Below, in pieces: positions 1 to 64,000 of a stretch of 64,000 nt of DNA. Every line of letters begins with the position of its first letter. Position 1 is the first letter of the stretch. Below the pieces are notes generated by a model. It was not told the DNA's origin, ran no database searches, and worked only from the letters and a program-made list of their open reading frames with translations. Made by a program: the position numbers and the translations under genes. Source of the stretch: Candidatus Contendobacter odensis Run_B_J11 (GTDB lineage: Bacteria; Pseudomonadota; Gammaproteobacteria; Competibacterales; Competibacteraceae); NCBI RefSeq assembly GCF_000531125.1, contig NZ_CBTK010000028.1, positions 1-64,000 on the forward strand, read 5' to 3'.

Positions 1-164
1 TGACTGATGAACATCGAGACATCATTTTGTCTACCCAATAAGTGTGCCGAACACTATTGGGCTCGGACCCAACTTAAACGCCTCTACCCTGCCGTGGAGT
101 CTACCCCAAACTTGGCTACGTCAGCCGAGGCTTAACCTATCAAAACTTTTGCGGCAGCCCACTA
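1..164. other. Unassigned sequence upstream of the PP2C fragment
   Basis: No recognisable gene. The frame that encodes the PP2C fragment downstream is closed by stop codons near 39-41 and 75-77, so the missing N-terminal half of that phosphatase is not encoded here. A short frame from 7 to 138 gives 43 codons that I cannot assign. This stretch looks like a junction where other DNA replaced the 5' half of the phosphatase gene. Confidence 0.4.
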
Positions 165-698
165 GTGGAAACCAACCCCTATCTGGCCTATGGCTCGACC
201 CTGCTGACGGTGATCGTCGCGCCCGCCTTCATTCTCTATCTGCAACTCGGCGATGGCGACATTCTCACCGTATCCGCGCAGGGCGAAATTGAGCGCCCGA
301 TTGCGGCTGATGCGCGGCTCATGGGCAATGAAACCACCTCGCTGTGTTCCGCCAGGGCATGGAATGAAATGCGGGTCAGCTTTCAAACCTTGGCTGGATC
401 GCCGCCCGCCTTGATTCTGGCCGCCACTGACGGCTACGCCAACGCTTACCGCAACGAAGCCGGTTTTCAACAGGTGGCGCGGGACTTTTGGGCGATGTTG
501 CGCGATGACGGCGATGCGGCGGTGAAACTGCATTTGAAAGAGTGGCTGAATGAAGCTTCTCAACAGGGTAGCGGGGATGATATTACTGTCGGGATCATCT
601 GGCGGCCGGACGCGGCGATCGGCGCGCAACGAGAGGGCCAGCCTCTCAGCAGCGGCCTGATCGCCGACGCGGCTATCCCCTTGTCTCCACTGCGATAG
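165..698 (+). pseudogene. 5'-truncated PP2C-type protein phosphatase (C-terminal part)
   Basis: The 177 codons from the GTG at 165 match the C-terminal half of PP2C-like serine/threonine phosphatases. Visible parts are the strand with LQLGDGD, the ATDGYAN segment with its metal-binding Asp, and the closing SGDDITVG signature. The N-terminal half, with the first Asp pair and the DG-GS segment, is absent. Upstream in-frame stops rule out an extension of more than about 30 codons. Family members are usually about 250 residues or longer, so this is best read as a decayed or recombined gene and probably not an active enzyme. yejB follows after 7 bp. The GTG start is arbitrary. It is not closely related to the T6SS phosphatase at 28004-28819. 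Confidence 0.6.
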
Positions 699-705
699 TT
701 TACCC

Positions 706-1815
706 ATGCTCGCCTACATCCTCCGCCGTTTGGCGCTGATTCCGCTGACCTTGCTGGGCATCATCGCCATCAACTTTGTCATTGTGCAGATTGCCCCCGG
801 CGGACCGGTGGAACAAATGCTGGCGCAACTCAAGAACACCGCAGTTTCCGCCACAACCCGGGTCGGCGGCGGGGAGGGCGTGGAAGCGGGGCGCGGGAGT
901 ACCGTCGCTTCGCAAAATTCCAGCGGTAATAGCGCCTATCGCGGTGCGCAAGGTCTTGATCCGGCGTTCATCGCCGAACTCAACCGCCAGTTTGGTTTCG
1001 ATAAACCCGCTTATGTGCGCTTCGGCCTGATGGTTCGCGATTATCTGAGTTTCGATCTCGGCAAAAGCTATTTCCGTGACCGGGCGGTGCTGGATCTGGT
1101 GCTGGACAAATTGCCGGTCTCCATTTCGCTGGGCGTGTGGAGTACCTTGCTGATTTATCTGGTTTCGATCCCGCTCGGCATTGCCAAGGCGGTGCGCGAT
1201 GGTTCACGTTTTGATGTGTTGAGCAGTGCGGCGGTGATCATCGGTTACGCCATTCCAGCGTTCCTGTTCGCCATCCTGCTGATCATCGTGTTTGCTGGCG
1301 GGCGCTATCTGAACTGGTTTCCGCTGCGGGGCTTGGTCTCGGATCACTGGGCGGATTTAAGCTGGCCGGCGCGGATTCTGGATTATTTCTGGCATCTGAC
1401 CCTGCCGGTGATGGCCATGGTGATCGGCGGTTTCGCCTCGTTGACCATGCTGACCAAGAATGCGTTCCTGGATGAGATTAACAAGCAGTACGTGGTGACC
1501 GCCCGCGCCAAGGGTCTTAACGAGCGGCAGGTGTTGTATGGGCATGTTTTTCGCAACGCCATGTTGTTAGTGATTGCGGGTTTTCCAGCAACACTGATCA
1601 GCATGTTGTTCACCGGATCACTGCTGATCGAGGTGATCTTCTCGCTGGATGGCTTGGGGCTACTGGGATTCGAGGCGGTGGTCAAGCGGGATTACCCGGT
1701 AATGTTCGGGACGCTGTACATGTTTAGCCTGATCGGGCTGCTGCTGAATCTGGTCAGTGATCTAAGTTATCACTTCGTTGATCCGCGCATTGATTTTGCG
1801 GCGCGGGAGACCTGA
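706..1815 (+). CDS. yejB: Oligopeptide/microcin C-type ABC transporter permease YejB
   Basis: Inner-membrane permease subunit of a YejABEF-type peptide ABC importer (369 aa; E. coli YejB is about 364). The N-terminus has the family hallmark of a first membrane helix followed by [11 protein letters not shown] Gly/Ser-rich variable insert lies at about residues 45-85, and several membrane segments follow. The EAA-like loop that contacts the ATPase is near residues 265-285 ([11 protein letters not shown], then FRNA). The end, DPRIDF, is typical. The usual partners yejA, yejE and yejF are not adjacent: upstream is a PP2C fragment and downstream is a tRNA. The ATG at 706 has no strong ribosome binding site. 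It may work with components encoded elsewhere, or be an operon remnant. Confidence 0.85.
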
Positions 1816-1894
1816 GCATAGGGTGACAATGCGGGTGTCGCTGGATTATCCTAGACACTCTACGGAAGTCGTTTGAGAGCATTTCTGCCTTCGC

Positions 1895-1982
1895 GCTGGT
1901 GTGGTGGAATGGTATACACACAGGACTTAAAATCCTGCGCCCTTGACCGGGCTTGTGGGTTCGAGTCCCACCACCAGTACCA
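1895..1982 (+). tRNA. tRNA-Leu (anticodon UAA)
   Basis: Cloverleaf seen directly. The acceptor stem is GCTGGTG (1895-1901) with CACCAGT (1972-1978). The anticodon arm CAGGA-CTTAAAA-TCCTG carries TAA, followed by a long variable arm typical of leucine tRNAs and the TTCGAGT T-loop. The 3' CCA is encoded (1980-1982). A strong rho-independent terminator follows about 40 bp downstream, so the tRNA is probably a monocistronic unit. Confidence 0.95.
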
Positions 1983-2020
1983 AAAACAGCCGGTTAGCAA
2001 TCCTTGTTCTTGTTAACTTA

Positions 2021-2042
2021 CCGCCATTGTTGGCGGTTTTTT
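2021..2042 (+). terminator. Rho-independent terminator after tRNA-Leu(UAA)
   Basis: Perfect 6-bp stem CCGCCA/TGGCGG with a TTGT loop, followed directly by six T residues. It lies 38 bp after the tRNA and just before the 3' end of the convergent yhbY gene. Confidence 0.85.
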
Positions 2043-2062
2043 GTCTCTGAGGGTCATGCTAC

Positions 2063-2359
2063 TCACGATAATTCGATGCGTGGCGTCTCGGGATTACGGC
2101 GAAACAGCGTGGCAATGTGTCCAACCCGCTGCACGAGGGCTGCATCCGTTGTGGTGCAAAGTTCAGCAACCATGGTTTCGCGGGTTTCGCGATCTGCGGC
2201 GTTGACCCGGATCTTGATCAATTCGTGATGATCCAGCGCCAGCAGAATTTCGTGCGTGACCGCTGGCGTGATGCCGCTGTCACCGATGATCACGACCGGC
2301 TTGCGGTGATGGGCCAAGGCTTTGAGATGACGTTTTTGTGGATTAGTGAGAGTCTGCAC
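2063..2359 (-). CDS. yhbY: Ribosome-assembly RNA-binding protein YhbY (CRM domain)
   Basis: Small CRM-domain protein that associates with pre-50S ribosomal particles. From the GTG at 2359 it is 98 residues, almost the same as E. coli YhbY (97). It shows the start of the domain (NPQKRHLKALAHH), the PVVIIGDSGIT segment with the GxxG-type loop, and the conserved LDHHELIK...DRETRE core. An upstream ATG at 2428 would add 23 residues with no family match and run into the divergent gene, so I prefer the GTG. It is transcribed away from rlmE, the same divergent arrangement as yhbY/rlmE in E. coli. Confidence 0.85.
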   Translation of the reverse strand: MQTLTNPQKRHLKALAHHRKPVVIIGDSGITPAVTHEILLALDHHELIKIRVNAADRETRETMVAELCTTTDAALVQRVGHIATLFRRNPETPRIELS

Positions 2360-2412
2360 GCGGGAAACCGGATAGGGTGAAAGAATCGAAGAATATAACC
2401 GGTGGCAAGGGT

Positions 2413-2646
2413 ATGACGGTAGCCCCAAGCCCCCTGAATGAAGTCAAGCTGGACCTTGGTATTATCCTGACGGTCGGTGGGTTGCTGCTGTTGGTACAGG
2501 GGCGGATCGTGGAGAGCGTGCTGGTACAACTATTGGTATTGACGAGCTATGGTCTGCTGGGTCTGTGCTGGATCGTAATCCGTACCCGCAAGATCATGGC
2601 CAGGATCGCCCGTGACCGGGAACAGGGTGCCCATGGCCCGGACTAA
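2413..2646 (+). CDS. Small predicted membrane protein of unknown function
   Basis: 77 residues from the ATG at 2413; a GTG at 2377 would give 89. It has two hydrophobic helices (roughly residues 14-30 and 36-54) followed by a basic tail with RTRK. This suggests a small inner-membrane protein with a cytoplasmic C-terminus. The 3' end overlaps the start of rlmE by 14 nt, so the two genes are probably co-transcribed and translationally coupled. I do not recognise the family. Its position between divergent yhbY and rlmE and its clean membrane pattern argue that it is real. Confidence 0.5.
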
Positions 2647-3253
2647 AAGTAGCGCTCGCTGGTTGCGGGAGCATTTCACCGACGAGTACGTCAAGCGCGC
2701 CCAGCAGGAGGGCTATCGGTCTCGTGCAGTGTATAAGCTGCTGGAGATTCATGAGAAAGACCGGTTATTGCGGCCCGGTATGACGGTGGTGGACTTGGGT
2801 GCGGCACCGGGGAGCTGGTCGCAACTGGCGGCGCGACTGGTCGGTCAGCAGGGTATAGTTATCGCCTTGGACATTTTGCCTATCGAACCGCTGCCCGGAG
2901 TCGAATGCATCGAGGGTGATTTCCGCGAGACCGTGGTGCTTGAACAGTTGTTGGCGGCGTTGAACGGTCGCTCGGTGGACCTGGTGCTGGCGGACATGGC
3001 TCCCAACACCAGCGGCATCAAAGCGGTCGATCAACCACGCGGGATGTATCTGAGCGAACTGGCGCTGGACTTTGCCCGGCGTTGTTTGCGACCGGGCGGG
3101 GATTTTCTGCTCAAGATCTTTCAGGGTGAAGGCTTCGATGTGTTTCTGAAAGAGTTGCGCCCCGCGTTCATCACTGTCGCGCCCCGCAAGCCCAAGGCTT
3201 CACGCGCCCGTAGCGCCGAACAGTACCTGCTCGCCAGGAACTATCGCGGGTGA
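2633..3253 (+). CDS. rlmE: 23S rRNA (uridine-2552-2'-O)-methyltransferase RlmE
   Basis: SAM-dependent FtsJ/RrmJ methyltransferase that modifies U2552 of 23S rRNA late in 50S assembly (206 aa; E. coli 209). The ATG at 2633 begins [11 protein letters not shown], the normal N-terminus. The SAM-binding motif is [10 protein letters not shown] at about residues 53-62. Catalytic tetrad candidates are Lys35 (AVYKLLE), the Asp in [10 protein letters not shown], the Lys in LLKIFQGEG and a C-terminal Glu in SAEQYL. It is followed by ftsH, the classical rlmE-ftsH pairing, though a 97-bp gap with a good -10 box suggests ftsH also has its own promoter. Confidence 0.95.
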
Positions 3254-3260
3254 ACCGGTC

Positions 3261-3266
3261 TATAAT
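3261..3266 (+). promoter_or_regulatory. Candidate -10 box upstream of ftsH
   Basis: A perfect TATAAT hexamer lies 85 bp before the ftsH start, in the rlmE-ftsH gap. No convincing -35 box is seen at 16-18 bp spacing. It may be an activator-dependent or weak promoter, or chance. Confidence 0.3.
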
Positions 3267-3350
3267 TTTTGTGCTTTTTCAGCCATCGCGACCGAGAAAC
3301 GGCGGCGCAAATTTCTTTTATCGCAGTCTCGCAGTGTTGAGGTACATGCC

Positions 3351-5276
3351 TTGAATGACATGGTCAAAAATATCCTGTTGTGGGTGGTCATTGCGGTGGT
3401 TCTGATGTCGGTTTTTAACAGCTTTGGCCCCAAGGTGACACCGACCGCCCAGATGTCCTACTCGCAGTTTCTGCAAGATGCCAAACAGGGGCGGATCGCG
3501 CAGGTGACGATTGACGGTCGCACTATTCAGGGTCGCACCGGCAGCGGTGAACGCTTCACCACCTACAGCCCGGAAACTGATAACAGCCCGATGATCGGTG
3601 AACTACTCACCCATGGCGTGGATATCGAAGGCCAACCGCCGGAGAAACAGGGTCTGTTAATGCAGATTTTCATCTCCTGGTTCCCGATGCTGCTGCTGAT
3701 CGGTATCTGGGTGTTCTTCCTGCGGCAGATGCAGGGGGGCGGTGCGGGTCGGGGGGCGATGTCGTTTGGCAAGTCGCGTGCCCGGATGATGAGCGAAGAC
3801 CAGATTAAGATCACGTTCGCCGATGTCGCGGGCGTTGACGAGGCCAAGGAAGAAGTGGCGGAACTGGTGGAGTTTCTGCGCGATCCCGGCAAGTTTCAGA
3901 AGCTCGGCGGCAAGATTCCGCGTGGGGTGCTGATGGTCGGCTCGCCGGGTACCGGTAAGACCTTGCTGGCCAAGGCGATTGCGGGCGAGGCGAAAGTGCC
4001 GTTCTTCTCGATTTCCGGTTCCGATTTTGTCGAAATGTTCGTGGGCGTCGGCGCGTCACGGGTGCGCGACATGTTCGAGCAGGCCAAGAAACATGCGCCC
4101 TGCATCATTTTCATCGATGAAATTGATGCCGTTGGTCGCCATCGCGGCGCGGGTCTCGGCGGCGGTCACGACGAGCGCGAGCAGACCCTGAATCAACTGC
4201 TGGTGGAAATGGACGGTTTCGAGGGTAATGAAGGCATTATCGTCATCGCCGCCACCAACCGGCCGGACGTACTCGATCCGGCGTTGCTGCGGCCAGGTCG
4301 TTTTGACCGTCAGGTGGTGGTGCCGCTACCCGACGTGCGTGGCCGCGAGCAAATTCTCAAGGTTCACATGCGCAAAGTACCGCTCTCCGGCAACGTCAAG
4401 CCAGCGGTTATCGCTCGGGGTACCCCCGGCTTCTCTGGCGCTGATCTGGCGAACTTGGTCAACGAAGCTGCCCTGTTTGCCGCCCGCACCAACAAGCGCG
4501 ATGTCGACATGGACGACTTCGAGAAAGCGAAAGATAAAATCATGATGGGCACTGAACGCAAGTCCATGGTGATGAGCGAGGAGGAGAAGAAACTCACCGC
4601 CTATCACGAAGCGGGTCATGCCATTGTCGGGCGACTGGTGCCGTCGCATGATCCAGTCTACAAAGTCAGCATCATCCCGCGTGGACGGGCGCTGGGCGTG
4701 ACCATGTTCCTGCCGGAAGGGGATCGTTACAGCTTCAGCAAGCAGCGACTCGAAAGCCAGATTTCCAGCCTGTTCGGTGGCCGAATCGCTGAGATGCTAA
4801 TTTTCGGGGCGGATTTTGTTACCACCGGCGCGCAGAACGACATTGAGCGCGCCACCAACATTGCGCGCAGCATGGTGACCAAGTGGGGTCTGTCGGATCG
4901 ACTGGGACCGTTGACTTACAGCGAGGATGACGGTGAGGTGTTTCTGGGCCGGTCAGTAACCCGTCATAAAAATGTTTCTGATGGGACCGCCCATGTGATT
5001 GACGAAGAAATTCACGCCACGGTTAACCGCAATTACCGGCGCTCCGAGCAACTGTTGCGGGATCACCTCGACCAGCTCCATGCCATGGCTGAGGCGCTGA
5101 TTAAGTATGAGACCATTGATGCCGATCAGATTGACGACATTATGGCGGGGCGTCCGCCGCGTGAGCCGGTCGAACCGACCGCCGACCAGGAACCACCCTC
5201 AGCCGGTTCGCCGGTTAACCTGGACAAGGATCGCGTCGGCAAGGGACCGATTGGCGGTCCAGCCCGGCAGCATTGA
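3351..5276 (+). CDS. ftsH: ATP-dependent zinc metalloprotease FtsH
   Basis: Membrane-anchored AAA+ protease of 641 residues that degrades misfolded and regulatory proteins such as sigma-32 and LpxC in other bacteria. Membrane helices lie at about residues 6-24 and 101-124, flanking a periplasmic domain. The Walker A motif GSPGTGKT is at 197-204 and Walker B is IIFIDEID. The second region of homology includes [18 protein letters not shown]. The zinc site HEAGH is at 419-423. A GAGG ribosome binding site at 3339-3342 lies 8 nt before the TTG at 3351, which favours TTG over the ATG at 3360. The C-terminal 40 residues are Pro-rich. folP follows after 3 bp. Confidence 0.97.
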
Positions 5277-5279
5277 TCC

Positions 5280-6110
5280 ATGCAGATCGACTGCGCTGGC
5301 AGGGTGCTTGACCTGAGCCAGCCCGTCGTTATGGGGGTGCTGAATGTCACTCCCGATTCATTTTCTGATGGTGGGCTTTACAGTTCACTGGCTGATGCGC
5401 TGCACCGCGCCGAGTTGATGGTGGTGGAAGGCGCTGCACTAATTGATGTGGGCGGTGAATCCACTCGACCAGGCGCGATGCCGGTATCGGTTCAGGAGGA
5501 AATGGATCGGGTGTTGCCGGTCGTGGAGCGGCTGGCGCGTGAACTGTCCGTACCTATCTCAGTGGATACCAGCAAGCCTGAGGTCATGCGCGCAGCAGCG
5601 TGCGCCGGTGCTGGACTGATTAACGATGTGCGGGCGCTGCGCTTGCCGGGGGCGTTGGAAGCGGCGGTCGCCAGCGGTTTGCCGGTTTGCCTGATGCATC
5701 TGCAAGGTGAACCTGTGACGATGCAACAGGAACCTTATTACACTGATGTAGTAGCTGATGTTTATGCCTTTCTAGCTGAGCGGGTTCGCGCCTGCGAAAG
5801 TCTTGGTATCCGGCGCGACCGGATTTTGGTGGATCCCGGTTTTGGCTTCGGCAAGACGCTGGAACACAACCTAGCACTGCTGCGGAGCCTGCATCGCTTT
5901 GGCGATCTCGCTGCGGGGGTCTTGGTTGGGATTTCCCGCAAGAGCATGATCGGCGCACTGACGGGGGCGCCTGTTGGCGAACGGTTGAGCGGCAGTCTAG
6001 CAGCGGCGGTGATCGCTGCCTGGCAAGGCGCTAACATTATCCGCACTCACGATGTCCGGGAGACGGTGCATGCCCTGTGTATCTGTGCGGCCGCACGGGC
6101 GATTGTTTGA
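5280..6110 (+). CDS. folP: Dihydropteroate synthase
   Basis: Folate-pathway enzyme that condenses p-aminobenzoate with dihydropterin pyrophosphate; the target of sulfonamides. At 276 residues it has normal length. Family signatures are visible: LNVTPDSFSDGG near the N-terminus, GGESTRPGA, the VDTSKPEVM strand, NDVRAL, VDPGFGFGKT and the GISRKSMIG loop with its conserved Ser-Arg-Lys. It starts 3 bp after the ftsH stop, so it is translated from the same mRNA. This is the widespread ftsH-folP-glmM arrangement. Confidence 0.96.
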   Translation: MQIDCAGRVLDLSQPVVMGVLNVTPDSFSDGGLYSSLADALHRAELMVVEGAALIDVGGESTRPGAMPVSVQEEMDRVLPVVERLARELSVPISVDTSKPEVMRAAACAGAGLINDVRALRLPGALEAAVASGLPVCLMHLQGEPVTMQQEPYYTDVVADVYAFLAERVRACESLGIRRDRILVDPGFGFGKTLEHNLALLRSLHRFGDLAAGVLVGISRKSMIGALTGAPVGERLSGSLAAAVIAAWQGANIIRTHDVRETVHALCICAAARAIV

Positions 6111-6161
6111 TGCGGATAGTAAATTGCGCCAAGCCGTGCGTCAGCGCGTCGCTATCCCCGC

Positions 6162-6167
6162 TATAAT
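6162..6167 (+). promoter_or_regulatory. Candidate -10 box upstream of glmM
   Basis: TATAAT in the context GCTATAATGCT lies 33 bp before the glmM ATG, in the 89-bp folP-glmM gap. No good -35 box is seen at standard spacing. A plausible internal promoter for glmM-tpiA-secG-tRNA-Leu. Confidence 0.35.
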
Positions 6168-6199
6168 GCTCAAATCGAGCTAAGGCAGAGGGATACAGT

Positions 6200-7537
6200 A
6201 TGGGAAAACGCTACTTCGGTACGGACGGCATTCGCGGTCGTGTAGGTCAGCACCCAATTACTGCGGAATTCGTGTTGAAGCTCGGATGGGCGGTAGGGCG
6301 GGTGTTGCAGACTCAGGGATTTAACAAGGTGCTTATCGGCAAGGACACCCGTATCTCCGGCTACATGTTTGAATCGGCCTTGGAAGCTGGTCTGTCAGCT
6401 TCCGGCGTCAATATCGCCCTGCTGGGGCCGATGCCAACGCCTGGCATTGCCTACTTGACACGCACCTTACATGCCTGTGCCGGTATCGTGGTGAGCGCCT
6501 CCCACAACCCTTACTACGACAACGGGATCAAGTTCTTCTCCCGCGACGGCCAGAAATTGCCCGATGCCGTCGAGATGCGCATCGAGGATCTGCTGGAGCA
6601 GCCGATGACGACGGTTGAACCCGACGCGCTGGGCAAGGCCGAGCGTATCGTTGACGCCGCCGGTCGCTACATCGAGTTTTGCAAGAGTACGGTTCCCGCT
6701 TATACCAGCCTGGCAGGGATTAAGATCGTAGTGGACTGTGCCCATGGAGCCACCTATCACATCGCTCCCAGTGTATTGAGCGAGATGGGCGCGACGGTGA
6801 TTTCGATAGGTGCCGCTCCCGATGGGCTGAATATCAACCTGGATTGCGGTTCCACCAAGCCGGCAATGTTGCTCGCGACGGTCAAGGAACAGGGCGCTGA
6901 TCTGGGTATCGCCTTCGATGGCGATGGCGACCGGGTGATCATGGTGGATCATCGTGGTGAGGTACTGGACGGTGATGAACTGCTGTTCATTATCGCTCGC
7001 GACCGCCTGCGCACGGGCAGCCGCTTTAATGCGGTGGTCGGTACGCTGATGACCAATCTGGGCTTGGAAGTAGCGCTGCGGGCATTGGGTCTTGAATTGC
7101 GTCGCGCCAAGGTTGGTGACCGCTACGTGATGGAGTGTTTGCAGGCCGAGAAGCTGATTTTGGGGGGCGAGGGTTCCGGGCACATTATCTGCTTGGATCG
7201 AACGACCACGGGCGACGGTATTATTTCGGCGTTGCAGGTGCTATCGGCCATGCTGCAATCGGGTAAAAGTCTGCATGATCTCAAAGCGGGTATAAGCAAG
7301 TATCCACAGATGTTGATCAATGTTTCGGTTACTGGGCCGGTGGATTTGCAGCGAAAATTGATTCAAGAGGCGGTTCGTGCGGTGGAGATTCAACTGGGTG
7401 ACAACGGCCGAGTCCTGCTGCGAGCGTCCGGAACTGAACCGGTGGTGCGCGTTATGGTGGAAGGAGTGGATATGGGCACTGTCGAGCGCCATGCCCGGGA
7501 ATTAGCTAATGTGGTGCGGGACACGCTATCAGTGTGA
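6200..7537 (+). CDS. glmM: Phosphoglucosamine mutase
   Basis: Cytoplasmic enzyme (445 aa) that converts glucosamine-6-phosphate to glucosamine-1-phosphate for UDP-GlcNAc, and so for peptidoglycan and LPS. The N-terminus [10 protein letters not shown] is typical. The phospho-accepting serine is Ser101 in SASHNP. The metal-binding loop DGDGDR is at 240-245, the sugar-binding GGEGSGHII loop follows, and the phosphate-binding [12 protein letters not shown] motif is near the C-terminus. Length matches the family exactly. It sits between folP and tpiA with a plausible promoter just upstream. Confidence 0.97.
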
Positions 7538-7598
7538 TTGATTTTCAGGTGTGGAATCCGTAAGATTGCCCGGATTTTTCGCCGTGGAGAGGAATGAC

Positions 7599-8351
7599 AT
7601 GCGCCGCAAGCTGGTGGCTGGAAACTGGAAGATGAATGGCTCGACGGGTAGCATCCGCGAGTTGTTGCAAGGAATCCTTGGGGGCGCCGCTGAAGTGGCG
7701 GCTGTAGAACTGGCGGTATTCCCACCGTTCGTGTATTTGGGGGCGGTTGAACAGCAACTGTCTGGTTCCGCTGTCATCTGGGGTGCGCAGAACATGTGTG
7801 ATCAGGGGTCTGGCGCCTACACCGGTGAGGTGTCGGGATCGATGCTCAATGATTTCCACTGTACCTATGTGATCGTCGGCCACTCGGAGCGGCGCACGTT
7901 GTATGGTGAGAGCGATCAAGTTGTCGCGCAAAAATTTGCTGCCGCACGTAAAGTGGGCGTCAAACCAATCCTCTGCGTAGGTGAAACTCTGGATGAGCGT
8001 GAGCGAGGCGTGACCGAAGCGGTAGTCGGGCGGCAGCTCAAGGCGGTACTGGATTTGGAAGGCATTGGTAGCTTTGCTGATGCGGTAATTGCCTACGAAC
8101 CAGTATGGGCGATTGGTACCGGGCGAACGGCAACATCAGGTCAGGCTCAGGAAGTCCACGCATTCATTCGCGCCAAATTAGCTGAACTCGATCCAGCGCT
8201 GGCCAATAAGGTGCGCATTTTGTACGGTGGTAGCGTCAAGGGTTCCAATGCTGCGGAACTGTTGGCGATGCCAGATATTGACGGAGGTTTGGTGGGCGGT
8301 GCGTCGCTCGATGCCAAGGATTTTTTGGCAATCGCCAAGGCGGGTTGTTAA
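7599..8351 (+). CDS. tpiA: Triosephosphate isomerase
   Basis: Glycolytic TIM-barrel enzyme that interconverts dihydroxyacetone phosphate and glyceraldehyde-3-phosphate (250 aa). The start at 7599 follows a GAGAGGA ribosome binding site and gives the canonical [13 protein letters not shown]. Catalytic residues fall at family positions: Lys11 (NWKMN), His95 (VGHSERR) and Glu167 ([11 protein letters not shown]). The phosphate-binding ILYGGSVKG loop is present. A longer frame from 7551 adds 16 unrelated residues and is rejected. secG starts 9 bp after the stop, the usual tpiA-secG pairing. Confidence 0.97.
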
Positions 8352-8360
8352 ACTCCTGCC

Positions 8361-8696
8361 ATGTTTCATACCCTGATTCTCGTTGCGCACGTTGTGGTCG
8401 CTGTTGCGTTGATCGCGCTGGTGCTTTTGCAGCAGGGCAAAGGTGCCGATGCCGGCGCAGCATTTGGTAGCGGTGCTTCCTCAACCATGTTTGGATCGCA
8501 GGGTTCGGCGTCCTTCCTGAGTCGAACTACGGCTATTTTGGCAACCGTTTTTTTTATGACGAGTCTGACTCTGGCGTATTTCTCAACGCAGATTTCTGTG
8601 CCCAAGAGCGTTGTTGAGCGGGTTCAATTGGAGAAACCTATTGAATCGCCCAAAGCCAGTGGCCCCTCGGATGTACCGCAGTTGCCGCAGAAGTAG
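8361..8696 (+). CDS. secG: Preprotein translocase subunit SecG
   Basis: Small inner-membrane subunit of the SecYEG channel (111 aa). The pattern is typical: a first helix (about residues 2-22), the conserved LLQQGKGADAGAAFGSGAS loop containing FGSG, a second helix (about 52-72) and a hydrophilic, Pro-rich tail. It is followed by tRNA-Leu(GAG), a position seen in many gammaproteobacteria (secG-leuU in E. coli), so secG and the tRNA may share a transcript. Confidence 0.93.
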   Translation: MFHTLILVAHVVVAVALIALVLLQQGKGADAGAAFGSGASSTMFGSQGSASFLSRTTAILATVFFMTSLTLAYFSTQISVPKSVVERVQLEKPIESPKASGPSDVPQLPQK

Positions 8697-8722
8697 TGGT
8701 AACATGATTTATGTTTTATCGT

Positions 8723-8807
8723 GCCGATGTGGTGGAATTGGTAGACACGCTAGCTTGAGGGGTTAGTGGCGCAAGCCGTGCCGGTTCGAGTCCGGCCATC
8801 GGTACCA
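8723..8807 (+). tRNA. tRNA-Leu (anticodon GAG)
   Basis: Acceptor stem GCCGATG (8723-8729) pairs with CATCGGT (8797-8803). The anticodon arm CTAGC-TTGAGGG-GTTAG gives anticodon GAG. There is a long variable arm, GGTTCGAGTCC for the T-arm, and an encoded CCA (8805-8807). It sits between secG and nuoA, as in several gammaproteobacteria. Confidence 0.95.
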
Positions 8808-8837
8808 TTGAATACCAGAGTGTCCTGGAATCCGGGT

Positions 8838-8860
8838 TCGGGATATCCCTGATGTTTTTT
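8838..8860 (+). terminator. Weak rho-independent terminator after tRNA-Leu(GAG)
   Basis: A short stem TCGGG/CCTGA (one G-T pair, 5-nt loop) is followed after two bases by six T residues. It lies 30 bp past the tRNA. The stem is weak, so termination may be partial. Confidence 0.35.
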
Positions 8861-8985
8861 AGGAATCCTGTATTTCTTGTTAGGCCTGACCGAAGCTGTT
8901 GTAGTTACTACTACTGAGGTTCTATGTCTTCATATGGCGTTTTAACCATAAAAAATTCGCCCTGAATGCTGTGTTCCGTAGCTTC

Positions 8986-9014
8986 CTGTCAAAGTATTCC
9001 AGCCTCGCTATATG
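8986..9014 (+). promoter_or_regulatory. Candidate promoter of the nuo operon
   Basis: The 295-bp gap between tRNA-Leu and nuoA holds no gene. The best sigma-70-like pair I see is CTGTCA (8986-8991) with a 17-bp spacer and TATATG (9009-9014), each four matches out of six. It would start transcription about 80 bp before nuoA. An additional short palindrome-like run, GTAGTTACTAC, lies near 8900-8912. Confidence 0.3.
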
Positions 9015-9102
9015 GCGGGAGTAGGAATGTTTCGATTCCAGTGCGTAATTTGGCTGTTGTAGCGATTTCCCCCTACTTTGCCATGTCCAAGGTGCGACTC
9101 TG

Positions 9103-9459
9103 ATGCTGTCGAATTATCTTCCGGTTCTGATTTTCGTGATTATTGCTTTTATAGCTGGCACAGTCATGGTCAGCTTGGGCTACTTCTTGGGTCCTCGCCG
9201 TGATGATGATGCAAAACTCTCTGCCTATGAGTGTGGTTTTGAGTCGTTCGAAGATGCCCGAATGAAGTTTGATGTTCGCTACTATCTGGTAGCCATCCTG
9301 TTCATCATTTTTGATCTGGAAATTGCATTTCTTTTCCCTTGGGCTATTGTTCTTGATAAGATTGGGCTGTTTGGTTTTGCAGCGATGGCTGTTTTTCTCG
9401 GCATCCTGGTGATCGGCTTCATCTACGAGTGGAAGAAAGGAGCCTTAGAATGGGAATAG
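9103..9459 (+). CDS. nuoA: NADH-quinone oxidoreductase subunit A
   Basis: First gene of the complex I operon (118 aa). A membrane-arm subunit with three predicted helices (about residues 6-28, 63-85 and 90-110). The conserved matrix-side loop contains [20 protein letters not shown], with the Cys typical of NuoA/ND3, and is followed by [15 protein letters not shown]. The subunit sits near the quinone site. Its last 10 nt overlap nuoB, giving translational coupling. Confidence 0.96.
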
Positions 9460-9926
9460 AAGGCCTTCTTGAAAAAGGAGTGGTGACTACCACTGCCGAC
9501 AAGCTCATTAATTGGGCGCGCACAGGTTCGATGTGGCCGATGACTTTTGGGTTGGCTTGCTGTGCGATGGAGATGATGCATGCCGGTGCGGCGCGCTACG
9601 ATCTAGACCGGTTTGGAATTGTGTTTCGACCCAGTCCACGCCAGTCCGACGTCATGATCGTTGCTGGCACTTTGTGTAATAAAATGGGGCCGGCTTTCCG
9701 CAAGGTTTATGATCAGATGGCCGAGCCGCGCTGGGTAATTTCTATGGGATCCTGCGCTAACGGTGGCGGTTATTACCATTACTCCTATGCAGTAGTTCGT
9801 GGTTGTGACCGCATCGTGCCGGTAGATATTTATATACCAGGTTGCCCACCCACTGCAGAAGCCCTGTTGTATGGGATTATCCAGTTGCATAATAAAATCC
9901 GCAACACCAACACTATCGCCCGTTGA
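9450..9926 (+). CDS. nuoB: NADH-quinone oxidoreductase subunit B
   Basis: Peripheral-arm subunit carrying the terminal 4Fe-4S cluster N2 that passes electrons to quinone (158 aa). The ligand pattern is intact: adjacent cysteines in [11 protein letters not shown], then GTLCNKM, and [12 protein letters not shown] preceded by GSCANGGG. The ATG at 9450 follows an AAAGGAG ribosome binding site within the 3' end of nuoA. An upstream ATG at 9429 would add seven residues with no family support. nuoC starts 11 bp after the stop. Confidence 0.97.
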
Positions 9927-9937
9927 GAAAATGCTCC

Positions 9938-10648
9938 ATGGCTGACGCTCTCCAAAACCTTGTGGAAAAACTCCAGGCCCGATTCAGTGACGCTTTGCGG
10001 GAATGTAAGCTGGACCGCCAAGAAGTCACCATCGAAGTTTTTCCAGCCAAAGCCATCGAAGTATTTACTGCACTGCGTGATGAATCCGATTTCGCCTTCG
10101 AGCAAGTCATGGATATATGCGGGGTAGACTACTCCACTTACGGCGAAGTAGAATGGGCAACCAGCGAGTCTACGAATAAAGGGTTCAGTCGTGGAGTCAT
10201 TGAACGGGCCACTAGTCGTAGTCCAGTAGCGATTCAACACACTGTAGATCGAGTAATTGCAAATAAGTGCCGCTTTGCTGCTGTTTATCAGTTGTTATCG
10301 GTCTCGCTCAATCAGCGGGTACGGGTACGCATATTCGCCTCAGATAACGATCTGCCCGTAGTCCCTTCGGTGGTAGGGATTTGGGCTGCATCCGCTTGGT
10401 ATGAGCGCGAAGCTTTCGACTTATACGGTATCGTGTTTGAAGGCCATCCAGACTTGCGTCGTATCCTGACCGACTATGGCTTTATCGGGCATCCGTTTCG
10501 CAAGGATTTTCCGTTGATTGGACACGTCGAGATGCGCTACGACCCCGAGCGTGGGCGTGTCGTGTACGAGCCGGTAAGTATCGAGCCGCGTGTATTAGTG
10601 CCCCGTGTTATCCGCAAGGATCACCATTATTTGTCCGGGTCTCACTGA
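9938..10648 (+). CDS. nuoC: NADH-quinone oxidoreductase subunit C
   Basis: 30-kDa-type peripheral subunit of complex I (236 aa), separate from NuoD, unlike the NuoCD fusion of E. coli. It shows the family signature around [32 protein letters not shown] and the following HPFRKDFPL. Start chosen as the ATG giving MADALQNL; a TTG at 9923 would overlap the nuoB stop. nuoD starts 13 bp downstream. Confidence 0.95.
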
Positions 10649-10661
10649 AGGAAAGTCGCTG

Positions 10662-11921
10662 ATGCCTGAGATTCGCAATTACACCCTGAACTTTGGGCCG
10701 CAACATCCGGCTGCTCACGGCGTACTCCGCTTAGTGCTGGAACTTGATGGCGAAGTTGTGCAACGTGCTGATCCCCATATTGGCTTGCTGCATCGCGCTA
10801 CCGAGAAACTGGCCGAGAGCAAGCCGTTCAACCAAAGCATCGGTTACATGGACCGGCTCGATTACGTGTCCATGATGTGCAATGAACACGGCTATGTGCT
10901 GGCTATTGAGAAGCTGCTCGGTATTCAACCACCGTTGCGGGCGCAGTATATCCGGGTTATGTATGCAGAAATTACCCGGCTTCTGAATCACCTGTTGTGG
11001 ATTGGCGCACACGGTCTGGATATTGGCGCCATGACTATGTTTATTTACGCTTTCCGCGAGCGAGAAGATCTGCTGGATTGTTATGAGGCCGCATCCGGGG
11101 CCCGACTACACGCTACTTATTTTCGGGTCGGCGGCGTCTATCGCGATTTGCCGAATGCAATGCCCAAGTATGAGTACGCGCATTCCAAGTGCCACACCAA
11201 AAGGGAAGTTGATGATCGGAATGCTACCCGCCATGGGTCATTACTGGATTTTATCGAGGCGTTCACTGAGCGTTTTCCGCAGCGTGTAGACGAGTATGAA
11301 ACGCTGCTGACTGATAACCGTATTTGGAAACAACGGACGGTAGGCATTGGTGTAGTGACGCCCGAACGCGCCTTGCAACTGGGGTTTTCCGGGCCGATGC
11401 TACGCGGGTCGGGTATCGCTTGGGATCTGCGCAAGAAGCAACCTTATGACGTTTATGAACAAATGGATTTTGATATTCCGGTTGGGGTCACTGGCGATTG
11501 CTATGACCGTTACTTGGTTCGCGTTGAGGAGATGCGGCAATCCAATCACATTATTAGACAGTGCGTACAGTGGCTGAAGGAAAATCCGGGTCCGGTTATG
11601 ATCGAGGATTATAAAGTCGCGCCGCCAAAGCGGGAGACGATGAAAGAGGATATGGAAGCCCTGATCCACCACTTCAAGTTGTTCACGGAAGGCTATTGTG
11701 TACCTGAGGGTGAGGTTTACGTTGCCACCGAGCATCCTAAGGGTGAGTTTGGGGTTTATTTGGTTTCCGATGGTGCCAATAAACCTTATCGCGTTAAAAT
11801 TCGGGCGCCGGGTTTTGCTCATTTGTCGTCCATGGACGAGATGGCTCGCGGTCACATGCTGGCCGATGTAGTGTCCATCATCGGTACACAGGACATCGTC
11901 TTTGGGGAGATTGATCGCTAA
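10662..11921 (+). CDS. nuoD: NADH-quinone oxidoreductase subunit D
   Basis: 49-kDa-type subunit (419 aa) that forms the quinone-binding pocket with NuoB. It starts [20 protein letters not shown] with the conserved His pair near the quinone site, followed by the DPHIGLLHR segment, the MCNEHGY region and the C-terminal [21 protein letters not shown] ribosome binding site precedes the ATG at 10662. The stop overlaps the nuoE start (TAATG). Confidence 0.97.
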
Positions 11922-12418
11922 TGAGTGTACGCAAGAGTGATCTGCTATCCGCCCACGCCCGTGCAGAAATCGATCAATGGGTCTCCCGCTATCCCGCTGA
12001 TAAAAAGCAGTCTGCTGTACTGGCTGCCTTGCGTGAAGTGCAGCATGAGAACGGCGGTTATCTCACCACGGAATTGATGGATGCAGTTGCTGATTACCTG
12101 GACATGTCGCCCATCGCGGTTTACGAGGTGGCGAGCTTTTACTCGATGTTCGAGTTAAAGCCCGTGGGTCGTCACAGCATCGCTGTATGCACTAATGTCT
12201 CCTGTATGCTTCGCGGTAGTGATACTGTCTTGGCATATATTGAAAGAAAACTCGGCATCAAACTGGGTGATAGTACCCCGGATGGCAAGTTTTACCTGAA
12301 GAAGGAAGAGGAATGCTTGGCGGCCTGCTGCGGCGCACCGATGATGCAGGTAAACCATATTTACTACGAGCATCTGACCGCTGAGAAGGTGGACCAGGTG
12401 CTCGATAGCTTGGAGTAA
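11921..12418 (+). CDS. nuoE: NADH-quinone oxidoreductase subunit E
   Basis: 24-kDa-type thioredoxin-fold subunit (165 aa) carrying the 2Fe-2S cluster N1a in the NADH-oxidising module. The four ligands are in CTNVSC and in CLAACC near the C-terminus. The helical N-terminus with EVQHENGGYL is typical. The start codon overlaps the nuoD stop by one base, showing tight coupling. nuoF follows after 6 bp. Confidence 0.96.
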   Translation: MSVRKSDLLSAHARAEIDQWVSRYPADKKQSAVLAALREVQHENGGYLTTELMDAVADYLDMSPIAVYEVASFYSMFELKPVGRHSIAVCTNVSCMLRGSDTVLAYIERKLGIKLGDSTPDGKFYLKKEEECLAACCGAPMMQVNHIYYEHLTAEKVDQVLDSLE

Positions 12419-12424
12419 ATCGCC

Positions 12425-13720
12425 ATGGCTAACGAAGTTTGCTACCGGACACGGGGCTTGGATCGTCCTTGGTCCATCCAGACCTACCAAGGTGTAGATG
12501 GTTACGAGGCTTGGAAGAAAATCCTGTCCGGACAGTTGACGCCGGAGCAGGTGATTGATGAAGTGAAGAAATCTGGCCTGCGCGGTCGTGGTGGCGCAGG
12601 TTTTCCGGCCGGTCTGAAGTGGACCTTTATGCCACGGAATGCACCCGGTCAGAAGTATATCGTCTGCAACTCCGACGAGTCCGAGCCGGGCACCTGCAAG
12701 GATCGCGATATTCTGCGCATCAATCCACATGCACTGGTGGAAGGTATGGCGATTGCCGGGTTCGCTATTGGCGCCACGGTCGGCTACAACTACATGCGCG
12801 GTGAATTCTTGGACGAGCCTTATCAGCGGTTCGAGAATGCGGTTAAAGAAGCCTACGCCGCTGGCCTGTTGGGCAAGAACATTCAGGGTTCGGGGGTTGA
12901 TTTCGATTTATATCCCACTTTGGGTGCTGGCGCGTATATCTGTGGCGAAGAAACCGCGTTGCTGGAATCGCTGGAAGGCAAGAAGGGTCAGCCGCGCTTC
13001 AAACCGCCGTTTCCTGCCAGCTACGGTTTGTATGGCCGACCGACCACCATTAATAATACCGAATCGCTGGCATCGGTGCCGTCGATCATCCGTAATGGTG
13101 GTGCATGGTTTGCGGGTTTGGGTACTGCCAACGCTGGTGGTACCAAGGCATTCTCGGTGTCTGGACATGTCGAGAACCCCGGCAATTTTGAGGTTTCTCT
13201 AGGCATTTCTTTTTCCGAATTACTGGTGCTGGCGGGTGGGGTCTGGAAAGGGCGCAAGCTCAAGGCCGTGATTCCAGGCGGATCCTCGGTACCGGTGGTG
13301 CCCGGCGATCTCATGCTGAAAGCCAACATGGATTACGATTCGGTGGTCAAAGTGACGGGTTCGATGCTGGGATCGGGCGCAGTCATCGTGATGGATGAGA
13401 CCACTGATATGGTCAAGGTTTTACAACGTATCTCCCGGTTCTACTTTTCGGAATCCTGTGGCCAGTGTACGCCCTGCCGTGAAGGCACCGGCTGGCTATA
13501 TCGAGTGATCACCCGCATCGTTGAAGGCAAAGGTCGGCCCGAGGACCTTGATCTGCTGGATAGCGTGGCCAGCCGGATTGAAGGACATACGATCTGCGCG
13601 TTGGGCGATGCCGCTGCCATGCCGGTCAGGAGCTTTGTCAAGCACTACCGTCACGAGTTCGCCTATTACATCGAGCATAAGCACAGCATGGTTGCCGGCG
13701 CGACAGCCTTGGCCGCGTAA
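12425..13720 (+). CDS. nuoF: NADH-quinone oxidoreductase subunit F
   Basis: 51-kDa-type subunit (431 aa) that binds NADH and FMN and holds 4Fe-4S cluster N3. The nucleotide loops [13 protein letters not shown] and [19 protein letters not shown] are present, as is the N3 motif [15 protein letters not shown] with the fourth Cys in [11 protein letters not shown]. It ends at 13720 and nuoG begins 38 bp later, the longest gap among nuoA-nuoI. Confidence 0.97.
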
Positions 13721-13758
13721 GGCTGCGGAACCCACCACACGGTTGCAATGGGTAAAAG

Positions 13759-16116
13759 ATGAGCGAGGAATTGGTCAACATCGAGGTCAACGGTATCCCG
13801 CTGAAGGCGCGCAAAGGCGCGATGCTCATCGAGATCACCGACGCGGCAGGGATTTCGATCCCCCGTTTTTGTTATCACAAGAAGCTGTCTATTGCTGCCA
13901 ATTGCCGGATGTGTTTAGTTGAGGTGGAGCGGGCGCCCAAACCATTGCCCGCCTGTGCGACGCCGGTAATGGAAGGGATGAAGGTCTACACTGAATCGCC
14001 CAAGGCGCTCGCTGCGCAAAAGGGAACCATGGAGTTCCTGCTCATCAATCACCCACTGGACTGTCCAATCTGTGACCAAGGCGGCGAGTGTGAGTTGCAG
14101 GACGTCGCTCTGGGTTACGGCGGTGACGTATCACGCTTCACCGAGCGCAAACGGGTAGTTAAGGATAAGAATATCGGGCCGCTCATCGCCACTGACATGA
14201 CCCGCTGCATTCATTGCACCCGTTGTGTGCGATTCGGTGATGAAATTGCTGGCCTGCGCGAACTGGGGGCTACAGGTCGCGGCGAAAACATGGAGATTGG
14301 CACCTACGTGGCCCACAGTGTAGCCTCGGAATTGTCGGGCAATGTTATTGACCTGTGTCCGGTTGGGGCGTTGACGGCCAAACCTTCGCGGTATCAAGGC
14401 CGCTCTTGGGAGTATGTGCAACACGCGGCTGTTGCCCCGCATGATTCCATTGGTTCCAACATCTTCATCCATACTCTGCGTGGCAAGGTGATGCGAGTCG
14501 TGCCGCGTGAGAATGAATCAATCAACGAAACCTGGCTTTCCGACCGCGACCGGTTCAGCTACGAAGGCATCCATAGTGATGACCGTTTGAGCAAACCGCT
14601 GGTCGATGGCGTCGAGGTTGATTGGGAAATCGCACTGGACGCAACGGTTAAGGGCTTGAAGGATGTGATCGTCCGACAAGGTGCTGATGCGGTTGGATTT
14701 CTAGTCTCACCGACTGCGACGATGGAAGAACTTTATCTGGCGCAAAAGCTGGCGCACGGTCTGGGCGTCACAAATATTGACCACCGGCTGCGGCAAGCCG
14801 ATTTCAGCGATCAGGCTACGGCACCAGTGTTCCCGTGGTTGGGGCAGGAATTGGAGGAACTGGAGAAGATCAAGGCCGCGTTACTGATCGGCTCCAATGT
14901 GCGGATGGAACAGCCACTGGCTGGACATCGCTTGCGCAAAGCGGCGTTGGCCGGCGGTCGAGTTATGTTTATCAACCCACGCGATTTTGAGTTCCGGTTT
15001 CCGGTAGTGGCGAAAGTGGTCGCAGATCCAGTCGGAATGGTAGCAGCGCTAGCAGGGGTGGCCCAAGCGGTTGCGGAGTTAAAGGGCGAGTCGGTGCCAG
15101 CAGATCTGGCCGGCCTGACCGCTGGAGTGAAGGTGAGCGATACCGAGCGAACTATTGCCGCTAATCTGGTTAACAACGCCCCGGCTACGGTGCTGCTGGG
15201 CAATCTGGCGGTGTCTCATCCAGCTTTTGCCCAGATGCGGGCGCTGGCGGGCTTCGTGGCTCGGTGTAGCGGTGCCCGACTGGGTTATTTACCGGAAGCC
15301 GCTAATTCGGTGGGTGGGTGGCTAGCCGGTGCGCTGCCACACCGGTTGCCGGGCGGCAAGCCGGCGCCAGCTGCAGGTTTGGATGCACGAGCAATGCTGG
15401 ACTCACCGCGCAAGGCTTATGTCCTGATCGGGGTTGAACCGGAACTGGACTGTTGGGACGGCGCGGCAGCGCTGAAAGCTATGCAAGCCGCCGAGTTTGT
15501 GGTCTCGCTCAGTTCTTACGCCAGCGTTGCGGGGTATGTCAAGGTAACGCTGCCGGTAGCGACTTTCGCTGAAACCTCCGGCACTTATGTCAATGCCGAG
15601 GGCCGCTGGCAGAGTTTTCAGGGTGCCAGCAAACCGTTGGGTGAGGCGCGTCCGACCTGGAAGGTACTGCGGGTACTGGGCAATCTGTGCGGAGTGCAGG
15701 GTTTTGACTATATAAGCTCCGAGGATGTACTCGCCGAGGTGCAGGGTGTCGGTGGCAGCATCCAGCCGGATAATAGCTTGGGTATTGGTCAGCCAGGTTG
15801 GCAGCTATTCCAGGCTGATGGCCTGCTGCGGGTGGCGGATGTGCCGATCTATGCGATGGATCCGCTAGTGCGACGGGCACGCTCGTTGCAATCGAGTCCG
15901 CTGGCACAACCCGCTGAGGTGCGACTGCATCCTGATGTGGCTCAAGAGTTGGGGGTGGTCGGGCGGGATCGGGTTCAAGTGCGCCAGAATGGCGTGGCAG
16001 TCGATCTGCCGCTGGTGCTGGATGACAGTGTACCCAGGGGTTGTGCCTGGATTCCGGCAGGGTTACCCGCTAGTGTCGTGCTGGGTCCGGCAGTAGGGCC
16101 GGTGATCATCCAATAA
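13759..16116 (+). CDS. nuoG: NADH-quinone oxidoreductase subunit G
   Basis: 75-kDa-type iron-sulfur subunit (785 aa). The N-terminal 2Fe-2S ligands are Cys38, Cys49, Cys52 and Cys66. The His-ligated 4Fe-4S site uses His98, Cys102, Cys105 and Cys111. A second 4Fe-4S site is formed by CIHCTRC and the Cys of DLCPVGALT. A molybdopterin-oxidoreductase-like domain without cofactor residues follows. The cysteines that bind the extra N7 cluster in E. coli are absent: the equivalent segment reads VAPHDSIGSN. This is the larger of two operon members with long C-terminal domains typical of gammaproteobacteria. Confidence 0.96.
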   Translation: MSEELVNIEVNGIPLKARKGAMLIEITDAAGISIPRFCYHKKLSIAANCRMCLVEVERAPKPLPACATPVMEGMKVYTESPKALAAQKGTMEFLLINHPLDCPICDQGGECELQDVALGYGGDVSRFTERKRVVKDKNIGPLIATDMTRCIHCTRCVRFGDEIAGLRELGATGRGENMEIGTYVAHSVASELSGNVIDLCPVGALTAKPSRYQGRSWEYVQHAAVAPHDSIGSNIFIHTLRGKVMRVVPRENESINETWLSDRDRFSYEGIHSDDRLSKPLVDGVEVDWEIALDATVKGLKDVIVRQGADAVGFLVSPTATMEELYLAQKLAHGLGVTNIDHRLRQADFSDQATAPVFPWLGQELEELEKIKAALLIGSNVRMEQPLAGHRLRKAALAGGRVMFINPRDFEFRFPVVAKVVADPVGMVAALAGVAQAVAELKGESVPADLAGLTAGVKVSDTERTIAANLVNNAPATVLLGNLAVSHPAFAQMRALAGFVARCSGARLGYLPEAANSVGGWLAGALPHRLPGGKPAPAAGLDARAMLDSPRKAYVLIGVEPELDCWDGAAALKAMQAAEFVVSLSSYASVAGYVKVTLPVATFAETSGTYVNAEGRWQSFQGASKPLGEARPTWKVLRVLGNLCGVQGFDYISSEDVLAEVQGVGGSIQPDNSLGIGQPGWQLFQADGLLRVADVPIYAMDPLVRRARSLQSSPLAQPAEVRLHPDVAQELGVVGRDRVQVRQNGVAVDLPLVLDDSVPRGCAWIPAGLPASVVLGPAVGPVIIQ

Positions 16117-16137
16117 CAAGAGCAAGGACATCGGATC

Positions 16138-17160
16138 ATGGAAACGCTGCTGACCCTCGTTATCATCCTGCTAAAGATTGTGGCTCTCTTAATGCCTCTG
16201 CTGCTGGGCGTGGCGTATCTGACCTTCGCCGAGCGTAAGATCATTGGCTACATGCAGGTGCGGATCGGCCCGAACCGGGTCGGCCCCAAGGGTTGGTTGC
16301 AGCCAATCGCCGATGCTATGAAGCTGATGTTCAAGGAAATTATTATTCCGAGTCGAGCGGATCGCTTCCTGTTCCTCTTGGCCCCGGTGTTATCTTTCGG
16401 TCCGGCTTTGGCCGCTTGGGCCGTGATTCCGTTCGGCGATGGCATGCTCATTTCTCATCTCGACGCCGGCCTGCTGTATCTGCTGTCGCTGACTTCGCTG
16501 GGCGTTTACGGTGTAATCATTGCGGGTTGGGCCTCGAACTCCAAGTATGCCTTCCTTGGCGCCATGCGGTCAGCAGCGCAAATCGTCTCTTATGAAATTG
16601 CCATGGGCTTTGCCTTGGTGGGCGTGCTCATGGCCGCCGGTAGTCTGAATCTCAATCAGATAGTGCTGGCGCAGCAGGGTAGCTTACTGCACTGGTTCTG
16701 GCTGCCGTTGTTGCCGTTGTTCCTGGTTTACTTCATCTCCGGTGTTGCCGAAACCAATCGTGCCCCCTTTGATGTCGCTGAAGGTGAGTCGGAAATCGTG
16801 GCCGGATTCCATGTGGACTATTCCGGCATGGCATTTGCTGTGTTCTTTCTGGCGGAATACGCCAACATGATCCTGGTGTCCGCGCTGGCATCTACCCTGT
16901 TTTTGGGGGGCTGGCTGTCGCCGTTCGAGGGTATTCCGCTGCTGGGTAATCTGTTCGCCTTCGTGCCTGGCGCGATCTGGCTGGTACTCAAAATTTCCTT
17001 CTTGCTGCTGTTTTTTCTGTGGTTTCGCGCTACCTTCCCACGCTATCGCTACGATCAGATCATGCGCTTGGGCTGGAAAATATTTATCCCGGTGACACTG
17101 GTTTGGCTGCTGGTCATCGGGCTCGGCGTGTTGGCTCATGTGAGTCCATGGTTCGATTGA
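16138..17160 (+). CDS. nuoH: NADH-quinone oxidoreductase subunit H
   Basis: Membrane subunit (340 aa, about eight helices) that connects the peripheral and membrane arms and shapes the quinone channel. The signature [20 protein letters not shown] is near residues 30-50. The acidic loop [26 protein letters not shown], needed for coupling, is intact. It ends with [15 protein letters not shown] and a last helix. It starts 21 bp after nuoG. Confidence 0.97.
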
Positions 17161-17173
17161 GTGGAGAAAACAG

Positions 17174-17671
17174 ATGAATACGCTGAACACCCTTCGGCAC
17201 TACCTTAAGAGTTTCCTGTTGTGGGAACTGCTGCTTGGTCTGCAGGTGACAGGCCGTTATTTGTTCGCCAAGAAAATCACGGTGCAATTTCCGGAAGAGC
17301 GGACTCCGTTGTCGCCCCGGTTTCGCGGTCTGCATGCGTTGCGCCGTTACCCAAACGGTGAAGAACGCTGCATCGCCTGCAAATTATGCGAGGCAGTCTG
17401 TCCGGCACTCGCGATTACTATTGAGTCAGAGCAACGACCTGATGGTACCCGCCGTACCACTCGCTACGAGATCGATCTGTTCAAGTGTATCTACTGTGGG
17501 TTCTGTGAGGAGTCTTGCCCCGTAGATTCAATCGTGGAAACCCGGGTATTTGATTACCACTTCGAGAAGCGGGGCGAACACATCATGACCAAGCAAAAAC
17601 TGCTGGCGCATGGCGACCAGTGGGAGGCGCAGATCGCTGCCGACCGGGCCGCTGACGCTGCTTATCGCTAG
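17174..17671 (+). CDS. nuoI: NADH-quinone oxidoreductase subunit I
   Basis: TYKY-type ferredoxin-like subunit (165 aa) with two 4Fe-4S clusters, N6a and N6b. The two motifs are [12 protein letters not shown] and [12 protein letters not shown]. The amphipathic N-terminal region contains the conserved ITVQFPEE stretch, followed by [21 protein letters not shown]. The ATG at 17174 follows a GGAGAAAA ribosome binding site. Confidence 0.97.
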
Positions 17672-17710
17672 TCAGTTTCTATTATCAGAATCAAGAAAAC
17701 AGGTTCACTT

Positions 17711-18313
17711 ATGGGATTTGAAAAGTTTCTATTTTATGTCTTTGCCCTTGTCCTGGTGTTCTCGGCGGTGCGGGTGATTACGGTGCGCAACCCAGTTCAT
17801 GCCGCGCTGTTTCTGGTGTTGGCGTTCTTCACCAGTGCTGCGCTCTGGCTGCTGATTGAGGCCGAGTTCCTGGCCATTGTCCTGGTGCTGGTCTATGTAG
17901 GTGCAGTGATGGTGTTGTTCCTGTTCGTAATCATGATGCTGGACATTAATATCGTACCGCTGCGAGAAGGTTTTATTCGCTACCTGCCGGTTGGAGTGAC
18001 GGTGGCGCTGATCATTGTTATCGAAATGGGATTGGTAGTGGGTTCCGGTTATTTCGGTGCGGAACAGTACCGGCTCGTTCCACACGCAGTTGACTACAGT
18101 AATACCCGAGAATTAGGTAGCGTCCTTTATACCTTCTATGTCTATCCATTTGAGATTGCATCGGCGATCCTGCTGGTAGCGATTATTGCTGCTATTTCGC
18201 TGACGATGCGTCGTCGGGAAGGTACTAAGTCCCAGGATCCCGCTTGGCAAGTTCGGGTTTCGCGGGATGATCGGGTACGTCTGGTACGGATGATGCCGGA
18301 AAAGAAGAAGTAA
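17711..18313 (+). CDS. nuoJ: NADH-quinone oxidoreductase subunit J
   Basis: ND6-like membrane subunit (200 aa) with five predicted helices. It shows the typical NPVHAALFLVLAFF segment and the VLVYVGAVMVLFLFVIMML helix, which contains the pi-bulge glycine. The C-terminus is hydrophilic and basic. A 92-bp gap with a poor, wobble-rich hairpin precedes nuoK, the longest gap in the operon. Confidence 0.95.
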   Translation: MGFEKFLFYVFALVLVFSAVRVITVRNPVHAALFLVLAFFTSAALWLLIEAEFLAIVLVLVYVGAVMVLFLFVIMMLDINIVPLREGFIRYLPVGVTVALIIVIEMGLVVGSGYFGAEQYRLVPHAVDYSNTRELGSVLYTFYVYPFEIASAILLVAIIAAISLTMRRREGTKSQDPAWQVRVSRDDRVRLVRMMPEKKK

Positions 18314-18405
18314 AATGTCAGGCGGGCGGCCAACTACTAAAAGTGGTGAGTCCGCTTTTTCTCTACTGATTTCTACTGTTCCAAAAAACTCAAGGCGGGG
18401 GATAG

Positions 18406-18711
18406 ATGATCGCGCTTACTGATTATCTTGTGCTTGCGGCGATCCTCTTTTGTCTCAGCGTGGCTGGCATCTTTCTGAATCGGAAGAACGTCATCATCCT
18501 GCTGATGTCGATTGAGCTTATGTTGCTGGCGGTGAATTTCAACTTCATCGCGTTCTCGCGGTTCCTTGGCGACACCACTGGACAGGTTTTTGTCTTTTTT
18601 ATCCTGACGGTGGCGGCAGCCGAGTCGGCCATCGGTCTGGCTATCCTGGTGGTGCTGTTTCGCAACCGTCGCACTATTAATGTCGCCGAACTCGATACGC
18701 TGAAAGGCTAG
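18406..18711 (+). CDS. nuoK: NADH-quinone oxidoreductase subunit K
   Basis: ND4L-like membrane subunit (101 aa) with three helices. The two conserved membrane glutamates are visible in [16 protein letters not shown] and in [25 protein letters not shown] ribosome binding site precedes the ATG. nuoL starts 4 bp after the stop. Confidence 0.96.
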
Positions 18712-18715
18712 CCGT

Positions 18716-20668
18716 ATGCAAAATATCTACCTCGGTATTATTCTCGCGCCGTTAATGGGAGCCCTTATTGCGGGTCTGTTCGGCCGCAAAATTGGTCGGT
18801 CTGGTGCCCACTGGATTACCATCATTGGTGTAGCGACTGCTTTCCTGTTGTCACTGATCGTTCTCCGGCATCATGTGCTGAGCGGGGCTGCCCCTTATAA
18901 TGGTTCGATTTACACTTGGATGATAGTTGAAGGTATCCGCCTGGAAGTCGGTTTCCTGGTGGATAACTTGACTGCGATCATGATGGCCACAGTGACTTTT
19001 GTGTCGCTCATGGTCCACATTTACACCATCGGCTATATGCATGACGATGACGGTTACCAGCGTTTCTTCAGCTATATCGCATTGTTCACTTTCGCGATGC
19101 TGATGCTGGTGATGTCCAACAACTTCCTGCAATTGTTCTTCGGTTGGGAAGCGGTTGGTTTAGTGTCTTATCTGCTGATTGGTTTCTGGTACAAGCGCGA
19201 GAGTGCCATTTTCGCTAATATGAAAGCGTTTCTGGTCAACCGGGTGGGTGATTTTGGTTTCCTGCTCGGTATTGCTGCCGTACTGATGGCTTTCAATAGC
19301 CTCGATTACGCTGATGTATTCGCTGCCGCGCCGCTAATGGCCAGCATGACGGTGCAGATTATTCCTGGTGCTGATTGGTCGCTGATGACGGTGACCTGCA
19401 TCCTGTTGTTCATCGGCGCGATGGGTAAATCGGCTCAGGTGCCATTGCATGTGTGGTTGCCTGATTCAATGGAAGGCCCAACTCCAATTTCGGCATTGAT
19501 TCATGCTGCGACCATGGTGACTGCCGGTATCTTTATGGTGGCCCGGATGTCGCCCCTGTTTGAGTTGTCGCCGACCGCATTGAGTGTGGTGCTGGTAATC
19601 GGTTCGATTACCGCCCTGTTCATGGGGTTTCTGGGTATTGTCCAGAATGACATCAAGCGGGTAATTGCCTATTCCACCCTGTCGCAACTCGGTTATATGA
19701 CGGTGGCACTCGGTGTGTCCGCTTATTCCGCCGCTATTTTCCACCTGATGACCCATGCCTTTTTCAAGGCACTGCTGTTTTTAGGCGCCGGTTCGGTAAT
19801 CATCGCCATGCACCATGAGCAGGACATCCGCAAGATGGGTGGGCTGTGGAAGTATATGCCGATTACTTGGGTGACCTTCCTGCTCGGCACTTTGGCGTTG
19901 ATTGGTACACCAGGTTTCGCCGGATTCTACTCGAAGGACAGTATTATTGAAGCGGTTCATGCGTCACAGATTCCCGGTGCGGGGTTCGCCTATTTCGCGG
20001 TGATGCTGGGCGTGTTCGTCACTTCGCTGTATTCCTTCCGACTGTATTTTCTGGTGTTCCACGGTAAAGAGCGAATGGATCATCATACTCAGGAGCATTT
20101 ACACGAGACTCCTGCGGTGGTGACTGTGCCGCTGATTCTGCTGGCTATCCCTTCTGTTGTTATCGGAGCTATGACCATCGAACCTCTGTTATTCGGGGAG
20201 GTATTCAAGGGGGTCATCATGGTTACGCCGGAGCATAATGTACTGGAGCATCTTGCCGAACACTTCCACGGAGCCATGAACTTCGCACTGCATGGCTTGA
20301 CTGGGTTGCCGTTTATCCTGGTTCTGGCTGGTTTTGGCTCAGCTTGGTACCTATATATGGCACGGCCCGATGTGCCTGAGCGGATTCGTCAGCTTGCCGC
20401 ACCGGTGTACGATATCCTGGATAATAAGTACTACTTCGACCAGTTCTATCAGCGGTTCTTTGCCAGGGGTAGTTGCGAGACCGGCACCGTGCTGTGGAAG
20501 TATGTGGATGCCGGATTAATTGATGGCCTGCTGGTCAATGGCACAGCGCGATGGGTCGGTTGGGTAGCGGCTGTGACCCGGCATCTGCAATCGGGCTATT
20601 TGTATCACTACGCATTTGCGATGATCATCGGTTTGTTGATCCTGCTAACGTGGTTTGTCACCCGCTAA
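18716..20668 (+). CDS. nuoL: NADH-quinone oxidoreductase subunit L
   Basis: Antiporter-like proton-pumping subunit (650 aa) at the distal end of the membrane arm. Hallmarks are FFGWEAVGLVSYLLIGFW with the essential Glu, the MGKSAQVPLHVWLPDSMEGPTPISALIHAATMVTAG stretch (residues near 240-275) with its Lys and His residues, and the long C-terminal amphipathic helix region. Length is normal. nuoM follows after 18 bp. Confidence 0.97.
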   Translation: MQNIYLGIILAPLMGALIAGLFGRKIGRSGAHWITIIGVATAFLLSLIVLRHHVLSGAAPYNGSIYTWMIVEGIRLEVGFLVDNLTAIMMATVTFVSLMVHIYTIGYMHDDDGYQRFFSYIALFTFAMLMLVMSNNFLQLFFGWEAVGLVSYLLIGFWYKRESAIFANMKAFLVNRVGDFGFLLGIAAVLMAFNSLDYADVFAAAPLMASMTVQIIPGADWSLMTVTCILLFIGAMGKSAQVPLHVWLPDSMEGPTPISALIHAATMVTAGIFMVARMSPLFELSPTALSVVLVIGSITALFMGFLGIVQNDIKRVIAYSTLSQLGYMTVALGVSAYSAAIFHLMTHAFFKALLFLGAGSVIIAMHHEQDIRKMGGLWKYMPITWVTFLLGTLALIGTPGFAGFYSKDSIIEAVHASQIPGAGFAYFAVMLGVFVTSLYSFRLYFLVFHGKERMDHHTQEHLHETPAVVTVPLILLAIPSVVIGAMTIEPLLFGEVFKGVIMVTPEHNVLEHLAEHFHGAMNFALHGLTGLPFILVLAGFGSAWYLYMARPDVPERIRQLAAPVYDILDNKYYFDQFYQRFFARGSCETGTVLWKYVDAGLIDGLLVNGTARWVGWVAAVTRHLQSGYLYHYAFAMIIGLLILLTWFVTR

Positions 20669-20686
20669 CCTGGAAGAATAAAATTC

Positions 20687-22201
20687 ATGCTGCCGGAACT
20701 GCCTTTGCTGAGTTTTGTTATCTGGTTCCCGATTCTCGGTGGTGTCGCCGTGCTGTTCGTGGGTGATGATAACCCCGGACGTGCTAGGACACTGGCCCTG
20801 ACTGTGGCAATCCTGAGCTTTTTGATCAGCATTCCATTGTATACATTGTTCGATCCCGCGACGGCTGCGATGCAGTTCCAGGAGTTTGCGCCCTGGATTC
20901 CAGCGTTCACGGTTAATTACCACTTGGGTGTGGATGGCTTCTCAATGCCGCTCATCCTGCTTACCGCGTTTATGACCGTATTAGTGGTCATTGCCGGTTG
21001 GGAAGTGGTGAAGTACCGGGTTGCTCAGTACATGGCGGCCTTTTTGATCATGGAAGGGCTGATGATCGGGGTGTTCACTGCGCTGGATGCCCTCCTGTTC
21101 TACGTTTTTTTCGAAGCGATGCTGATCCCGATGTTCCTGATCATCGGGATCTGGGGTGGCCCACGGCGGGTGTACGCTACGATTAAGTTCTTTCTGTACA
21201 CCTTCATCGGTTCGGTGTTCATGCTGATCGCGTTGATTTATATGTACAACCAGGCCAACAGCTTCGAGATTCTGGATTTCCACAAGCTGCCGCTCAGCAT
21301 GACTGAGCAGGTGCTGATTTTCTTTGCCTTCGTGTTAGCTTTCTCAGTCAAGGTGCCGATGTGGCCGGTGCATACCTGGTTACCGGACGCCCATGTCGAG
21401 GCGCCCACCGGTGGCTCAGTGATCCTGGCTGCTATTACCCTCAAGATCGGTGGATACGGCTTCCTGCGCTTTGCTCTGCCGATTACCCCGGACGCGGCTA
21501 ATATGCTGGACTGGCTGATTATTACCCTGTCGCTGATTGCAGTGGTCTATATCGGCTTGGTGGCACTGATCCAGCAGGACATGAAAAAGCTGATTGCATA
21601 TTCCTCAATTGCGCACATGGGCTTTGTGACGTTGGGTTTCTTCATCGTGTTTGGCTTATACCGCAACACAGGCAGTTTGAGTGGAGCGGCTATGGGCATT
21701 GAGGGCGGCATGGTGCAGATGGTGTCGCATGGCTTCATCTCTGGTGCGCTGTTCCTCTGCGTGGGGGTGCTGTATGACCGGGTTCATTCCCGCCAGATCA
21801 AGGATTATGGTGGGGTGGTCAACACCATGCCGATCTTCGCCGCTTTCATGGTGCTGTTTGCCATGGCTAATTCCGGTTTGCCGGGGACATCTGGGTTCGT
21901 CGGCGAATTTTTGGTGATTCTCAGCAGTTTCAAGGCGAATTTCTGGATCGCTTTCCTGGCGGCTACGACTCTGATCCTGGGCGCGGCCTATACCCTGTGG
22001 TTGGTGAAGCGGGTTATTTTCGGCGAAATTGGTAACAGCCATGTCGCTGAACTGAAGGATGTCAGCACTCGTGAGATCGTCATGCTGAGCCTGCTGGCGG
22101 CAGCGGTGCTGTTGCTGGGTCTCTGGCCTGATCCGCTCACCTCGGTGATGCACACCACGGTGGATAATCTGTTGCAACATGTCATTGTGACCAAGCTGTG
22201 A
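20687..22201 (+). CDS. nuoM: NADH-quinone oxidoreductase subunit M
   Basis: Antiporter-like proton-pumping subunit (504 aa, about 14 helices). The conserved Glu is in YVFFEAMLIPMFLIIG. The KVPMWPVHTWLPDAHVEAPTGGSVILA stretch and DMKKLIAYSSIAHMGFV are intact. It is flanked by nuoL and nuoN in the standard order. Confidence 0.97.
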   Translation: MLPELPLLSFVIWFPILGGVAVLFVGDDNPGRARTLALTVAILSFLISIPLYTLFDPATAAMQFQEFAPWIPAFTVNYHLGVDGFSMPLILLTAFMTVLVVIAGWEVVKYRVAQYMAAFLIMEGLMIGVFTALDALLFYVFFEAMLIPMFLIIGIWGGPRRVYATIKFFLYTFIGSVFMLIALIYMYNQANSFEILDFHKLPLSMTEQVLIFFAFVLAFSVKVPMWPVHTWLPDAHVEAPTGGSVILAAITLKIGGYGFLRFALPITPDAANMLDWLIITLSLIAVVYIGLVALIQQDMKKLIAYSSIAHMGFVTLGFFIVFGLYRNTGSLSGAAMGIEGGMVQMVSHGFISGALFLCVGVLYDRVHSRQIKDYGGVVNTMPIFAAFMVLFAMANSGLPGTSGFVGEFLVILSSFKANFWIAFLAATTLILGAAYTLWLVKRVIFGEIGNSHVAELKDVSTREIVMLSLLAAAVLLLGLWPDPLTSVMHTTVDNLLQHVIVTKL

Positions 22202-22234
22202 AAGCGCCTGTCGTAGAGAAAAAAGGGAAAATCC

Positions 22235-23674
22235 ATGAATTTTGTCGCCCCTGACTTCATGCCGGTAGTGCCGGAGCTGTTCGTTCTGACTATGGCGTGT
22301 TTGCTTTTGGTCATTGACGTGTTCCTGGAACAGCGGCAGCGCTACATCACTTACGGGGTGGCGCAACTGACTCTGTTGGGTGCGGCGCTGTTGACGCTGG
22401 TAACCTATGCCCATGCGCCAGTGACCACCATGTTCGGTCATTACATCAAGGATGCGATGGGTGATCTGCTCAAAATATTCATCTATCTGTCCTCCGCTGC
22501 CGTGTTTCTGTACTCGCGTGACTATCTGCGCCGGCGTGATTTGTTCAAGGGCGAGTATTATGTGCTGGGTCTGTTTGGCGTGTTGGGCATGATGATCATG
22601 GTGTCGGCGCACAGCCTGCTGAGCGTATATCTGGGACTGGAACTGTTGTCGTTGTCGCTGTACGCGCTGGTGGCGATGGACCGCGACTCACCGGTGGCGT
22701 CCGAGGCTGCGATGAAATACTTCGTGCTGGGATCGCTGGCCTCCGGGATGTTGCTGTACGGGATTTCGATGATCTATGGTGCGACCGGTAGCGTGGATCT
22801 TCAGGTGGTGTCCGATGCGGTCGCCCGGCAAGGCGCTGATAATCTGGTGTTAGTGTTCGGGTTGGTGTTTCTGGTGGTTGGGCTGTCGTTCAAACTGGGC
22901 GCAGTGCCGTTTCACATGTGGTTGCCGGATGTCTATCAGGGCGCGCCGACTTCGGTCACGCTGTACATCGGGTCAGCGCCCAAACTGGCGGCCTTCGCGC
23001 TGATGATGCGGGTTTTGGTGGATGGGCTGGGTACGCTGCAAGGTGACTGGCAACAGATGCTGATCATCCTGTCGGTGCTGTCCATCGCGCTGGGCAATCT
23101 GGTAGCTATTGTCCAGACCAACATCAAGCGGATGTTGGCCTATTCAACTATTTCTCATGTCGGTTTTCTGCTGCTTGGCATTTTGGCCGGCTCCCCTGAG
23201 GGTTACGCGGCGGCGATGTTCTACGCCATCGTCTATGTGTTGATGGCGGTCGGCGCTTTCGGCATGGTGATCATGCTGGGTCGGACTGGCTTTGAAGTCG
23301 AGAATATTGACGATTTTAAGGGGTTGAACGACCGCAGTCCGTGGTTGGCCTTTCTGATGCTGGTAATCATGATGTCCATGGCGGGCGTTCCGTTTATGGC
23401 CGGTTTCTACGCCAAGTGGATGGTGTTGCAGGCAGTGGTGAATATCGGTCTGGTCTGGCTGGCGCTGTTCGGGGTGGTGTTCTCGGTGATCGGGGCGTTT
23501 TACTATCTGCGGGTGGTCAAATGCCTCTATTTCGACAAGCCGGAACAGAGCGAGCCGATTCATATCAGTCTGGATACCGAGATCGCGATTAGCGCCAATG
23601 GCCTGCTGTTGGTGGCGCTGGGGCTATACCCGACCGCGCTGATGACCTGGTGCGCTACGGCGCTATTGAATTGA
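22235..23674 (+). CDS. nuoN: NADH-quinone oxidoreductase subunit N
   Basis: Antiporter-like subunit (479 aa), the last complex I gene. Hallmarks are [20 protein letters not shown] with the Glu, [26 protein letters not shown], and [18 protein letters not shown] ribosome binding site (AAAAAAGGGAAAA) precedes the ATG at 22235. It is followed by a DUF2818 gene, a common operon extension in beta- and gammaproteobacteria. Confidence 0.97.
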
Positions 23675-23701
23675 TTGCTTGATCCGGCCCGGCCACACGC
23701 C

Positions 23702-24028
23702 ATGCCGCAGGGAATCGCTATTGGGTTTTGGTTGGGATTGGCGGTGGTGGCCGCTAATCTGCCTTGGTTGAGCGAGCGCTGGCTGCTGTTGATCGCGCGC
23801 CGGGATGGGCAGCCCAAGCCGTTTGGGCTGCGACTGATTGAGTGGGCGCTGCTCTATGCATTGGTTCTAGGTCTGGGATTGGGTCTGGAATACAAGGCTA
23901 CTGGCACCCTTCACCCTCAGGATTGGGAGTTCTACACGGTGACTCTGTGCCTGTTTGCGGTTGGTGCCTTGCCCGGTTTTGTCTATCGCTACCAACTGCG
24001 GCGTTTACTGGAGCAGTCCGGTCGGTAA
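23702..24028 (+). CDS. DUF2818 family membrane protein (complex I operon end)
   Basis: 108-residue membrane protein with three predicted helices. It shows the family pattern VAANLPWLSERW near residue 20, a PKPFGLRLIEW segment, then DWEFYTVTLCLFAVGALPGFVYRY. Members commonly sit directly after nuoN, which suggests an accessory or assembly role for complex I, but no function has been shown that I know of. The ATG at 23702 is 27 bp after the nuoN stop; a TTG at 23675 would add nine residues without family support. Confidence 0.8.
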   Translation: MPQGIAIGFWLGLAVVAANLPWLSERWLLLIARRDGQPKPFGLRLIEWALLYALVLGLGLGLEYKATGTLHPQDWEFYTVTLCLFAVGALPGFVYRYQLRRLLEQSGR

Positions 24029-24070
24029 GTGCGCTGTGTCGAAGTCGTTATTTTCTCCCCTGGTTTCCTC

Positions 24071-24412
24071 TCAAGTCACCTCGTCCGTATAAAGATCATT
24101 GACCTTAGCGGCCATAATAAAGTCGTTTTCGTGCAACCCACTGATCTTGTGGGTGTAAAACAGCACGTTGGCGTAACCCCAGCCGAAGCTAATGTCAGGA
24201 TGATGACCCTCCTCCTCGGCCAGATCACCCACCCGGTTGACGAAAGCTAAAGCTGTGTCGAAGGACTTGAATGGGAACCGCCGTTCCAGTTGGGTGCCAT
24301 GGTGTAGCAAACCCCAACCGGGGGCTTGCGCCAACAGGGCTTCGGCTTCGGTTATGGACAGCGGGGGAATGCGGCCTTGGCAGGGGGTACAAGTCTTCTG
24401 GGACAGGCTCAT
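24071..24412 (-). CDS. phhB: Pterin-4a-carbinolamine dehydratase
   Basis: Small cytoplasmic enzyme (113 aa) that recycles 4a-hydroxytetrahydrobiopterin in aromatic amino acid hydroxylation and is widespread in proteobacteria. The core motif EEEGHHPDISFGWGYANVLFYTH, with catalytic His residues, and GLHENDFIMAAKVNDL are clear. The N-terminus with a CTPCQG segment is typical of the bacterial form. It is convergent with the DUF2818 gene. No phenylalanine hydroxylase gene is visible nearby. Confidence 0.93.
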   Translation of the reverse strand: MSLSQKTCTPCQGRIPPLSITEAEALLAQAPGWGLLHHGTQLERRFPFKSFDTALAFVNRVGDLAEEEGHHPDISFGWGYANVLFYTHKISGLHENDFIMAAKVNDLYTDEVT

Positions 24413-24555
24413 CAGTCACACCTCGTGGGTTTGGCTTCGATGGAAATTAGGCGCGCTGGGTTAGAACGGGCCAGGTTCGGAAAAATTCACGGCAATAGGC
24501 GCTGGTTCGCCTATACTTTCTCTCCCAGTATTGACGTAAATGGGAGATTCTGCAC

Positions 24556-25155
24556 ATGCGACCCGCTTTGATTCTTACCCTGAGCGCGGCGCTGACCGTC
24601 GGCATCGCTCTGACTTCGCCCCCATCAGTCGCTGCGAAACCCAGCCCAAACCCTCCGCCCGAAATCACTGTCAGCCGCGTCGCCGTTCAGAAATTCGGCG
24701 CAACCCTGAAAGAAGCGTTACAACAGGCGATGCAAAGCGGTGGTGCGGTCAACGGCATTGCGGTTTGCCACGATAAGGCTGAACAAATCGCCACGGATCT
24801 ATCCCAGCACTTGGGGATACTGGTGGGTCGAACCAGTCTCAAAATCCGCAATCCAGCCAATGCACCCGACAATTGGGAACAGGCGGTACTCAAGCAGTTC
24901 GATGCCCGCAAGGCGCAGGGTGAACCGGTGGATAAGCTGGAGTTTTTCGCGGTGATTGATGATGACCAAGGCCAGAAAACCTTCCGCTATATGAAAGCAA
25001 TCCCAACCGCCGCGTTGTGTCTGGGCTGTCATGGTGAGCATCTCACTCCTGAAGTGGACGCCAAATTGAAAGAGTTGTATCCGAGCGACGCGGCGCGGGG
25101 CTTTAGGGAAGGTGATTTGCGCGGCGCATTTACTCTGGCTAAACCGTTACCGTAG
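24556..25155 (+). CDS. Periplasmic DUF3365 protein with a c-type haem motif
   Basis: 199-residue exported protein. A signal peptide covers about residues 1-27 (hydrophobic run, then SVAA-K). The body matches DUF3365/Tll0287-like haem sensor domains: the helical part with AVNGIAVCHDKAEQIA, then RTSLKIRNPANAPDNWE, and a single CxxCH haem c site, CLGCH at 155-159. The family often forms the sensing part of signalling proteins, but here it stands alone without a kinase or cyclase domain. A TATACT -10-like hexamer lies at 24512-24517. It may be co-transcribed with the Nudix gene 10 bp downstream. Confidence 0.8.
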   Translation: MRPALILTLSAALTVGIALTSPPSVAAKPSPNPPPEITVSRVAVQKFGATLKEALQQAMQSGGAVNGIAVCHDKAEQIATDLSQHLGILVGRTSLKIRNPANAPDNWEQAVLKQFDARKAQGEPVDKLEFFAVIDDDQGQKTFRYMKAIPTAALCLGCHGEHLTPEVDAKLKELYPSDAARGFREGDLRGAFTLAKPLP

Positions 25156-25165
25156 GAGGATTTTT

Positions 25166-25609
25166 ATGGATTGGGATGCCCGGTTGACCGTTGCTACCCT
25201 CATCGAGCGCGAGGGGCGATTTCTGCTGGTTGAGGAATACGCTGACGGCGAGGAACTGGTCTATAACCAGCCTGCTGGTCATCTGGATGCGCACGAGACG
25301 CTGGCGGCGGCAGCTATCCGGGAAACGCTGGAGGAAACCGCTTGGGAAGTGCAGGTGGACGCCATTGTTGGCCTCTACTATTGGACGCATCCCCAGGGTC
25401 ATACCTACATCCGTACCTGTTTCACCGGCCAAGCCTTGCGCCACCATCCCGATCAACCGCTGGATCACGGGATTGAGCGGGCGTTATGGCTGACTCGGGA
25501 GGAGATCGCCGCGCTGGGGCCAAAATTGCGTAGCCCGATGGTGCTGCGCTGTGTGGATGATTATCTGACGGGTCAGCGGTATCCACTGGATTTGTTCAGC
25601 TATCTCTGA
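25166..25609 (+). CDS. nudJ: Nudix hydrolase, NudJ-like phosphatase
   Basis: 147-residue Nudix enzyme close in pattern to E. coli NudJ, which hydrolyses thiamine pyrimidine pyrophosphate and other nucleotides. The Nudix box runs from GHLDAHE to RETLEETAWEV at about residues 37-60. The usual Gly near the end of the box is Ala, but all catalytic Glu residues are present. A clear TAGGAGGA ribosome binding site precedes the ATG at 25166. A longer frame from 25112 overlaps the upstream gene and is rejected. Confidence 0.88.
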   Translation: MDWDARLTVATLIEREGRFLLVEEYADGEELVYNQPAGHLDAHETLAAAAIRETLEETAWEVQVDAIVGLYYWTHPQGHTYIRTCFTGQALRHHPDQPLDHGIERALWLTREEIAALGPKLRSPMVLRCVDDYLTGQRYPLDLFSYL

Positions 25610-25628
25610 GGTCAGACGACCGCGCCAC

Positions 25629-25657
25629 TTGATAACAATTTGCTATAAATTTATGGT
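25629..25657 (+). promoter_or_regulatory. Candidate cysI promoter in an AT-rich leader
   Basis: TTGATA (25629-25634) and TATGGT (25652-25657) are separated by 17 bp, giving five and four matches to sigma-70 boxes. The surrounding AT-rich stretch (25630-25690) stands out in this GC-rich DNA and could hold a CysB-type activator site, as is usual for sulfur assimilation genes. Confidence 0.35.
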
Positions 25658-25767
25658 TAAAAAATTCTTTATTTGCATATAGCCACAATGCTAAGGTTCT
25701 AATCGAGTGGCCCGAGGCGGCTTGAGCCAGGGCAGGATGTGTAACCGGACAGCGGGAACCGACGACC

Positions 25768-27465
25768 ATGTACCAATATGACCAGTATGATCAGACGCTT
25801 GTGGACGAGCGAGTCGCCCAGTTTCGCGGTCAGGTTCGGCGTTATCTGGCGGGTGAACTGAGCGACGACGAATTTCGTCCGTTGCGGCTGATGAATGGTC
25901 TTTACCTCCAGCGCCATGCGCCGATGCTGCGGGTCGCCATTCCCTATGGCCTGTTATCGTCGCGGCAACTGCGGATGTTGGCCCACATTGCCCGCCGCTA
26001 CGACAAGGATTATGGTCACTTCACTACCCGCCAGAATATTCAGTACAACTGGCCGAAACTGGAAGAAACGCCGGACATCCTCGCCGATCTGGCAACGGTG
26101 GAGATGCACGCCATCCAAACCAGCGGCAACTGCATCCGTAACGTCACCGCTGATCATTTGGCGGGAGTGGCCAAGGATGAACTGGAAGATCCGCGCCTCT
26201 ACTGCGAGATCATTCGCCAGTGGTCCACCTTCCACCCGGAATTTTCCTACCTGCCGCGCAAGTTCAAAATTGCCGTTACCGGTGCGATCCATGATCGGGC
26301 TGCGGCTCAAGTCCATGACATCGGCCTGAATCTGATCCGCAACCAGCAGGGCGAGATCGGCTTTCGGGTGCTGGTCGGCGGCGGTTTGGGCCGCACTCCG
26401 ATTATCGGCCACGTCATCCGTGAGTTCCTGCCCGAGCGTGATTTGCTGTCCTATCTGGAAGCCATTTTGCGGGTCTACAACCAATACGGGCGGCGCGACA
26501 ATATCTACAAGGCCCGGATCAAAATCCTGGTTAAAGCATTGGGGCCGGCAAAGTTCGGCGCCCAAGTCGAGGCGGAATGGGAACAGATCAAAAATTCCGG
26601 CCTGGTGCTGGACGCTGATGAAATCGAGCGGGTACGCTGCTACTTTGCCCCTCCGCCCTATGAGTCGGAGGCTGACCGCGATCTCAGCTTTGGGCAATGG
26701 TTAAAGGGCGACAAGGCGTTCGCCGCCTGGGTGCGTCATAATGTGGCTGATCACAAGATAGAAGGCTATCGCAACGTATTTGTGGCGCTTAAGTATCCTG
26801 GGGTGCCACCGGGCGACATCAGCGCTGATCAGATGGATGCTGTAGCTGATCTGGCGGATCGTTACAGTTTCAGCCAGATTCGTGCGACCCATCATCAGAA
26901 CCTGCTGCTGGCTGATGTGCGGCAGGCTGATTTATATCCGCTGTGGCACGCTCTCACCGCGCAGAAACTGGCTGCGCCGGTGATCGGTACCTTGGCCGAC
27001 ATGATCTGCTGCCCCGGTCTGGATTTTTGCAGCTTGGCCAATGCCAGTTCGATTGGTATTGCCCAGCAGATCAATGAGAAATTTGACCGGCTCGACTATC
27101 TCTACGATCTCGGTGAAATCCGCCTCAACATGTCCGGTTGCATGAATGCCTGTGGCCATCACCATGTTGGCCACATCGGCATTCTCGGCGTGGATAAGAA
27201 AGGCGAAGAGTGGTACCAGATTTCGTTGGGCGGTTCCTCGGAGAACGACGCCACGCTGGGCGATATTCTCGGCCCCTCAGTGCCCAAAACCGAGGTCGCC
27301 AACACCCTGGAGCGCATCCTGCGGGTCTATGTCGAGCGGCGTGAGGATGATGAACGGTTCCTTGACACTTTCCGGCGGATTGGTCTCGAACCATTTCGGG
27401 CGCGGGTTTATCCCGCTGTGGGAACATCGCCGGCTGTGCTGGAGTTGGAAGCGGATGCCGCTTAG
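25768..27465 (+). CDS. cysI: Sulfite reductase haemoprotein (CysI-type nitrite/sulfite reductase)
   Basis: Siroheme/4Fe-4S reductase (565 aa) of the assimilatory sulfite/nitrite family. Two ferredoxin-like half-domains and two catalytic halves are visible. The cluster/siroheme cysteines follow the family C-x5-C ... C-x3-C pattern: Cys415 and Cys421 (CCPGLDFC), Cys458 and Cys462 (CMNACGHHHVG). TTRQNIQYNW and IQTSGNCIRN match the substrate-binding half. No flavoprotein (cysJ) lies alongside, so electrons probably come from ferredoxin or a separately encoded reductase. It is paired with a DUF934 gene, the common arrangement in Pseudomonas-type cysI operons. Confidence 0.9.
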   Translation: MYQYDQYDQTLVDERVAQFRGQVRRYLAGELSDDEFRPLRLMNGLYLQRHAPMLRVAIPYGLLSSRQLRMLAHIARRYDKDYGHFTTRQNIQYNWPKLEETPDILADLATVEMHAIQTSGNCIRNVTADHLAGVAKDELEDPRLYCEIIRQWSTFHPEFSYLPRKFKIAVTGAIHDRAAAQVHDIGLNLIRNQQGEIGFRVLVGGGLGRTPIIGHVIREFLPERDLLSYLEAILRVYNQYGRRDNIYKARIKILVKALGPAKFGAQVEAEWEQIKNSGLVLDADEIERVRCYFAPPPYESEADRDLSFGQWLKGDKAFAAWVRHNVADHKIEGYRNVFVALKYPGVPPGDISADQMDAVADLADRYSFSQIRATHHQNLLLADVRQADLYPLWHALTAQKLAAPVIGTLADMICCPGLDFCSLANASSIGIAQQINEKFDRLDYLYDLGEIRLNMSGCMNACGHHHVGHIGILGVDKKGEEWYQISLGGSSENDATLGDILGPSVPKTEVANTLERILRVYVERREDDERFLDTFRRIGLEPFRARVYPAVGTSPAVLELEADAA

Positions 27466-27475
27466 GAGCAGCGCC

Positions 27476-27961
27476 ATGCGACGAATTATCAAGAATCGCC
27501 AGATCATCGAGGATTACTGGCAACATCTCACCGACGATGGCGAACTGCCGGCAAATCCGGTAATTGTGTCGTTGGCGCGCTGGAAACAGCAACGATCCGT
27601 ATTGCTGGAACGGGGCGAGCCGGTCGGAGTCCGGTTGCCGAACACCATTAATCCCGCAGAACTGGCCGAAGATTTGCCAAAACTTGCCGTTGTAGCGCTG
27701 GAATTTCCCAAATTTGCCGATGGCCGGGCTTATTCCCAAGCCCGGCTGCTGCGGGAACGCTATGGCTATCGGGGTGAAATCCGGGCAGTGGGCGATGTAC
27801 TGCGCGATCAGGTGTTTTTCATGGCGCGTGGCGGTTTCGATGTCTTTGAACTGCGCGAAGATCGCAGTCTGGAAGACGCGCTGGAAGCATTCGGTGAATT
27901 TAGCGAGAGCTATCAGCCCGCCGCCGACCAGCCGTTGCCGCTGTACCGGCGGGGGCGCTGA
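27476..27961 (+). CDS. DUF934 family protein (cysI-linked)
   Basis: 161-residue soluble protein with the DUF934 pattern: a central VGVRLPNTINPAELAEDL segment, FPKFADGRAYSQARLLRERYGYRGEIRAVGDVLRDQVFFMARGGFD, and a C-terminal PLYRRGR. It starts 10 bp after the cysI stop, with GGAG in place. The family is nearly always next to cysI or siroheme genes, which points to a role in assimilatory sulfite reduction. No biochemical activity is established that I know of. The gene runs in a different frame from long spurious readings in this region. Confidence 0.85.
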   Translation: MRRIIKNRQIIEDYWQHLTDDGELPANPVIVSLARWKQQRSVLLERGEPVGVRLPNTINPAELAEDLPKLAVVALEFPKFADGRAYSQARLLRERYGYRGEIRAVGDVLRDQVFFMARGGFDVFELREDRSLEDALEAFGEFSESYQPAADQPLPLYRRGR

Positions 27962-27975
27962 GAGCTTAGGTTGGC

Positions 27976-27998
27976 GCCGCCCCCACTATTGGGGCGGC
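27976..27998. terminator. GC-rich hairpin between convergent genes
   Basis: Perfect 8-bp stem GCCGCCCC/GGGGCGGC with a 7-nt loop, between the DUF934 gene (+) and pppA (-). There is no T-run on either side, so it may be a bidirectional 3'-end structure, not a textbook terminator. Confidence 0.5.
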
Positions 27999-28003
27999 CT
28001 GCG

Positions 28004-28819
28004 TTATTGCAAGTACCAATCCGGTGGAATCGGGTTAGCGAGCGTTTCGGAACCGGTTTCCTCTACCGGATCCGATCCAGGGTCGCCGATGTTGACAACC
28101 ACCGTGGTTACGTTGTCACTGGCGTCCCGCATCAAGGCCAGATGAATGAAGGCCTTGACTGCTTCTTGACAGTTATGATCGCTGTGGGCAAGCAGACCGG
28201 CGATTTCATCATCGCTGACGGTTTTGTTAAGACCGTCACTGCACAGCAGGTACAGATCGCCCGCTTGCAGCGGATGGATTACCTCATCAATCTGCAACTC
28301 TTCTGCCGAACCCACCGCTCGTGTGATCACATTAGCCAGTGGGTGGCGGTGCGCGTCATCGGGCGTGATCAAGCCCTGATCGACCAGTTCCTGGACATGG
28401 CTGTGGTCGCGTGTTAACTGCTGAAGCTGCCCATTCCGTAACCGATAGATTCGGCTATCTCCCACCCACAGACAGGCGCACTGGCTTTCATAGGCCAGCA
28501 GCACCACCACCGTGCTGCCGATGGTGCGGTGTTGGTAGCGTTCAGCTGATTCCTCGCGCAGTCGCCGGTTCACCTCGCGCAACCGATTCCGCGCTGAATC
28601 CAGAAAATCCTCCCAGTTGCTCGGCGGATCTATCTGTTGCAGAGCTTCGACGATCATGCGGCTGGCCACATCGCCGGCCTCGTGCCCGCCCATGCCATCA
28701 GCGACGGTCCAAAGACCCAGTTCTGGCATGGCGAGGCAAGCGTCCTCATTGATCGCCCGCACCATGCCGACATGACTACGACCGGCGGATGACCATTGAA
28801 AGGTTGTTTTCTGATTCAT
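28004..28819 (-). CDS. pppA: T6SS-associated PP2C serine/threonine phosphatase PppA
   Basis: 271-residue PP2C phosphatase that in HSI-1-type systems reverses threonine phosphorylation of the FHA protein and so turns the T6SS off. Metal-binding motifs are all present: VRAINEDA, TVADGMGGHEAGD, LLCSDGLNKTV and the terminal DNVTTVVV. The cognate kinase ppkA, next to pppA in Pseudomonas HSI-1, is not found in this window. The start codon overlaps the tagF stop (ATGA), so this is the distal gene of the leftward T6SS operon. Confidence 0.9.
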   Translation of the reverse strand: MNQKTTFQWSSAGRSHVGMVRAINEDACLAMPELGLWTVADGMGGHEAGDVASRMIVEALQQIDPPSNWEDFLDSARNRLREVNRRLREESAERYQHRTIGSTVVVLLAYESQCACLWVGDSRIYRLRNGQLQQLTRDHSHVQELVDQGLITPDDAHRHPLANVITRAVGSAEELQIDEVIHPLQAGDLYLLCSDGLNKTVSDDEIAGLLAHSDHNCQEAVKAFIHLALMRDASDNVTTVVVNIGDPGSDPVEETGSETLANPIPPDWYLQ

Positions 28820-29604
28820 GCTTGATCCTCCTCGGCAGTGGCTGACTCGCCCGGCAAGTCGGCGATACCGACGAGCGATAGTTCATTCCAACCCCAGTGT
28901 TGCCAGTTTCCAGTCAGCAGCGCCACGAAACCGGCCACCGGCGGCATCCCGTCACAAATCAGCAGGCAACGGGTAATCTGCTCGGAACCCTCAGTCCACC
29001 ATAAACTGGGTTGGGGAAATGCTTTTCTAAGCAAATGATTTGCCAAGATCGGCGATATCGGCGATTCGTCCGACGATTCCGGCAGGGAGCAGCACCAAGT
29101 ATTGCCCGTCACTGCGCTCGTCGCGGCAAAGCCCACCGCAGGTGGCGCATCCAGGGTCGCCACCTGCTGGCTGAAATCGTCCAAATCCAGTTCATCACGG
29201 TCGAGCGCGTCGAGCGCCAGGCGTTCGGCTTGCTGAAACCACGCCGCGCCGGTCGTCGGTAGCGTCAGCAAAGGCTCGTTCAGCGCCAGCGGTGCGATCA
29301 GTGCCAGCGGGTAGTAGCGACCTACCCGATCAACGCTGGGCATCAGAATGCCCGCACAGGCCGTCGGTCCGCACACACCGGCACCGAGCGTGAACCGCCA
29401 GATCGGGCTGGTGCAGTAGCACTCGCGCCAGGATTCGCCCAACTGGCTGCGGCTTTGGACGATAGCGGCTTGCAGCCAAGCATCCCAAGGTTCCAGAAAG
29501 CTCTTGGGCAGATGACGGCCAATGAAATCACCCCGGCTGGGCAGTTTGCCGAAAAATCCGGTCGTCGGCCATGCTGCGCCGGAAGTCACAGTTGTTCCGG
29601 GCAC
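28816..29604 (-). CDS. tagF: T6SS-associated protein TagF
   Basis: 262-residue TagF/ImpM protein, which acts as a post-translational repressor of H1-type T6SS in Pseudomonas. The N-terminal signature TGFFGKLPSRGDFIGRHLP and the GILMPSVDRVGRYYPL segment are diagnostic. The 5' end overlaps tssM by 19 nt and the 3' end overlaps pppA by 4 nt. In some species TagF and PppA are fused; here they are separate but coupled. Confidence 0.9.
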   Translation of the reverse strand: MPGTTVTSGAAWPTTGFFGKLPSRGDFIGRHLPKSFLEPWDAWLQAAIVQSRSQLGESWRECYCTSPIWRFTLGAGVCGPTACAGILMPSVDRVGRYYPLALIAPLALNEPLLTLPTTGAAWFQQAERLALDALDRDELDLDDFSQQVATLDAPPAVGFAATSAVTGNTWCCSLPESSDESPISPILANHLLRKAFPQPSLWWTEGSEQITRCLLICDGMPPVAGFVALLTGNWQHWGWNELSLVGIADLPGESATAEEDQA

Positions 29605-32600
29605 TGGAAACCCTCCAGTTCTCGCGGGCGAAAGGGATTAACGCCACCCGAGGTGCGCATCTCGTAAACAGCCTGACGGCCGTTCAACTGAAACGTCACC
29701 CGGAATTGCCCGGTAGCCATGGGTTGAACTTGTGCTTGATCGAGAATCTTGAACCAGGCCCAAGGCCCAGTTTCGTTCAGTTGCGTTGGGCTGCCCGCAG
29801 TCGGCGGCAAAAACTCGATCCGTGCTTGCCCAGACCCGCCGGTCCATTGCAGATCGGCGACCCGCGCCGTCTGTCCGGCGATGTAGCTTTGGGTTTGGCC
29901 GTCCACGCCGATCACGAACTGGCCGACATCGCTGCCGAGTTCGATGGGCGCCAACTGAAAGCGAACCGTGGGTGTTTGGCTGTTGCCGCTGAACAGAGTA
30001 TCGCGGATCGCAGCGGCGCGTTGAAAAGCCTGCAAGGCCTCGGGCGGGATGCTCTGTTCCGGACCGGTGGGACCGCGCCAGCGCCAGCCGCCCGGCGTGG
30101 TCTCTACATAAGGTTGCAGATTCTGCTTAAAGAAGCTGTCCATCAGACCGTTCGGGCCAAAAAAGCGACCAAAAGCGGTGAGGGTGGCGTCCGGTGGGCC
30201 GGCTACAGTGCGGCTCACATTAGGACCAGTGCCTTGGCCAACCCATTGAATGGTATTGAGCGGGACATTGCCGCCTGGCGCAGCCCCCGGCGCGCCTCCG
30301 CTCCACTGAATGGAACTGCGGACCAGTGGATAGCGGCCCTTCAGATTGTCCTGAAAAAAGGCGGCGACCTGTGCTGATCGCCATTGCGCATTCAGCCGGT
30401 CGCGCAGGCTGCGAATCATATCGGAACTGTCCTGGGCCAGCTTGTTCAGCAGGGTATTGAACGGGGGTGGCTTGCGGGCAGCGTCTACCTGAAGCTGATT
30501 GACCACCGTTCCAAACTGGTCTTTAAGGGTTTGCGGCACCACGCCGTCAGGACTGGATTCCCGGGCGCGGGCGATAGCATTCATGTGGCCGTAAAGATCA
30601 TTAAGCGTAGACAGGGTCTTGTCGAAGGGCGGGATAGCCCCTTCGGCGCCGGCGATTTCACGTCCGTATTGAGTCCCAAAGTTCAGCAATCGTGGATCGA
30701 GGGTACAGGCTTGGATCGTAGTGCCGGTAGCGACCGCATTGGCATTATTGAGGATGCCTGCAATTTTGTCGGTCAGCGATTTATCGGCAGGGGCAGCTTT
30801 ACCATCGGGTGGTGGGGGTGGCTTGTCCAGCGCCAGTTCCCGGGTGACGGTTTCGATCAGGGTGCGCAGTGGCGAGGCCGGTGCGGACAGCACTTGCAGG
30901 ATGTCGAGTGCTGCATCCGGATTGTTGAATTCCTTGATCTTGAGGTCGGTGAGCAGGTCTTGCCACTGCTTCAGATAGTCGTTGAGATACAACCGGCAGA
31001 CCCCATCGGCGGTTTGTTGCCGGTCCGCCGGATTGCTGGAAATTTGCACCGCCGTTCCCAGAATCCAGCTTTCGTCGGCCAGTTGACCCACCAGCTTCGG
31101 ACTTTCGTTCAGAAAGAACTGGTAATAGCCGTTATAGGTGTACAGGCCGGGAACGCCGACATTCAGCGGCTGACCACTCTTGCGGTCGAAGACGCGGGGC
31201 GTATCCGGGCCGGCAGCGGACGTTAACCCGATGTCCGGAGGAATACCGGCAGTGCGTTGATTTTGCTTGATCCGCTCGTAAATGCGTTGGGAGAGGGGAA
31301 CCTGATTTAACAGGGTTCGGGTGTTCTGGATCAAGGTACTGTCCAGCGCCAGCGGTGATTGCAACGGCGCCTGCGCCAGCAGCGCATCCAGATGGGCCGA
31401 TAACTGCTCACGCTGTTCCCGGCTGACCGAGCGAGGTAGATTGGCTTGCCACTCCTGCTCCAGCCAATTCTTAACCGCCTTGGCATCGAAGCGTTCCTGA
31501 TTATCCATCATCAGATAAATCTTGAGCGTGTCATACAGATAGCCGGGGTTGCCAGTATTTTGCCGCAGTCGTTCTTCCATCCGCAGGATGATGCGAGGCA
31601 ACAGAGCTTGCAGGAGCAGTCGCTGGTAAATCGCCTGCGCCTCCCCGCCCAGTTTGTCGCCTTGGTACAGGCCGAAACCCATCAGCCAGGGTGCGCCCGC
31701 ATCGCGGTCGCCGTAGCCGCCGGGAATGACGCGGGCGGAATTGAGCAGCGGAAGTGCGGCGATGGGATCGGTCTGATCGGGTGAGAGCGCCTGAATCTGT
31801 TTTTCCACGTCCAGTCGCTGTTTCTCTACCGCACGCACGTACAGTTCGTTACGAGCGTAGCTGGTCAACCACAGGACGGCGGCGGTCACGGTAATGAGCA
31901 GGGCAGCGGCATAGGCGCCGCGCTGAATCCAGGCTCGCCAGCGTTCAAACCGCAGATTGGCGCCAGCGATCTCCGCTTCCGGGAAGATGACATCGCGGAG
32001 CAACCGAGTGAGGAAGTAACTGCGGCCCTTGCCGGAAAAGGTGCTGAGCGTCTGTCGATGCAAACCGAACGTGGTCGCCAGCGAACTCATCAGCCGGTCA
32101 ATTGGGGTGCCTTCCTGAGTGCCGCTGGTGAAGTACATGCCTCTCAGCAGCACTCGCTCCTCGTAGCGGCTGGGTCGGAATACTTCTTTGAGGAATTGGT
32201 CCGCGAGGGGTTTCAGGGCGCCGAACTGCTGGGGCAGGGTGTAGATCAGGTCGCGCCGCTGTGGGTCACGTTCTTCCTGCAAGCGTTCCACCATCCGGTC
32301 GTTTAACCGGCGCTCCAGCAACTCGAATTCGGCGGCAACCCGCTCCACCACCCCTTGGGGATGAGCGAGATCATCCATCGGGAAGGTCGCACCCCAGACC
32401 TGCGCTCGTTCTTCCTGGCCTAGATCACTAAAAAACTCGATAAAGCCGGCGATTAGATCGACTTTAGTGAACAGTACATAGATCGGGAAGCGGATGCCGA
32501 AATGCTCGTGTAACTCCTGAATGCGTTGCTTGATGGCCAGCGCCTGAGCCGTCCGCTCTTCCTCGGACTGCTGCAACAAATCGGCCAGACTGATCGCAAT

Positions 32601-33338
32601 GAAAGCGCCGTTGATGGGGCGACGCTTGCGGTGCTTCTTGAGCAAATCCAGGAAACCGCGCCATGCCGCCCGATCCACTTCTTCATGGCTGTCCTGAGTG
32701 GTGTAGCGTCCAGCGGTATCCAGCAGTACTGCTTCATCGGTAAACCACCAATCGCAGTTGCGGGTGCCGCCCACGCCGCGCACCTTGCCGGCACCCAGTG
32801 GGAAGCGCAGGCCGGAGTTGATCAGCGCGGTGGTTTTGCCGGAACCCGGCGGGCCGATGATGATGTACCAGGGCAATTGGTAAAGGTGTTGGGCGCGCCC
32901 CGATTTACCACCCAGCCGCGCTTTCTTGAGGGTAACCAGCGCTTCGTCCAACCCCTGCTTAAGGGTGGAAATTTCATCAGCCGAGGCGGTTTCCACTTCC
33001 TTCTTCTTTTGTTGCTGATCGCGAGCGGCTTGATCGCCTCCCCCGGCTGCGATTTGTCCCGCTTTGCCGGCTTGTCCAGCCAAACCGGCTTGTCCAGCCA
33101 AACCGGCCAGCATGTCGCGGTTGCGGCGCAGCGTGCCGACGTACTCAATAACTCGGTAAAGCGCGAAGGCGCCGCCAACGGTCATGATGGCGACGACACG
33201 ACCGAGGTTGGTGGCGAGCGGGGTTTGACCAGCGACGGCGATCAGCGGGCCTAGATACCAGATCAATGCCGCGACGGCCAGAATGCCGGTGATACCGATC
33301 AGCCAGGGATTTTTGAGAATACTCAGGATTTTTTTCAT
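29586..33338 (-). CDS. tssM: T6SS membrane-complex protein TssM (IcmF)
   Basis: Inner-membrane backbone of the T6SS envelope complex (1250 aa). Helices lie at about residues 11-35 and 46-62, and the third at about 474-493. The cytoplasmic NTPase domain has an intact Walker A, GPPGSGKT (162-169). The large periplasmic part matches the IcmF/TssM C-terminal domains and would normally contact TssJ. The ATG at 33338 follows a GGGGGAG ribosome binding site; a frame extending to 33380 is rejected. A low-complexity Gly/Ala/Gln stretch with GLAGQA repeats (79-96) sits between the second helix and the NTPase domain. Confidence 0.95.
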   Translation of the reverse strand: MKKILSILKNPWLIGITGILAVAALIWYLGPLIAVAGQTPLATNLGRVVAIMTVGGAFALYRVIEYVGTLRRNRDMLAGLAGQAGLAGQAGKAGQIAAGGGDQAARDQQQKKKEVETASADEISTLKQGLDEALVTLKKARLGGKSGRAQHLYQLPWYIIIGPPGSGKTTALINSGLRFPLGAGKVRGVGGTRNCDWWFTDEAVLLDTAGRYTTQDSHEEVDRAAWRGFLDLLKKHRKRRPINGAFIAISLADLLQQSEEERTAQALAIKQRIQELHEHFGIRFPIYVLFTKVDLIAGFIEFFSDLGQEERAQVWGATFPMDDLAHPQGVVERVAAEFELLERRLNDRMVERLQEERDPQRRDLIYTLPQQFGALKPLADQFLKEVFRPSRYEERVLLRGMYFTSGTQEGTPIDRLMSSLATTFGLHRQTLSTFSGKGRSYFLTRLLRDVIFPEAEIAGANLRFERWRAWIQRGAYAAALLITVTAAVLWLTSYARNELYVRAVEKQRLDVEKQIQALSPDQTDPIAALPLLNSARVIPGGYGDRDAGAPWLMGFGLYQGDKLGGEAQAIYQRLLLQALLPRIILRMEERLRQNTGNPGYLYDTLKIYLMMDNQERFDAKAVKNWLEQEWQANLPRSVSREQREQLSAHLDALLAQAPLQSPLALDSTLIQNTRTLLNQVPLSQRIYERIKQNQRTAGIPPDIGLTSAAGPDTPRVFDRKSGQPLNVGVPGLYTYNGYYQFFLNESPKLVGQLADESWILGTAVQISSNPADRQQTADGVCRLYLNDYLKQWQDLLTDLKIKEFNNPDAALDILQVLSAPASPLRTLIETVTRELALDKPPPPPDGKAAPADKSLTDKIAGILNNANAVATGTTIQACTLDPRLLNFGTQYGREIAGAEGAIPPFDKTLSTLNDLYGHMNAIARARESSPDGVVPQTLKDQFGTVVNQLQVDAARKPPPFNTLLNKLAQDSSDMIRSLRDRLNAQWRSAQVAAFFQDNLKGRYPLVRSSIQWSGGAPGAAPGGNVPLNTIQWVGQGTGPNVSRTVAGPPDATLTAFGRFFGPNGLMDSFFKQNLQPYVETTPGGWRWRGPTGPEQSIPPEALQAFQRAAAIRDTLFSGNSQTPTVRFQLAPIELGSDVGQFVIGVDGQTQSYIAGQTARVADLQWTGGSGQARIEFLPPTAGSPTQLNETGPWAWFKILDQAQVQPMATGQFRVTFQLNGRQAVYEMRTSGGVNPFRPRELEGFQCPEQL
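33069..33104 (-). repeat. 18-bp tandem repeat inside tssM
   Basis: Two perfect 18-bp copies side by side (33069-33086 and 33087-33104), in frame, encoding GLAGQA twice in TssM. A third, degenerate copy follows on the protein level (GKAGQI). Six-codon units keep the frame, so copy number could vary without a frameshift. Confidence 0.85.
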
Positions 33339-33348
33339 GGCTCCCCCA

Positions 33349-34731
33349 CTAATTGACCCGCGCCAGCAGAATGATGTCAACGCGCCGGTTCAGTGCGCGA
33401 TTCTGCGGCGTATCGTTGGGGGCAACCGGCTCGGTATCGGCGCGGCCTTCGCTGGTGAAACGGCTCGGATTGGTGCTGCCGACAGCCAGCATTTGCACCA
33501 CGCTATCGGCGCGAGCTTTGGACAGATGCCAGTTGGAGGGAAATTGCAGGGTGCGGATCGGGGTGTTGTCGCTGTGACCGGTTACCAGCACCCGGCCCTG
33601 CACCGTGTTCAGTTCCTGTCCAATCCGCGCCAGCAGCGGCAGAAACGCTGGTTTTATGTGGGTGCTGCCTGAGTCGAACAGACCGTCGCCACGGATGCGC
33701 ACCGTGGTCTTGTCAGCTTCCTCAATGACAGCAACCAGCCCCTGCCGGATTTCGGGATCGAGGAATTTACGCAGTTCCTGTGAAAACCGGGTAAGACCGG
33801 CGTTGGGTGGCTGGGGTTTGGCAACCGAGGGTTGGACGGCGACGCCGCCGCGCCGAACCATGGCCACGGTTTCGCCACGAAGACTGCTGAGGGAGGTCAG
33901 CACTGGATCGGAGGCATTGTTCAACAGCCAGTTAAAGAGCGAGTAGGCGACAAGCAGCAATGCAGCCGCGACTGCGGCCACTACCCACAGCGGCACATAG
34001 CGGATCAACGGGTTACGTTGTTTGATCTCGCCGCGCCAATGCGGCGATAGCTCGCGTTCAAATTCGCCGCGGGCGGTACGGATGGCGTTGTAGGCACGCT
34101 CCCGCTGTTCGTCCAGCCGGCTGCGGCCATTGTCCAGCATTCGGTAGCGGCCCTGGAAACCAAACGCCAGGCACAGGTACATCAGTTCCAGCAGGTATAG
34201 ATTCTTGCGCGGGTCGAGGATGATGGAATCCAGCAGTTCAAAAAACTTCTCCCCGCCCCAGGTTTCATTGTGGAAAGTGACCAGCAGACTGTTTTCACTC
34301 CACTGGCTGGCCCGGCCCCACGGGGTATTCAGCACCACTTCATCGAGCGTGGTGCAAAGTACATAACGGGCACGGAATACCGTTTTCTCGTCAAGGCCCC
34401 GGTCACGGGCGGTGGCCGTGAACACCTTGATCTCTTCGATCATTTGTTGGCGTAGTCGCTCGGGATCGGGGTGCGAAGAGGTGTTCTTCAGGCGGGTGAT
34501 CAAACTGAGTAGCGGCGCAGCGGCAGCTTCCAGCGGATTCAGGCCGACCTCGGACGGCATCAGGGCCGCTTCAGTCGGCGGCGGCGTACCTGTCGGACGA
34601 GGCAGCGGCGCTGTTGGTGCTGGCGGTGCCGCCAGCGGGCTGCCTGAACGGCGACCGCCCGGCATGGGCCGGATAATCGTGCGCTCACCTTCATCCCCAT
34701 CGGTGGTGGCAAACGGATCGTCTATGGTCAA
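33349..34731 (-). CDS. tssL: T6SS protein TssL with C-terminal OmpA-like domain
   Basis: 460 residues. A Pro/Ala-rich N-terminus is followed by the DotU/IcmH domain (about residues 65-245; motifs TLDEVVLNTPWG and HNETWGGEKFFELL), one membrane helix (WVVAAVAAALLLVAYSLF) and a periplasmic OmpA/Pal-type peptidoglycan-binding domain. The last shows FDSGSTHI, VTGHSDNTP and NRALNRRVDI. This is the extended TssL, which anchors the complex to the cell wall by itself. The reading starts at TTG 34731, 14 bp after the tssK stop, with a weak ribosome binding site. tssM starts 10 bp downstream. Confidence 0.92.
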   Translation of the reverse strand: MTIDDPFATTDGDEGERTIIRPMPGGRRSGSPLAAPPAPTAPLPRPTGTPPPTEAALMPSEVGLNPLEAAAAPLLSLITRLKNTSSHPDPERLRQQMIEEIKVFTATARDRGLDEKTVFRARYVLCTTLDEVVLNTPWGRASQWSENSLLVTFHNETWGGEKFFELLDSIILDPRKNLYLLELMYLCLAFGFQGRYRMLDNGRSRLDEQRERAYNAIRTARGEFERELSPHWRGEIKQRNPLIRYVPLWVVAAVAAALLLVAYSLFNWLLNNASDPVLTSLSSLRGETVAMVRRGGVAVQPSVAKPQPPNAGLTRFSQELRKFLDPEIRQGLVAVIEEADKTTVRIRGDGLFDSGSTHIKPAFLPLLARIGQELNTVQGRVLVTGHSDNTPIRTLQFPSNWHLSKARADSVVQMLAVGSTNPSRFTSEGRADTEPVAPNDTPQNRALNRRVDIILLARVN

Positions 34732-34745
34732 GGTTCGCTACTCGG

Positions 34746-36098
34746 TTACTCTTTGATAGCCCAGAATGCCATTTCCAAATCCGGGAACTCGCCGCCCACA
34801 TGGAACGCGAAGCCACCCGAGTTGAGCATCTGTTTCCAGAACTCGCTGCTGCGGTCAAGCCGGAAATAGATGAAATCAGACTGATACGGAATTTCTCGGG
34901 GCGCTACCGGCAGGGCACTGACGCCAATACCCGGCAGATGGTGATTGACGAACTGGGCGATACGTTCCACCGGGCCGATTTTGACTTGGGTCGGGAAGCG
35001 GGCGCGCAGCAGGTCCATCGCCATGTCGGCGTGTACTGCCAGGATAAAGGTGGCCTTGGCGAGCAGCGGGCGCTCGCGGTCGGTGATGATCGCCACCCGG
35101 ATGCCGTACTGGCGTTCCTCGATAGGAATCCGGATCGCGGCTTGCTCTTCAACCAGACTGAGCGAGCGCCGTAGCTCGGTGATCAGCGCGCCAAAGGTCT
35201 TCTGCAAATCGTCGTGATCATAAGCTGGAAACATCGGCGGACGGCGTTTGACCTTGCCGGTGAAAGTCGCCATCTCGCCGGCCAGTTGCAAGGCGATCTG
35301 GTAGAACGCTTCTGGATGCAAGCCCTGCATGGTTGCCAGATGGGCGAACAGTGGTTCAAAACGATTGACGGTTTGCAACCGCAGGAACTGGGCAATGTCT
35401 ACCCCAGCGCCGCGCCCGGCACCCCCACCGGCTACCCGTTCGGCCAGAGCGTCGCCGCGCTGGTGCAACAGCCCCAGTATTTCGGTGACAAAGCCGTTTA
35501 GCGTCGGCACGTTGCGACAGTCCAGGCACGGTGGCAAATACTCTCCATCCAGCACCACCCGCTGATCAGGCTGCTTTTCCAGCACCCGGGCGATCCCGAT
35601 GCAGGTGTAGTCACCCAAATCCTTGGTATCGAGCAACAGGCGCAATCGAGGCTCGCCGATTTCGACGAAGGCGCTGTTATTGGCGGTGTCGACGTTATTG
35701 TCACGCACTTCGCGAGCTACCGCCCGATAACGGGTAGTAGTGTCCTGTTGCTCGCCGCGCTCCACATCCGCCATGCCGGTTCGCCGCAGCGGCAAGGCCA
35801 GCATGATCCGAGTGCCGCGTACATCGGCCTCGATATCAATTGCCGCAGGAGGCGGATCGCGGTCGGGAATATCGAAGGGGGTGCCATCGGGCAGCAGACC
35901 CCGAGCGGTAGTGAGGGCGATCTTGCCCAGCGCCAGCGCTTCCCGATCCAGAGTCAGTTCCGCCATACCCCAATCGTAAGGACGCAGCACGCTACAGGAT
36001 TGCCGAATGAAGGCTTCCAGATAGCGATCCTGCTGCTGAAAATGCTGGGGACGCAGGAACATCCCTTCAGACCACACGACCTTGCTGTACCAACTCAT
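34746..36098 (-). CDS. tssK: T6SS baseplate protein TssK
   Basis: 450-residue trimeric baseplate protein that links the baseplate to the TssL-TssM membrane complex. The N-terminus SWYSKVVWSEGMFLRPQHFQQQDRY is diagnostic of TssK/ImpJ/VasE. The C-terminal part contains the DFIYFRLDRSSEFWKQM pattern. The ATG at 36098 is chosen on this N-terminus; a longer frame to 36167 adds 23 unrelated residues. In the HSI-1 order tssJ lies between tagH and tssK, but only 114 bp are present there, holding a small 6-bp hairpin (36144-36161) and no gene. Confidence 0.93.
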   Translation of the reverse strand: MSWYSKVVWSEGMFLRPQHFQQQDRYLEAFIRQSCSVLRPYDWGMAELTLDREALALGKIALTTARGLLPDGTPFDIPDRDPPPAAIDIEADVRGTRIMLALPLRRTGMADVERGEQQDTTTRYRAVAREVRDNNVDTANNSAFVEIGEPRLRLLLDTKDLGDYTCIGIARVLEKQPDQRVVLDGEYLPPCLDCRNVPTLNGFVTEILGLLHQRGDALAERVAGGGAGRGAGVDIAQFLRLQTVNRFEPLFAHLATMQGLHPEAFYQIALQLAGEMATFTGKVKRRPPMFPAYDHDDLQKTFGALITELRRSLSLVEEQAAIRIPIEERQYGIRVAIITDRERPLLAKATFILAVHADMAMDLLRARFPTQVKIGPVERIAQFVNHHLPGIGVSALPVAPREIPYQSDFIYFRLDRSSEFWKQMLNSGGFAFHVGGEFPDLEMAFWAIKE

Positions 36099-36212
36099 TG
36101 CAGTGTTGCTCGTCTCATTATGTGTCTTGGATTGGGAAGATGGGGCTTTGCTTCTAAAGCCTAGCATCCAAACCGTAGAACGGTAGTCAATGCAGGATCA
36201 GAGCCATGAGAC

Positions 36213-37811
36213 CTAGCGCAGATGCAGCCGTTCTTGGTAGGCACGGGCAAATTCGTTGCCGAACAGTTCATTGAAATCTTCCTCGGCTTCATGGGCAATG
36301 GCTCGATATTCGGCGGTGAACAAATCCCAGTATTTGGCTTTGCGATTGGCCGGCAGAATACTGTCGAACACGGTTTGTTGCAGGCGAGTTTCCAGGTTGC
36401 TGGGAGCGAACCGTTCGAGCAGGCGGCTTAAGGCGGCCTGAATCCCGGCCATGACCGCCAGTTGATGGGCCTTGATATCATTGAACCCCTCATGCACTGC
36501 TTGAACCGGAGACATATAGGCGTCCTTGCGCCGGATCAGCAGCAGGGTCATCACCTCTTCCGGGCTGAGCGGCGGCTGGCCCGGCGGTGTCTTGAGCGGG
36601 TTGTTTTCTATCGGTCCAATATTGGTGCGATCCAGGCGGAATTCACCCTTGACATCACCGCGCGCCAATAGAATTTCCATCATTCCCTGCACCGTTTCGC
36701 GGAAAATCGCGCCGAGATTGGCCATAATTTCGGGTAGCTGCTCGTCGGACAAGCGTGCGTGTGGCAGACCGGCACCTTCCAGAAAGGCGCGCAGCAGAAC
36801 TTTGGCTTCGAGTCCGACCGGCTGTTCCGGGAGGGGCGATGGTATCGGAGGCGCTGGCATTACCGACGGCACGGCTTTGGCAGGCTCCTCAACCGGCGGC
36901 AATGAGGTCGGTAATGGCGGAACGGTCGGGCGTGGTGGCGCGGGTGGCGGCGGCTTTAGCGGCGGCGCGGTGACCGGTTGGACGGCAGCGGCGGACACCG
37001 GTGGGGTCATCCACCAATCTTCGGGAATGGCCGGTTCGGATTCCGATTCGGCGGCTCCAGCCGAAAGCGCACTTGCGCTGGAATCTTCGGCGGTGCGATC
37101 GAACGAAATATCGGGCGCAGTCGGCGCCTGTGGAGGGGGTTGTACCACAGGTGCTGGAGTCGGGATCGCCGTGATCGGTTCGATGGGCGGAGTCGGGATT
37201 TCGGGCAGCAGCGCAGGTGGTTCGAAAAAGGCACGATCCGGCGCCATGAGATCGGAGGGGGGCTCAGTGGCGATAGCGTTGGCGGGCGGTAGCTCGGAGA
37301 GGCCCAGATCATCGTGATTTTCGGCCAGAAGATCAGTGAAAGAAGGCTTGTCCAGTTCTACTGGCCCCCCCCCGAGACTGACCACGCCCATTACAGGGAG
37401 CGCCGGCGCGGCTGGAGTGGGGATATTCGAAGTCCACACTACATCAGTGGTGGGTCCTTCCTGCTCGATTTCATCCAATTCCGCAGCCGTAGGGATCAAG
37501 GTAGCCGCGATTTCGTACTCACCGAGGACGAAACGATCACCGTCCTGGAGCCTGACCATTTCGCCTCGACCGATGCGTTGTTCGGAATCGTTCAGGTAGA
37601 CCCCGTTGGTACTGGTGTCGGTGAGGAAGTAGCCGCCATCCTGATGATGGACGGTGCAATGCTTACCCGACAGGATGCGTTCCGGGTCTTGCAGGATCCA
37701 GTCGCTTTGCGCGGCGCGACCGATGCTGATGGAACCACGGTCGAGTATCTGGGTAGTTTCCTGGCCAGGAGAGAGTCGCTGGTAGCTGGTGATAGTCAAT
37801 TTCAGGGGCAT
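36213..37811 (-). CDS. tagH: T6SS FHA-domain protein TagH (Fha)
   Basis: 532 residues. An N-terminal FHA domain (about residues 25-95; SIGRAAQSDWIL, LSGKHCTVH, DTSTNGVYLN) binds phosphothreonine. A long Pro/Ala-rich linker (about 130-330) follows, then a C-terminal TagH/ImpI domain ending DFNELFGNEFARAYQERL. In HSI-1 systems Fha is phosphorylated by PpkA to trigger assembly; here pppA is present but ppkA is not. The ATG at 37811 gives MPLKLTI, the typical start. It is the first gene of the leftward operon. Confidence 0.9.
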   Translation of the reverse strand: MPLKLTITSYQRLSPGQETTQILDRGSISIGRAAQSDWILQDPERILSGKHCTVHHQDGGYFLTDTSTNGVYLNDSEQRIGRGEMVRLQDGDRFVLGEYEIAATLIPTAAELDEIEQEGPTTDVVWTSNIPTPAAPALPVMGVVSLGGGPVELDKPSFTDLLAENHDDLGLSELPPANAIATEPPSDLMAPDRAFFEPPALLPEIPTPPIEPITAIPTPAPVVQPPPQAPTAPDISFDRTAEDSSASALSAGAAESESEPAIPEDWWMTPPVSAAAVQPVTAPPLKPPPPAPPRPTVPPLPTSLPPVEEPAKAVPSVMPAPPIPSPLPEQPVGLEAKVLLRAFLEGAGLPHARLSDEQLPEIMANLGAIFRETVQGMMEILLARGDVKGEFRLDRTNIGPIENNPLKTPPGQPPLSPEEVMTLLLIRRKDAYMSPVQAVHEGFNDIKAHQLAVMAGIQAALSRLLERFAPSNLETRLQQTVFDSILPANRKAKYWDLFTAEYRAIAHEAEEDFNELFGNEFARAYQERLHLR

Positions 37812-37978
37812 GACGCAGTTTCCGTTGGCAGGGGTGCCGCTTCGACCGCCCCGAGCGGAATTCATCGAAATGGATCGCATGGATTACTATTATTCAGTCT
37901 ATACCGACCGTGTAATTGCGCCAAGCCAGACTATACTTGACTGGAAAACTCAGGATCATGACGAGGCATGCGACCGCT

Positions 37979-39052
37979 ATGAGTGCGATTGAAATTGAGC
38001 AATTTTTGAGCCAGATCTCCGCTGCCGAGCCGTGCGGCGAGAATCTTGAGTACGACCCGGTGTTCGTGGAGATGGAGAAACTGGCGCAGGGAACGCCGGA
38101 GCGCCAGTACGGTAACACCATTATTCCTGCGGAACCTCCCAACTGGGGCGGTATCAAGAAAATGGCACTGGGATTGCTGTCCCGCACCAAGGATTTGCGG
38201 GTGGCGGTCTATCTGACGAGAGCGCTACTGTATACCGATGGGTTGGAAGGCTTTCGTGATGGACTGGTGCTGTTGCGGGGGTTGATTGAACAGTTCTGGG
38301 ATGAGGTGCATCCCAAACTCGACCCCGATGATGGTTATGATTCAACCTTGAGAGTGAATATTGTTGAAGTTCTGATTGACCCCGAAGAGACCTTGCGCAG
38401 TCTTAAGGAATGGCCGCTGGTGGTTTCGCGGGTCGCCGGGCGCTTCAGTTATCGTGACATTCAGATTGCCGCCGGCGAATTGAAACCGATTGTCGCTAAA
38501 GATGACAAAACGCCATTACCTGAGCAGGCGATGATTGATAGCGCTTTTCAGGATGTTGATCTGATGGAATTAAAAGGGACTGCGGATGCACTGGCCGGTA
38601 TCAAGGAAAATACACAGATGATTGAGGCGCTGATTACGGAGCGGGTCGGTATCACCCAATCTGCTAATCTGGAACTTCTGCGAAAATTGGCTCAGGACAT
38701 GTATTCGGTAGTGGCAGGCTGGTTGTCACGGCGGGGTTATGTTGAACCCACAGTTGAAACCGCGATGACCGACGATGCCGAAACTGCTGGCGCCGTTGAT
38801 GCCACTGGAGTACCAAGGGAATCCAGACTGGTGGTGGGCGAACTTAATAGTCGTGAAGAAGTCATCCGTGCCATTGACAAGATGTGCGAGTATTTTAGTC
38901 GTTACGAGCCTTCGAGTCCGGTGCCGTTTTTGCTGAAACGGGCCAGGCGCTTAATGTCCAAGGACTTCATGGAAGTATTGCGGGATCTGGCTCCAGGAGG
39001 CACTGACCACGCGAAAGTGATTCTGGGCCTGGATGAAACATCAGCGGGTTGA
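37979..39052 (+). CDS. tssA: T6SS protein TssA (ImpA-N domain)
   Basis: 357-residue TssA with the ImpA N-terminal domain (PCGENLEYDPVF ... PPNWGGIKKMALGLLSRTKDLRVA). It resembles TssA1 of Pseudomonas in size, the form that caps or primes sheath assembly at the baseplate. The C-terminal part contains SREEVIRAIDKMCEYFSRYEPSSPVPFLLKRARRL. The ATG at 37979 gives MSAIEIEQFL; an in-frame ATG at 37958 adds seven residues and is possible. First gene of the rightward operon, separated by 167 bp from divergent tagH. A TATACT at 37932 may be its -10 box. Confidence 0.92.
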   Translation: MSAIEIEQFLSQISAAEPCGENLEYDPVFVEMEKLAQGTPERQYGNTIIPAEPPNWGGIKKMALGLLSRTKDLRVAVYLTRALLYTDGLEGFRDGLVLLRGLIEQFWDEVHPKLDPDDGYDSTLRVNIVEVLIDPEETLRSLKEWPLVVSRVAGRFSYRDIQIAAGELKPIVAKDDKTPLPEQAMIDSAFQDVDLMELKGTADALAGIKENTQMIEALITERVGITQSANLELLRKLAQDMYSVVAGWLSRRGYVEPTVETAMTDDAETAGAVDATGVPRESRLVVGELNSREEVIRAIDKMCEYFSRYEPSSPVPFLLKRARRLMSKDFMEVLRDLAPGGTDHAKVILGLDETSAG

Positions 39053-39150
39053 AAATAGCAGATGGGATTGGGGTTGACATAGGGTTGCGGGATTCTCACG
39101 GTTCCCGCTCAATATCGTTGCTTTCATGTATGGGTTAAAGGGGTATGACC

Positions 39151-39675
39151 ATGGCAATGAGCAGTCAGAAGTTTATCGCCCGCAACCGGGCGCCGCGCGT
39201 TCAGATTGAATATGATGTAGAGGTGTATGGCGCACAGAAAAAAGTGCAACTACCTTTTGTAATGGGCGTAATGGCGGATCTGTCGGGAAAACCGACTGAA
39301 CCGTTGCCCGCAGTGATTGATCGCAAGTTCCTGGAGATTGATGTTGACAATTTCGACAGTCGGCTGAAGTCGATGAAACCACGGGCGGCGTTTCGGATTC
39401 CGAACACCTTGACCGGCGAAGGCGAATTAAGCGTGGACTTGACCTTTGAGAGCATGGATGATTTCTCGCCGGCTGCGATTGCCAAGAAGGTGGATTCGCT
39501 AAACCAGTTGTTGCAAGCGCGTCAGCATCTCTCGAATCTGATGACGTATATGGATGGTAAAACCGGCGCTGAGGAACTCATCGCCAAGGTTCTGAGCGAT
39601 CCGACGTTGTTGCAAGCATTGGCTTCGGCTCCGAAGCCACAAGATGCCTCTGCCCCCACTGCCCCACAGGAGTAA
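39151..39675 (+). CDS. tssB: T6SS contractile sheath small subunit TssB
   Basis: 174-residue VipA-like subunit that forms the contractile sheath with TssC. The hallmark SSQKFIARNRAPRVQIEYDVE lies at the N-terminus, and LPFVMGVMADLSG and RTAFRIPN-type segments follow. The AAAGGGG site is too close to the ATG at 39145 and correctly spaced for the in-frame ATG at 39151, so I use the latter. tssC starts 6 bp after the stop. Confidence 0.95.
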   Translation: MAMSSQKFIARNRAPRVQIEYDVEVYGAQKKVQLPFVMGVMADLSGKPTEPLPAVIDRKFLEIDVDNFDSRLKSMKPRAAFRIPNTLTGEGELSVDLTFESMDDFSPAAIAKKVDSLNQLLQARQHLSNLMTYMDGKTGAEELIAKVLSDPTLLQALASAPKPQDASAPTAPQE

Positions 39676-39681
39676 TGCGCC

Positions 39682-41181
39682 ATGGCTGATCCGATGACCG
39701 CTGCCGAGGTTCAACCCGAGGCGGCTACACTGGAAGTCAGTGAGTTTTCCTCGCTGCTGCAACGCGAGTTCAAGCCCAAGAGTGATCAAGCTAAAGATGC
39801 CGTTGAAAGCGCAGTACGGACTTTAGCGGAACAGGCGCTGAGCAATACCGCCGTCATTTCTCATGATGTGCTCAAATCCATTGAGGCGATGATTGCGGCA
39901 ATTGACCGTAAGCTGACCGAGCAAGTCAACCTGATTCTGCATCATCCCGAATTTCAGCAGTTGGAGAGCGCTTGGCGCGGGTTGCACTATCTCGTTAACA
40001 ACACTGAAACTGACGAGATGCTCAAGATTCGGGTCATCAATGTTTCCAAGAAGGAATTGCACAAAACGCTGAAGAAGTTCAAAGGCACTGCTTGGGATCA
40101 AAGCCCATTTTTCAAAAAGCTTTACGAGGAGGAGTACGGACAGTTTGGCGGCGAACCGTTCGGTTGTCTGGTGGGGGATTACCACTTCGATCATAGTCCG
40201 ACCGATGTTGAATTATTGAAAGAGATGTCGCAAATCTCTGCGGCTGCCCACTGTCCGTTCATCGCCGGTGCAGCGCCTACGGTGATGCAAATGGATTCCT
40301 GGCAGGAGCTGGCCAATCCCCGTGATCTCACCAAAATCTTCCAGACCCCGGAATACGCGGCGTGGCGGTCGCTGCGTGAATCAGAAGATTCACGCTATAT
40401 CGGTTTAGCGATGCCAAGATTCCTGGCGCGGCGCCCTTACGGGTCTAAATCTGATCCAGTCGAAGACTTCGATTTTGAAGAAGATACCGAAGGTGCCGAT
40501 CACAGCAAGTACACCTGGGCTAATTCTGCTTATGCCATGGCGGTCAATATCAACACGGCGTTTAAGCTGTATGGCTGGTGTACCCGGATTCGCGGTATCG
40601 AATCTGGCGGTGCGGTAGAAAATCTGCCGACCCACACCTTCCCGACCGACGATGGCGGCGTGGATATGAAATGTCCGACCGAAATCGCCATTAGCGACCG
40701 GCGTGAGGCCGAACTGGCTAAAAACGGTTTTATGCCGCTGATTCATAAGAAAAACTCGGACTTTGCCGCGTTCATCGGGGCGCAGTCATTGCAAAAACCA
40801 GCCGAGTATGAGGATCCCGACGCTACGTCAAATGCCAATCTGTCAGCTCGTCTGCCCTATCTGTTTGCCACTTGTCGCTTTGCGCATTACCTGAAGTGCA
40901 TGGTTCGTGACAAGATTGGCTCGTTCAAGGAGCGCGAAGATATGCAGCGGTGGCTGCAGAAGTGGATCATCCAGTACGTCGATGGTTCGCCAGAGCATTC
41001 CAGCGAGCTGGTCAAAGCCAAGAAGCCGCTGGCCGCCGCCGAGGTGCGGGTGGAAGAGGTTGAGGGCAATCCCGGCTACTACACGTCCAAGTTTTTCCTG
41101 CGCCCGCATTATCAGTTGGAGGGCTTAACCGTATCGCTGCGCCTGGTTTCCAAGCTGCCTTCGGTGAAGGGCAGCGGTTGA
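39682..41181 (+). CDS. tssC: T6SS contractile sheath large subunit TssC
   Basis: 499-residue VipB-like sheath subunit. The hallmarks are LESAWRGLHYLVNNTETD, FGCLVGDYHFDHSPTDVELL, HCPFIAGAAP, FLARRPYG and the C-terminal FFLRPHYQLEGLTVSLRLVSKLPS. Length is normal. It is followed by a 267-bp gap with a strong hairpin and the hcp promoter, so hcp can be made at a different level from the sheath. Confidence 0.96.
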   Translation: MADPMTAAEVQPEAATLEVSEFSSLLQREFKPKSDQAKDAVESAVRTLAEQALSNTAVISHDVLKSIEAMIAAIDRKLTEQVNLILHHPEFQQLESAWRGLHYLVNNTETDEMLKIRVINVSKKELHKTLKKFKGTAWDQSPFFKKLYEEEYGQFGGEPFGCLVGDYHFDHSPTDVELLKEMSQISAAAHCPFIAGAAPTVMQMDSWQELANPRDLTKIFQTPEYAAWRSLRESEDSRYIGLAMPRFLARRPYGSKSDPVEDFDFEEDTEGADHSKYTWANSAYAMAVNINTAFKLYGWCTRIRGIESGGAVENLPTHTFPTDDGGVDMKCPTEIAISDRREAELAKNGFMPLIHKKNSDFAAFIGAQSLQKPAEYEDPDATSNANLSARLPYLFATCRFAHYLKCMVRDKIGSFKEREDMQRWLQKWIIQYVDGSPEHSSELVKAKKPLAAAEVRVEEVEGNPGYYTSKFFLRPHYQLEGLTVSLRLVSKLPSVKGSG

Positions 41182-41190
41182 GTTACCGCG

Positions 41191-41234
41191 AATCGGGTCA
41201 AACTGGTAGGCCAGCTTGCCAGTTTGACCCGATT
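41191..41234 (+). terminator. Long perfect hairpin between tssC and hcp
   Basis: A 16-bp perfect inverted repeat, AATCGGGTCAAACTGG (41191-41206) and its complement (41219-41234), encloses a 12-nt loop. It begins 9 bp after the tssC stop. There is no T-run, so it could be an mRNA 3'-stabilising stem or a partial terminator before the separately promoted hcp gene. Confidence 0.6.
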
Positions 41235-41290
41235 TAATGAACCGGTCAGTGCGGCTAATTCTTTCGTTGATTAAGAAATAAAATCAATAA

Positions 41291-41303
41291 AATCAATTTG
41301 ATA
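41291..41303 (+). promoter_or_regulatory. IHF-like site upstream of the hcp promoter
   Basis: AATCAATTTGATA matches the IHF consensus WATCAANNNNTTR at all but one fixed position, within a strongly AT-rich tract (41275-41310). It lies just upstream of the sigma-54-type promoter, where DNA bending would be expected. Confidence 0.4.
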
Positions 41304-41310
41304 TATTTTT

Positions 41311-41326
41311 TGGCATGGATGATGCT
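41311..41326 (+). promoter_or_regulatory. Sigma-54 (-24/-12) type promoter of hcp
   Basis: TGGCAT-ggatg-ATGCT, with a T before it, matches the RpoN consensus YTGGCACGNNNNTTGCW with two mismatches. The invariant GG and GC are 12 bp apart. Transcription would start near 41337, about 110 bp before the hcp ATG. RpoN control of hcp is known in several T6SS. The expected enhancer-binding activator gene is not in this window. Confidence 0.6.
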
Positions 41327-41448
41327 TTGAAGTCAGGCAACTGGGTTCGAGGTGATGGTGAATCCGGTTGCAGTCCAAGCAGCGAGTATCGCGGCTGGTT
41401 TGACCAAAACCCTTGTTTTTTTGAACTTAACCACTGTGGAGAGCAATC

Positions 41449-41955
41449 ATGGCTTTTGATACCTTTTTGAAACTGGAAGGCCCTAATGTCGCCGGCGAAT
41501 CAACCGACTCGACGCATGCGGGTGAATTCGAGATTTACAGCTTCAGCTTTGGCGCCAGTAACCCGGTGACCATCGGTTCAGGATCGACCGGATCGTCCGG
41601 CGGCAAAGTGTCGGTATCCAGCTTCAATATCATGAAGAAGACCGATAAGGCTTCGCCGATTCTGTTCAGCATGTGCGCTAAGGGCGAGCACTTTGATAAG
41701 GCTACGGTCACCCTGCGCAAAGCGGGTGGTGCAGGTGGGCAGCAGGAATATCTGATCTACACCTTCGAAAAGGTATTCGTCGAGAGCATCCAGTGGTCCG
41801 GTTCGACCGGCGGCGACGATACGCCGACCGAAAGCATGTCGCTGGCTTTTGGCACCTTCTCAATCTCCTACAGCCCGCAGAAGGCCGAGGATGGTTCGCT
41901 GGATGCCGCAGTGGTGGCGGGTTGGGATTTGACCACCAACACCGAAAAGGCCTAA
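41449..41955 (+). CDS. hcp: T6SS inner-tube protein Hcp (TssD)
   Basis: 168-residue Hcp1-family protein that stacks as hexameric rings to form the needle tube and chaperones small effectors. Seen directly: MAFDTFLKLEG, GEFEIYSFSFGASNP, VSSFNIMKKTDKASPILF, and VESIQWSGSTGGDDTPTESMSLAFGTFSISYSPQ. No fused effector domain. A GTGGAGAG ribosome binding site precedes the ATG. It has its own candidate sigma-54 promoter upstream and a terminator-like hairpin downstream, as expected for the most abundant T6SS component. Confidence 0.97.
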   Translation: MAFDTFLKLEGPNVAGESTDSTHAGEFEIYSFSFGASNPVTIGSGSTGSSGGKVSVSSFNIMKKTDKASPILFSMCAKGEHFDKATVTLRKAGGAGGQQEYLIYTFEKVFVESIQWSGSTGGDDTPTESMSLAFGTFSISYSPQKAEDGSLDAAVVAGWDLTTNTEKA

Positions 41956-41993
41956 TCGGCGTGGCTTGCCGTCTGACTTAGGCGTGTTCGATA

Positions 41994-42021
41994 GCCCGGT
42001 GGGCTTTGCCCATCGGGCATT
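41994..42021 (+). terminator. Terminator-like hairpin after hcp
   Basis: An 11-bp stem GCCCGGTGGGC/GCCCATCGGGC with one G-T pair and a TTT loop, followed by ATTT. It lies 39 bp after the hcp stop and 30 bp before tagJ, so it may attenuate transcription into the downstream baseplate genes. Confidence 0.55.
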
Positions 42022-42053
42022 TCGCTTGATTCCGTAAAGATGGAGTGGTTCTC

Positions 42054-42866
42054 ATGGCAGTCGCAGACATTCTGCGTGACCGCGCCCTGCGCCAGGCTCT
42101 GGAGCAACTGCAACAGCAGGTGCGTAAACAGCCTGCTGACCTCAAGCACCGGATTTTTCTGTTTCAGCTTTATTGCGTACTGGGAGATTGGCAGAAAGCC
42201 CTGAATCAGCTCAACGTACTGCGTGAGCTGGATGCTGAAACCTTGCCGATGGCACAAACCTATCAGGAAGCCATTCAGTGCGAAGCGCTGCGCAAGCAAG
42301 TGTTTGCTGGAGCGCGCGCCCCGCTGTTTTTCGGCGAACCGGAAACCTGGTTGGCGCTGATGCTGGAAGCGCTCAAGCTCACCGCCCAGAACGAGTACGG
42401 TAAAGCCGAGGATTTGCGTGCGCAGGCGCTAGACCAAGCTCCGGTTACCAGCGGTTGCATTAACGATCTGCCCTTTACCTGGCTGATGGATGCTGATCCG
42501 CGACTGGGGCCGATGCTGGAAGCTATTATCAACGGCCGTTATTACTGGATTCCGTTGCATCGCATTCGGGTGATCGAATTTGAACCGCCCTCTGATTTGC
42601 GTGATCTGGTTTGGTTGCCCGCCAATTTTACCTGGGCCAACGGCGGCCAGAATGTCGGTTTGGTTCCGGTTCGTTATCCCGGCTCGGAACTCTCCGAGGA
42701 CGATGCCATTCGCATGGCCAGTAAAACTGACTGGCAAAAATGTTCTGACGTGACTCAGTTGGGTCTGGGACAGCGGCTATTGGCCACCGATGTGGATGAT
42801 TACGCTCTGTTGGATGTGCGCAAGATCACGCTGGATGCGCCTGCTACCGAGGTTAGCGATGGCTGA
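42054..42866 (+). CDS. tagJ: T6SS accessory protein TagJ (ImpE)
   Basis: 270-residue ImpE-family protein; in Pseudomonas TagJ (HsiE1) binds the sheath and ClpV and tunes sheath disassembly. It shows the TPR-like helical N-terminus (KHRIFLFQLYCVLGDWQKALNQL) and the C-terminal YYWIPLHRIRVIEFEPPSDLRDLVW signature. The ATG at 42054 has a GGAG site 9 nt upstream. The 3' end overlaps tssE by 8 nt. Confidence 0.9.
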   Translation: MAVADILRDRALRQALEQLQQQVRKQPADLKHRIFLFQLYCVLGDWQKALNQLNVLRELDAETLPMAQTYQEAIQCEALRKQVFAGARAPLFFGEPETWLALMLEALKLTAQNEYGKAEDLRAQALDQAPVTSGCINDLPFTWLMDADPRLGPMLEAIINGRYYWIPLHRIRVIEFEPPSDLRDLVWLPANFTWANGGQNVGLVPVRYPGSELSEDDAIRMASKTDWQKCSDVTQLGLGQRLLATDVDDYALLDVRKITLDAPATEVSDG

Positions 42867-43374
42867 ACTGACCCAGAAGGATCGCTTGCAACCTTCGCTG
42901 CTGGATCGACTGACTGATGAGGAGCCGGATAAGCTTCAGGAATCGCGTGAAAAACGGGTTTTATCCATGGGTCGACTGCGCGAATGCGTGTTGCGCGACT
43001 TGGCGTGGCTACTCAATTCGGCGCGACTGCCCACGAGCCAGGACATTGAGCGCTATCCGTTTGCGGCCCGTTCCGTGATCAATTTCGGATTGCCGCCTCT
43101 ATCGGGAAGCATCGTTCATAATCTCGATATTAAGGATCTGGAAAACATATTGTGCCAGGCGATCCGGGATTTTGAACCGCGTATTCTCAGAAATACGGTC
43201 AAGGTTCACGCCATTCTGGCTCCAGATCAAATGAGCCACAATACATTGACTTTCGAGATTAGCGGCGACTTATGGGCGCAGCCGTTACCGCTGCAGCTTT
43301 ATCTGAAAACCGAGATTGACCTGGAAAGTGGTCAGGTCAAAATTGAGGAAGCCGGACATTCGAGTGTGCATTGA
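42859..43374 (+). CDS. tssE: T6SS baseplate protein TssE (gp25-like)
   Basis: 171-residue gp25-like baseplate wedge subunit that nucleates the sheath. The gp25 core is visible: SARLPTSQDIERYPFAARSVINFGLPPLSG, then AIRDFEPRILRNTVKV and LTFEISGDLW. The ATG at 42859 lies within the 3' end of tagJ behind a GAGG site. The stop overlaps the tssF start by one base. Confidence 0.93.
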   Translation: MAELTQKDRLQPSLLDRLTDEEPDKLQESREKRVLSMGRLRECVLRDLAWLLNSARLPTSQDIERYPFAARSVINFGLPPLSGSIVHNLDIKDLENILCQAIRDFEPRILRNTVKVHAILAPDQMSHNTLTFEISGDLWAQPLPLQLYLKTEIDLESGQVKIEEAGHSSVH

Positions 43375-45251
43375 TGGATCCGCACCTGCTCCAGTATTAC
43401 AACCGGGAATTGCAACATCTGCGCGAAATGGGCGGAGAGTTCGCCCGTGAGTTTCCAAAGATCGCCGGTCGGCTGGGTCTTGACGGTTTCGACTGCGCTG
43501 ATCCGTATGTCGAGCGCCTGCTGGAAGGCTTCAGCTTCCTGGCGGCGCGAGTACAACTCAAAATTGATGCTGAATTCCCGCGCTTCACCCAACATCTGCT
43601 GGAAATTATCTATCCGCATTACCTGGCGCCAACGCCTTCAATGGCCGTCGTCCGCTTTGATCCGGATCCCACCGAAAGCACTCTTGAACAGGGTTTTGTC
43701 ATTCCCCGGGGCAATGAGTTGTATAGCGTGTTGGGTAAAGGCGAGCGCACCGCTTGCGAATACCGCACCGCGCATCCAGTAACCCTGTGGCCGGTGGAAA
43801 TCACCGAGGCTCAGTATTTTGCCGGCAAAGAACCGGTGGCATTGCTCAACCTGCCTGATTTGCAGAAAGTCCGGGCCGGTATCCGTTTGCGGTTGCGCAC
43901 CACGCTGCCCGGTCTCCCGTTTAGTAAATTGGCGCTGGATCGATTGCCGCTATACTTGCACGGCAGTGATGCGCTACCCATGCGTTTGTACGAACAGATG
44001 CTGGCAAACACCGTCATGCTGGTGGTGCGTCCTAGTCAGCGTCCGGCACCCTGGCATGAAGTGGTGGATAGCCGCTGGATTCAGCGACTGGGCTTTGAGG
44101 AAGAGCAGGCGCTGTTATCGTATGTGCCGCCTTCGTTCCAGGGTTACCGCTTGTTGCACGAGTATTTTGCGTTGCCGCAACGCTATCTGTTTGTGGAGCT
44201 GGGTGGACTGGGGCCGGCGATTCGTCGCTGTGTGAGCAATGAGCTGGAAATTCTCATTCTGTTCAACCGGGCTGATCTGGCGTTGGAAAATACCGTAGCC
44301 GCTGCGAACTTCGCCTTATTCTGCACCCCGGCGATTAATCTGTTTCCCAAACGCGCTGACCGGATTCACCTGAGCGATCAGGTCGTTGAACATCATATCT
44401 TGCCGGATCGCACCCGACCGATGGATTTTGAGGTTTATCAGATCGCTGGTGTGACCGGAATCGGTGCCGAGGGTGAGGAGCAGGAATTCCTGCCTTTTTA
44501 TGCCAGCCACGACCGGCTGAGCCAGCGCGACCCGCGATCGTTCTACACCGTGCATCGATTGCCGCGCCTGTTGTCCAGCTCGCAGCGGCGCACTGGCCCG
44601 CGCTCAAGCTATATCGGCAGCGAAACCTATCTGGCGCTGGTGGATACCGATGAAGCGCCTTATCGGGGTGATTTGAAGCAGTTGGCAGTGACCACCTTAT
44701 GCACCAACCGCGACCTGCCGCTCCACATGCCAGTCGGTCGTGGCGACACCGATTTCACCTTGGCTTCCGGGGCGCCAGTTCGCGCCGTGCGCTGCCTGGC
44801 CGGACCCACCAAGCCACGCCCTTCTCATGCGCATGGCGATACCGCTTGGCGGTTGATCAGTCATCTAACGCTGAATTATCTGTCGCTCGCCGATAGCGAC
44901 GCCCGCCAGGGAGCGGTTGCGTTGCGGGAATTGCTGGCGCTGTACGGTGATCTGGCTGAGGCGTCGATCCGCAAGCAGATCGATGGAGTGCATTCCATTC
45001 AGTCAATCCCCGTCACCCGCCGCGCCCCGATTCCGGGGCCGATTGCCTTCGCCCGTGGTCTGGAAGTGACGGTGACGCTGGATGAAGCCGCGTTCGAGGG
45101 CGAAGGCATCTTCCTGTTAGGAGCGGTGCTGGAGCGGTTTTTCACCAAGTACGCCTCTATCAACTCCTTTACCGAAACGGTCGTCCGATCGACCGAACGC
45201 GGTGAGATCATGCGATGGCCAGCCCGGATCGGACGTCGGCACACCCTGTAG
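43374..45251 (+). CDS. tssF: T6SS baseplate protein TssF
   Basis: 625-residue ImpG/VasA baseplate wedge protein. The N-terminus MDPHLLQYYNRELQHLREMGGEFAREFPKIAGRLGL is diagnostic, with DPYVERLLEGFSFLAARVQLKID next. The C-terminus contains FARGLEVTVTLDEAAFEG and SINSFTETVV. The ATG at 43374 overlaps the tssE stop by one base; a TTG one codon earlier is less likely. The 3' end overlaps tssG by 37 nt. Confidence 0.95.
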   Translation: MDPHLLQYYNRELQHLREMGGEFAREFPKIAGRLGLDGFDCADPYVERLLEGFSFLAARVQLKIDAEFPRFTQHLLEIIYPHYLAPTPSMAVVRFDPDPTESTLEQGFVIPRGNELYSVLGKGERTACEYRTAHPVTLWPVEITEAQYFAGKEPVALLNLPDLQKVRAGIRLRLRTTLPGLPFSKLALDRLPLYLHGSDALPMRLYEQMLANTVMLVVRPSQRPAPWHEVVDSRWIQRLGFEEEQALLSYVPPSFQGYRLLHEYFALPQRYLFVELGGLGPAIRRCVSNELEILILFNRADLALENTVAAANFALFCTPAINLFPKRADRIHLSDQVVEHHILPDRTRPMDFEVYQIAGVTGIGAEGEEQEFLPFYASHDRLSQRDPRSFYTVHRLPRLLSSSQRRTGPRSSYIGSETYLALVDTDEAPYRGDLKQLAVTTLCTNRDLPLHMPVGRGDTDFTLASGAPVRAVRCLAGPTKPRPSHAHGDTAWRLISHLTLNYLSLADSDARQGAVALRELLALYGDLAEASIRKQIDGVHSIQSIPVTRRAPIPGPIAFARGLEVTVTLDEAAFEGEGIFLLGAVLERFFTKYASINSFTETVVRSTERGEIMRWPARIGRRHTL

Positions 45252-46246
45252 CCTTGTTCGAGGCGCTGCGGCGTGAGCCGTATGCGTTTCATGTTTTCCA
45301 GGCGCTGCGGCGACTGGAGTGCTTCTATCGGGATCGACCCCGGCTGGGCCAGTCCATCCGGCTGGTGGATGACCCGATCCGGCTGGCGCAGCAACCGTCC
45401 ATGGTGTTCGCGCCCTCTACCCTGGAGGCGTTTGAACCTGGCGACGGTGAACGACCGGCGCGGCTGTACCAATACTTCCTGGGATTGTTCGGACCCAACG
45501 GGCCGTTGCCGCTACATCTGACCGAATACGTCCGCGACCGCACCCGCAATGTCGGCGATCACACCTTTGCCGGCTTCGCCGACCTGTTTCATCACCGGAT
45601 GCTGTGCCTGTTTTACCGGGGCTGGGCCAGTGCGCAACCAACGGTCAGTTTCGACCGTCCGGAAACGGACCGCTTTAAGGTCTATATCGGTGCGCCGTTT
45701 GGGATGGGGATGCCGGCGTTGTGGAATCGGGATGCGGTGCCGGATCTGTCCAAGTTTCATTATGCCGGTCGGCTGGTGAACCAGACCCGTAATCCCGAAG
45801 GGCTGCGGGCGATTCTGGCGGATTTTTTCAAGCTGCCGGCTGATATTGAATCCTTCGTCGGTCACTGGTTGCCGCTGGACGAAAAAAGTCGTTGCCGGTT
45901 GGGCGAAATCCCGGCTACCGGTCTGCTTGGCATGACGGCAGTGATTGGCGAGCGGGTGTGGGACTGTCAGTACAAGTTCCGCATCACCATCGGGCCGATG
46001 CCGCTGGCGGAATTCCAGCGCTTCCTGCCTGGCAGTGACAGTCTGCGACGGTTGGTCGCTTGGGTCCGCAATTATGTTGGCGATGAACTGCTGTGGGATT
46101 TCAACCCAATCCTTAAAAAGGAAGAAGTGCCGCCGCTGGTGCTGGGCGAGGGTACGCGGCTCGGCTGGACCACCTGGCTGACCAGCCAGCCGCTGGCACA
46201 GGATGCCGACGATTTGAAACTGGATGCTGTTACTTACTGTAGCTGA
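45215..46246 (+). CDS. tssG: T6SS baseplate protein TssG
   Basis: 343-residue ImpH/VasB baseplate wedge protein. Diagnostic stretches are EPYAFHVFQALRRLE, GPLPLHLTEYVRDR, DLFHHRMLCLFYRGWASAQP and GTRLGWTTWL. It begins inside the 3' end of tssF, showing strong translational coupling. An 84-bp gap precedes tssH. Confidence 0.95.
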   Translation: MASPDRTSAHPVALFEALRREPYAFHVFQALRRLECFYRDRPRLGQSIRLVDDPIRLAQQPSMVFAPSTLEAFEPGDGERPARLYQYFLGLFGPNGPLPLHLTEYVRDRTRNVGDHTFAGFADLFHHRMLCLFYRGWASAQPTVSFDRPETDRFKVYIGAPFGMGMPALWNRDAVPDLSKFHYAGRLVNQTRNPEGLRAILADFFKLPADIESFVGHWLPLDEKSRCRLGEIPATGLLGMTAVIGERVWDCQYKFRITIGPMPLAEFQRFLPGSDSLRRLVAWVRNYVGDELLWDFNPILKKEEVPPLVLGEGTRLGWTTWLTSQPLAQDADDLKLDAVTYCS

Positions 46247-46330
46247 GGAGCGAGGAATGCGGCGTGACCGGATTCCCCGAAGCGCGCCCGCCGCATTTCT
46301 CACGCCTTACCGCTCATGGAGTTCAAGTTT

Positions 46331-49015
46331 ATGACCGAAATCAGTCGCGTTGCCCTGTTCGGGAAGTTGAACAGTCTGGGCTACAAAGCCATCGAAAGCG
46401 CCACCGTATTCTGCAAGCTGCGGGGCAATCCCTATGTTGAGCCGGTGCATTGGCTGCACCAGATTCTGCAATTACCGGATTCGGATTTGCACCGGGCCAT
46501 CCAGCATTTCAACCTGAATCCGTCCCGCATCGCCAAGGATTTCACCGAGGCGCTGGATCGGTTGCCACGCGGCGCGACTTCGATTTCCGATCTGTCCGCC
46601 CATGTGGACGCGGCGGTTAGAGAAGGTTGGGTGTATGCCACGTTGCTGTTCAACGATTCGCAAGTGCGTACCGGTTATCTGCTGGTCGGCATGTTAAAGA
46701 CCCCGGATTTGCGTAACGCGCTGCTCGCAATCTCCCGCGAATTTGAGAAGGTCAAGCTGGATGCCTTAACTGAACAGTTCAGCGCGATTGTCGGCGGTTC
46801 GCTGGAAAGTGGCTTGCGCGCCAGCGATGGTTCCCAGGTCGGCGGCGGCGCGGTGCCGGGTGAGGCCAGCGAGGCTATGGCTCCGCCGCAAATGGGCAAG
46901 CAGGAGGCGTTACAGCGCTTTTCGGTGGATCTGACCGAGCGGGCGCGCAAAGGCGAACTCGATCCCATCGTCGGACGCGACGAGGAAATCCGCCAGATCG
47001 TGGATATTCTGATGCGTCGCCGCCAGAACAATCCGATCCTGACTGGCGAGGCCGGCGTGGGCAAAACGGCGGTGGTGGAAGGTTTCGCCCAGCGGATCGC
47101 ATCCGGCGATGTGCCGCCGCCGTTGAAAGAGGTCACGTTGCGAGTGCTGGATGTGGGGTTGTTGCAGGCAGGCGCCAGTATGAAGGGCGAGTTTGAGAAC
47201 CGGCTACGGCAAGTGATTGATGAAGTTCAATCCTCGCCCAAGCCGATCATCCTGTTTATTGACGAGGCGCATACCCTGGTCGGCGCAGGCGGCGCGGCGG
47301 GCACTGGCGATGCCGCCAACCTGCTCAAGCCGGCGCTGGCGCGTGGCAAGTTGCGCACCATCGCCGCGACCACCTGGGCCGAGTATAAAAAGCATATCGA
47401 GAAAGATCCGGCGCTGACCCGCCGGTTCCAGGTGGTACAGGTTGGCGAGCCGAGCGAAGAAAAAACCATTCTGATGATGCGCGGCATGGCCTCGACCATG
47501 GAAAAGCATCATCGGGTGCAGATTCTTGACGAAGCGTTGGAGGCGGCGGTCAAATTGTCGCACCGCTATATCCCGGCCCGCCAGTTGCCAGATAAAGCGG
47601 TCAGCTTGCTCGATACCGCCAGCGCCCGCGTTGCGATCAGCCTGCATGCAGTGCCCGCCCAAGTAGATGATAGCCGTCGCCGTATCGAGGGTTTGAACGT
47701 CGAGTTGGAAATTATCGGGCGCGAAGCGGCAGTCGGGATGGATACCGCACAGCGTCAAGCCGACGCCAGCGAAAAATTGCAGGCCGAGCAGGCGCGGTTG
47801 GCGGAACTGGACGAGCGTTGGCAGCAGGAGAAAACGCTGGTCGATCAGGTGCTGGAATTGCGCGCCAAGCTGCGCGGCGATGGCGGCAAGGTAGATGCAT
47901 CGGCAACAGTTGAACCCGATCCACAGCGGCAAAACTGGCTGACCGAGTTAAAGACGCTGCAAACGCAATTGCACGAGTTACAGGGTGAGAAGCCGCTGAT
48001 TCTGCCCGATGTGGATGCTCAAGCGGTTGCATCGGTGGTGGCCGACTGGACCGGAATTCCGGTCGGGCGCATGGTCAAGAACGAAATCGAGACGGTGCTG
48101 AAGCTGGCCGACAACCTGGAACAGCGCATCATCGGTCAGCGTCACGCGCTGGAGATGATCGCCAAGCGCATTCAGACTTCCCGCGCCGGGCTGGATAATC
48201 CGAACAAGCCGATTGGCGTCTTCATGCTGGCCGGCACCTCTGGCGTTGGCAAGACCGAAACCGCGCTGGCGCTGGCGGAAACACTCTATGGCGGCGAACA
48301 GAACGTCATTACCATCAATATGAGTGAATATCAGGAAGCGCACACAGTTTCGACGCTGAAAGGCGCGCCGCCCGGTTATGTCGGTTACGGCGAGGGCGGG
48401 GTGCTGACCGAAGCGGTGCGCCGTCGGCCTTATAGCGTGGTGCTGCTGGACGAAGTGGAGAAAGCCCACCCGGACGTACATGAAATTTTCTTCCAGGTTT
48501 TTGACAAGGGCTGGATGGAAGACGGTGAAGGTCGGGTGATTGATTTCAAGAATACCCTGATTTTGCTCACGACTAATGCTGGCACCGATCTGATTACGGG
48601 TCTGTGCAAGGATCCGGATTTGATGCCCGATCCCGATGGCATTGCCAAAGCGTTGCGCGAGCCGTTACTGAAAGTATTTCCGCCAGCGCTACTCGGTCGT
48701 TTGGTAGTGATTCCCTACTACCCGCTCAGCGATGACATGATTGGCGCGATTGCGCGGTTGCAATTAGGCCGCATCGCCAAACGCATCCGGGAAACCCGCA
48801 AAATCCCATTCAGCTATGATGATGAGGTGATTAAGCTGATTACCAGTCGTTGCACCGAATTGGAGAGTGGCGGACGGATGATTGACGCGATTCTGACCAA
48901 TACCGTGTTACCCAAGATCAGCGAGGAATTTCTGGTGCGGATGGTCGAAGGCAAGCCGATTGAGCGGGTGCATGTGAATGTGCAGGATAGCGAATTTGCT
49001 TATCAGTTTGAATAG
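46331..49015 (+). CDS. tssH: T6SS AAA+ ATPase TssH (ClpV)
   Basis: 894-residue ClpB-like unfoldase that recycles contracted TssB/TssC sheath. The N-terminal domain MTEISRVALFGKLNSLGYKAIE, which binds the sheath, is typical of ClpV1. The two Walker A sites are GEAGVGKT (first AAA module) and GTSGVGKT (second), with a coiled middle domain between them. The conserved NNPILTGEAG and VVLLDEVEKAHPDV are present. The ATG at 46331 lies 9 nt after GGAG. vgrG, which follows clpV in HSI-1, is replaced here by a TPR-methyltransferase. Confidence 0.96.
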   Translation: MTEISRVALFGKLNSLGYKAIESATVFCKLRGNPYVEPVHWLHQILQLPDSDLHRAIQHFNLNPSRIAKDFTEALDRLPRGATSISDLSAHVDAAVREGWVYATLLFNDSQVRTGYLLVGMLKTPDLRNALLAISREFEKVKLDALTEQFSAIVGGSLESGLRASDGSQVGGGAVPGEASEAMAPPQMGKQEALQRFSVDLTERARKGELDPIVGRDEEIRQIVDILMRRRQNNPILTGEAGVGKTAVVEGFAQRIASGDVPPPLKEVTLRVLDVGLLQAGASMKGEFENRLRQVIDEVQSSPKPIILFIDEAHTLVGAGGAAGTGDAANLLKPALARGKLRTIAATTWAEYKKHIEKDPALTRRFQVVQVGEPSEEKTILMMRGMASTMEKHHRVQILDEALEAAVKLSHRYIPARQLPDKAVSLLDTASARVAISLHAVPAQVDDSRRRIEGLNVELEIIGREAAVGMDTAQRQADASEKLQAEQARLAELDERWQQEKTLVDQVLELRAKLRGDGGKVDASATVEPDPQRQNWLTELKTLQTQLHELQGEKPLILPDVDAQAVASVVADWTGIPVGRMVKNEIETVLKLADNLEQRIIGQRHALEMIAKRIQTSRAGLDNPNKPIGVFMLAGTSGVGKTETALALAETLYGGEQNVITINMSEYQEAHTVSTLKGAPPGYVGYGEGGVLTEAVRRRPYSVVLLDEVEKAHPDVHEIFFQVFDKGWMEDGEGRVIDFKNTLILLTTNAGTDLITGLCKDPDLMPDPDGIAKALREPLLKVFPPALLGRLVVIPYYPLSDDMIGAIARLQLGRIAKRIRETRKIPFSYDDEVIKLITSRCTELESGGRMIDAILTNTVLPKISEEFLVRMVEGKPIERVHVNVQDSEFAYQFE

Positions 49016-49038
49016 CCACCTTTGCTACTACCCAGTGA

Positions 49039-50406
49039 ATGCCGATGAGTCGTAAACGCCACCACCGTCCGCCCCCGATCCGGCACCGGCAACCGCTCGA
49101 TGTCCAACAGGCGTTGCCGATAGCGGTTAATCTGCTTCGCAGCGGGCAGTTGGAGGAGGCAGAACGACTGTATCGGTACATTCTTCAGATTCAGCCCGCA
49201 AATCCCGACGCCCTGCATTTTCTGGGCGTTTTACTCTATCAAGGCGGTGAAAGCGTAGAAGCGGTGCGTCTGATCGAACAAGCTCTCGTATATCAGCCTG
49301 ATTACGCCGATGCCCATAACAATCTGGGAAATATCCTGAGCAGTCTGGGTCGATCTGCCGAAGCAGTGGCGGCTTATCGCCGGGCGATAGCTTGCTGCGC
49401 TGATTTTCCCGATGCCTACAAAAATCTCGGTGTAGCGCTGCGGCAACAAGGCCATTTGGCGGAAGCGATTGAGGTATTGCAGCAGGGAATCGCGATCAAG
49501 CCTGATTATGCTGACGCCTATTTCAGCCTGGGGCGGACACTGGCGGCGGACGACCAACCTGAGGCAGCGATTCAGGCACTCCAGGAAGGATTGCGGCATG
49601 ACTCGCGTCAATCTGTCGGCTATCGGGAATTGGGCCGCATACTCTACGCCCTCAATCGAATCGAAGAAGCGGCTGATTGCTACCGGCGCTGGACCCGCCA
49701 GTATCCTGATGACCCTGAAGCCCGGCATCTACTGGCCGCGATCACCGGTGAAGATATTCCAGTCCGGGCGGCAGACGGTTATATGCAGGCATTGTTTGAC
49801 CGCTTTGCCCACAGCTTTGATCAACAGTTGCAACGCTTGAATTATCAGGCCCCCAACTTGTTGGCGACAGCCATTGCGTCGCAACAGGAACCAAACTCGA
49901 CGCTGCGCGTGTTGGACGCAGGTTGTGGCACCGGACTGTGTGGACCGCTATTACGCCCTTACGCGCACCACCTGACGGGTGTCGATTTATCGCCGCAAAT
50001 GATTGCCAAGGCCCGAGCGCGTGAGGTCTACGATGGTTTGGTCATTGCCGAACTGACCGCTTTCATGCGGGAGCAAACCGAAGGTTTCGACCTAATTGTT
50101 TTTGCCGACACCCTGATTTACTTCGGCGATCTGGAACCCCCTTTGCGTGCTGCGGCAGGCGCGTTGTTACCGGGTGGGCTGCTGGCGTTCACAGTGGAGC
50201 GGCTGATGGACGAAACCGAAGGCTTTCACCTGAGTTCCAGCGGTCGCTATCTGCACTCGCAGGTCTACCTGGAGCGGATTTTGATGTCGGTTAATCTGAC
50301 GCCGCTCTCTATTGTCCCTGCTGACTTGCGTTTGGAGCGACGACAACCGGTCGGTGGGTATGTCGTGCTGACCCGCAAGCTTTCCGATCTTGCGCCGGTA
50401 GGTTGA
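49039..50406 (+). CDS. TPR-repeat protein with C-terminal SAM methyltransferase domain
   Basis: 455 residues. About five to six TPR units occupy residues 25-225 (ALHFLGVLLYQGG, AHNNLGNILSSLGR, AYKNLGVALRQQG and similar). They are followed by a class I methyltransferase domain (about 290-420) with the SAM motif VLDAGCGTGLCGPLL and FDLIVFADTLIYFGDLEPPLR. The substrate is unknown. Such TPR-methyltransferases are frequent in polysaccharide and protein glycosylation loci. It starts 23 bp after tssH and could read through from the T6SS operon, but its role probably belongs with the downstream polysaccharide-type genes. Confidence 0.75.
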   Translation: MPMSRKRHHRPPPIRHRQPLDVQQALPIAVNLLRSGQLEEAERLYRYILQIQPANPDALHFLGVLLYQGGESVEAVRLIEQALVYQPDYADAHNNLGNILSSLGRSAEAVAAYRRAIACCADFPDAYKNLGVALRQQGHLAEAIEVLQQGIAIKPDYADAYFSLGRTLAADDQPEAAIQALQEGLRHDSRQSVGYRELGRILYALNRIEEAADCYRRWTRQYPDDPEARHLLAAITGEDIPVRAADGYMQALFDRFAHSFDQQLQRLNYQAPNLLATAIASQQEPNSTLRVLDAGCGTGLCGPLLRPYAHHLTGVDLSPQMIAKARAREVYDGLVIAELTAFMREQTEGFDLIVFADTLIYFGDLEPPLRAAAGALLPGGLLAFTVERLMDETEGFHLSSSGRYLHSQVYLERILMSVNLTPLSIVPADLRLERRQPVGGYVVLTRKLSDLAPVG

Positions 50407-50523
50407 TTGCTGGATTCTTGCCGACGGCAACGCTATCTTGACGCCCTTTTGATGCGCCCGGCGACGGGCGATCTTACCGTAGGGTGCGGTTCACTGGGTT
50501 TTTCACTTTGGGGGACAGTCTGG

Positions 50524-50781
50524 ATGGTCGAATTCGATGATGTAAAGCGGTTGATCGGCGAGATCCTGCAATTAGGCGAACGAGTACGGACATTCGGGCC
50601 GGACACTCCGCTGCTGGGGAGTATCCCGGAGTTCGACTCGATGGCAGTGGTCACTCTGATCAACGCACTGGAGGAACAGTTTGGCATCCAGGTTGCGGAT
50701 GACGAAATCAGTGCCGAGACGTTTGAGACTGTGGGCAAGGTTTACGAATTCGTGCGTGAAAAGGTTATGGCCGGGACTTGA
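50524..50781 (+). CDS. Acyl carrier protein (exosortase-locus type)
   Basis: 85-residue acyl carrier protein. The phosphopantetheine attachment serine is Ser39 in EFDSMAVV, and the fold helices match. It is encoded directly before two hydrolases of the exosortase A-associated families, the usual order in PEP-CTERM/exopolysaccharide loci, so it is unlikely to be the fatty-acid synthase ACP. The ATG at 50524 gives a normal-length protein; a longer reading from 50407 is rejected. A small CGCCCG/CGGGCG hairpin lies upstream at 50455-50470. Confidence 0.8.
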   Translation: MVEFDDVKRLIGEILQLGERVRTFGPDTPLLGSIPEFDSMAVVTLINALEEQFGIQVADDEISAETFETVGKVYEFVREKVMAGT

Positions 50782-51594
50782 GTGGCAGTGATTGAAGCAT
50801 TTTTCCTGCCCGGAAGTCAGGGCGCACGGTTCGCGATCTATCATCCGCCGGCAGCCGGTGTCGCCGAGCGTGGCGGGGTGCTGTATGTGCCGCCGTTCGC
50901 CGAGGAGATGAACAAGGCGCGGCGGATGGTGGCGTTGCAGGCGCGGCGGTTGGCCGTTGCCGGTTTCGGGGTACTGATCCCCGATTTGTACGGCTGCGGT
51001 GACAGCGCCGGTGATTTCGCCGAGGCTCGTTGGGAAATCTGGCGGGATGATCTATCGCGGTGTCGCGACTGGTTACTCGGACGCGGCCATCATCGCCTCG
51101 TACTCTGGGGGCTACGGCTGGGGGCGTTGCTGGCGGCGGAACTGGCCGGCGACAGCACGACCCAGCGCTTGTTGCTGTGGCAGCCGGTGTTGGACGGTGA
51201 GCGATTTCTGCATCAGTTCCTGCGGTTGCGGCTGACCGCTGACCGGCTCAAGGGCGGCGATGAAACCATGGCCCGGTTGCAGGAAGTGCTGGCGGCGGGG
51301 CAAACGCTGGAAGTTTCAGGCTATGAACTGTCTCCTGAACTGGCGACAGCGATGAAACAAGCTCGATTGCAGGTGCCGCCTGCGGGTGGTTGGGTGGACT
51401 GGTTTGAACTGGTGAATGCGGTGAATCGGCCGTTGCTTCCGGCCAGCCAGCGGACCGTGGACGAATGGCGCACTAGCGGTGTGACGATTCATCCCCGAAC
51501 TCTGGTGGGGGAAGCGTTTTGGGCGACTCAGGAAATCGCGACGGCGCCCGATCTGCTGGCGGCGACCGTCGCCGCACTGGTTGCAGAACGATGA
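50782..51594 (+). CDS. Exosortase A system-associated hydrolase 2-like protein
   Basis: 270-residue alpha/beta-hydrolase-fold protein matching the hydrolase 2 family that accompanies exosortase A. Seen: ARFAIYHPPA, GGVLYVPPFAEEMNKARRMVALQARRLA, PDLYGCGDSAGDF and, at the nucleophile-elbow position, LWGLRLGALLA, with Arg where a Ser normally sits. The GTG start at 50782 directly follows the ACP stop. The function is unknown; the missing Ser makes a standard hydrolase mechanism doubtful. The stop overlaps the next gene (ATGA). Confidence 0.8.
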   Translation: MAVIEAFFLPGSQGARFAIYHPPAAGVAERGGVLYVPPFAEEMNKARRMVALQARRLAVAGFGVLIPDLYGCGDSAGDFAEARWEIWRDDLSRCRDWLLGRGHHRLVLWGLRLGALLAAELAGDSTTQRLLLWQPVLDGERFLHQFLRLRLTADRLKGGDETMARLQEVLAAGQTLEVSGYELSPELATAMKQARLQVPPAGGWVDWFELVNAVNRPLLPASQRTVDEWRTSGVTIHPRTLVGEAFWATQEIATAPDLLAATVAALVAER

Positions 51595-52478
51595 ACGCCC
51601 ATCAGGAAAGCCCTCTCATCTTTGAATGCGAGGGTGCCCATTTGCTCGGAGTCCTACATGCGGGAAGCGCTAGTGCAACGTGCGGGATGCTGATCGTGGT
51701 CGGTGGGCCGCAATACCGGGTCGGCAGTCACCGCCAATTTGTATTGCTGGCCCGCGATCTGGCCCAGGCTGGAATTCCGGTGCTGCGCTTTGACTATCGC
51801 GGCATGGGCGATTCTGAAGGCGAATTTGCCGGTTTCGAGCAGATTGACGCGGATATTGCCGTCGCGGTGGACGCATTTTTTGCCCAGATTCCCGGCTTGA
51901 GGGAGGTGGTCATTTGGGGACTGTGCGATGCCGCCTCAGCGGCGTTGTTTTACGCTTGGCGCGATCCGCGCATTACTGGTCTGGTCTTGCTGAACCCGTG
52001 GTTACGAACCGAGGCGGGCCAGGCGCGGGCTTATCTTCGCCATTACTACCTTGCCCGGCTGATTAACCCAGACTTGTGGCGCAAGATCGGACGCGGCGAG
52101 TTCTCGTTTGCCACCGCGCTGCGCTCGTTACTGGCGCTGGTCGGACAGGTTTGGCGAGGTGAACGGGGGGGTAGTCAATCGGTGGTGGAGACGGCAACCG
52201 CAGTTCAGACGTCCGAACCCAATCAGCCGCCGTTGCCGGAGCGAATGGCGGACGGTCTGCGGCGTTTCAAGGGTCGGGCGCTGCTGATTTTGAGCGGCGA
52301 CGATCTGACGGCGGCGGAATTCCGCGACACCGTCAAGGCATCGCGGCGCTGGCGGCGCTTGCTGGCGCAGCCACGGGTGACAATCCGGGAATATCCAGCA
52401 GCCAATCACACTTTTTCCTGCCGTGAATGGCGCGATCAGGTAGCGGCTTGGACGCGGGAGTGGCTGCGGAAGTGGTGA
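51591..52478 (+). CDS. Exosortase A system-associated hydrolase 1-like protein
   Basis: 295-residue alpha/beta-hydrolase-fold protein matching the hydrolase 1 family of exosortase A loci. Seen: LIVVGGPQYRVGSHRQFVLLARDLA, LRFDYRGMGDSEGEF, and WGLCDAASAALFYA, where Cys is at the nucleophile position. The ATG at 51591 overlaps the previous stop. Its last 43 nt overlap, antisense, the 3' end of the ligase gene coming from the right. No exosortase (EpsH/XrtA) gene is seen in the window. Confidence 0.8.
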   Translation: MNAHQESPLIFECEGAHLLGVLHAGSASATCGMLIVVGGPQYRVGSHRQFVLLARDLAQAGIPVLRFDYRGMGDSEGEFAGFEQIDADIAVAVDAFFAQIPGLREVVIWGLCDAASAALFYAWRDPRITGLVLLNPWLRTEAGQARAYLRHYYLARLINPDLWRKIGRGEFSFATALRSLLALVGQVWRGERGGSQSVVETATAVQTSEPNQPPLPERMADGLRRFKGRALLILSGDDLTAAEFRDTVKASRRWRRLLAQPRVTIREYPAANHTFSCREWRDQVAAWTREWLRKW

Positions 52479-55400
52479 GGAGAGTGGACATGCGATAAGC
52501 TTTTTGGGATGCTTTTGCCTATCAGACCATGAGGCTTGACCATAGCTAACCAAGCAATAAGAAAGAACAGTAGGGTCATTCGTGGTTCGTCGAAGAGGCT
52601 GTCAGACAGGCCAATAGTGAGAAAGCCAGTGAGCGAAGCCATTAATAGTAATGCAAAGCTATCGCCAGTACAGATACGTTGGTATAAGGTGAAGAATAAA
52701 TAAAAAAGCAGTATCGTAAATACAGTCAACCCCACCCATCCTTCTTCGAAAAGGATCTGTATCCAAAGATTTTTGCTGTGCCAAGCCAGATGACTATCTG
52801 TTGAAAAAAACCAATAATCTTGTCCAGCGCTGAAATCTCCATTTTTGATCAAATTATCTCCATCTGGTGTAGTCAGTTTTACATTATCGATATCCAGCAC
52901 AGAACCTGATTGACCGTTATACAAAGCTATTTCCAAGGGATGTTGTGTGAACCACCGATGCCCCTTGCCTAAAGTACTGGGTTCAACAGTCGTTTGATAA
53001 TGACTCCATTCTCCAATGGCAGCATTTTTTTTAATACTTATCCAATTACAATTGAACGAATACAAAACTGATTTCTCGCAGATTGGCGTTGTTAAAACAC
53101 CGTTTCTTACATTACTGCGCAGATCCATACTCAGTGTATAGGAATCGCCATCAGATAAATTAATTCGTTGCCCCATGTAAAGAGATTCCCCCGAACCCAA
53201 GCGTAAAAACTGATTTTCTTTTTCTATCAAATATTGATAGGTTGTAGGAATAAAATTTTGATTGCTTTTCAAGAAATAAGTGCGTGGAAAGCTACCCTTT
53301 CCCATCCCAAAAAAAGCTGTTGTCCAGTTGTCGTTCATTATGGATAAAGTTAGATGCCAGTGTTTAAGACGAGTCTCCAGGGATTCAGTGGTGCTGGAGA
53401 AGCGTTCTTGTATGTAAGATCCTCTTAATACCGGTAAAACTATGATGATGGTTAAAACCAGAATAATTCCACTGATTAATAAAGTACGCCCGATTTTTCG
53501 GATGTGTTTAATAAGAAGAAGAAGAGTGCCACAGCATAATACCAGCCCTGTAAGAGTAAAAGATAAGTAATCAATTCTCGAAAATGTAACTAGAATACCA
53601 TAAAGAGCTGCCGAAAAAATTCCGATACCTATCAGGCTAATTATGTATCCTCCTGATAGGAAACAGGTAATAATTAAAGGTAAAGCAGTGGCCAAATAAC
53701 CATCAATAAAGGCACCACCAGTGTGCATACCAGAGAATAAAGCAGTGACTCGGTAATCAAGGTCAAAGTTAAACAGACCGGAGAACATCATACGTTCCCA
53801 AGCGATTACGAATGACGTTCCTGCAAGACCGATTAGCATGCCGATTGAGAACAGATGACTGACGGGGGTTCCCTGTCGCACTTCCTGTCGCAACAGGGGT
53901 AGTAGGAACAGTGCCCACCAAAACCCCTTACTAACACGCAAGCTATTATAAGTACTATAGTAATTACTGAAGGCATTGGCGTCTAATGGCGCTGGGGGAA
54001 AAAGGCCGATGGCCGTGCTAATTAATTGGGTTAAAACGACTATACCGATGATGAAGCCAGTTCGTGGAAACAGTATCTGCTCGCTGGTTATCAGTGGTGA
54101 ACGCCACCAGACGATGGCGATAGTCAACAAGATGACTATATCGAATTCGTTAAAGAAGAAACGGCCTGACCAGAACGTTAAATCCAGAATCGGCAGCAGA
54201 GCTGGGATCGCCACTAGCCATGCGGCAGGATAACGCCAAAGTAATAAGGCGTAGAGGGCGAGACCAATAGCTAGCCAGATAGGCTCAAGGGGATAGAGGG
54301 AGACCGCAAAGATCACAATTCCCAGCAAGGAGAGAGCGAAAAGACGCTGTACTGGCAACATCCAGAAAGCGACTGTTATCTGGTTTCCTTTATCTAAAGT
54401 AGTAACAGCCTCAGTAGTATTGGGTGTAATCGATTTAAGTGATTGCGGTACGGTATTCTGGTTCCAGCGCCTTATCCAGGATGCGATGATATAGCTCAAT
54501 ATCGCACTGGTAATGGCAATCAGAATATTAGTCAGATCCGGATGTTTAGACAGAAACAACTTGCCTGTTTCCATGATAAGGGCGCAACCGCCTGCCAACA
54601 ATGCAGGCATCAACAGGCGATCAGATCGTCGCGGCAAGGCGCGCCAGAACCATAGACCAAGCCCGATAGGAACATAGCTCCCAGCAACATAAATCAGGCT
54701 GCTCAAAGCTTCAGCTTCAGGCACGTAATAATGGTAGTAGAAGGGCAGTAACTGCAATTCATTCATCTGATGTACAGCCGCTTGCCAGGAAAACCACGCT
54801 TGGCTAAACCATCCATTCAGAGCTGCCAGCAAGATCAAATAGGGCAGTATCAAAAAGCTGATCCCGACTTTAATAGTAGCTTGGGATAGCCATATTGGCT
54901 TTTTCTGATGGCGTTTAAGCAACCATAGCCCCAAACCCATTCCTAGGGGGCGAGTCAATAATGAAAGCCCTTGGCTGATTCCAGACACTTCAAAAAACTT
55001 GATCAGTTCAATGGAAATGCTGATAATTAGCCCAAAGATAAGCACATTGCGGACAGTGGTTGATTTATGAGTTTCCCACAGCAAACCGAGTAGAATACCG
55101 ATGGGCATATTGACAATAACTACTGCAAAATTTTTTGCTAAACAGCGCAGAGTGAAATTACATTCACTATTTGCCATCAAGTTGCCTAATTTTCTGTATA
55201 AAATATCAAGAGATAGAATGAAATCAAAAGGAAGAAGGCAAAATATAATATAACCAATTACGTAAAAAATCAATGCGGAAAATATGGCGGGCTGCCCGCC
55301 ATTGCGGATAGATTGCCAAGCATTTATAAAACGGTTTCCAAACAGTATCCAAAGAATAACGCCTAATACTACACCACTGAATTCGGCAATAATATCGTTG

Positions 55401-55765
55401 AGAGAAACGGTACGTGGTGGAAAGTAAATCTGGAAAAATTCTATACTCACTATTACCGTACCATAGAAAATTAATGTAAAAAAAACACCTAACAATTTTG
55501 CTAATTTACTTGTTTGATAACTATGTAAGTAGCCACACATAAAAAATGCGGGGGGGATGTACATAAGCAGGTTACCTTCCCAGCCCGCTCTGGATTTTAA
55601 ATAGGGTATATGTTGAAAAAAATCCCATACTTCATGTAAAGAAAATTTGGATGAAAAGTTGAATGGAATGAAGTTGGCGTAAATAATTACAATCAGAAAA
55701 AATAAACTAATCAGAAAGAATAAAAGATTAGGTGTGGAAGCAGCCGAACGGAATCTATTAACCAT
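52436..55765 (-). CDS. Large VanZ/O-antigen-ligase-like membrane protein
   Basis: 1109 residues from the ATG at 55765. The N-terminal 380 residues are mostly membrane helices with VanZ-like segments (e.g. IEFFQIYFPPRTVSLNDIIAEFSGVVLG). A further hydrophobic region contains the Wzy/O-antigen-ligase pattern around residue 720 (LVTFSRIDYLSF). A soluble insert of about 145 residues (about 845-990) looks like an extracytoplasmic jelly-roll module, ending NLIKNGDFSAGQDYWFFSTDSHLAWHSKNLW, and the last helices follow. A polysaccharide polymerase or ligase role is inferred. The gene is clearly AT-rich compared with its neighbours, suggesting transfer. A longer frame to 56020 is rejected because its first 85 codons read through a YheT relic. 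Confidence 0.75.
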   Translation of the reverse strand: MVNRFRSAASTPNLLFFLISLFFLIVIIYANFIPFNFSSKFSLHEVWDFFQHIPYLKSRAGWEGNLLMYIPPAFFMCGYLHSYQTSKLAKLLGVFFTLIFYGTVIVSIEFFQIYFPPRTVSLNDIIAEFSGVVLGVILWILFGNRFINAWQSIRNGGQPAIFSALIFYVIGYIIFCLLPFDFILSLDILYRKLGNLMANSECNFTLRCLAKNFAVVIVNMPIGILLGLLWETHKSTTVRNVLIFGLIISISIELIKFFEVSGISQGLSLLTRPLGMGLGLWLLKRHQKKPIWLSQATIKVGISFLILPYLILLAALNGWFSQAWFSWQAAVHQMNELQLLPFYYHYYVPEAEALSSLIYVAGSYVPIGLGLWFWRALPRRSDRLLMPALLAGGCALIMETGKLFLSKHPDLTNILIAITSAILSYIIASWIRRWNQNTVPQSLKSITPNTTEAVTTLDKGNQITVAFWMLPVQRLFALSLLGIVIFAVSLYPLEPIWLAIGLALYALLLWRYPAAWLVAIPALLPILDLTFWSGRFFFNEFDIVILLTIAIVWWRSPLITSEQILFPRTGFIIGIVVLTQLISTAIGLFPPAPLDANAFSNYYSTYNSLRVSKGFWWALFLLPLLRQEVRQGTPVSHLFSIGMLIGLAGTSFVIAWERMMFSGLFNFDLDYRVTALFSGMHTGGAFIDGYLATALPLIITCFLSGGYIISLIGIGIFSAALYGILVTFSRIDYLSFTLTGLVLCCGTLLLLIKHIRKIGRTLLISGIILVLTIIIVLPVLRGSYIQERFSSTTESLETRLKHWHLTLSIMNDNWTTAFFGMGKGSFPRTYFLKSNQNFIPTTYQYLIEKENQFLRLGSGESLYMGQRINLSDGDSYTLSMDLRSNVRNGVLTTPICEKSVLYSFNCNWISIKKNAAIGEWSHYQTTVEPSTLGKGHRWFTQHPLEIALYNGQSGSVLDIDNVKLTTPDGDNLIKNGDFSAGQDYWFFSTDSHLAWHSKNLWIQILFEEGWVGLTVFTILLFYLFFTLYQRICTGDSFALLLMASLTGFLTIGLSDSLFDEPRMTLLFFLIAWLAMVKPHGLIGKSIPKSLSHVHSPHHFRSHSRVQAAT

Positions 55766-55782
55766 AAAATACTCGCTACTGT

Positions 55783-55932
55783 GTCTCCAGAAACGCTGGA
55801 ATCTATTGTTCCAGCTAATTCGGCCCGCCACGGCTAGCACCCGACGACAAAGCCGAGATAGCCGCTGCAGATGCCGAGTTCCCCGGCTTTTAGTACGGCT
55901 TCCGGGCGCTAAATTAAACCAGCAGGATGATC
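55783..55932 (-). pseudogene. Relic of the 3' end of a YheT-type hydrolase gene
   Basis: This non-coding stretch aligns in the same orientation with 58494-58680, inside the hydrolase half of the fusion gene. Shared blocks include GTCTCCAGAAACGC, TTGTTCCAGC/CTGTTCCAGC, GCCACGGC-AGC, CACGGCTTCCGGG-like and GCAGGATGATCG. An internal deletion of about 37 bp and many substitutions have destroyed the frame. The relic lacks the last 23 codons and the stop. It lies between the divergent starts of the ligase and heparinase-like genes. Confidence 0.75.
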
Positions 55933-55956
55933 GCGACAATCGCGAGATGACGCTCA

Positions 55957-58470
55957 ATGAGAGGAAAGCGGCGTAATCAACCACAAAAGAGCAAGCGACC
56001 GCAATGCAACGAGGGATCATCGCACCCCACGCTGCGTCCGCTGTGGTGGGGCTACGCGACCGGCCTGACGATGTTCATGCTGCTGGTGGGCGGAAGCATA
56101 GAGTACATTCCCACCCATTATCCAGTGACATTGCGACAGTTGGCGCAACGCGGCCTTGAATGGACACAGATGAATCCGCCTTGGCTGGTGGCGGCGCTGA
56201 AGCCGGGGCCACGTTATCGCGATCATCTCTTGGATGGACAAGTGCGCGCAGCCCACCCGCGAATTGTGTTGCCCGAACTGGCCGAAGGGTCAGGTGAGGG
56301 CATACCAGCGGTTCTGGCAATTCGCGAGGCGGGTTATCGCCAGCGTGGTTTGAATCCGCCTGGTGCGGCTTGCAGTGGCGGTGATATGCCCGCACTGGCG
56401 GCCTGCTGGGTCAGCACCGGCGATCCGAAGTCCGCGCAACGATTATTAACGGTGCTGCGGCAATTTGCGCCGACAGTTTCATCGACGACGAGCGGCGATC
56501 AAAGCGGCGCTTGTTGGGAAGCTGCGCTGGCCTATGATCTGCTGCATCGCTACTCAGGGTTGACTAATGAGGATCGGCAGCGCATCGAGATCGGTCTGGA
56601 AAGTGTGCTGGGTAAAACGCTGGAACAACTGGATGATGACAGCCCATCGCTGTGGCACGGGCGCAGCACTCTAGCCGCTGACGCCTGGTTATGTGCCGTT
56701 GTGCTTGATCCGACCGATGCGGCGCGGGAACAACTGGTCGCCCGGGCGCAAGGCCATTTTCTTGAAACGATCAAAGCGCTCGAACTCACCGAAGGCTGGC
56801 CGGAAGGTTACAACTACTGGATCAATAGCCGGGCGTTCCTGATCGCGCTGGCCGGATCGGCCTACCTGAACGGGCTGGAGCGCGGTGTCGAGGGCGACCG
56901 GGTGCGCCGCGCCTTGCGTCGAGTCGGCTACTGGACGCTGTACGCCACCCGCCCGGATCACCGGATCGAAGCGTTAGGCGATGAAGGTCCCCGGGTGGAT
57001 TTGAAGGATGAAACTCGGCGGGTGATCGATCTGATCGCTCAGGTGACTCACGATCCGGTGCTGGCCGCCTACTCGGCCTTTCTAGGTCAGTTACACGGCG
57101 CGGAGAGCTACTACCGCGATTATCGCTGGGGCTTTCGCCTGTTCAACGATCCGAGCTTGGCACCAGTGCCGGGAGCCGGTATCGCTGGCTTGTTCAGCGG
57201 CCTTCCCAGCGCCGAACTATTCGGGCGCAACGCCCTGAATCTGGCCTACATCCGTTCCGGTTGGACTCCCGATGCGACGTTTATCAGCTTCCGGGCCGGC
57301 GACGCTTTTACCCATCATGGTCATTATGACGCCGGCCATTTCAGCCTGTTCAAGGGTGCGCCGCTGGCGATCAACAGTGGCGCCTATGGCGGATTTTTCA
57401 GTCCCAACCGGCTTAATTACGCAATTCGCAGCATCGCCAAAAATACCCTGCTGATTTTGCGACCCGGCGAGAAGGTGCAGCCTAACCGCTTTTTCGCCGA
57501 CAACGTTGCGGATGGCGGCCAGCGAGTCGTGCTGCCTACCGGTAGCGCTATTCGTGATGTTCAGCACTGGCTGGATAACCGGGACAAAGGCTTGCATCTG
57601 GAAGGCGGGCGTTTGGAGCGCTTTGAGCATCGCGAAGGCGATTACACCTATATTGCTGCCGATTTGGCGGCGGCTTACAACACTCCAGCCCATGATGAAG
57701 GCGGCTGGGGAGGCAAGGTCGAACAGGTCGAGCGGCAACTGCTGTATCTACCGGGCGAGGATCGCCTGCTGGTCCGCGACCGGGTACGGGCGGTCAAGGC
57801 CGACTTCGTTAAAAAATGGCTGCTGCATACCGTCGAACAACCCCAAGTTGAAGGGATACGGGTACTCAAGGGTGATCGTGGCAACGGGATTCTGGAAAGC
57901 AATAGCGATATGGCGTTGGTGCAAAACGGGCGTGGCTGGCTGACTGTGCAGCGCATCTTGCCCCAAGACGCGGTTATCCGTCTGGTCGGTGGCCGGGATT
58001 ATCAGTACTACGTGGAAGCCGATGGCGATGATACGCAACTGGACGGGGTGAATTTCAATCAGGGCGCCAGTACCCAGCCGTGGTTCGATATTGGAATGTG
58101 GCGATTGGAAATTCAGCCGGGCGCGCTTCGGCCAGAGGATGCGTTTCTGATGGTGCTGACTCCGGCGCTGGGTGCGCCGCGCCGGGCCAGGGCCGCGCCC
58201 TTGTCATTGGAAGGCCGATCTGGAAGCGGAGTGTTGACCGAGGCATCCGCTGCCGTGTTTCTGGATAAGCCGGCCGGCGGTGAGTTGCGGTTGACGTTGC
58301 CAGCGGCGATCCAAACGATCCGAGTGATTGGATTACCGCCGCTGGCCCGCGTGGAACTACGGTCGGAGAGCGGGGCAACGCCGCCCATTGAACAGACTGC
58401 GAGTAGCGGCGGGGTGGCGGTATTCAGTTCGTCAACGCGGCAGGGACGGCTGGTTCTGCGCTGGCCGTAG
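55957..58470 (+). CDS. Membrane-anchored heparinase II/III-like polysaccharide lyase
   Basis: 837 residues. A cytoplasmic basic tail and one membrane helix (about residues 33-50) precede a large periplasmic part. An alpha/alpha-toroid-like helical domain (about 130-400) is followed by the heparinase II/III C-terminal beta domain with HHGHYDAGHFSLFKGAPLAINSG (452-474). The signature includes the His/Tyr region used in catalysis by lyases of this family. The target polymer is unknown; the neighbours suggest an acidic surface polysaccharide made or remodelled by this locus. Its 3' end overlaps the convergent fusion gene by 47 nt. Confidence 0.8.
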   Translation: MRGKRRNQPQKSKRPQCNEGSSHPTLRPLWWGYATGLTMFMLLVGGSIEYIPTHYPVTLRQLAQRGLEWTQMNPPWLVAALKPGPRYRDHLLDGQVRAAHPRIVLPELAEGSGEGIPAVLAIREAGYRQRGLNPPGAACSGGDMPALAACWVSTGDPKSAQRLLTVLRQFAPTVSSTTSGDQSGACWEAALAYDLLHRYSGLTNEDRQRIEIGLESVLGKTLEQLDDDSPSLWHGRSTLAADAWLCAVVLDPTDAAREQLVARAQGHFLETIKALELTEGWPEGYNYWINSRAFLIALAGSAYLNGLERGVEGDRVRRALRRVGYWTLYATRPDHRIEALGDEGPRVDLKDETRRVIDLIAQVTHDPVLAAYSAFLGQLHGAESYYRDYRWGFRLFNDPSLAPVPGAGIAGLFSGLPSAELFGRNALNLAYIRSGWTPDATFISFRAGDAFTHHGHYDAGHFSLFKGAPLAINSGAYGGFFSPNRLNYAIRSIAKNTLLILRPGEKVQPNRFFADNVADGGQRVVLPTGSAIRDVQHWLDNRDKGLHLEGGRLERFEHREGDYTYIAADLAAAYNTPAHDEGGWGGKVEQVERQLLYLPGEDRLLVRDRVRAVKADFVKKWLLHTVEQPQVEGIRVLKGDRGNGILESNSDMALVQNGRGWLTVQRILPQDAVIRLVGGRDYQYYVEADGDDTQLDGVNFNQGASTQPWFDIGMWRLEIQPGALRPEDAFLMVLTPALGAPRRARAAPLSLEGRSGSGVLTEASAAVFLDKPAGGELRLTLPAAIQTIRVIGLPPLARVELRSESGATPPIEQTASSGGVAVFSSSTRQGRLVLRWP

Positions 58471-60532
58471 CGGGAATTTGTGCCACCCACTGGGTCTCCA
58501 GAAACGCCAGAATTCGCTGTTCCAGCCAATATTCGGCCTGCCACGGCCAGCGTCCGCTGACGAAACCGACATGGCCGCCGTTTTGGCTGAGTTCCAACTG
58601 AACGCTGGGCGCAAGTTCTCCGGTTTCCGGCACGGCTTCCGGGTACATGAACGGATCATCCAGCGCATGCAGGATGATCGTCGGCACGCGGATGTGCTTC
58701 AGGTAGGGCCGGCAACTGGCGCGGGTGTAGTAATCGTGGACGCCGGCATAACCGTGCAGGGGCGCAGTGATACGGTCGTCGAAGGCGTAGAAATCCTGGA
58801 TCGCCGCCAGCCCAGCCAGCGTCACCGGACCATCCGAACGCCAGTGAAACTTGTCGCGATAACTGCGTTTCAGTTCGCGTAGCAGGTGGAACTGATAAAG
58901 CCGTGAAAAGCCTTTGCCTAAGCGCCGGGCGGTTAGATCAAGCACGAACGGTACTGAAACCGCCGCCGCAGCACATACGGGCGTAGCGGCGCCTACTTCA
59001 CCCAGCCACTTGAGCAAGGCGTTACCGCCCAGCGAGTAGCCGATGATCGCGAGCGGTGTGGCCGGTTCCCGCTGCCGCAGCCAATCTACAATGTGGGCAA
59101 TATCGCGGGTGTCGCCGGCGCAATAGCCCCGCGCCAGCCGGTTGGGCTGGTTGCCGCAGCCGCGAAAATGCATGACTACACCGCGCCAGCCGTGCCCCGT
59201 GATCGCCGCCAGCAAGCCGAGAACGTAATGGGAAGTGCTGGATCCTTCCAGCCCATGCAGAATGAGTACGAGCGGTCCCTGTTCGCCGCCGGTCCAGTCC
59301 AGATCCAGGAAATCGCCATCGGGTAATTCCAGTCGTTCGCGGCGCAAGGGCAAGCGCGGTCTCCGCCGACACAGCGCCGGCCATAAGGTCTGGGCATGGG
59401 GGCTGGGCAACCACCAGGCTGGTTGAAAATCAGATGGAGAAGCTGATCCCGCATCTGGAACCGCAACCGCCTCCTCGGCGATCTCCGGGCCGAGCAGGAT
59501 GGCCAGGGGGCGGGTATGAGGGTTCGCGTCCAGAGCGATGACGGCAGCGGCGGTCAGGGGTACCGCGAGGAACATGCCCACGGTGCCGAACAGCCAACCC
59601 CAGAACAAGAGCGAAATAAAGATCGCCAGAGTGGAAACGCCGAGACCCTTGCCCATGATCCGCGGCTCGAGAACATTCCCGATTGCGGTATTGATCACGA
59701 GATAGCCGACTGCCACGAGCAGCGCCGTCTGTAGATCGATCTGCACCAGCGCGAGCAAGACCGGAGGGATCATCATCACGATGTTTCCGACCACGGGCAC
59801 GAAATTCAAAAAAAACGCCAGCACCACCCAGAGAATGGCGAAATCGATGCCGAAAAACCGCAACAGCAACCAAACGCAAAACGCAGTGCCGAGGCTGGTC
59901 AGGGTTTTGATCTGCATGTAGCGGTTAATGGTCTCCAGTAGCCGCTTCAGGCGTGCGTCGCCCACTTCGGTCAAATGAAAGGCTGCCCGCAATTTGGCGG
60001 GGATTGTAGGGGTCTCAAGCAGGATAAAGATGGTAGTGAGCAGGACCAGGAAACCCATCGCGAAGATGCTGCTGGCGTTGGACAGGAACAGTCTGACGCC
60101 GTGAGCCAGCTTATTTGGATCCAGCAGGTCGGGTATCGCCTCGCGGGAGCCACTGGCGCCCACGCCCTCCAACCAGCCGCCGAATTGGTCACTGAGCGTT
60201 ATGAACCGCTCTTGATAGGTCGGCAAGCTGTCCCTGAATCCTTCCACAGCCCCGGTGGTCACCAGCGCGAGCAGGCTGCCGACATCGAGCAGAATCAAGA
60301 TGATCACCATTAAGGCGGCCCACTTGGGGATTCCGCGCCTGCGCATCCAACGCAATATCGGGGTCACAACGATGGCAATGAACACCGCGAGCAGGATGGG
60401 TACAAGAATCGGCGCAGCGGACTCAAGGACGGTTACCACCAGGGCGAAGGCCCCGGCGACGAGCAAGGCGCGGGCCGGAGCGCTGAATGTGCGGTTGGAT
60501 GTCAAGGGTTTCTCTCCGTAACTAACTGACAT
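58424..60532 (-). CDS. Fusion of an AI-2E/PerM-family transporter and a YheT-type hydrolase
   Basis: A single 702-residue frame. Residues 1-350 match the AI-2E exporter/PerM family: about eight helices, PILVPILLAVFIAIVVTPILRWMRRRG, FFLNFVPVVGNIVMMIPP, LEPRIMGKGLGVSTLAIFISLLFWGWLFG, and the usual family end NPHTRPLAILLG. After a 20-residue linker, residues 368-700 match the YheT alpha/beta hydrolase family: WWLPSPHAQTLWPALCRRRP, LILHGLEGSSTSHY, and the nucleophile Ser500 in GYSLGGNALLKWL. Each half has normal family length. GGAGAG lies 6 nt before an in-frame TTG at 60505, which may be the true start. Confidence 0.85.
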   Translation of the reverse strand: MSVSYGEKPLTSNRTFSAPARALLVAGAFALVVTVLESAAPILVPILLAVFIAIVVTPILRWMRRRGIPKWAALMVIILILLDVGSLLALVTTGAVEGFRDSLPTYQERFITLSDQFGGWLEGVGASGSREAIPDLLDPNKLAHGVRLFLSNASSIFAMGFLVLLTTIFILLETPTIPAKLRAAFHLTEVGDARLKRLLETINRYMQIKTLTSLGTAFCVWLLLRFFGIDFAILWVVLAFFLNFVPVVGNIVMMIPPVLLALVQIDLQTALLVAVGYLVINTAIGNVLEPRIMGKGLGVSTLAIFISLLFWGWLFGTVGMFLAVPLTAAAVIALDANPHTRPLAILLGPEIAEEAVAVPDAGSASPSDFQPAWWLPSPHAQTLWPALCRRRPRLPLRRERLELPDGDFLDLDWTGGEQGPLVLILHGLEGSSTSHYVLGLLAAITGHGWRGVVMHFRGCGNQPNRLARGYCAGDTRDIAHIVDWLRQREPATPLAIIGYSLGGNALLKWLGEVGAATPVCAAAAVSVPFVLDLTARRLGKGFSRLYQFHLLRELKRSYRDKFHWRSDGPVTLAGLAAIQDFYAFDDRITAPLHGYAGVHDYYTRASCRPYLKHIRVPTIILHALDDPFMYPEAVPETGELAPSVQLELSQNGGHVGFVSGRWPWQAEYWLEQRILAFLETQWVAQIPATASAEPAVPAALTN
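58494..58680 (-). repeat. Intact copy of the segment duplicated at 55783-55932
   Basis: Part of the hydrolase half of the fusion gene. It is the intact partner of the degenerate direct repeat at 55783-55932; together they flank the heparinase-like gene. Confidence 0.7.
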
Positions 60533-60612
60533 ATAAAATTTTCCTGTTTTAGTTGTGAAATTCACCGTAGCACACGCTTTCAGCCCGTCAACTTATCACG
60601 GGTTCCGATTCA

Positions 60613-61065
60613 TTAAATGCGCATGGACAATGATTGGAACACGTCTTCGGTCATGCCCTGCAACATGCTCAGGGCGTCCCAATCGTCCCAGGATTCCAGA
60701 ATGCGACCATTCTCAATCCGGTGAAAGCTCATACCGGTCACGGACATCGTCTCCCCGCTGGGGGCAATCCCCATGAACTCACCCCGGTGCGTACCGTAGG
60801 CAATCCAGCGGGTGGCGATTTTGTTGCCCTCGGCAATTTGATCCTGGATTTCAAAGCGGGTGTCGGGGAAAGAGCAGTGGTACATCGCGATCAACTGCTT
60901 GAACGCTTCAGTGCCGTGAACCGCATCCGGCAAAGTGGCAATGTGACCGACATAATCCGGTGCGAGGATTTCGTCCGCGACGGCCAGATTGCCCTGACTC
61001 CAGATGGCCTCGAAATTGCGCCGGACCAAGGCTTTGTTGGTGTCCAACGTGCTGTTCTCTGACAT
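60613..61065 (-). CDS. SnoaL-like ester cyclase family protein
   Basis: 150-residue soluble protein of the SnoaL/ester cyclase superfamily. Typical segments are ALVRRNFEAIWSQGNLAVADEILAPDYVGH, FPDTRFEIQDQIAEGNKIATRW, GTHRGEFMGIAPSG and FHRIENGRILESWDDWD. A good AAGGAGAG ribosome binding site precedes the ATG at 61065. The actual substrate cannot be told; proteins of this fold act on many small molecules or none. It is divergent from the acetyl-CoA hydrolase gene, sharing a 159-bp intergenic region. Confidence 0.8.
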   Translation of the reverse strand: MSENSTLDTNKALVRRNFEAIWSQGNLAVADEILAPDYVGHIATLPDAVHGTEAFKQLIAMYHCSFPDTRFEIQDQIAEGNKIATRWIAYGTHRGEFMGIAPSGETMSVTGMSFHRIENGRILESWDDWDALSMLQGMTEDVFQSLSMRI

Positions 61066-61224
61066 TGACGGCTCTCCTTCAGGATGAGGTTCTGCGTGGT
61101 GCGGTGATCAAGTGTGCGAGTTAGTGTAATCCGTTCCCTACAGGCTCGCCACGGAACCGAACCGGGGAGAACTGCTACAATTTGGTCACCCGCACCATCA
61201 TCCACCGACCGGAGAGATCGGATC

Positions 61225-63402
61225 ATGCCGCAACCAAGCCCATCGTATTTTCAGGATGTCGAACGCTGCGTTGAGGAAATTATCGCCAGAGTCGGCCAGC
61301 AGATCGTACTCGGCATTCCGCTGGGGATTGGCAAACCGAATCCATTAGTGAATGCGCTCTACCGCCGGGCGAAGGTCGATCCTTCTCTGCATCTTAGGAT
61401 TCTTACTGCGATCACTGTTGAGACCCCCAAGGGTTCCAGCGATCTGGAGCGGCGGTTTCTGGAACCGTTCGTAGCGCGGGTGTTCGGCAATTACCCGGAT
61501 CTGGAATACGCGGTTGACCTGCGTACCGGCCGGGTGCCCTCCAATGTCGAAGTTGGCGAGTTTTTCTTCAAGCCGGGTGGCTTTATGAACGTGCCGATGC
61601 AGCAGCAGAATTACATCAGCACCAACTACACTCATGCTGCTCGAGATCTGATGGACAACGGCATCAACGTGCTGGCGCAACTGGTCGCCGAGCGTGAAGT
61701 GGATGGCGAACGCTGGTTCAGCCTGGGGAGCAATCCCGATGTGACCCTGGATTTGTTGCCGATGGTCGAAGCGGCTCGCCGCCAAGGCCGGACGATGGTG
61801 ACGATTGCCGAGGTCAATCATGAAATGCCGTTTATGTACCACGACGCCATGATTCGCCCCTCCGCATTCGATCTGGTACTCGATCATCCTGGCTACGATT
61901 TCCGGCTGTTCGGCCCGCCCAATATGGCGGTGGATCATGCGGATTACCTGCTGGGCTTGCAGGCCAGCGCCCTGATTCGCGACGGTGGCACCTTGCAGAT
62001 CGGCATCGGCTGTCTGGGCGATGCCATCGTTTATTTCTGCCAGTTACGACAGCAGCAAAACGCGCTTTACCAACGGATGCTGACCGATCTGCATGTGTTG
62101 GAACGCTACGGCGATCTGATCCAGCGCATCGGCGGCGTTGAGCCGTTCGAGCAGGGGCTGTATGGCGCCAGCGAGATGTTTGTCAATGGTTTCCTCTATC
62201 TCTATCGGGATGGCATTCTCAAGCGCCGGGTTTACGACAGCATCCCGCTTCAGCGCCTGCTGAATGAGGGGGCAATAACGGAAGCGGTTGATGAACCGAC
62301 CTTACGGGTGTTGCTGGAACGCGGTGTGATTCCAACCCAACTGACCGCGAAGGATTTCGAGTTTCTACGCCGCTTCGGGGTTTTGAATGATCGGGTTCGC
62401 TACCAGGACGGTCAGTTGCTCATTGGCGAAACGACGCGGGTTTCCGCCGATCTGGATCAACCGGAAAGCTGGGCGGCGATTATCACCCACGGACTGGGCC
62501 AGCGGCTCCAGGGCGGGATCGTGATGCATGGCGGTTTCTTCATGGGACCGGGCAGCTTCTACCAGGCGCTACGCACCATGCCCGAAGCAGAAAGCCGGCA
62601 GATTTGCATGACCAGCGTGAAGCGGGTGAATCACCTTTACGGCAACGAAGAACTGGCGGTTTTGCAGCGGCGCGATGCCCGCTTTATCAACACCACGATC
62701 ATGGTCACGCTGTTGGGTGCGGCGGTGTCCGATGGCCTGGACAACGGCCAGGTGATCAGCGGCGTAGGCGGTCAGTACAACTTTGTGTCCATGGCCCACG
62801 AACTGCCGGGCGCCCGTTCCATTCTGATGCTGCGTAGCACCCGGGAGAGCGGACTGACCTCCACCTCCAATATCGTCTGGAACTACGGCCACATCACCAT
62901 CCCACGCCATTTGCGCGACATCGTGATTACGGAATACGGGATCGCGGATTTGCGGGGCCGGCCTGACAAAGAAGTGATCACCGCCTTGCTCAATGTTGCC
63001 GATTCGCGTTTTCAGCCGGAGTTGCTGGAGAAAGCCAAACGGGCCGGCAAAGTTCCCCAGGATTACCAAATCCCGCCGCAATACCGTCAAAACACCCCGG
63101 GCCGGATTCAGGCACAGTTGGCCTCCTACAAGAAGACGGGGTTATGCCCGGATTTTCCACTGGGCACCGACTTTACCGAGGAAGAAATCATCCTGGGGCG
63201 GGTACTAAAGGGACTCAAGGTGCGGTTAGCGACCAAGGGGGATTTAATGAAGACTATTGTTCGAGCGATGACGGTCGGTGCAACCCCCGACGCAGCCAAA
63301 CCTTATTTGGCCCGCCTTAAACTCGATCAACCGAGTGGACAGAAGGAGAAGATGATTCAGAAACTCATCGTTTCCGAATTGATTGCTGGCGGTCATGTCT
63401 GA
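61225..63402 (+). CDS. Acetyl-CoA hydrolase/transferase family protein
   Basis: 725-residue protein of the acetyl-CoA hydrolase/transferase family (CoA transfer between acetate, succinate, butyrate or similar acids). Seen: GIPLGIGKPNPLVNALYRRA near the N-terminus, LQIGIGCLGDAIVYF, GLYGASEMFVNGF with a candidate catalytic Glu, GGQYNFVSMAHELPGARSILMLRSTR and VITEYGIADLRGRPDKEVITALLNVAD. The extra internal and C-terminal regions make it longer than short family members of about 430-510 residues. The ATG at 61225 follows GGAGAG; an upstream reading from 61114 is rejected. The natural acid substrate is unknown. Confidence 0.85.
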   Translation: MPQPSPSYFQDVERCVEEIIARVGQQIVLGIPLGIGKPNPLVNALYRRAKVDPSLHLRILTAITVETPKGSSDLERRFLEPFVARVFGNYPDLEYAVDLRTGRVPSNVEVGEFFFKPGGFMNVPMQQQNYISTNYTHAARDLMDNGINVLAQLVAEREVDGERWFSLGSNPDVTLDLLPMVEAARRQGRTMVTIAEVNHEMPFMYHDAMIRPSAFDLVLDHPGYDFRLFGPPNMAVDHADYLLGLQASALIRDGGTLQIGIGCLGDAIVYFCQLRQQQNALYQRMLTDLHVLERYGDLIQRIGGVEPFEQGLYGASEMFVNGFLYLYRDGILKRRVYDSIPLQRLLNEGAITEAVDEPTLRVLLERGVIPTQLTAKDFEFLRRFGVLNDRVRYQDGQLLIGETTRVSADLDQPESWAAIITHGLGQRLQGGIVMHGGFFMGPGSFYQALRTMPEAESRQICMTSVKRVNHLYGNEELAVLQRRDARFINTTIMVTLLGAAVSDGLDNGQVISGVGGQYNFVSMAHELPGARSILMLRSTRESGLTSTSNIVWNYGHITIPRHLRDIVITEYGIADLRGRPDKEVITALLNVADSRFQPELLEKAKRAGKVPQDYQIPPQYRQNTPGRIQAQLASYKKTGLCPDFPLGTDFTEEEIILGRVLKGLKVRLATKGDLMKTIVRAMTVGATPDAAKPYLARLKLDQPSGQKEKMIQKLIVSELIAGGHV

Positions 63403-63665
63403 GACGGTTTAATCATATGGTGCTTCGAGGGTTTCTGTGGAGCGGATGTCCAAAGACGGATGGTGGCCCCCGCTGTGCTGGTTCGCGGTGGGGTGGATAC
63501 CGATGAAAATCCCGCTATTCTTGATGAGCGATCCACCGAAAGTCTTATTTATGAGACACTAAGCCCCGGTTTCCACAAAAACTTGTTAGGGCGAGACTGT
63601 AGGCTTTAATTCCCTATCCTGATCGGGTTGGGCCACCGTTACCTACCCGTTGCATTGACTACTCC
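63403..63665. other. Intergenic region with a possible small ORF
   Basis: 263 bp between the acetyl-CoA hydrolase gene and murB. No known gene. One short frame, ATG 63460 to TAA 63609 (49 codons, + strand), has plausible amino acid use, but no ribosome binding site and no match I recognise. No terminator-like hairpin with a T-run is seen. Confidence 0.25.
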
Positions 63666-64000
63666 ATGATCTTGCCCGATTTCGTCCAGCGCGATGTGGC
63701 GCTGGATCGCCTCAATACCTTTGCATTGCCTGCCCGCGCAGCCTGGTTTGCGGATGTTGCCGAACCGGCGCAACTGGCAGCGCTGACCCGTGCTCCCGGC
63801 TGGCGCGAGCTCCCATGCTTTGTCCTCGGCGGCGGTAGCAATCTGCTGCTGACTGGCGATTTCGACGGCCTGGTGTTGCATGTCTGCATTCCCGGACGGG
63901 AATTGATCGCGGAAGAGGCTGACGTCTGGATCGTGCGCGCCGGGGCGGGGGAGAACTGGCATGAGTTCGTGCGCTGGACGCTGGAACAGGGTTGGCCGGG
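63666..64000 (+). CDS. murB: UDP-N-acetylenolpyruvoylglucosamine reductase (partial, runs off the window)
   Basis: The first 111 codons of MurB, which reduces UDP-GlcNAc-enolpyruvate to UDP-MurNAc in peptidoglycan synthesis. The FAD-binding family features are visible: [13 protein letters not shown] at the N-terminus, [12 protein letters not shown], and [23 protein letters not shown] at the window end. The start at 63666 gives a normal N-terminus. The rest of the gene lies beyond position 64000. Confidence 0.9.

What the first reader, a model, noticed from the sequence alone, without database searches (positions are those of the whole stretch)
58424..60532. Continuous fusion of a PerM/AI-2E-family transporter with a YheT hydrolase
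Both halves are full length with intact hallmark residues, joined by a 20-residue linker and no stop codon. I know of no characterised protein with this arrangement. It would tether an alpha/beta hydrolase (esterase or lipase-like) to the cytoplasmic side of a membrane transporter, hinting that the two families act on the same hydrophobic or acylated molecule.
Basis: partly seen in the sequence, partly recalled or inferred. Interest (0 to 1): 0.65.

Follow-up and report, generated by a model that had tools for sequence, protein, structure and literature searches.

The report
One-off transporter–hydrolase gene fusion
In this bacterium a membrane-transporter gene was moved next to an unrelated hydrolase gene and the two now read as one protein; relatives keep them as separate, unlinked genes, so it looks like a genome accident in one lineage and not a conserved two-part machine.

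Summary
One frame (window 60532..58424, minus strand, 702 aa) carries a full-length TqsA-like AI-2E transporter (residues 25-336) and a full-length YheT hydrolase (368-680), with no stop and an intact Ser-Asp-His set.

It is not an established architecture. In eight family genomes YheT follows a SnoaL-like gene with no transporter between. In other relatives the transporter is a separate gene with its own stop codon; in one it sits between a BrkB/YihY gene and an Mrp (MnhE/F/G) operon. Here a block of about 1.18 kb (60612..59435), a decayed REP/BIME repeat plus the transporter without its last ~11 codons, lies between SnoaL and YheT and replaces the YheT start codon. The old site (contig C27) has BrkB and MnhE but no transporter. 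The likeliest history is a relocation that made an in-frame fusion. The 20-residue 'linker' is the transporter's own variable tail.

No second instance appeared in two overlapping draws of 369 and 398 genomes, nor in the 59 nearest relatives. The genes do not co-occur beyond chance in the family. A shared substrate is unsupported, and which side of the membrane the hydrolase faces is open.

The parts
58424..60532 (-). fused ORF, 702 aa: AI-2E (TqsA-like) transporter + YheT hydrolase
59435..60532 (-). transporter half with its native variable tail (residues 1-366)
   Evidence: PF01594 at residues 25-336; 85-89% identical to stand-alone transporters of G013, G007, G029, G004; tail PDAGSASP shared with G013
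58427..59434 (-). YheT alpha/beta-hydrolase half (residues 367-702); S500, D625/D626, H654
   Evidence: NF008218 321.3 bits; 86.5% identical to stand-alone YheT of G006; residues located; hydrolase fold in model
59432..59437 (-). fusion joint (CCA|TCT), YheT start codon lost
   Evidence: comparison with G013 tail and G006 YheT start
59435..60612 (-). inserted block of about 1.18 kb between SnoaL stop and YheT codon ~5; absent from 8 relatives
60542..60602 (-). decayed REP/BIME-type repeat in the leader of the inserted block, one of a dispersed family in this genome
60613..61065 (-). SnoaL-like gene (name from reading the sequence, no family search run), ancestral upstream neighbour of YheT

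Best explanation
A transporter gene of the TqsA/AI-2E family, formerly beside BrkB and an Mrp operon, was relocated within this lineage together with a REP-bearing leader into the gap between a SnoaL-like gene and yheT. The insertion cut off the transporter's last ~11 codons and the first few codons of yheT, and happened to join them in frame. The gene is probably translated as one 702-aa membrane protein in which each half keeps its ancestral activity (export or antiport; esterase-like hydrolysis) with no demonstrated coupling. Shown: the fusion in the assembly, the separate arrangements in relatives, the inserted block, the missing copy at the old site, and no sign of relaxed selection in pairwise comparison. 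Inferred: that the same DNA moved, that the fused protein is made, and that both halves work.
For: Eight family genomes (G001, G002, G005, G006, G012, G019, G022, G025) have SnoaL followed by YheT with no transporter; synteny with G006 runs on both sides of the inserted block. Both insertion borders can be placed to within a few bases. Stand-alone transporters end with their own stop after the same tail in G013, G007, G029 and G004. In the own genome, C27 has BrkB and MnhE but no transporter between them; the BrkB C-terminus is altered and followed by a REP pair. No other copy of this transporter was found in the genome. dN/dS is 0.19-0.23 for the transporter half and 0.17 for the YheT half against nearest relatives, like values among unfused homologues. 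No in-frame ATG or GTG lies at the old YheT start, so full-length YheT needs the fusion. No fused homologue was found.
Against: It is a single genome in 319 contigs with no reads to check. C27 is a 5.4-kb contig. Synonymous distances of transporter (0.28-0.35), BrkB (0.37-0.46) and MnhE (0.48-0.71) to the same relatives differ, so a separate origin of the transporter is not excluded. The nearest YheT-bearing relative, G006, shows no hit to this transporter or BrkB. No fused relative exists, so selection after the fusion cannot be measured.
Confidence: 0.75

Rival explanations
1. Assembly chimera: the transporter block was wrongly placed between SnoaL and YheT, or a base was missed at the joint.
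For: Draft of 319 contigs; REP-type repeats, which can confuse assemblers, lie at the left border.
Against: Two independent false joins would be needed, both landing exactly at a gene border, one of them in frame. The old site also lacks the transporter, so C27 would have to be misjoined too. The joint has no homopolymer.
Confidence: 0.08
2. Selected functional fusion: transporter and hydrolase handle the same acylated or hydrophobic molecule, and tethering couples them.
For: Both halves are intact and show constraint like unfused homologues; the frame is open.
Against: No second instance; genes never neighbours in the loci examined; no co-occurrence; origin explained by insertion.
Confidence: 0.08
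3. The fused frame is a partly functional by-product: the protein misfolds, is cleaved, or one half is dispensable and has only just begun to decay.
For: The native transporter ATG has become TTG; three of the four other family genomes with this transporter lack YheT, so YheT may be dispensable.
Against: No stop or frameshift in 702 codons; dN/dS like unfused homologues; an upstream ATG preceded by AGGA is present in the new leader.
Confidence: 0.2
4. The transporter block came from another bacterium by horizontal transfer and the old copy was lost separately; the fusion itself is as described.
For: Synonymous distance to G013 (0.28) is lower than that of BrkB (0.37); patchy distribution in the family.
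Against: The missing copy at the BrkB-MnhE site in the same genome is explained more simply by relocation; the distances are of the same order.
Confidence: 0.15

Closest known systems
E. coli TqsA (YdgG), AI-2E family, PDB 7nb6
   Same: Transporter half aligns over nearly its whole length (query 22-348, chain 13-339; E 1.6e-59)
   Different: TqsA stands alone; the NCBIfam PRK12287 score of 249.7 is below its 318 cut-off, so substrate identity is not implied
Halobacillus andaensis UPF0118, Na+(Li+)/H+ antiporter of the AI-2E family (PMC7221264, PMC5379678)
   Same: Same named family; Mrp (MnhE) antiporter genes beside the ancestral locus suggest an ion-homeostasis setting
   Different: Its five signature motifs were not tested here; it is unfused; its C-terminus was mapped to the periplasm
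E. coli YheT (PRK10985), alpha/beta hydrolase
   Same: Equivalog model above cut-off, residues 368-680
   Different: Start codon and first few residues replaced by the transporter; normally a separate gene
GTAG-type REP/BIME repeats (PMC3733652)
   Same: GTAG head, palindrome and inverted pairs in the own-genome family
   Different: The copy at the insertion border is decayed; no part in the move is shown

Membership tests
AI-2E transporter family (PF01594) | full-length match to the family profile | tested here: met
   178.4 bits vs 34.3 cut-off, profile 4-325 of 327
PRK12287 (AI-2E subfamily model) | score above the curated cut-off | tested here: not met
   249.7 bits vs 318
UPF0118 Na+/H+ Antiporter Group | five conserved motifs A-E | not tested
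   motif sequences not compared; paper read for topology only
YheT (PRK10985) | equivalog score above cut-off | tested here: met
   321.3 bits vs 267
YheT / alpha-beta hydrolase | nucleophile elbow GxSxG and Asp/His of the triad | tested here: met
   S500 in GYSLGG, D625/D626, H654; geometry not checked
YheT / alpha-beta hydrolase | hydrolase activity | not testable with these tools
   needs an assay
GTAG REP/BIME repeats | GTAG head plus palindrome, dispersed copies in inverted pairs | tested here: inconclusive
   met by the family in the genome; the window copy itself is degenerate and did not fold better than shuffles

The most novel reading that the evidence does not exclude
The fusion has been kept because tethering a YheT hydrolase to a TqsA-like transporter couples export or antiport to hydrolysis of a membrane-derived acyl compound, giving the first functional link between two poorly understood families.
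Probability: 0.08. Interest if true: 0.5.

Novelty: new variant of a known kind. Interest (0 to 1): 0.25.

Why it matters
It is a well-resolved snapshot of how a gene fusion can arise in one step: a donor site without the gene, intact acceptor sites in relatives, and both borders placed. It also warns against reading a shared pathway from one fused gene, since here neither gene neighbourhood nor co-occurrence supports a link. If the protein is made, it is a natural test of how well AI-2E transporters tolerate a large C-terminal domain.

Tried and rejected
Rfam found nothing in 58000-62000. The leader was first taken for a sigma-70 promoter; the promoter scan found none and the genome search showed a dispersed repeat. 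A 21-row alignment misplaced the YheT rows and was dropped. The structure model from 6 rows was good for the hydrolase and poor for the transporter (mean pLDDT 55.5), so it says nothing on domain packing or topology. The TqsA structure paper tried by DOI was not held. The long open frame around YheT in G010 has an Arg/Asp/His-rich upstream part that looks like an antisense reading, and was not taken as a second fusion (not tested further).

Full report
What is there. The frame 58424..60532 on the minus strand is open for 702 codons. Residues 25-336 match the AI-2E transporter family and 368-680 the YheT hydrolase model above its curated cut-off. The transporter half aligns with nearly all of solved TqsA, and the hydrolase half with stand-alone YheT genes from the conserved FxPAWW start onward. 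S500, D625/D626 and H654 are in place. A six-row AlphaFold model gave a fairly confident hydrolase fold but a poor transporter, and Foldseek matched esterases and, weakly, TqsA.

Arrangements in relatives. In eight family genomes YheT follows a SnoaL-like gene with no transporter between them. G006 is the nearest: its YheT ATG starts 9 nt after the SnoaL stop, and it is syntenic with the window on both sides of the transporter. The transporter is a separate gene in G013, G007, G029 and G004, each with its own stop after the tail. In G004 its neighbours are BrkB/YihY upstream and MnhE, MnhF and MnhG-like genes downstream; in G029 an MnhE-like gene follows. These gene names come from reading the sequences, not from a family search. 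In Chromatiaceae the neighbours vary.

The insertion. The window departs from G006 directly after the SnoaL stop codon and returns to it at the YheT codon for D368, so the extra block is 60612..59435, about 1.18 kb. Its last bases match the transporter tail of G013 (GCGGGATCAGCTTCTCCA against GCGGGCTCAGCTTCTCCA), where the gene runs on for 11 more codons. The YheT start codon is gone and no in-frame ATG or GTG replaces it nearby, so full-length YheT can be made only as part of the fusion. At the 5' end the native ATG is a TTG (60505), and an upstream ATG (60532) preceded by AGGA lies in the new leader; which is used is unknown.

The old site. Contig C27 of the same genome has BrkB (89% to that of G013) and then MnhE, with no transporter between; the end of BrkB is altered and followed by palindromes with GTAG-like heads. 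The leader in the window (60602..60542) belongs to another repeat family with about 60 partial or full hits in the genome, several of them perfect inverted pairs headed GTAG, the form described for REP/BIME elements (PMC3733652). Repeats at both places are suggestive, but such repeats are common between genes, and no mechanism is shown.

Is it a conserved architecture? No fused relative was seen among 59 nearest genomes, 369 genomes drawn from the class, 398 from the phylum (the sets overlap), or 25 loci from a pattern scan of the 84,980-species collection (which finds close relatives only). In the 37 family genomes two carry both genes where 2.3 are expected (Fisher p = 1; presence scored, some genomes incomplete). 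Distant fusions outside these samples are not excluded.

Selection. Against nearest relatives dN/dS is 0.19-0.23 for the transporter and 0.17 for YheT, in the range of unfused pairs. This covers time before and after the fusion, so it shows no decay but cannot prove use since the fusion.

Function. The best reading is that each half keeps its own role. Characterised AI-2E members include an AI-2 exporter and a Na+(Li+)/H+ antiporter (PMC7221264, PMC5379678); the Mrp neighbours of the ancestral locus lean towards ion homeostasis, by inference. YheT is an esterase-like hydrolase whose substrate I could not find in the held papers. Which side of the membrane the hydrolase faces is open: the C-terminus of a distant member was mapped to the periplasm by PhoA fusion, while the positive charge at 61-71 and 174-210 is compatible with either parity of the last helices.

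Verdict. Real in the assembly, best explained by relocation, apparently unique to this genome, with no evidence of a joint function.

Noticed in passing
L046:3983-7882: In a Thiodictyon MAG a transporter of the same clade is continuous with a P-type cation ATPase (1299 aa). A run of seven C near L046:5110 could be an assembly indel.
   Followed up: partly
window 60542-60602 and G000 loci L092-L119: A dispersed GTAG-headed REP/BIME-type family (GTAGCACGGGCTTCCAGCCCGTG in inverted pairs) with about 60 hits in this genome.
   Followed up: partly
L085:4000-4350: BrkB gene with altered C-terminus and a different REP-like pair at the site where a relative carries the transporter.
   Followed up: yes
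G004, G007, G013 (loci L063, L061, L060): Three near-complete family genomes have the transporter but no detectable YheT.
   Followed up: no
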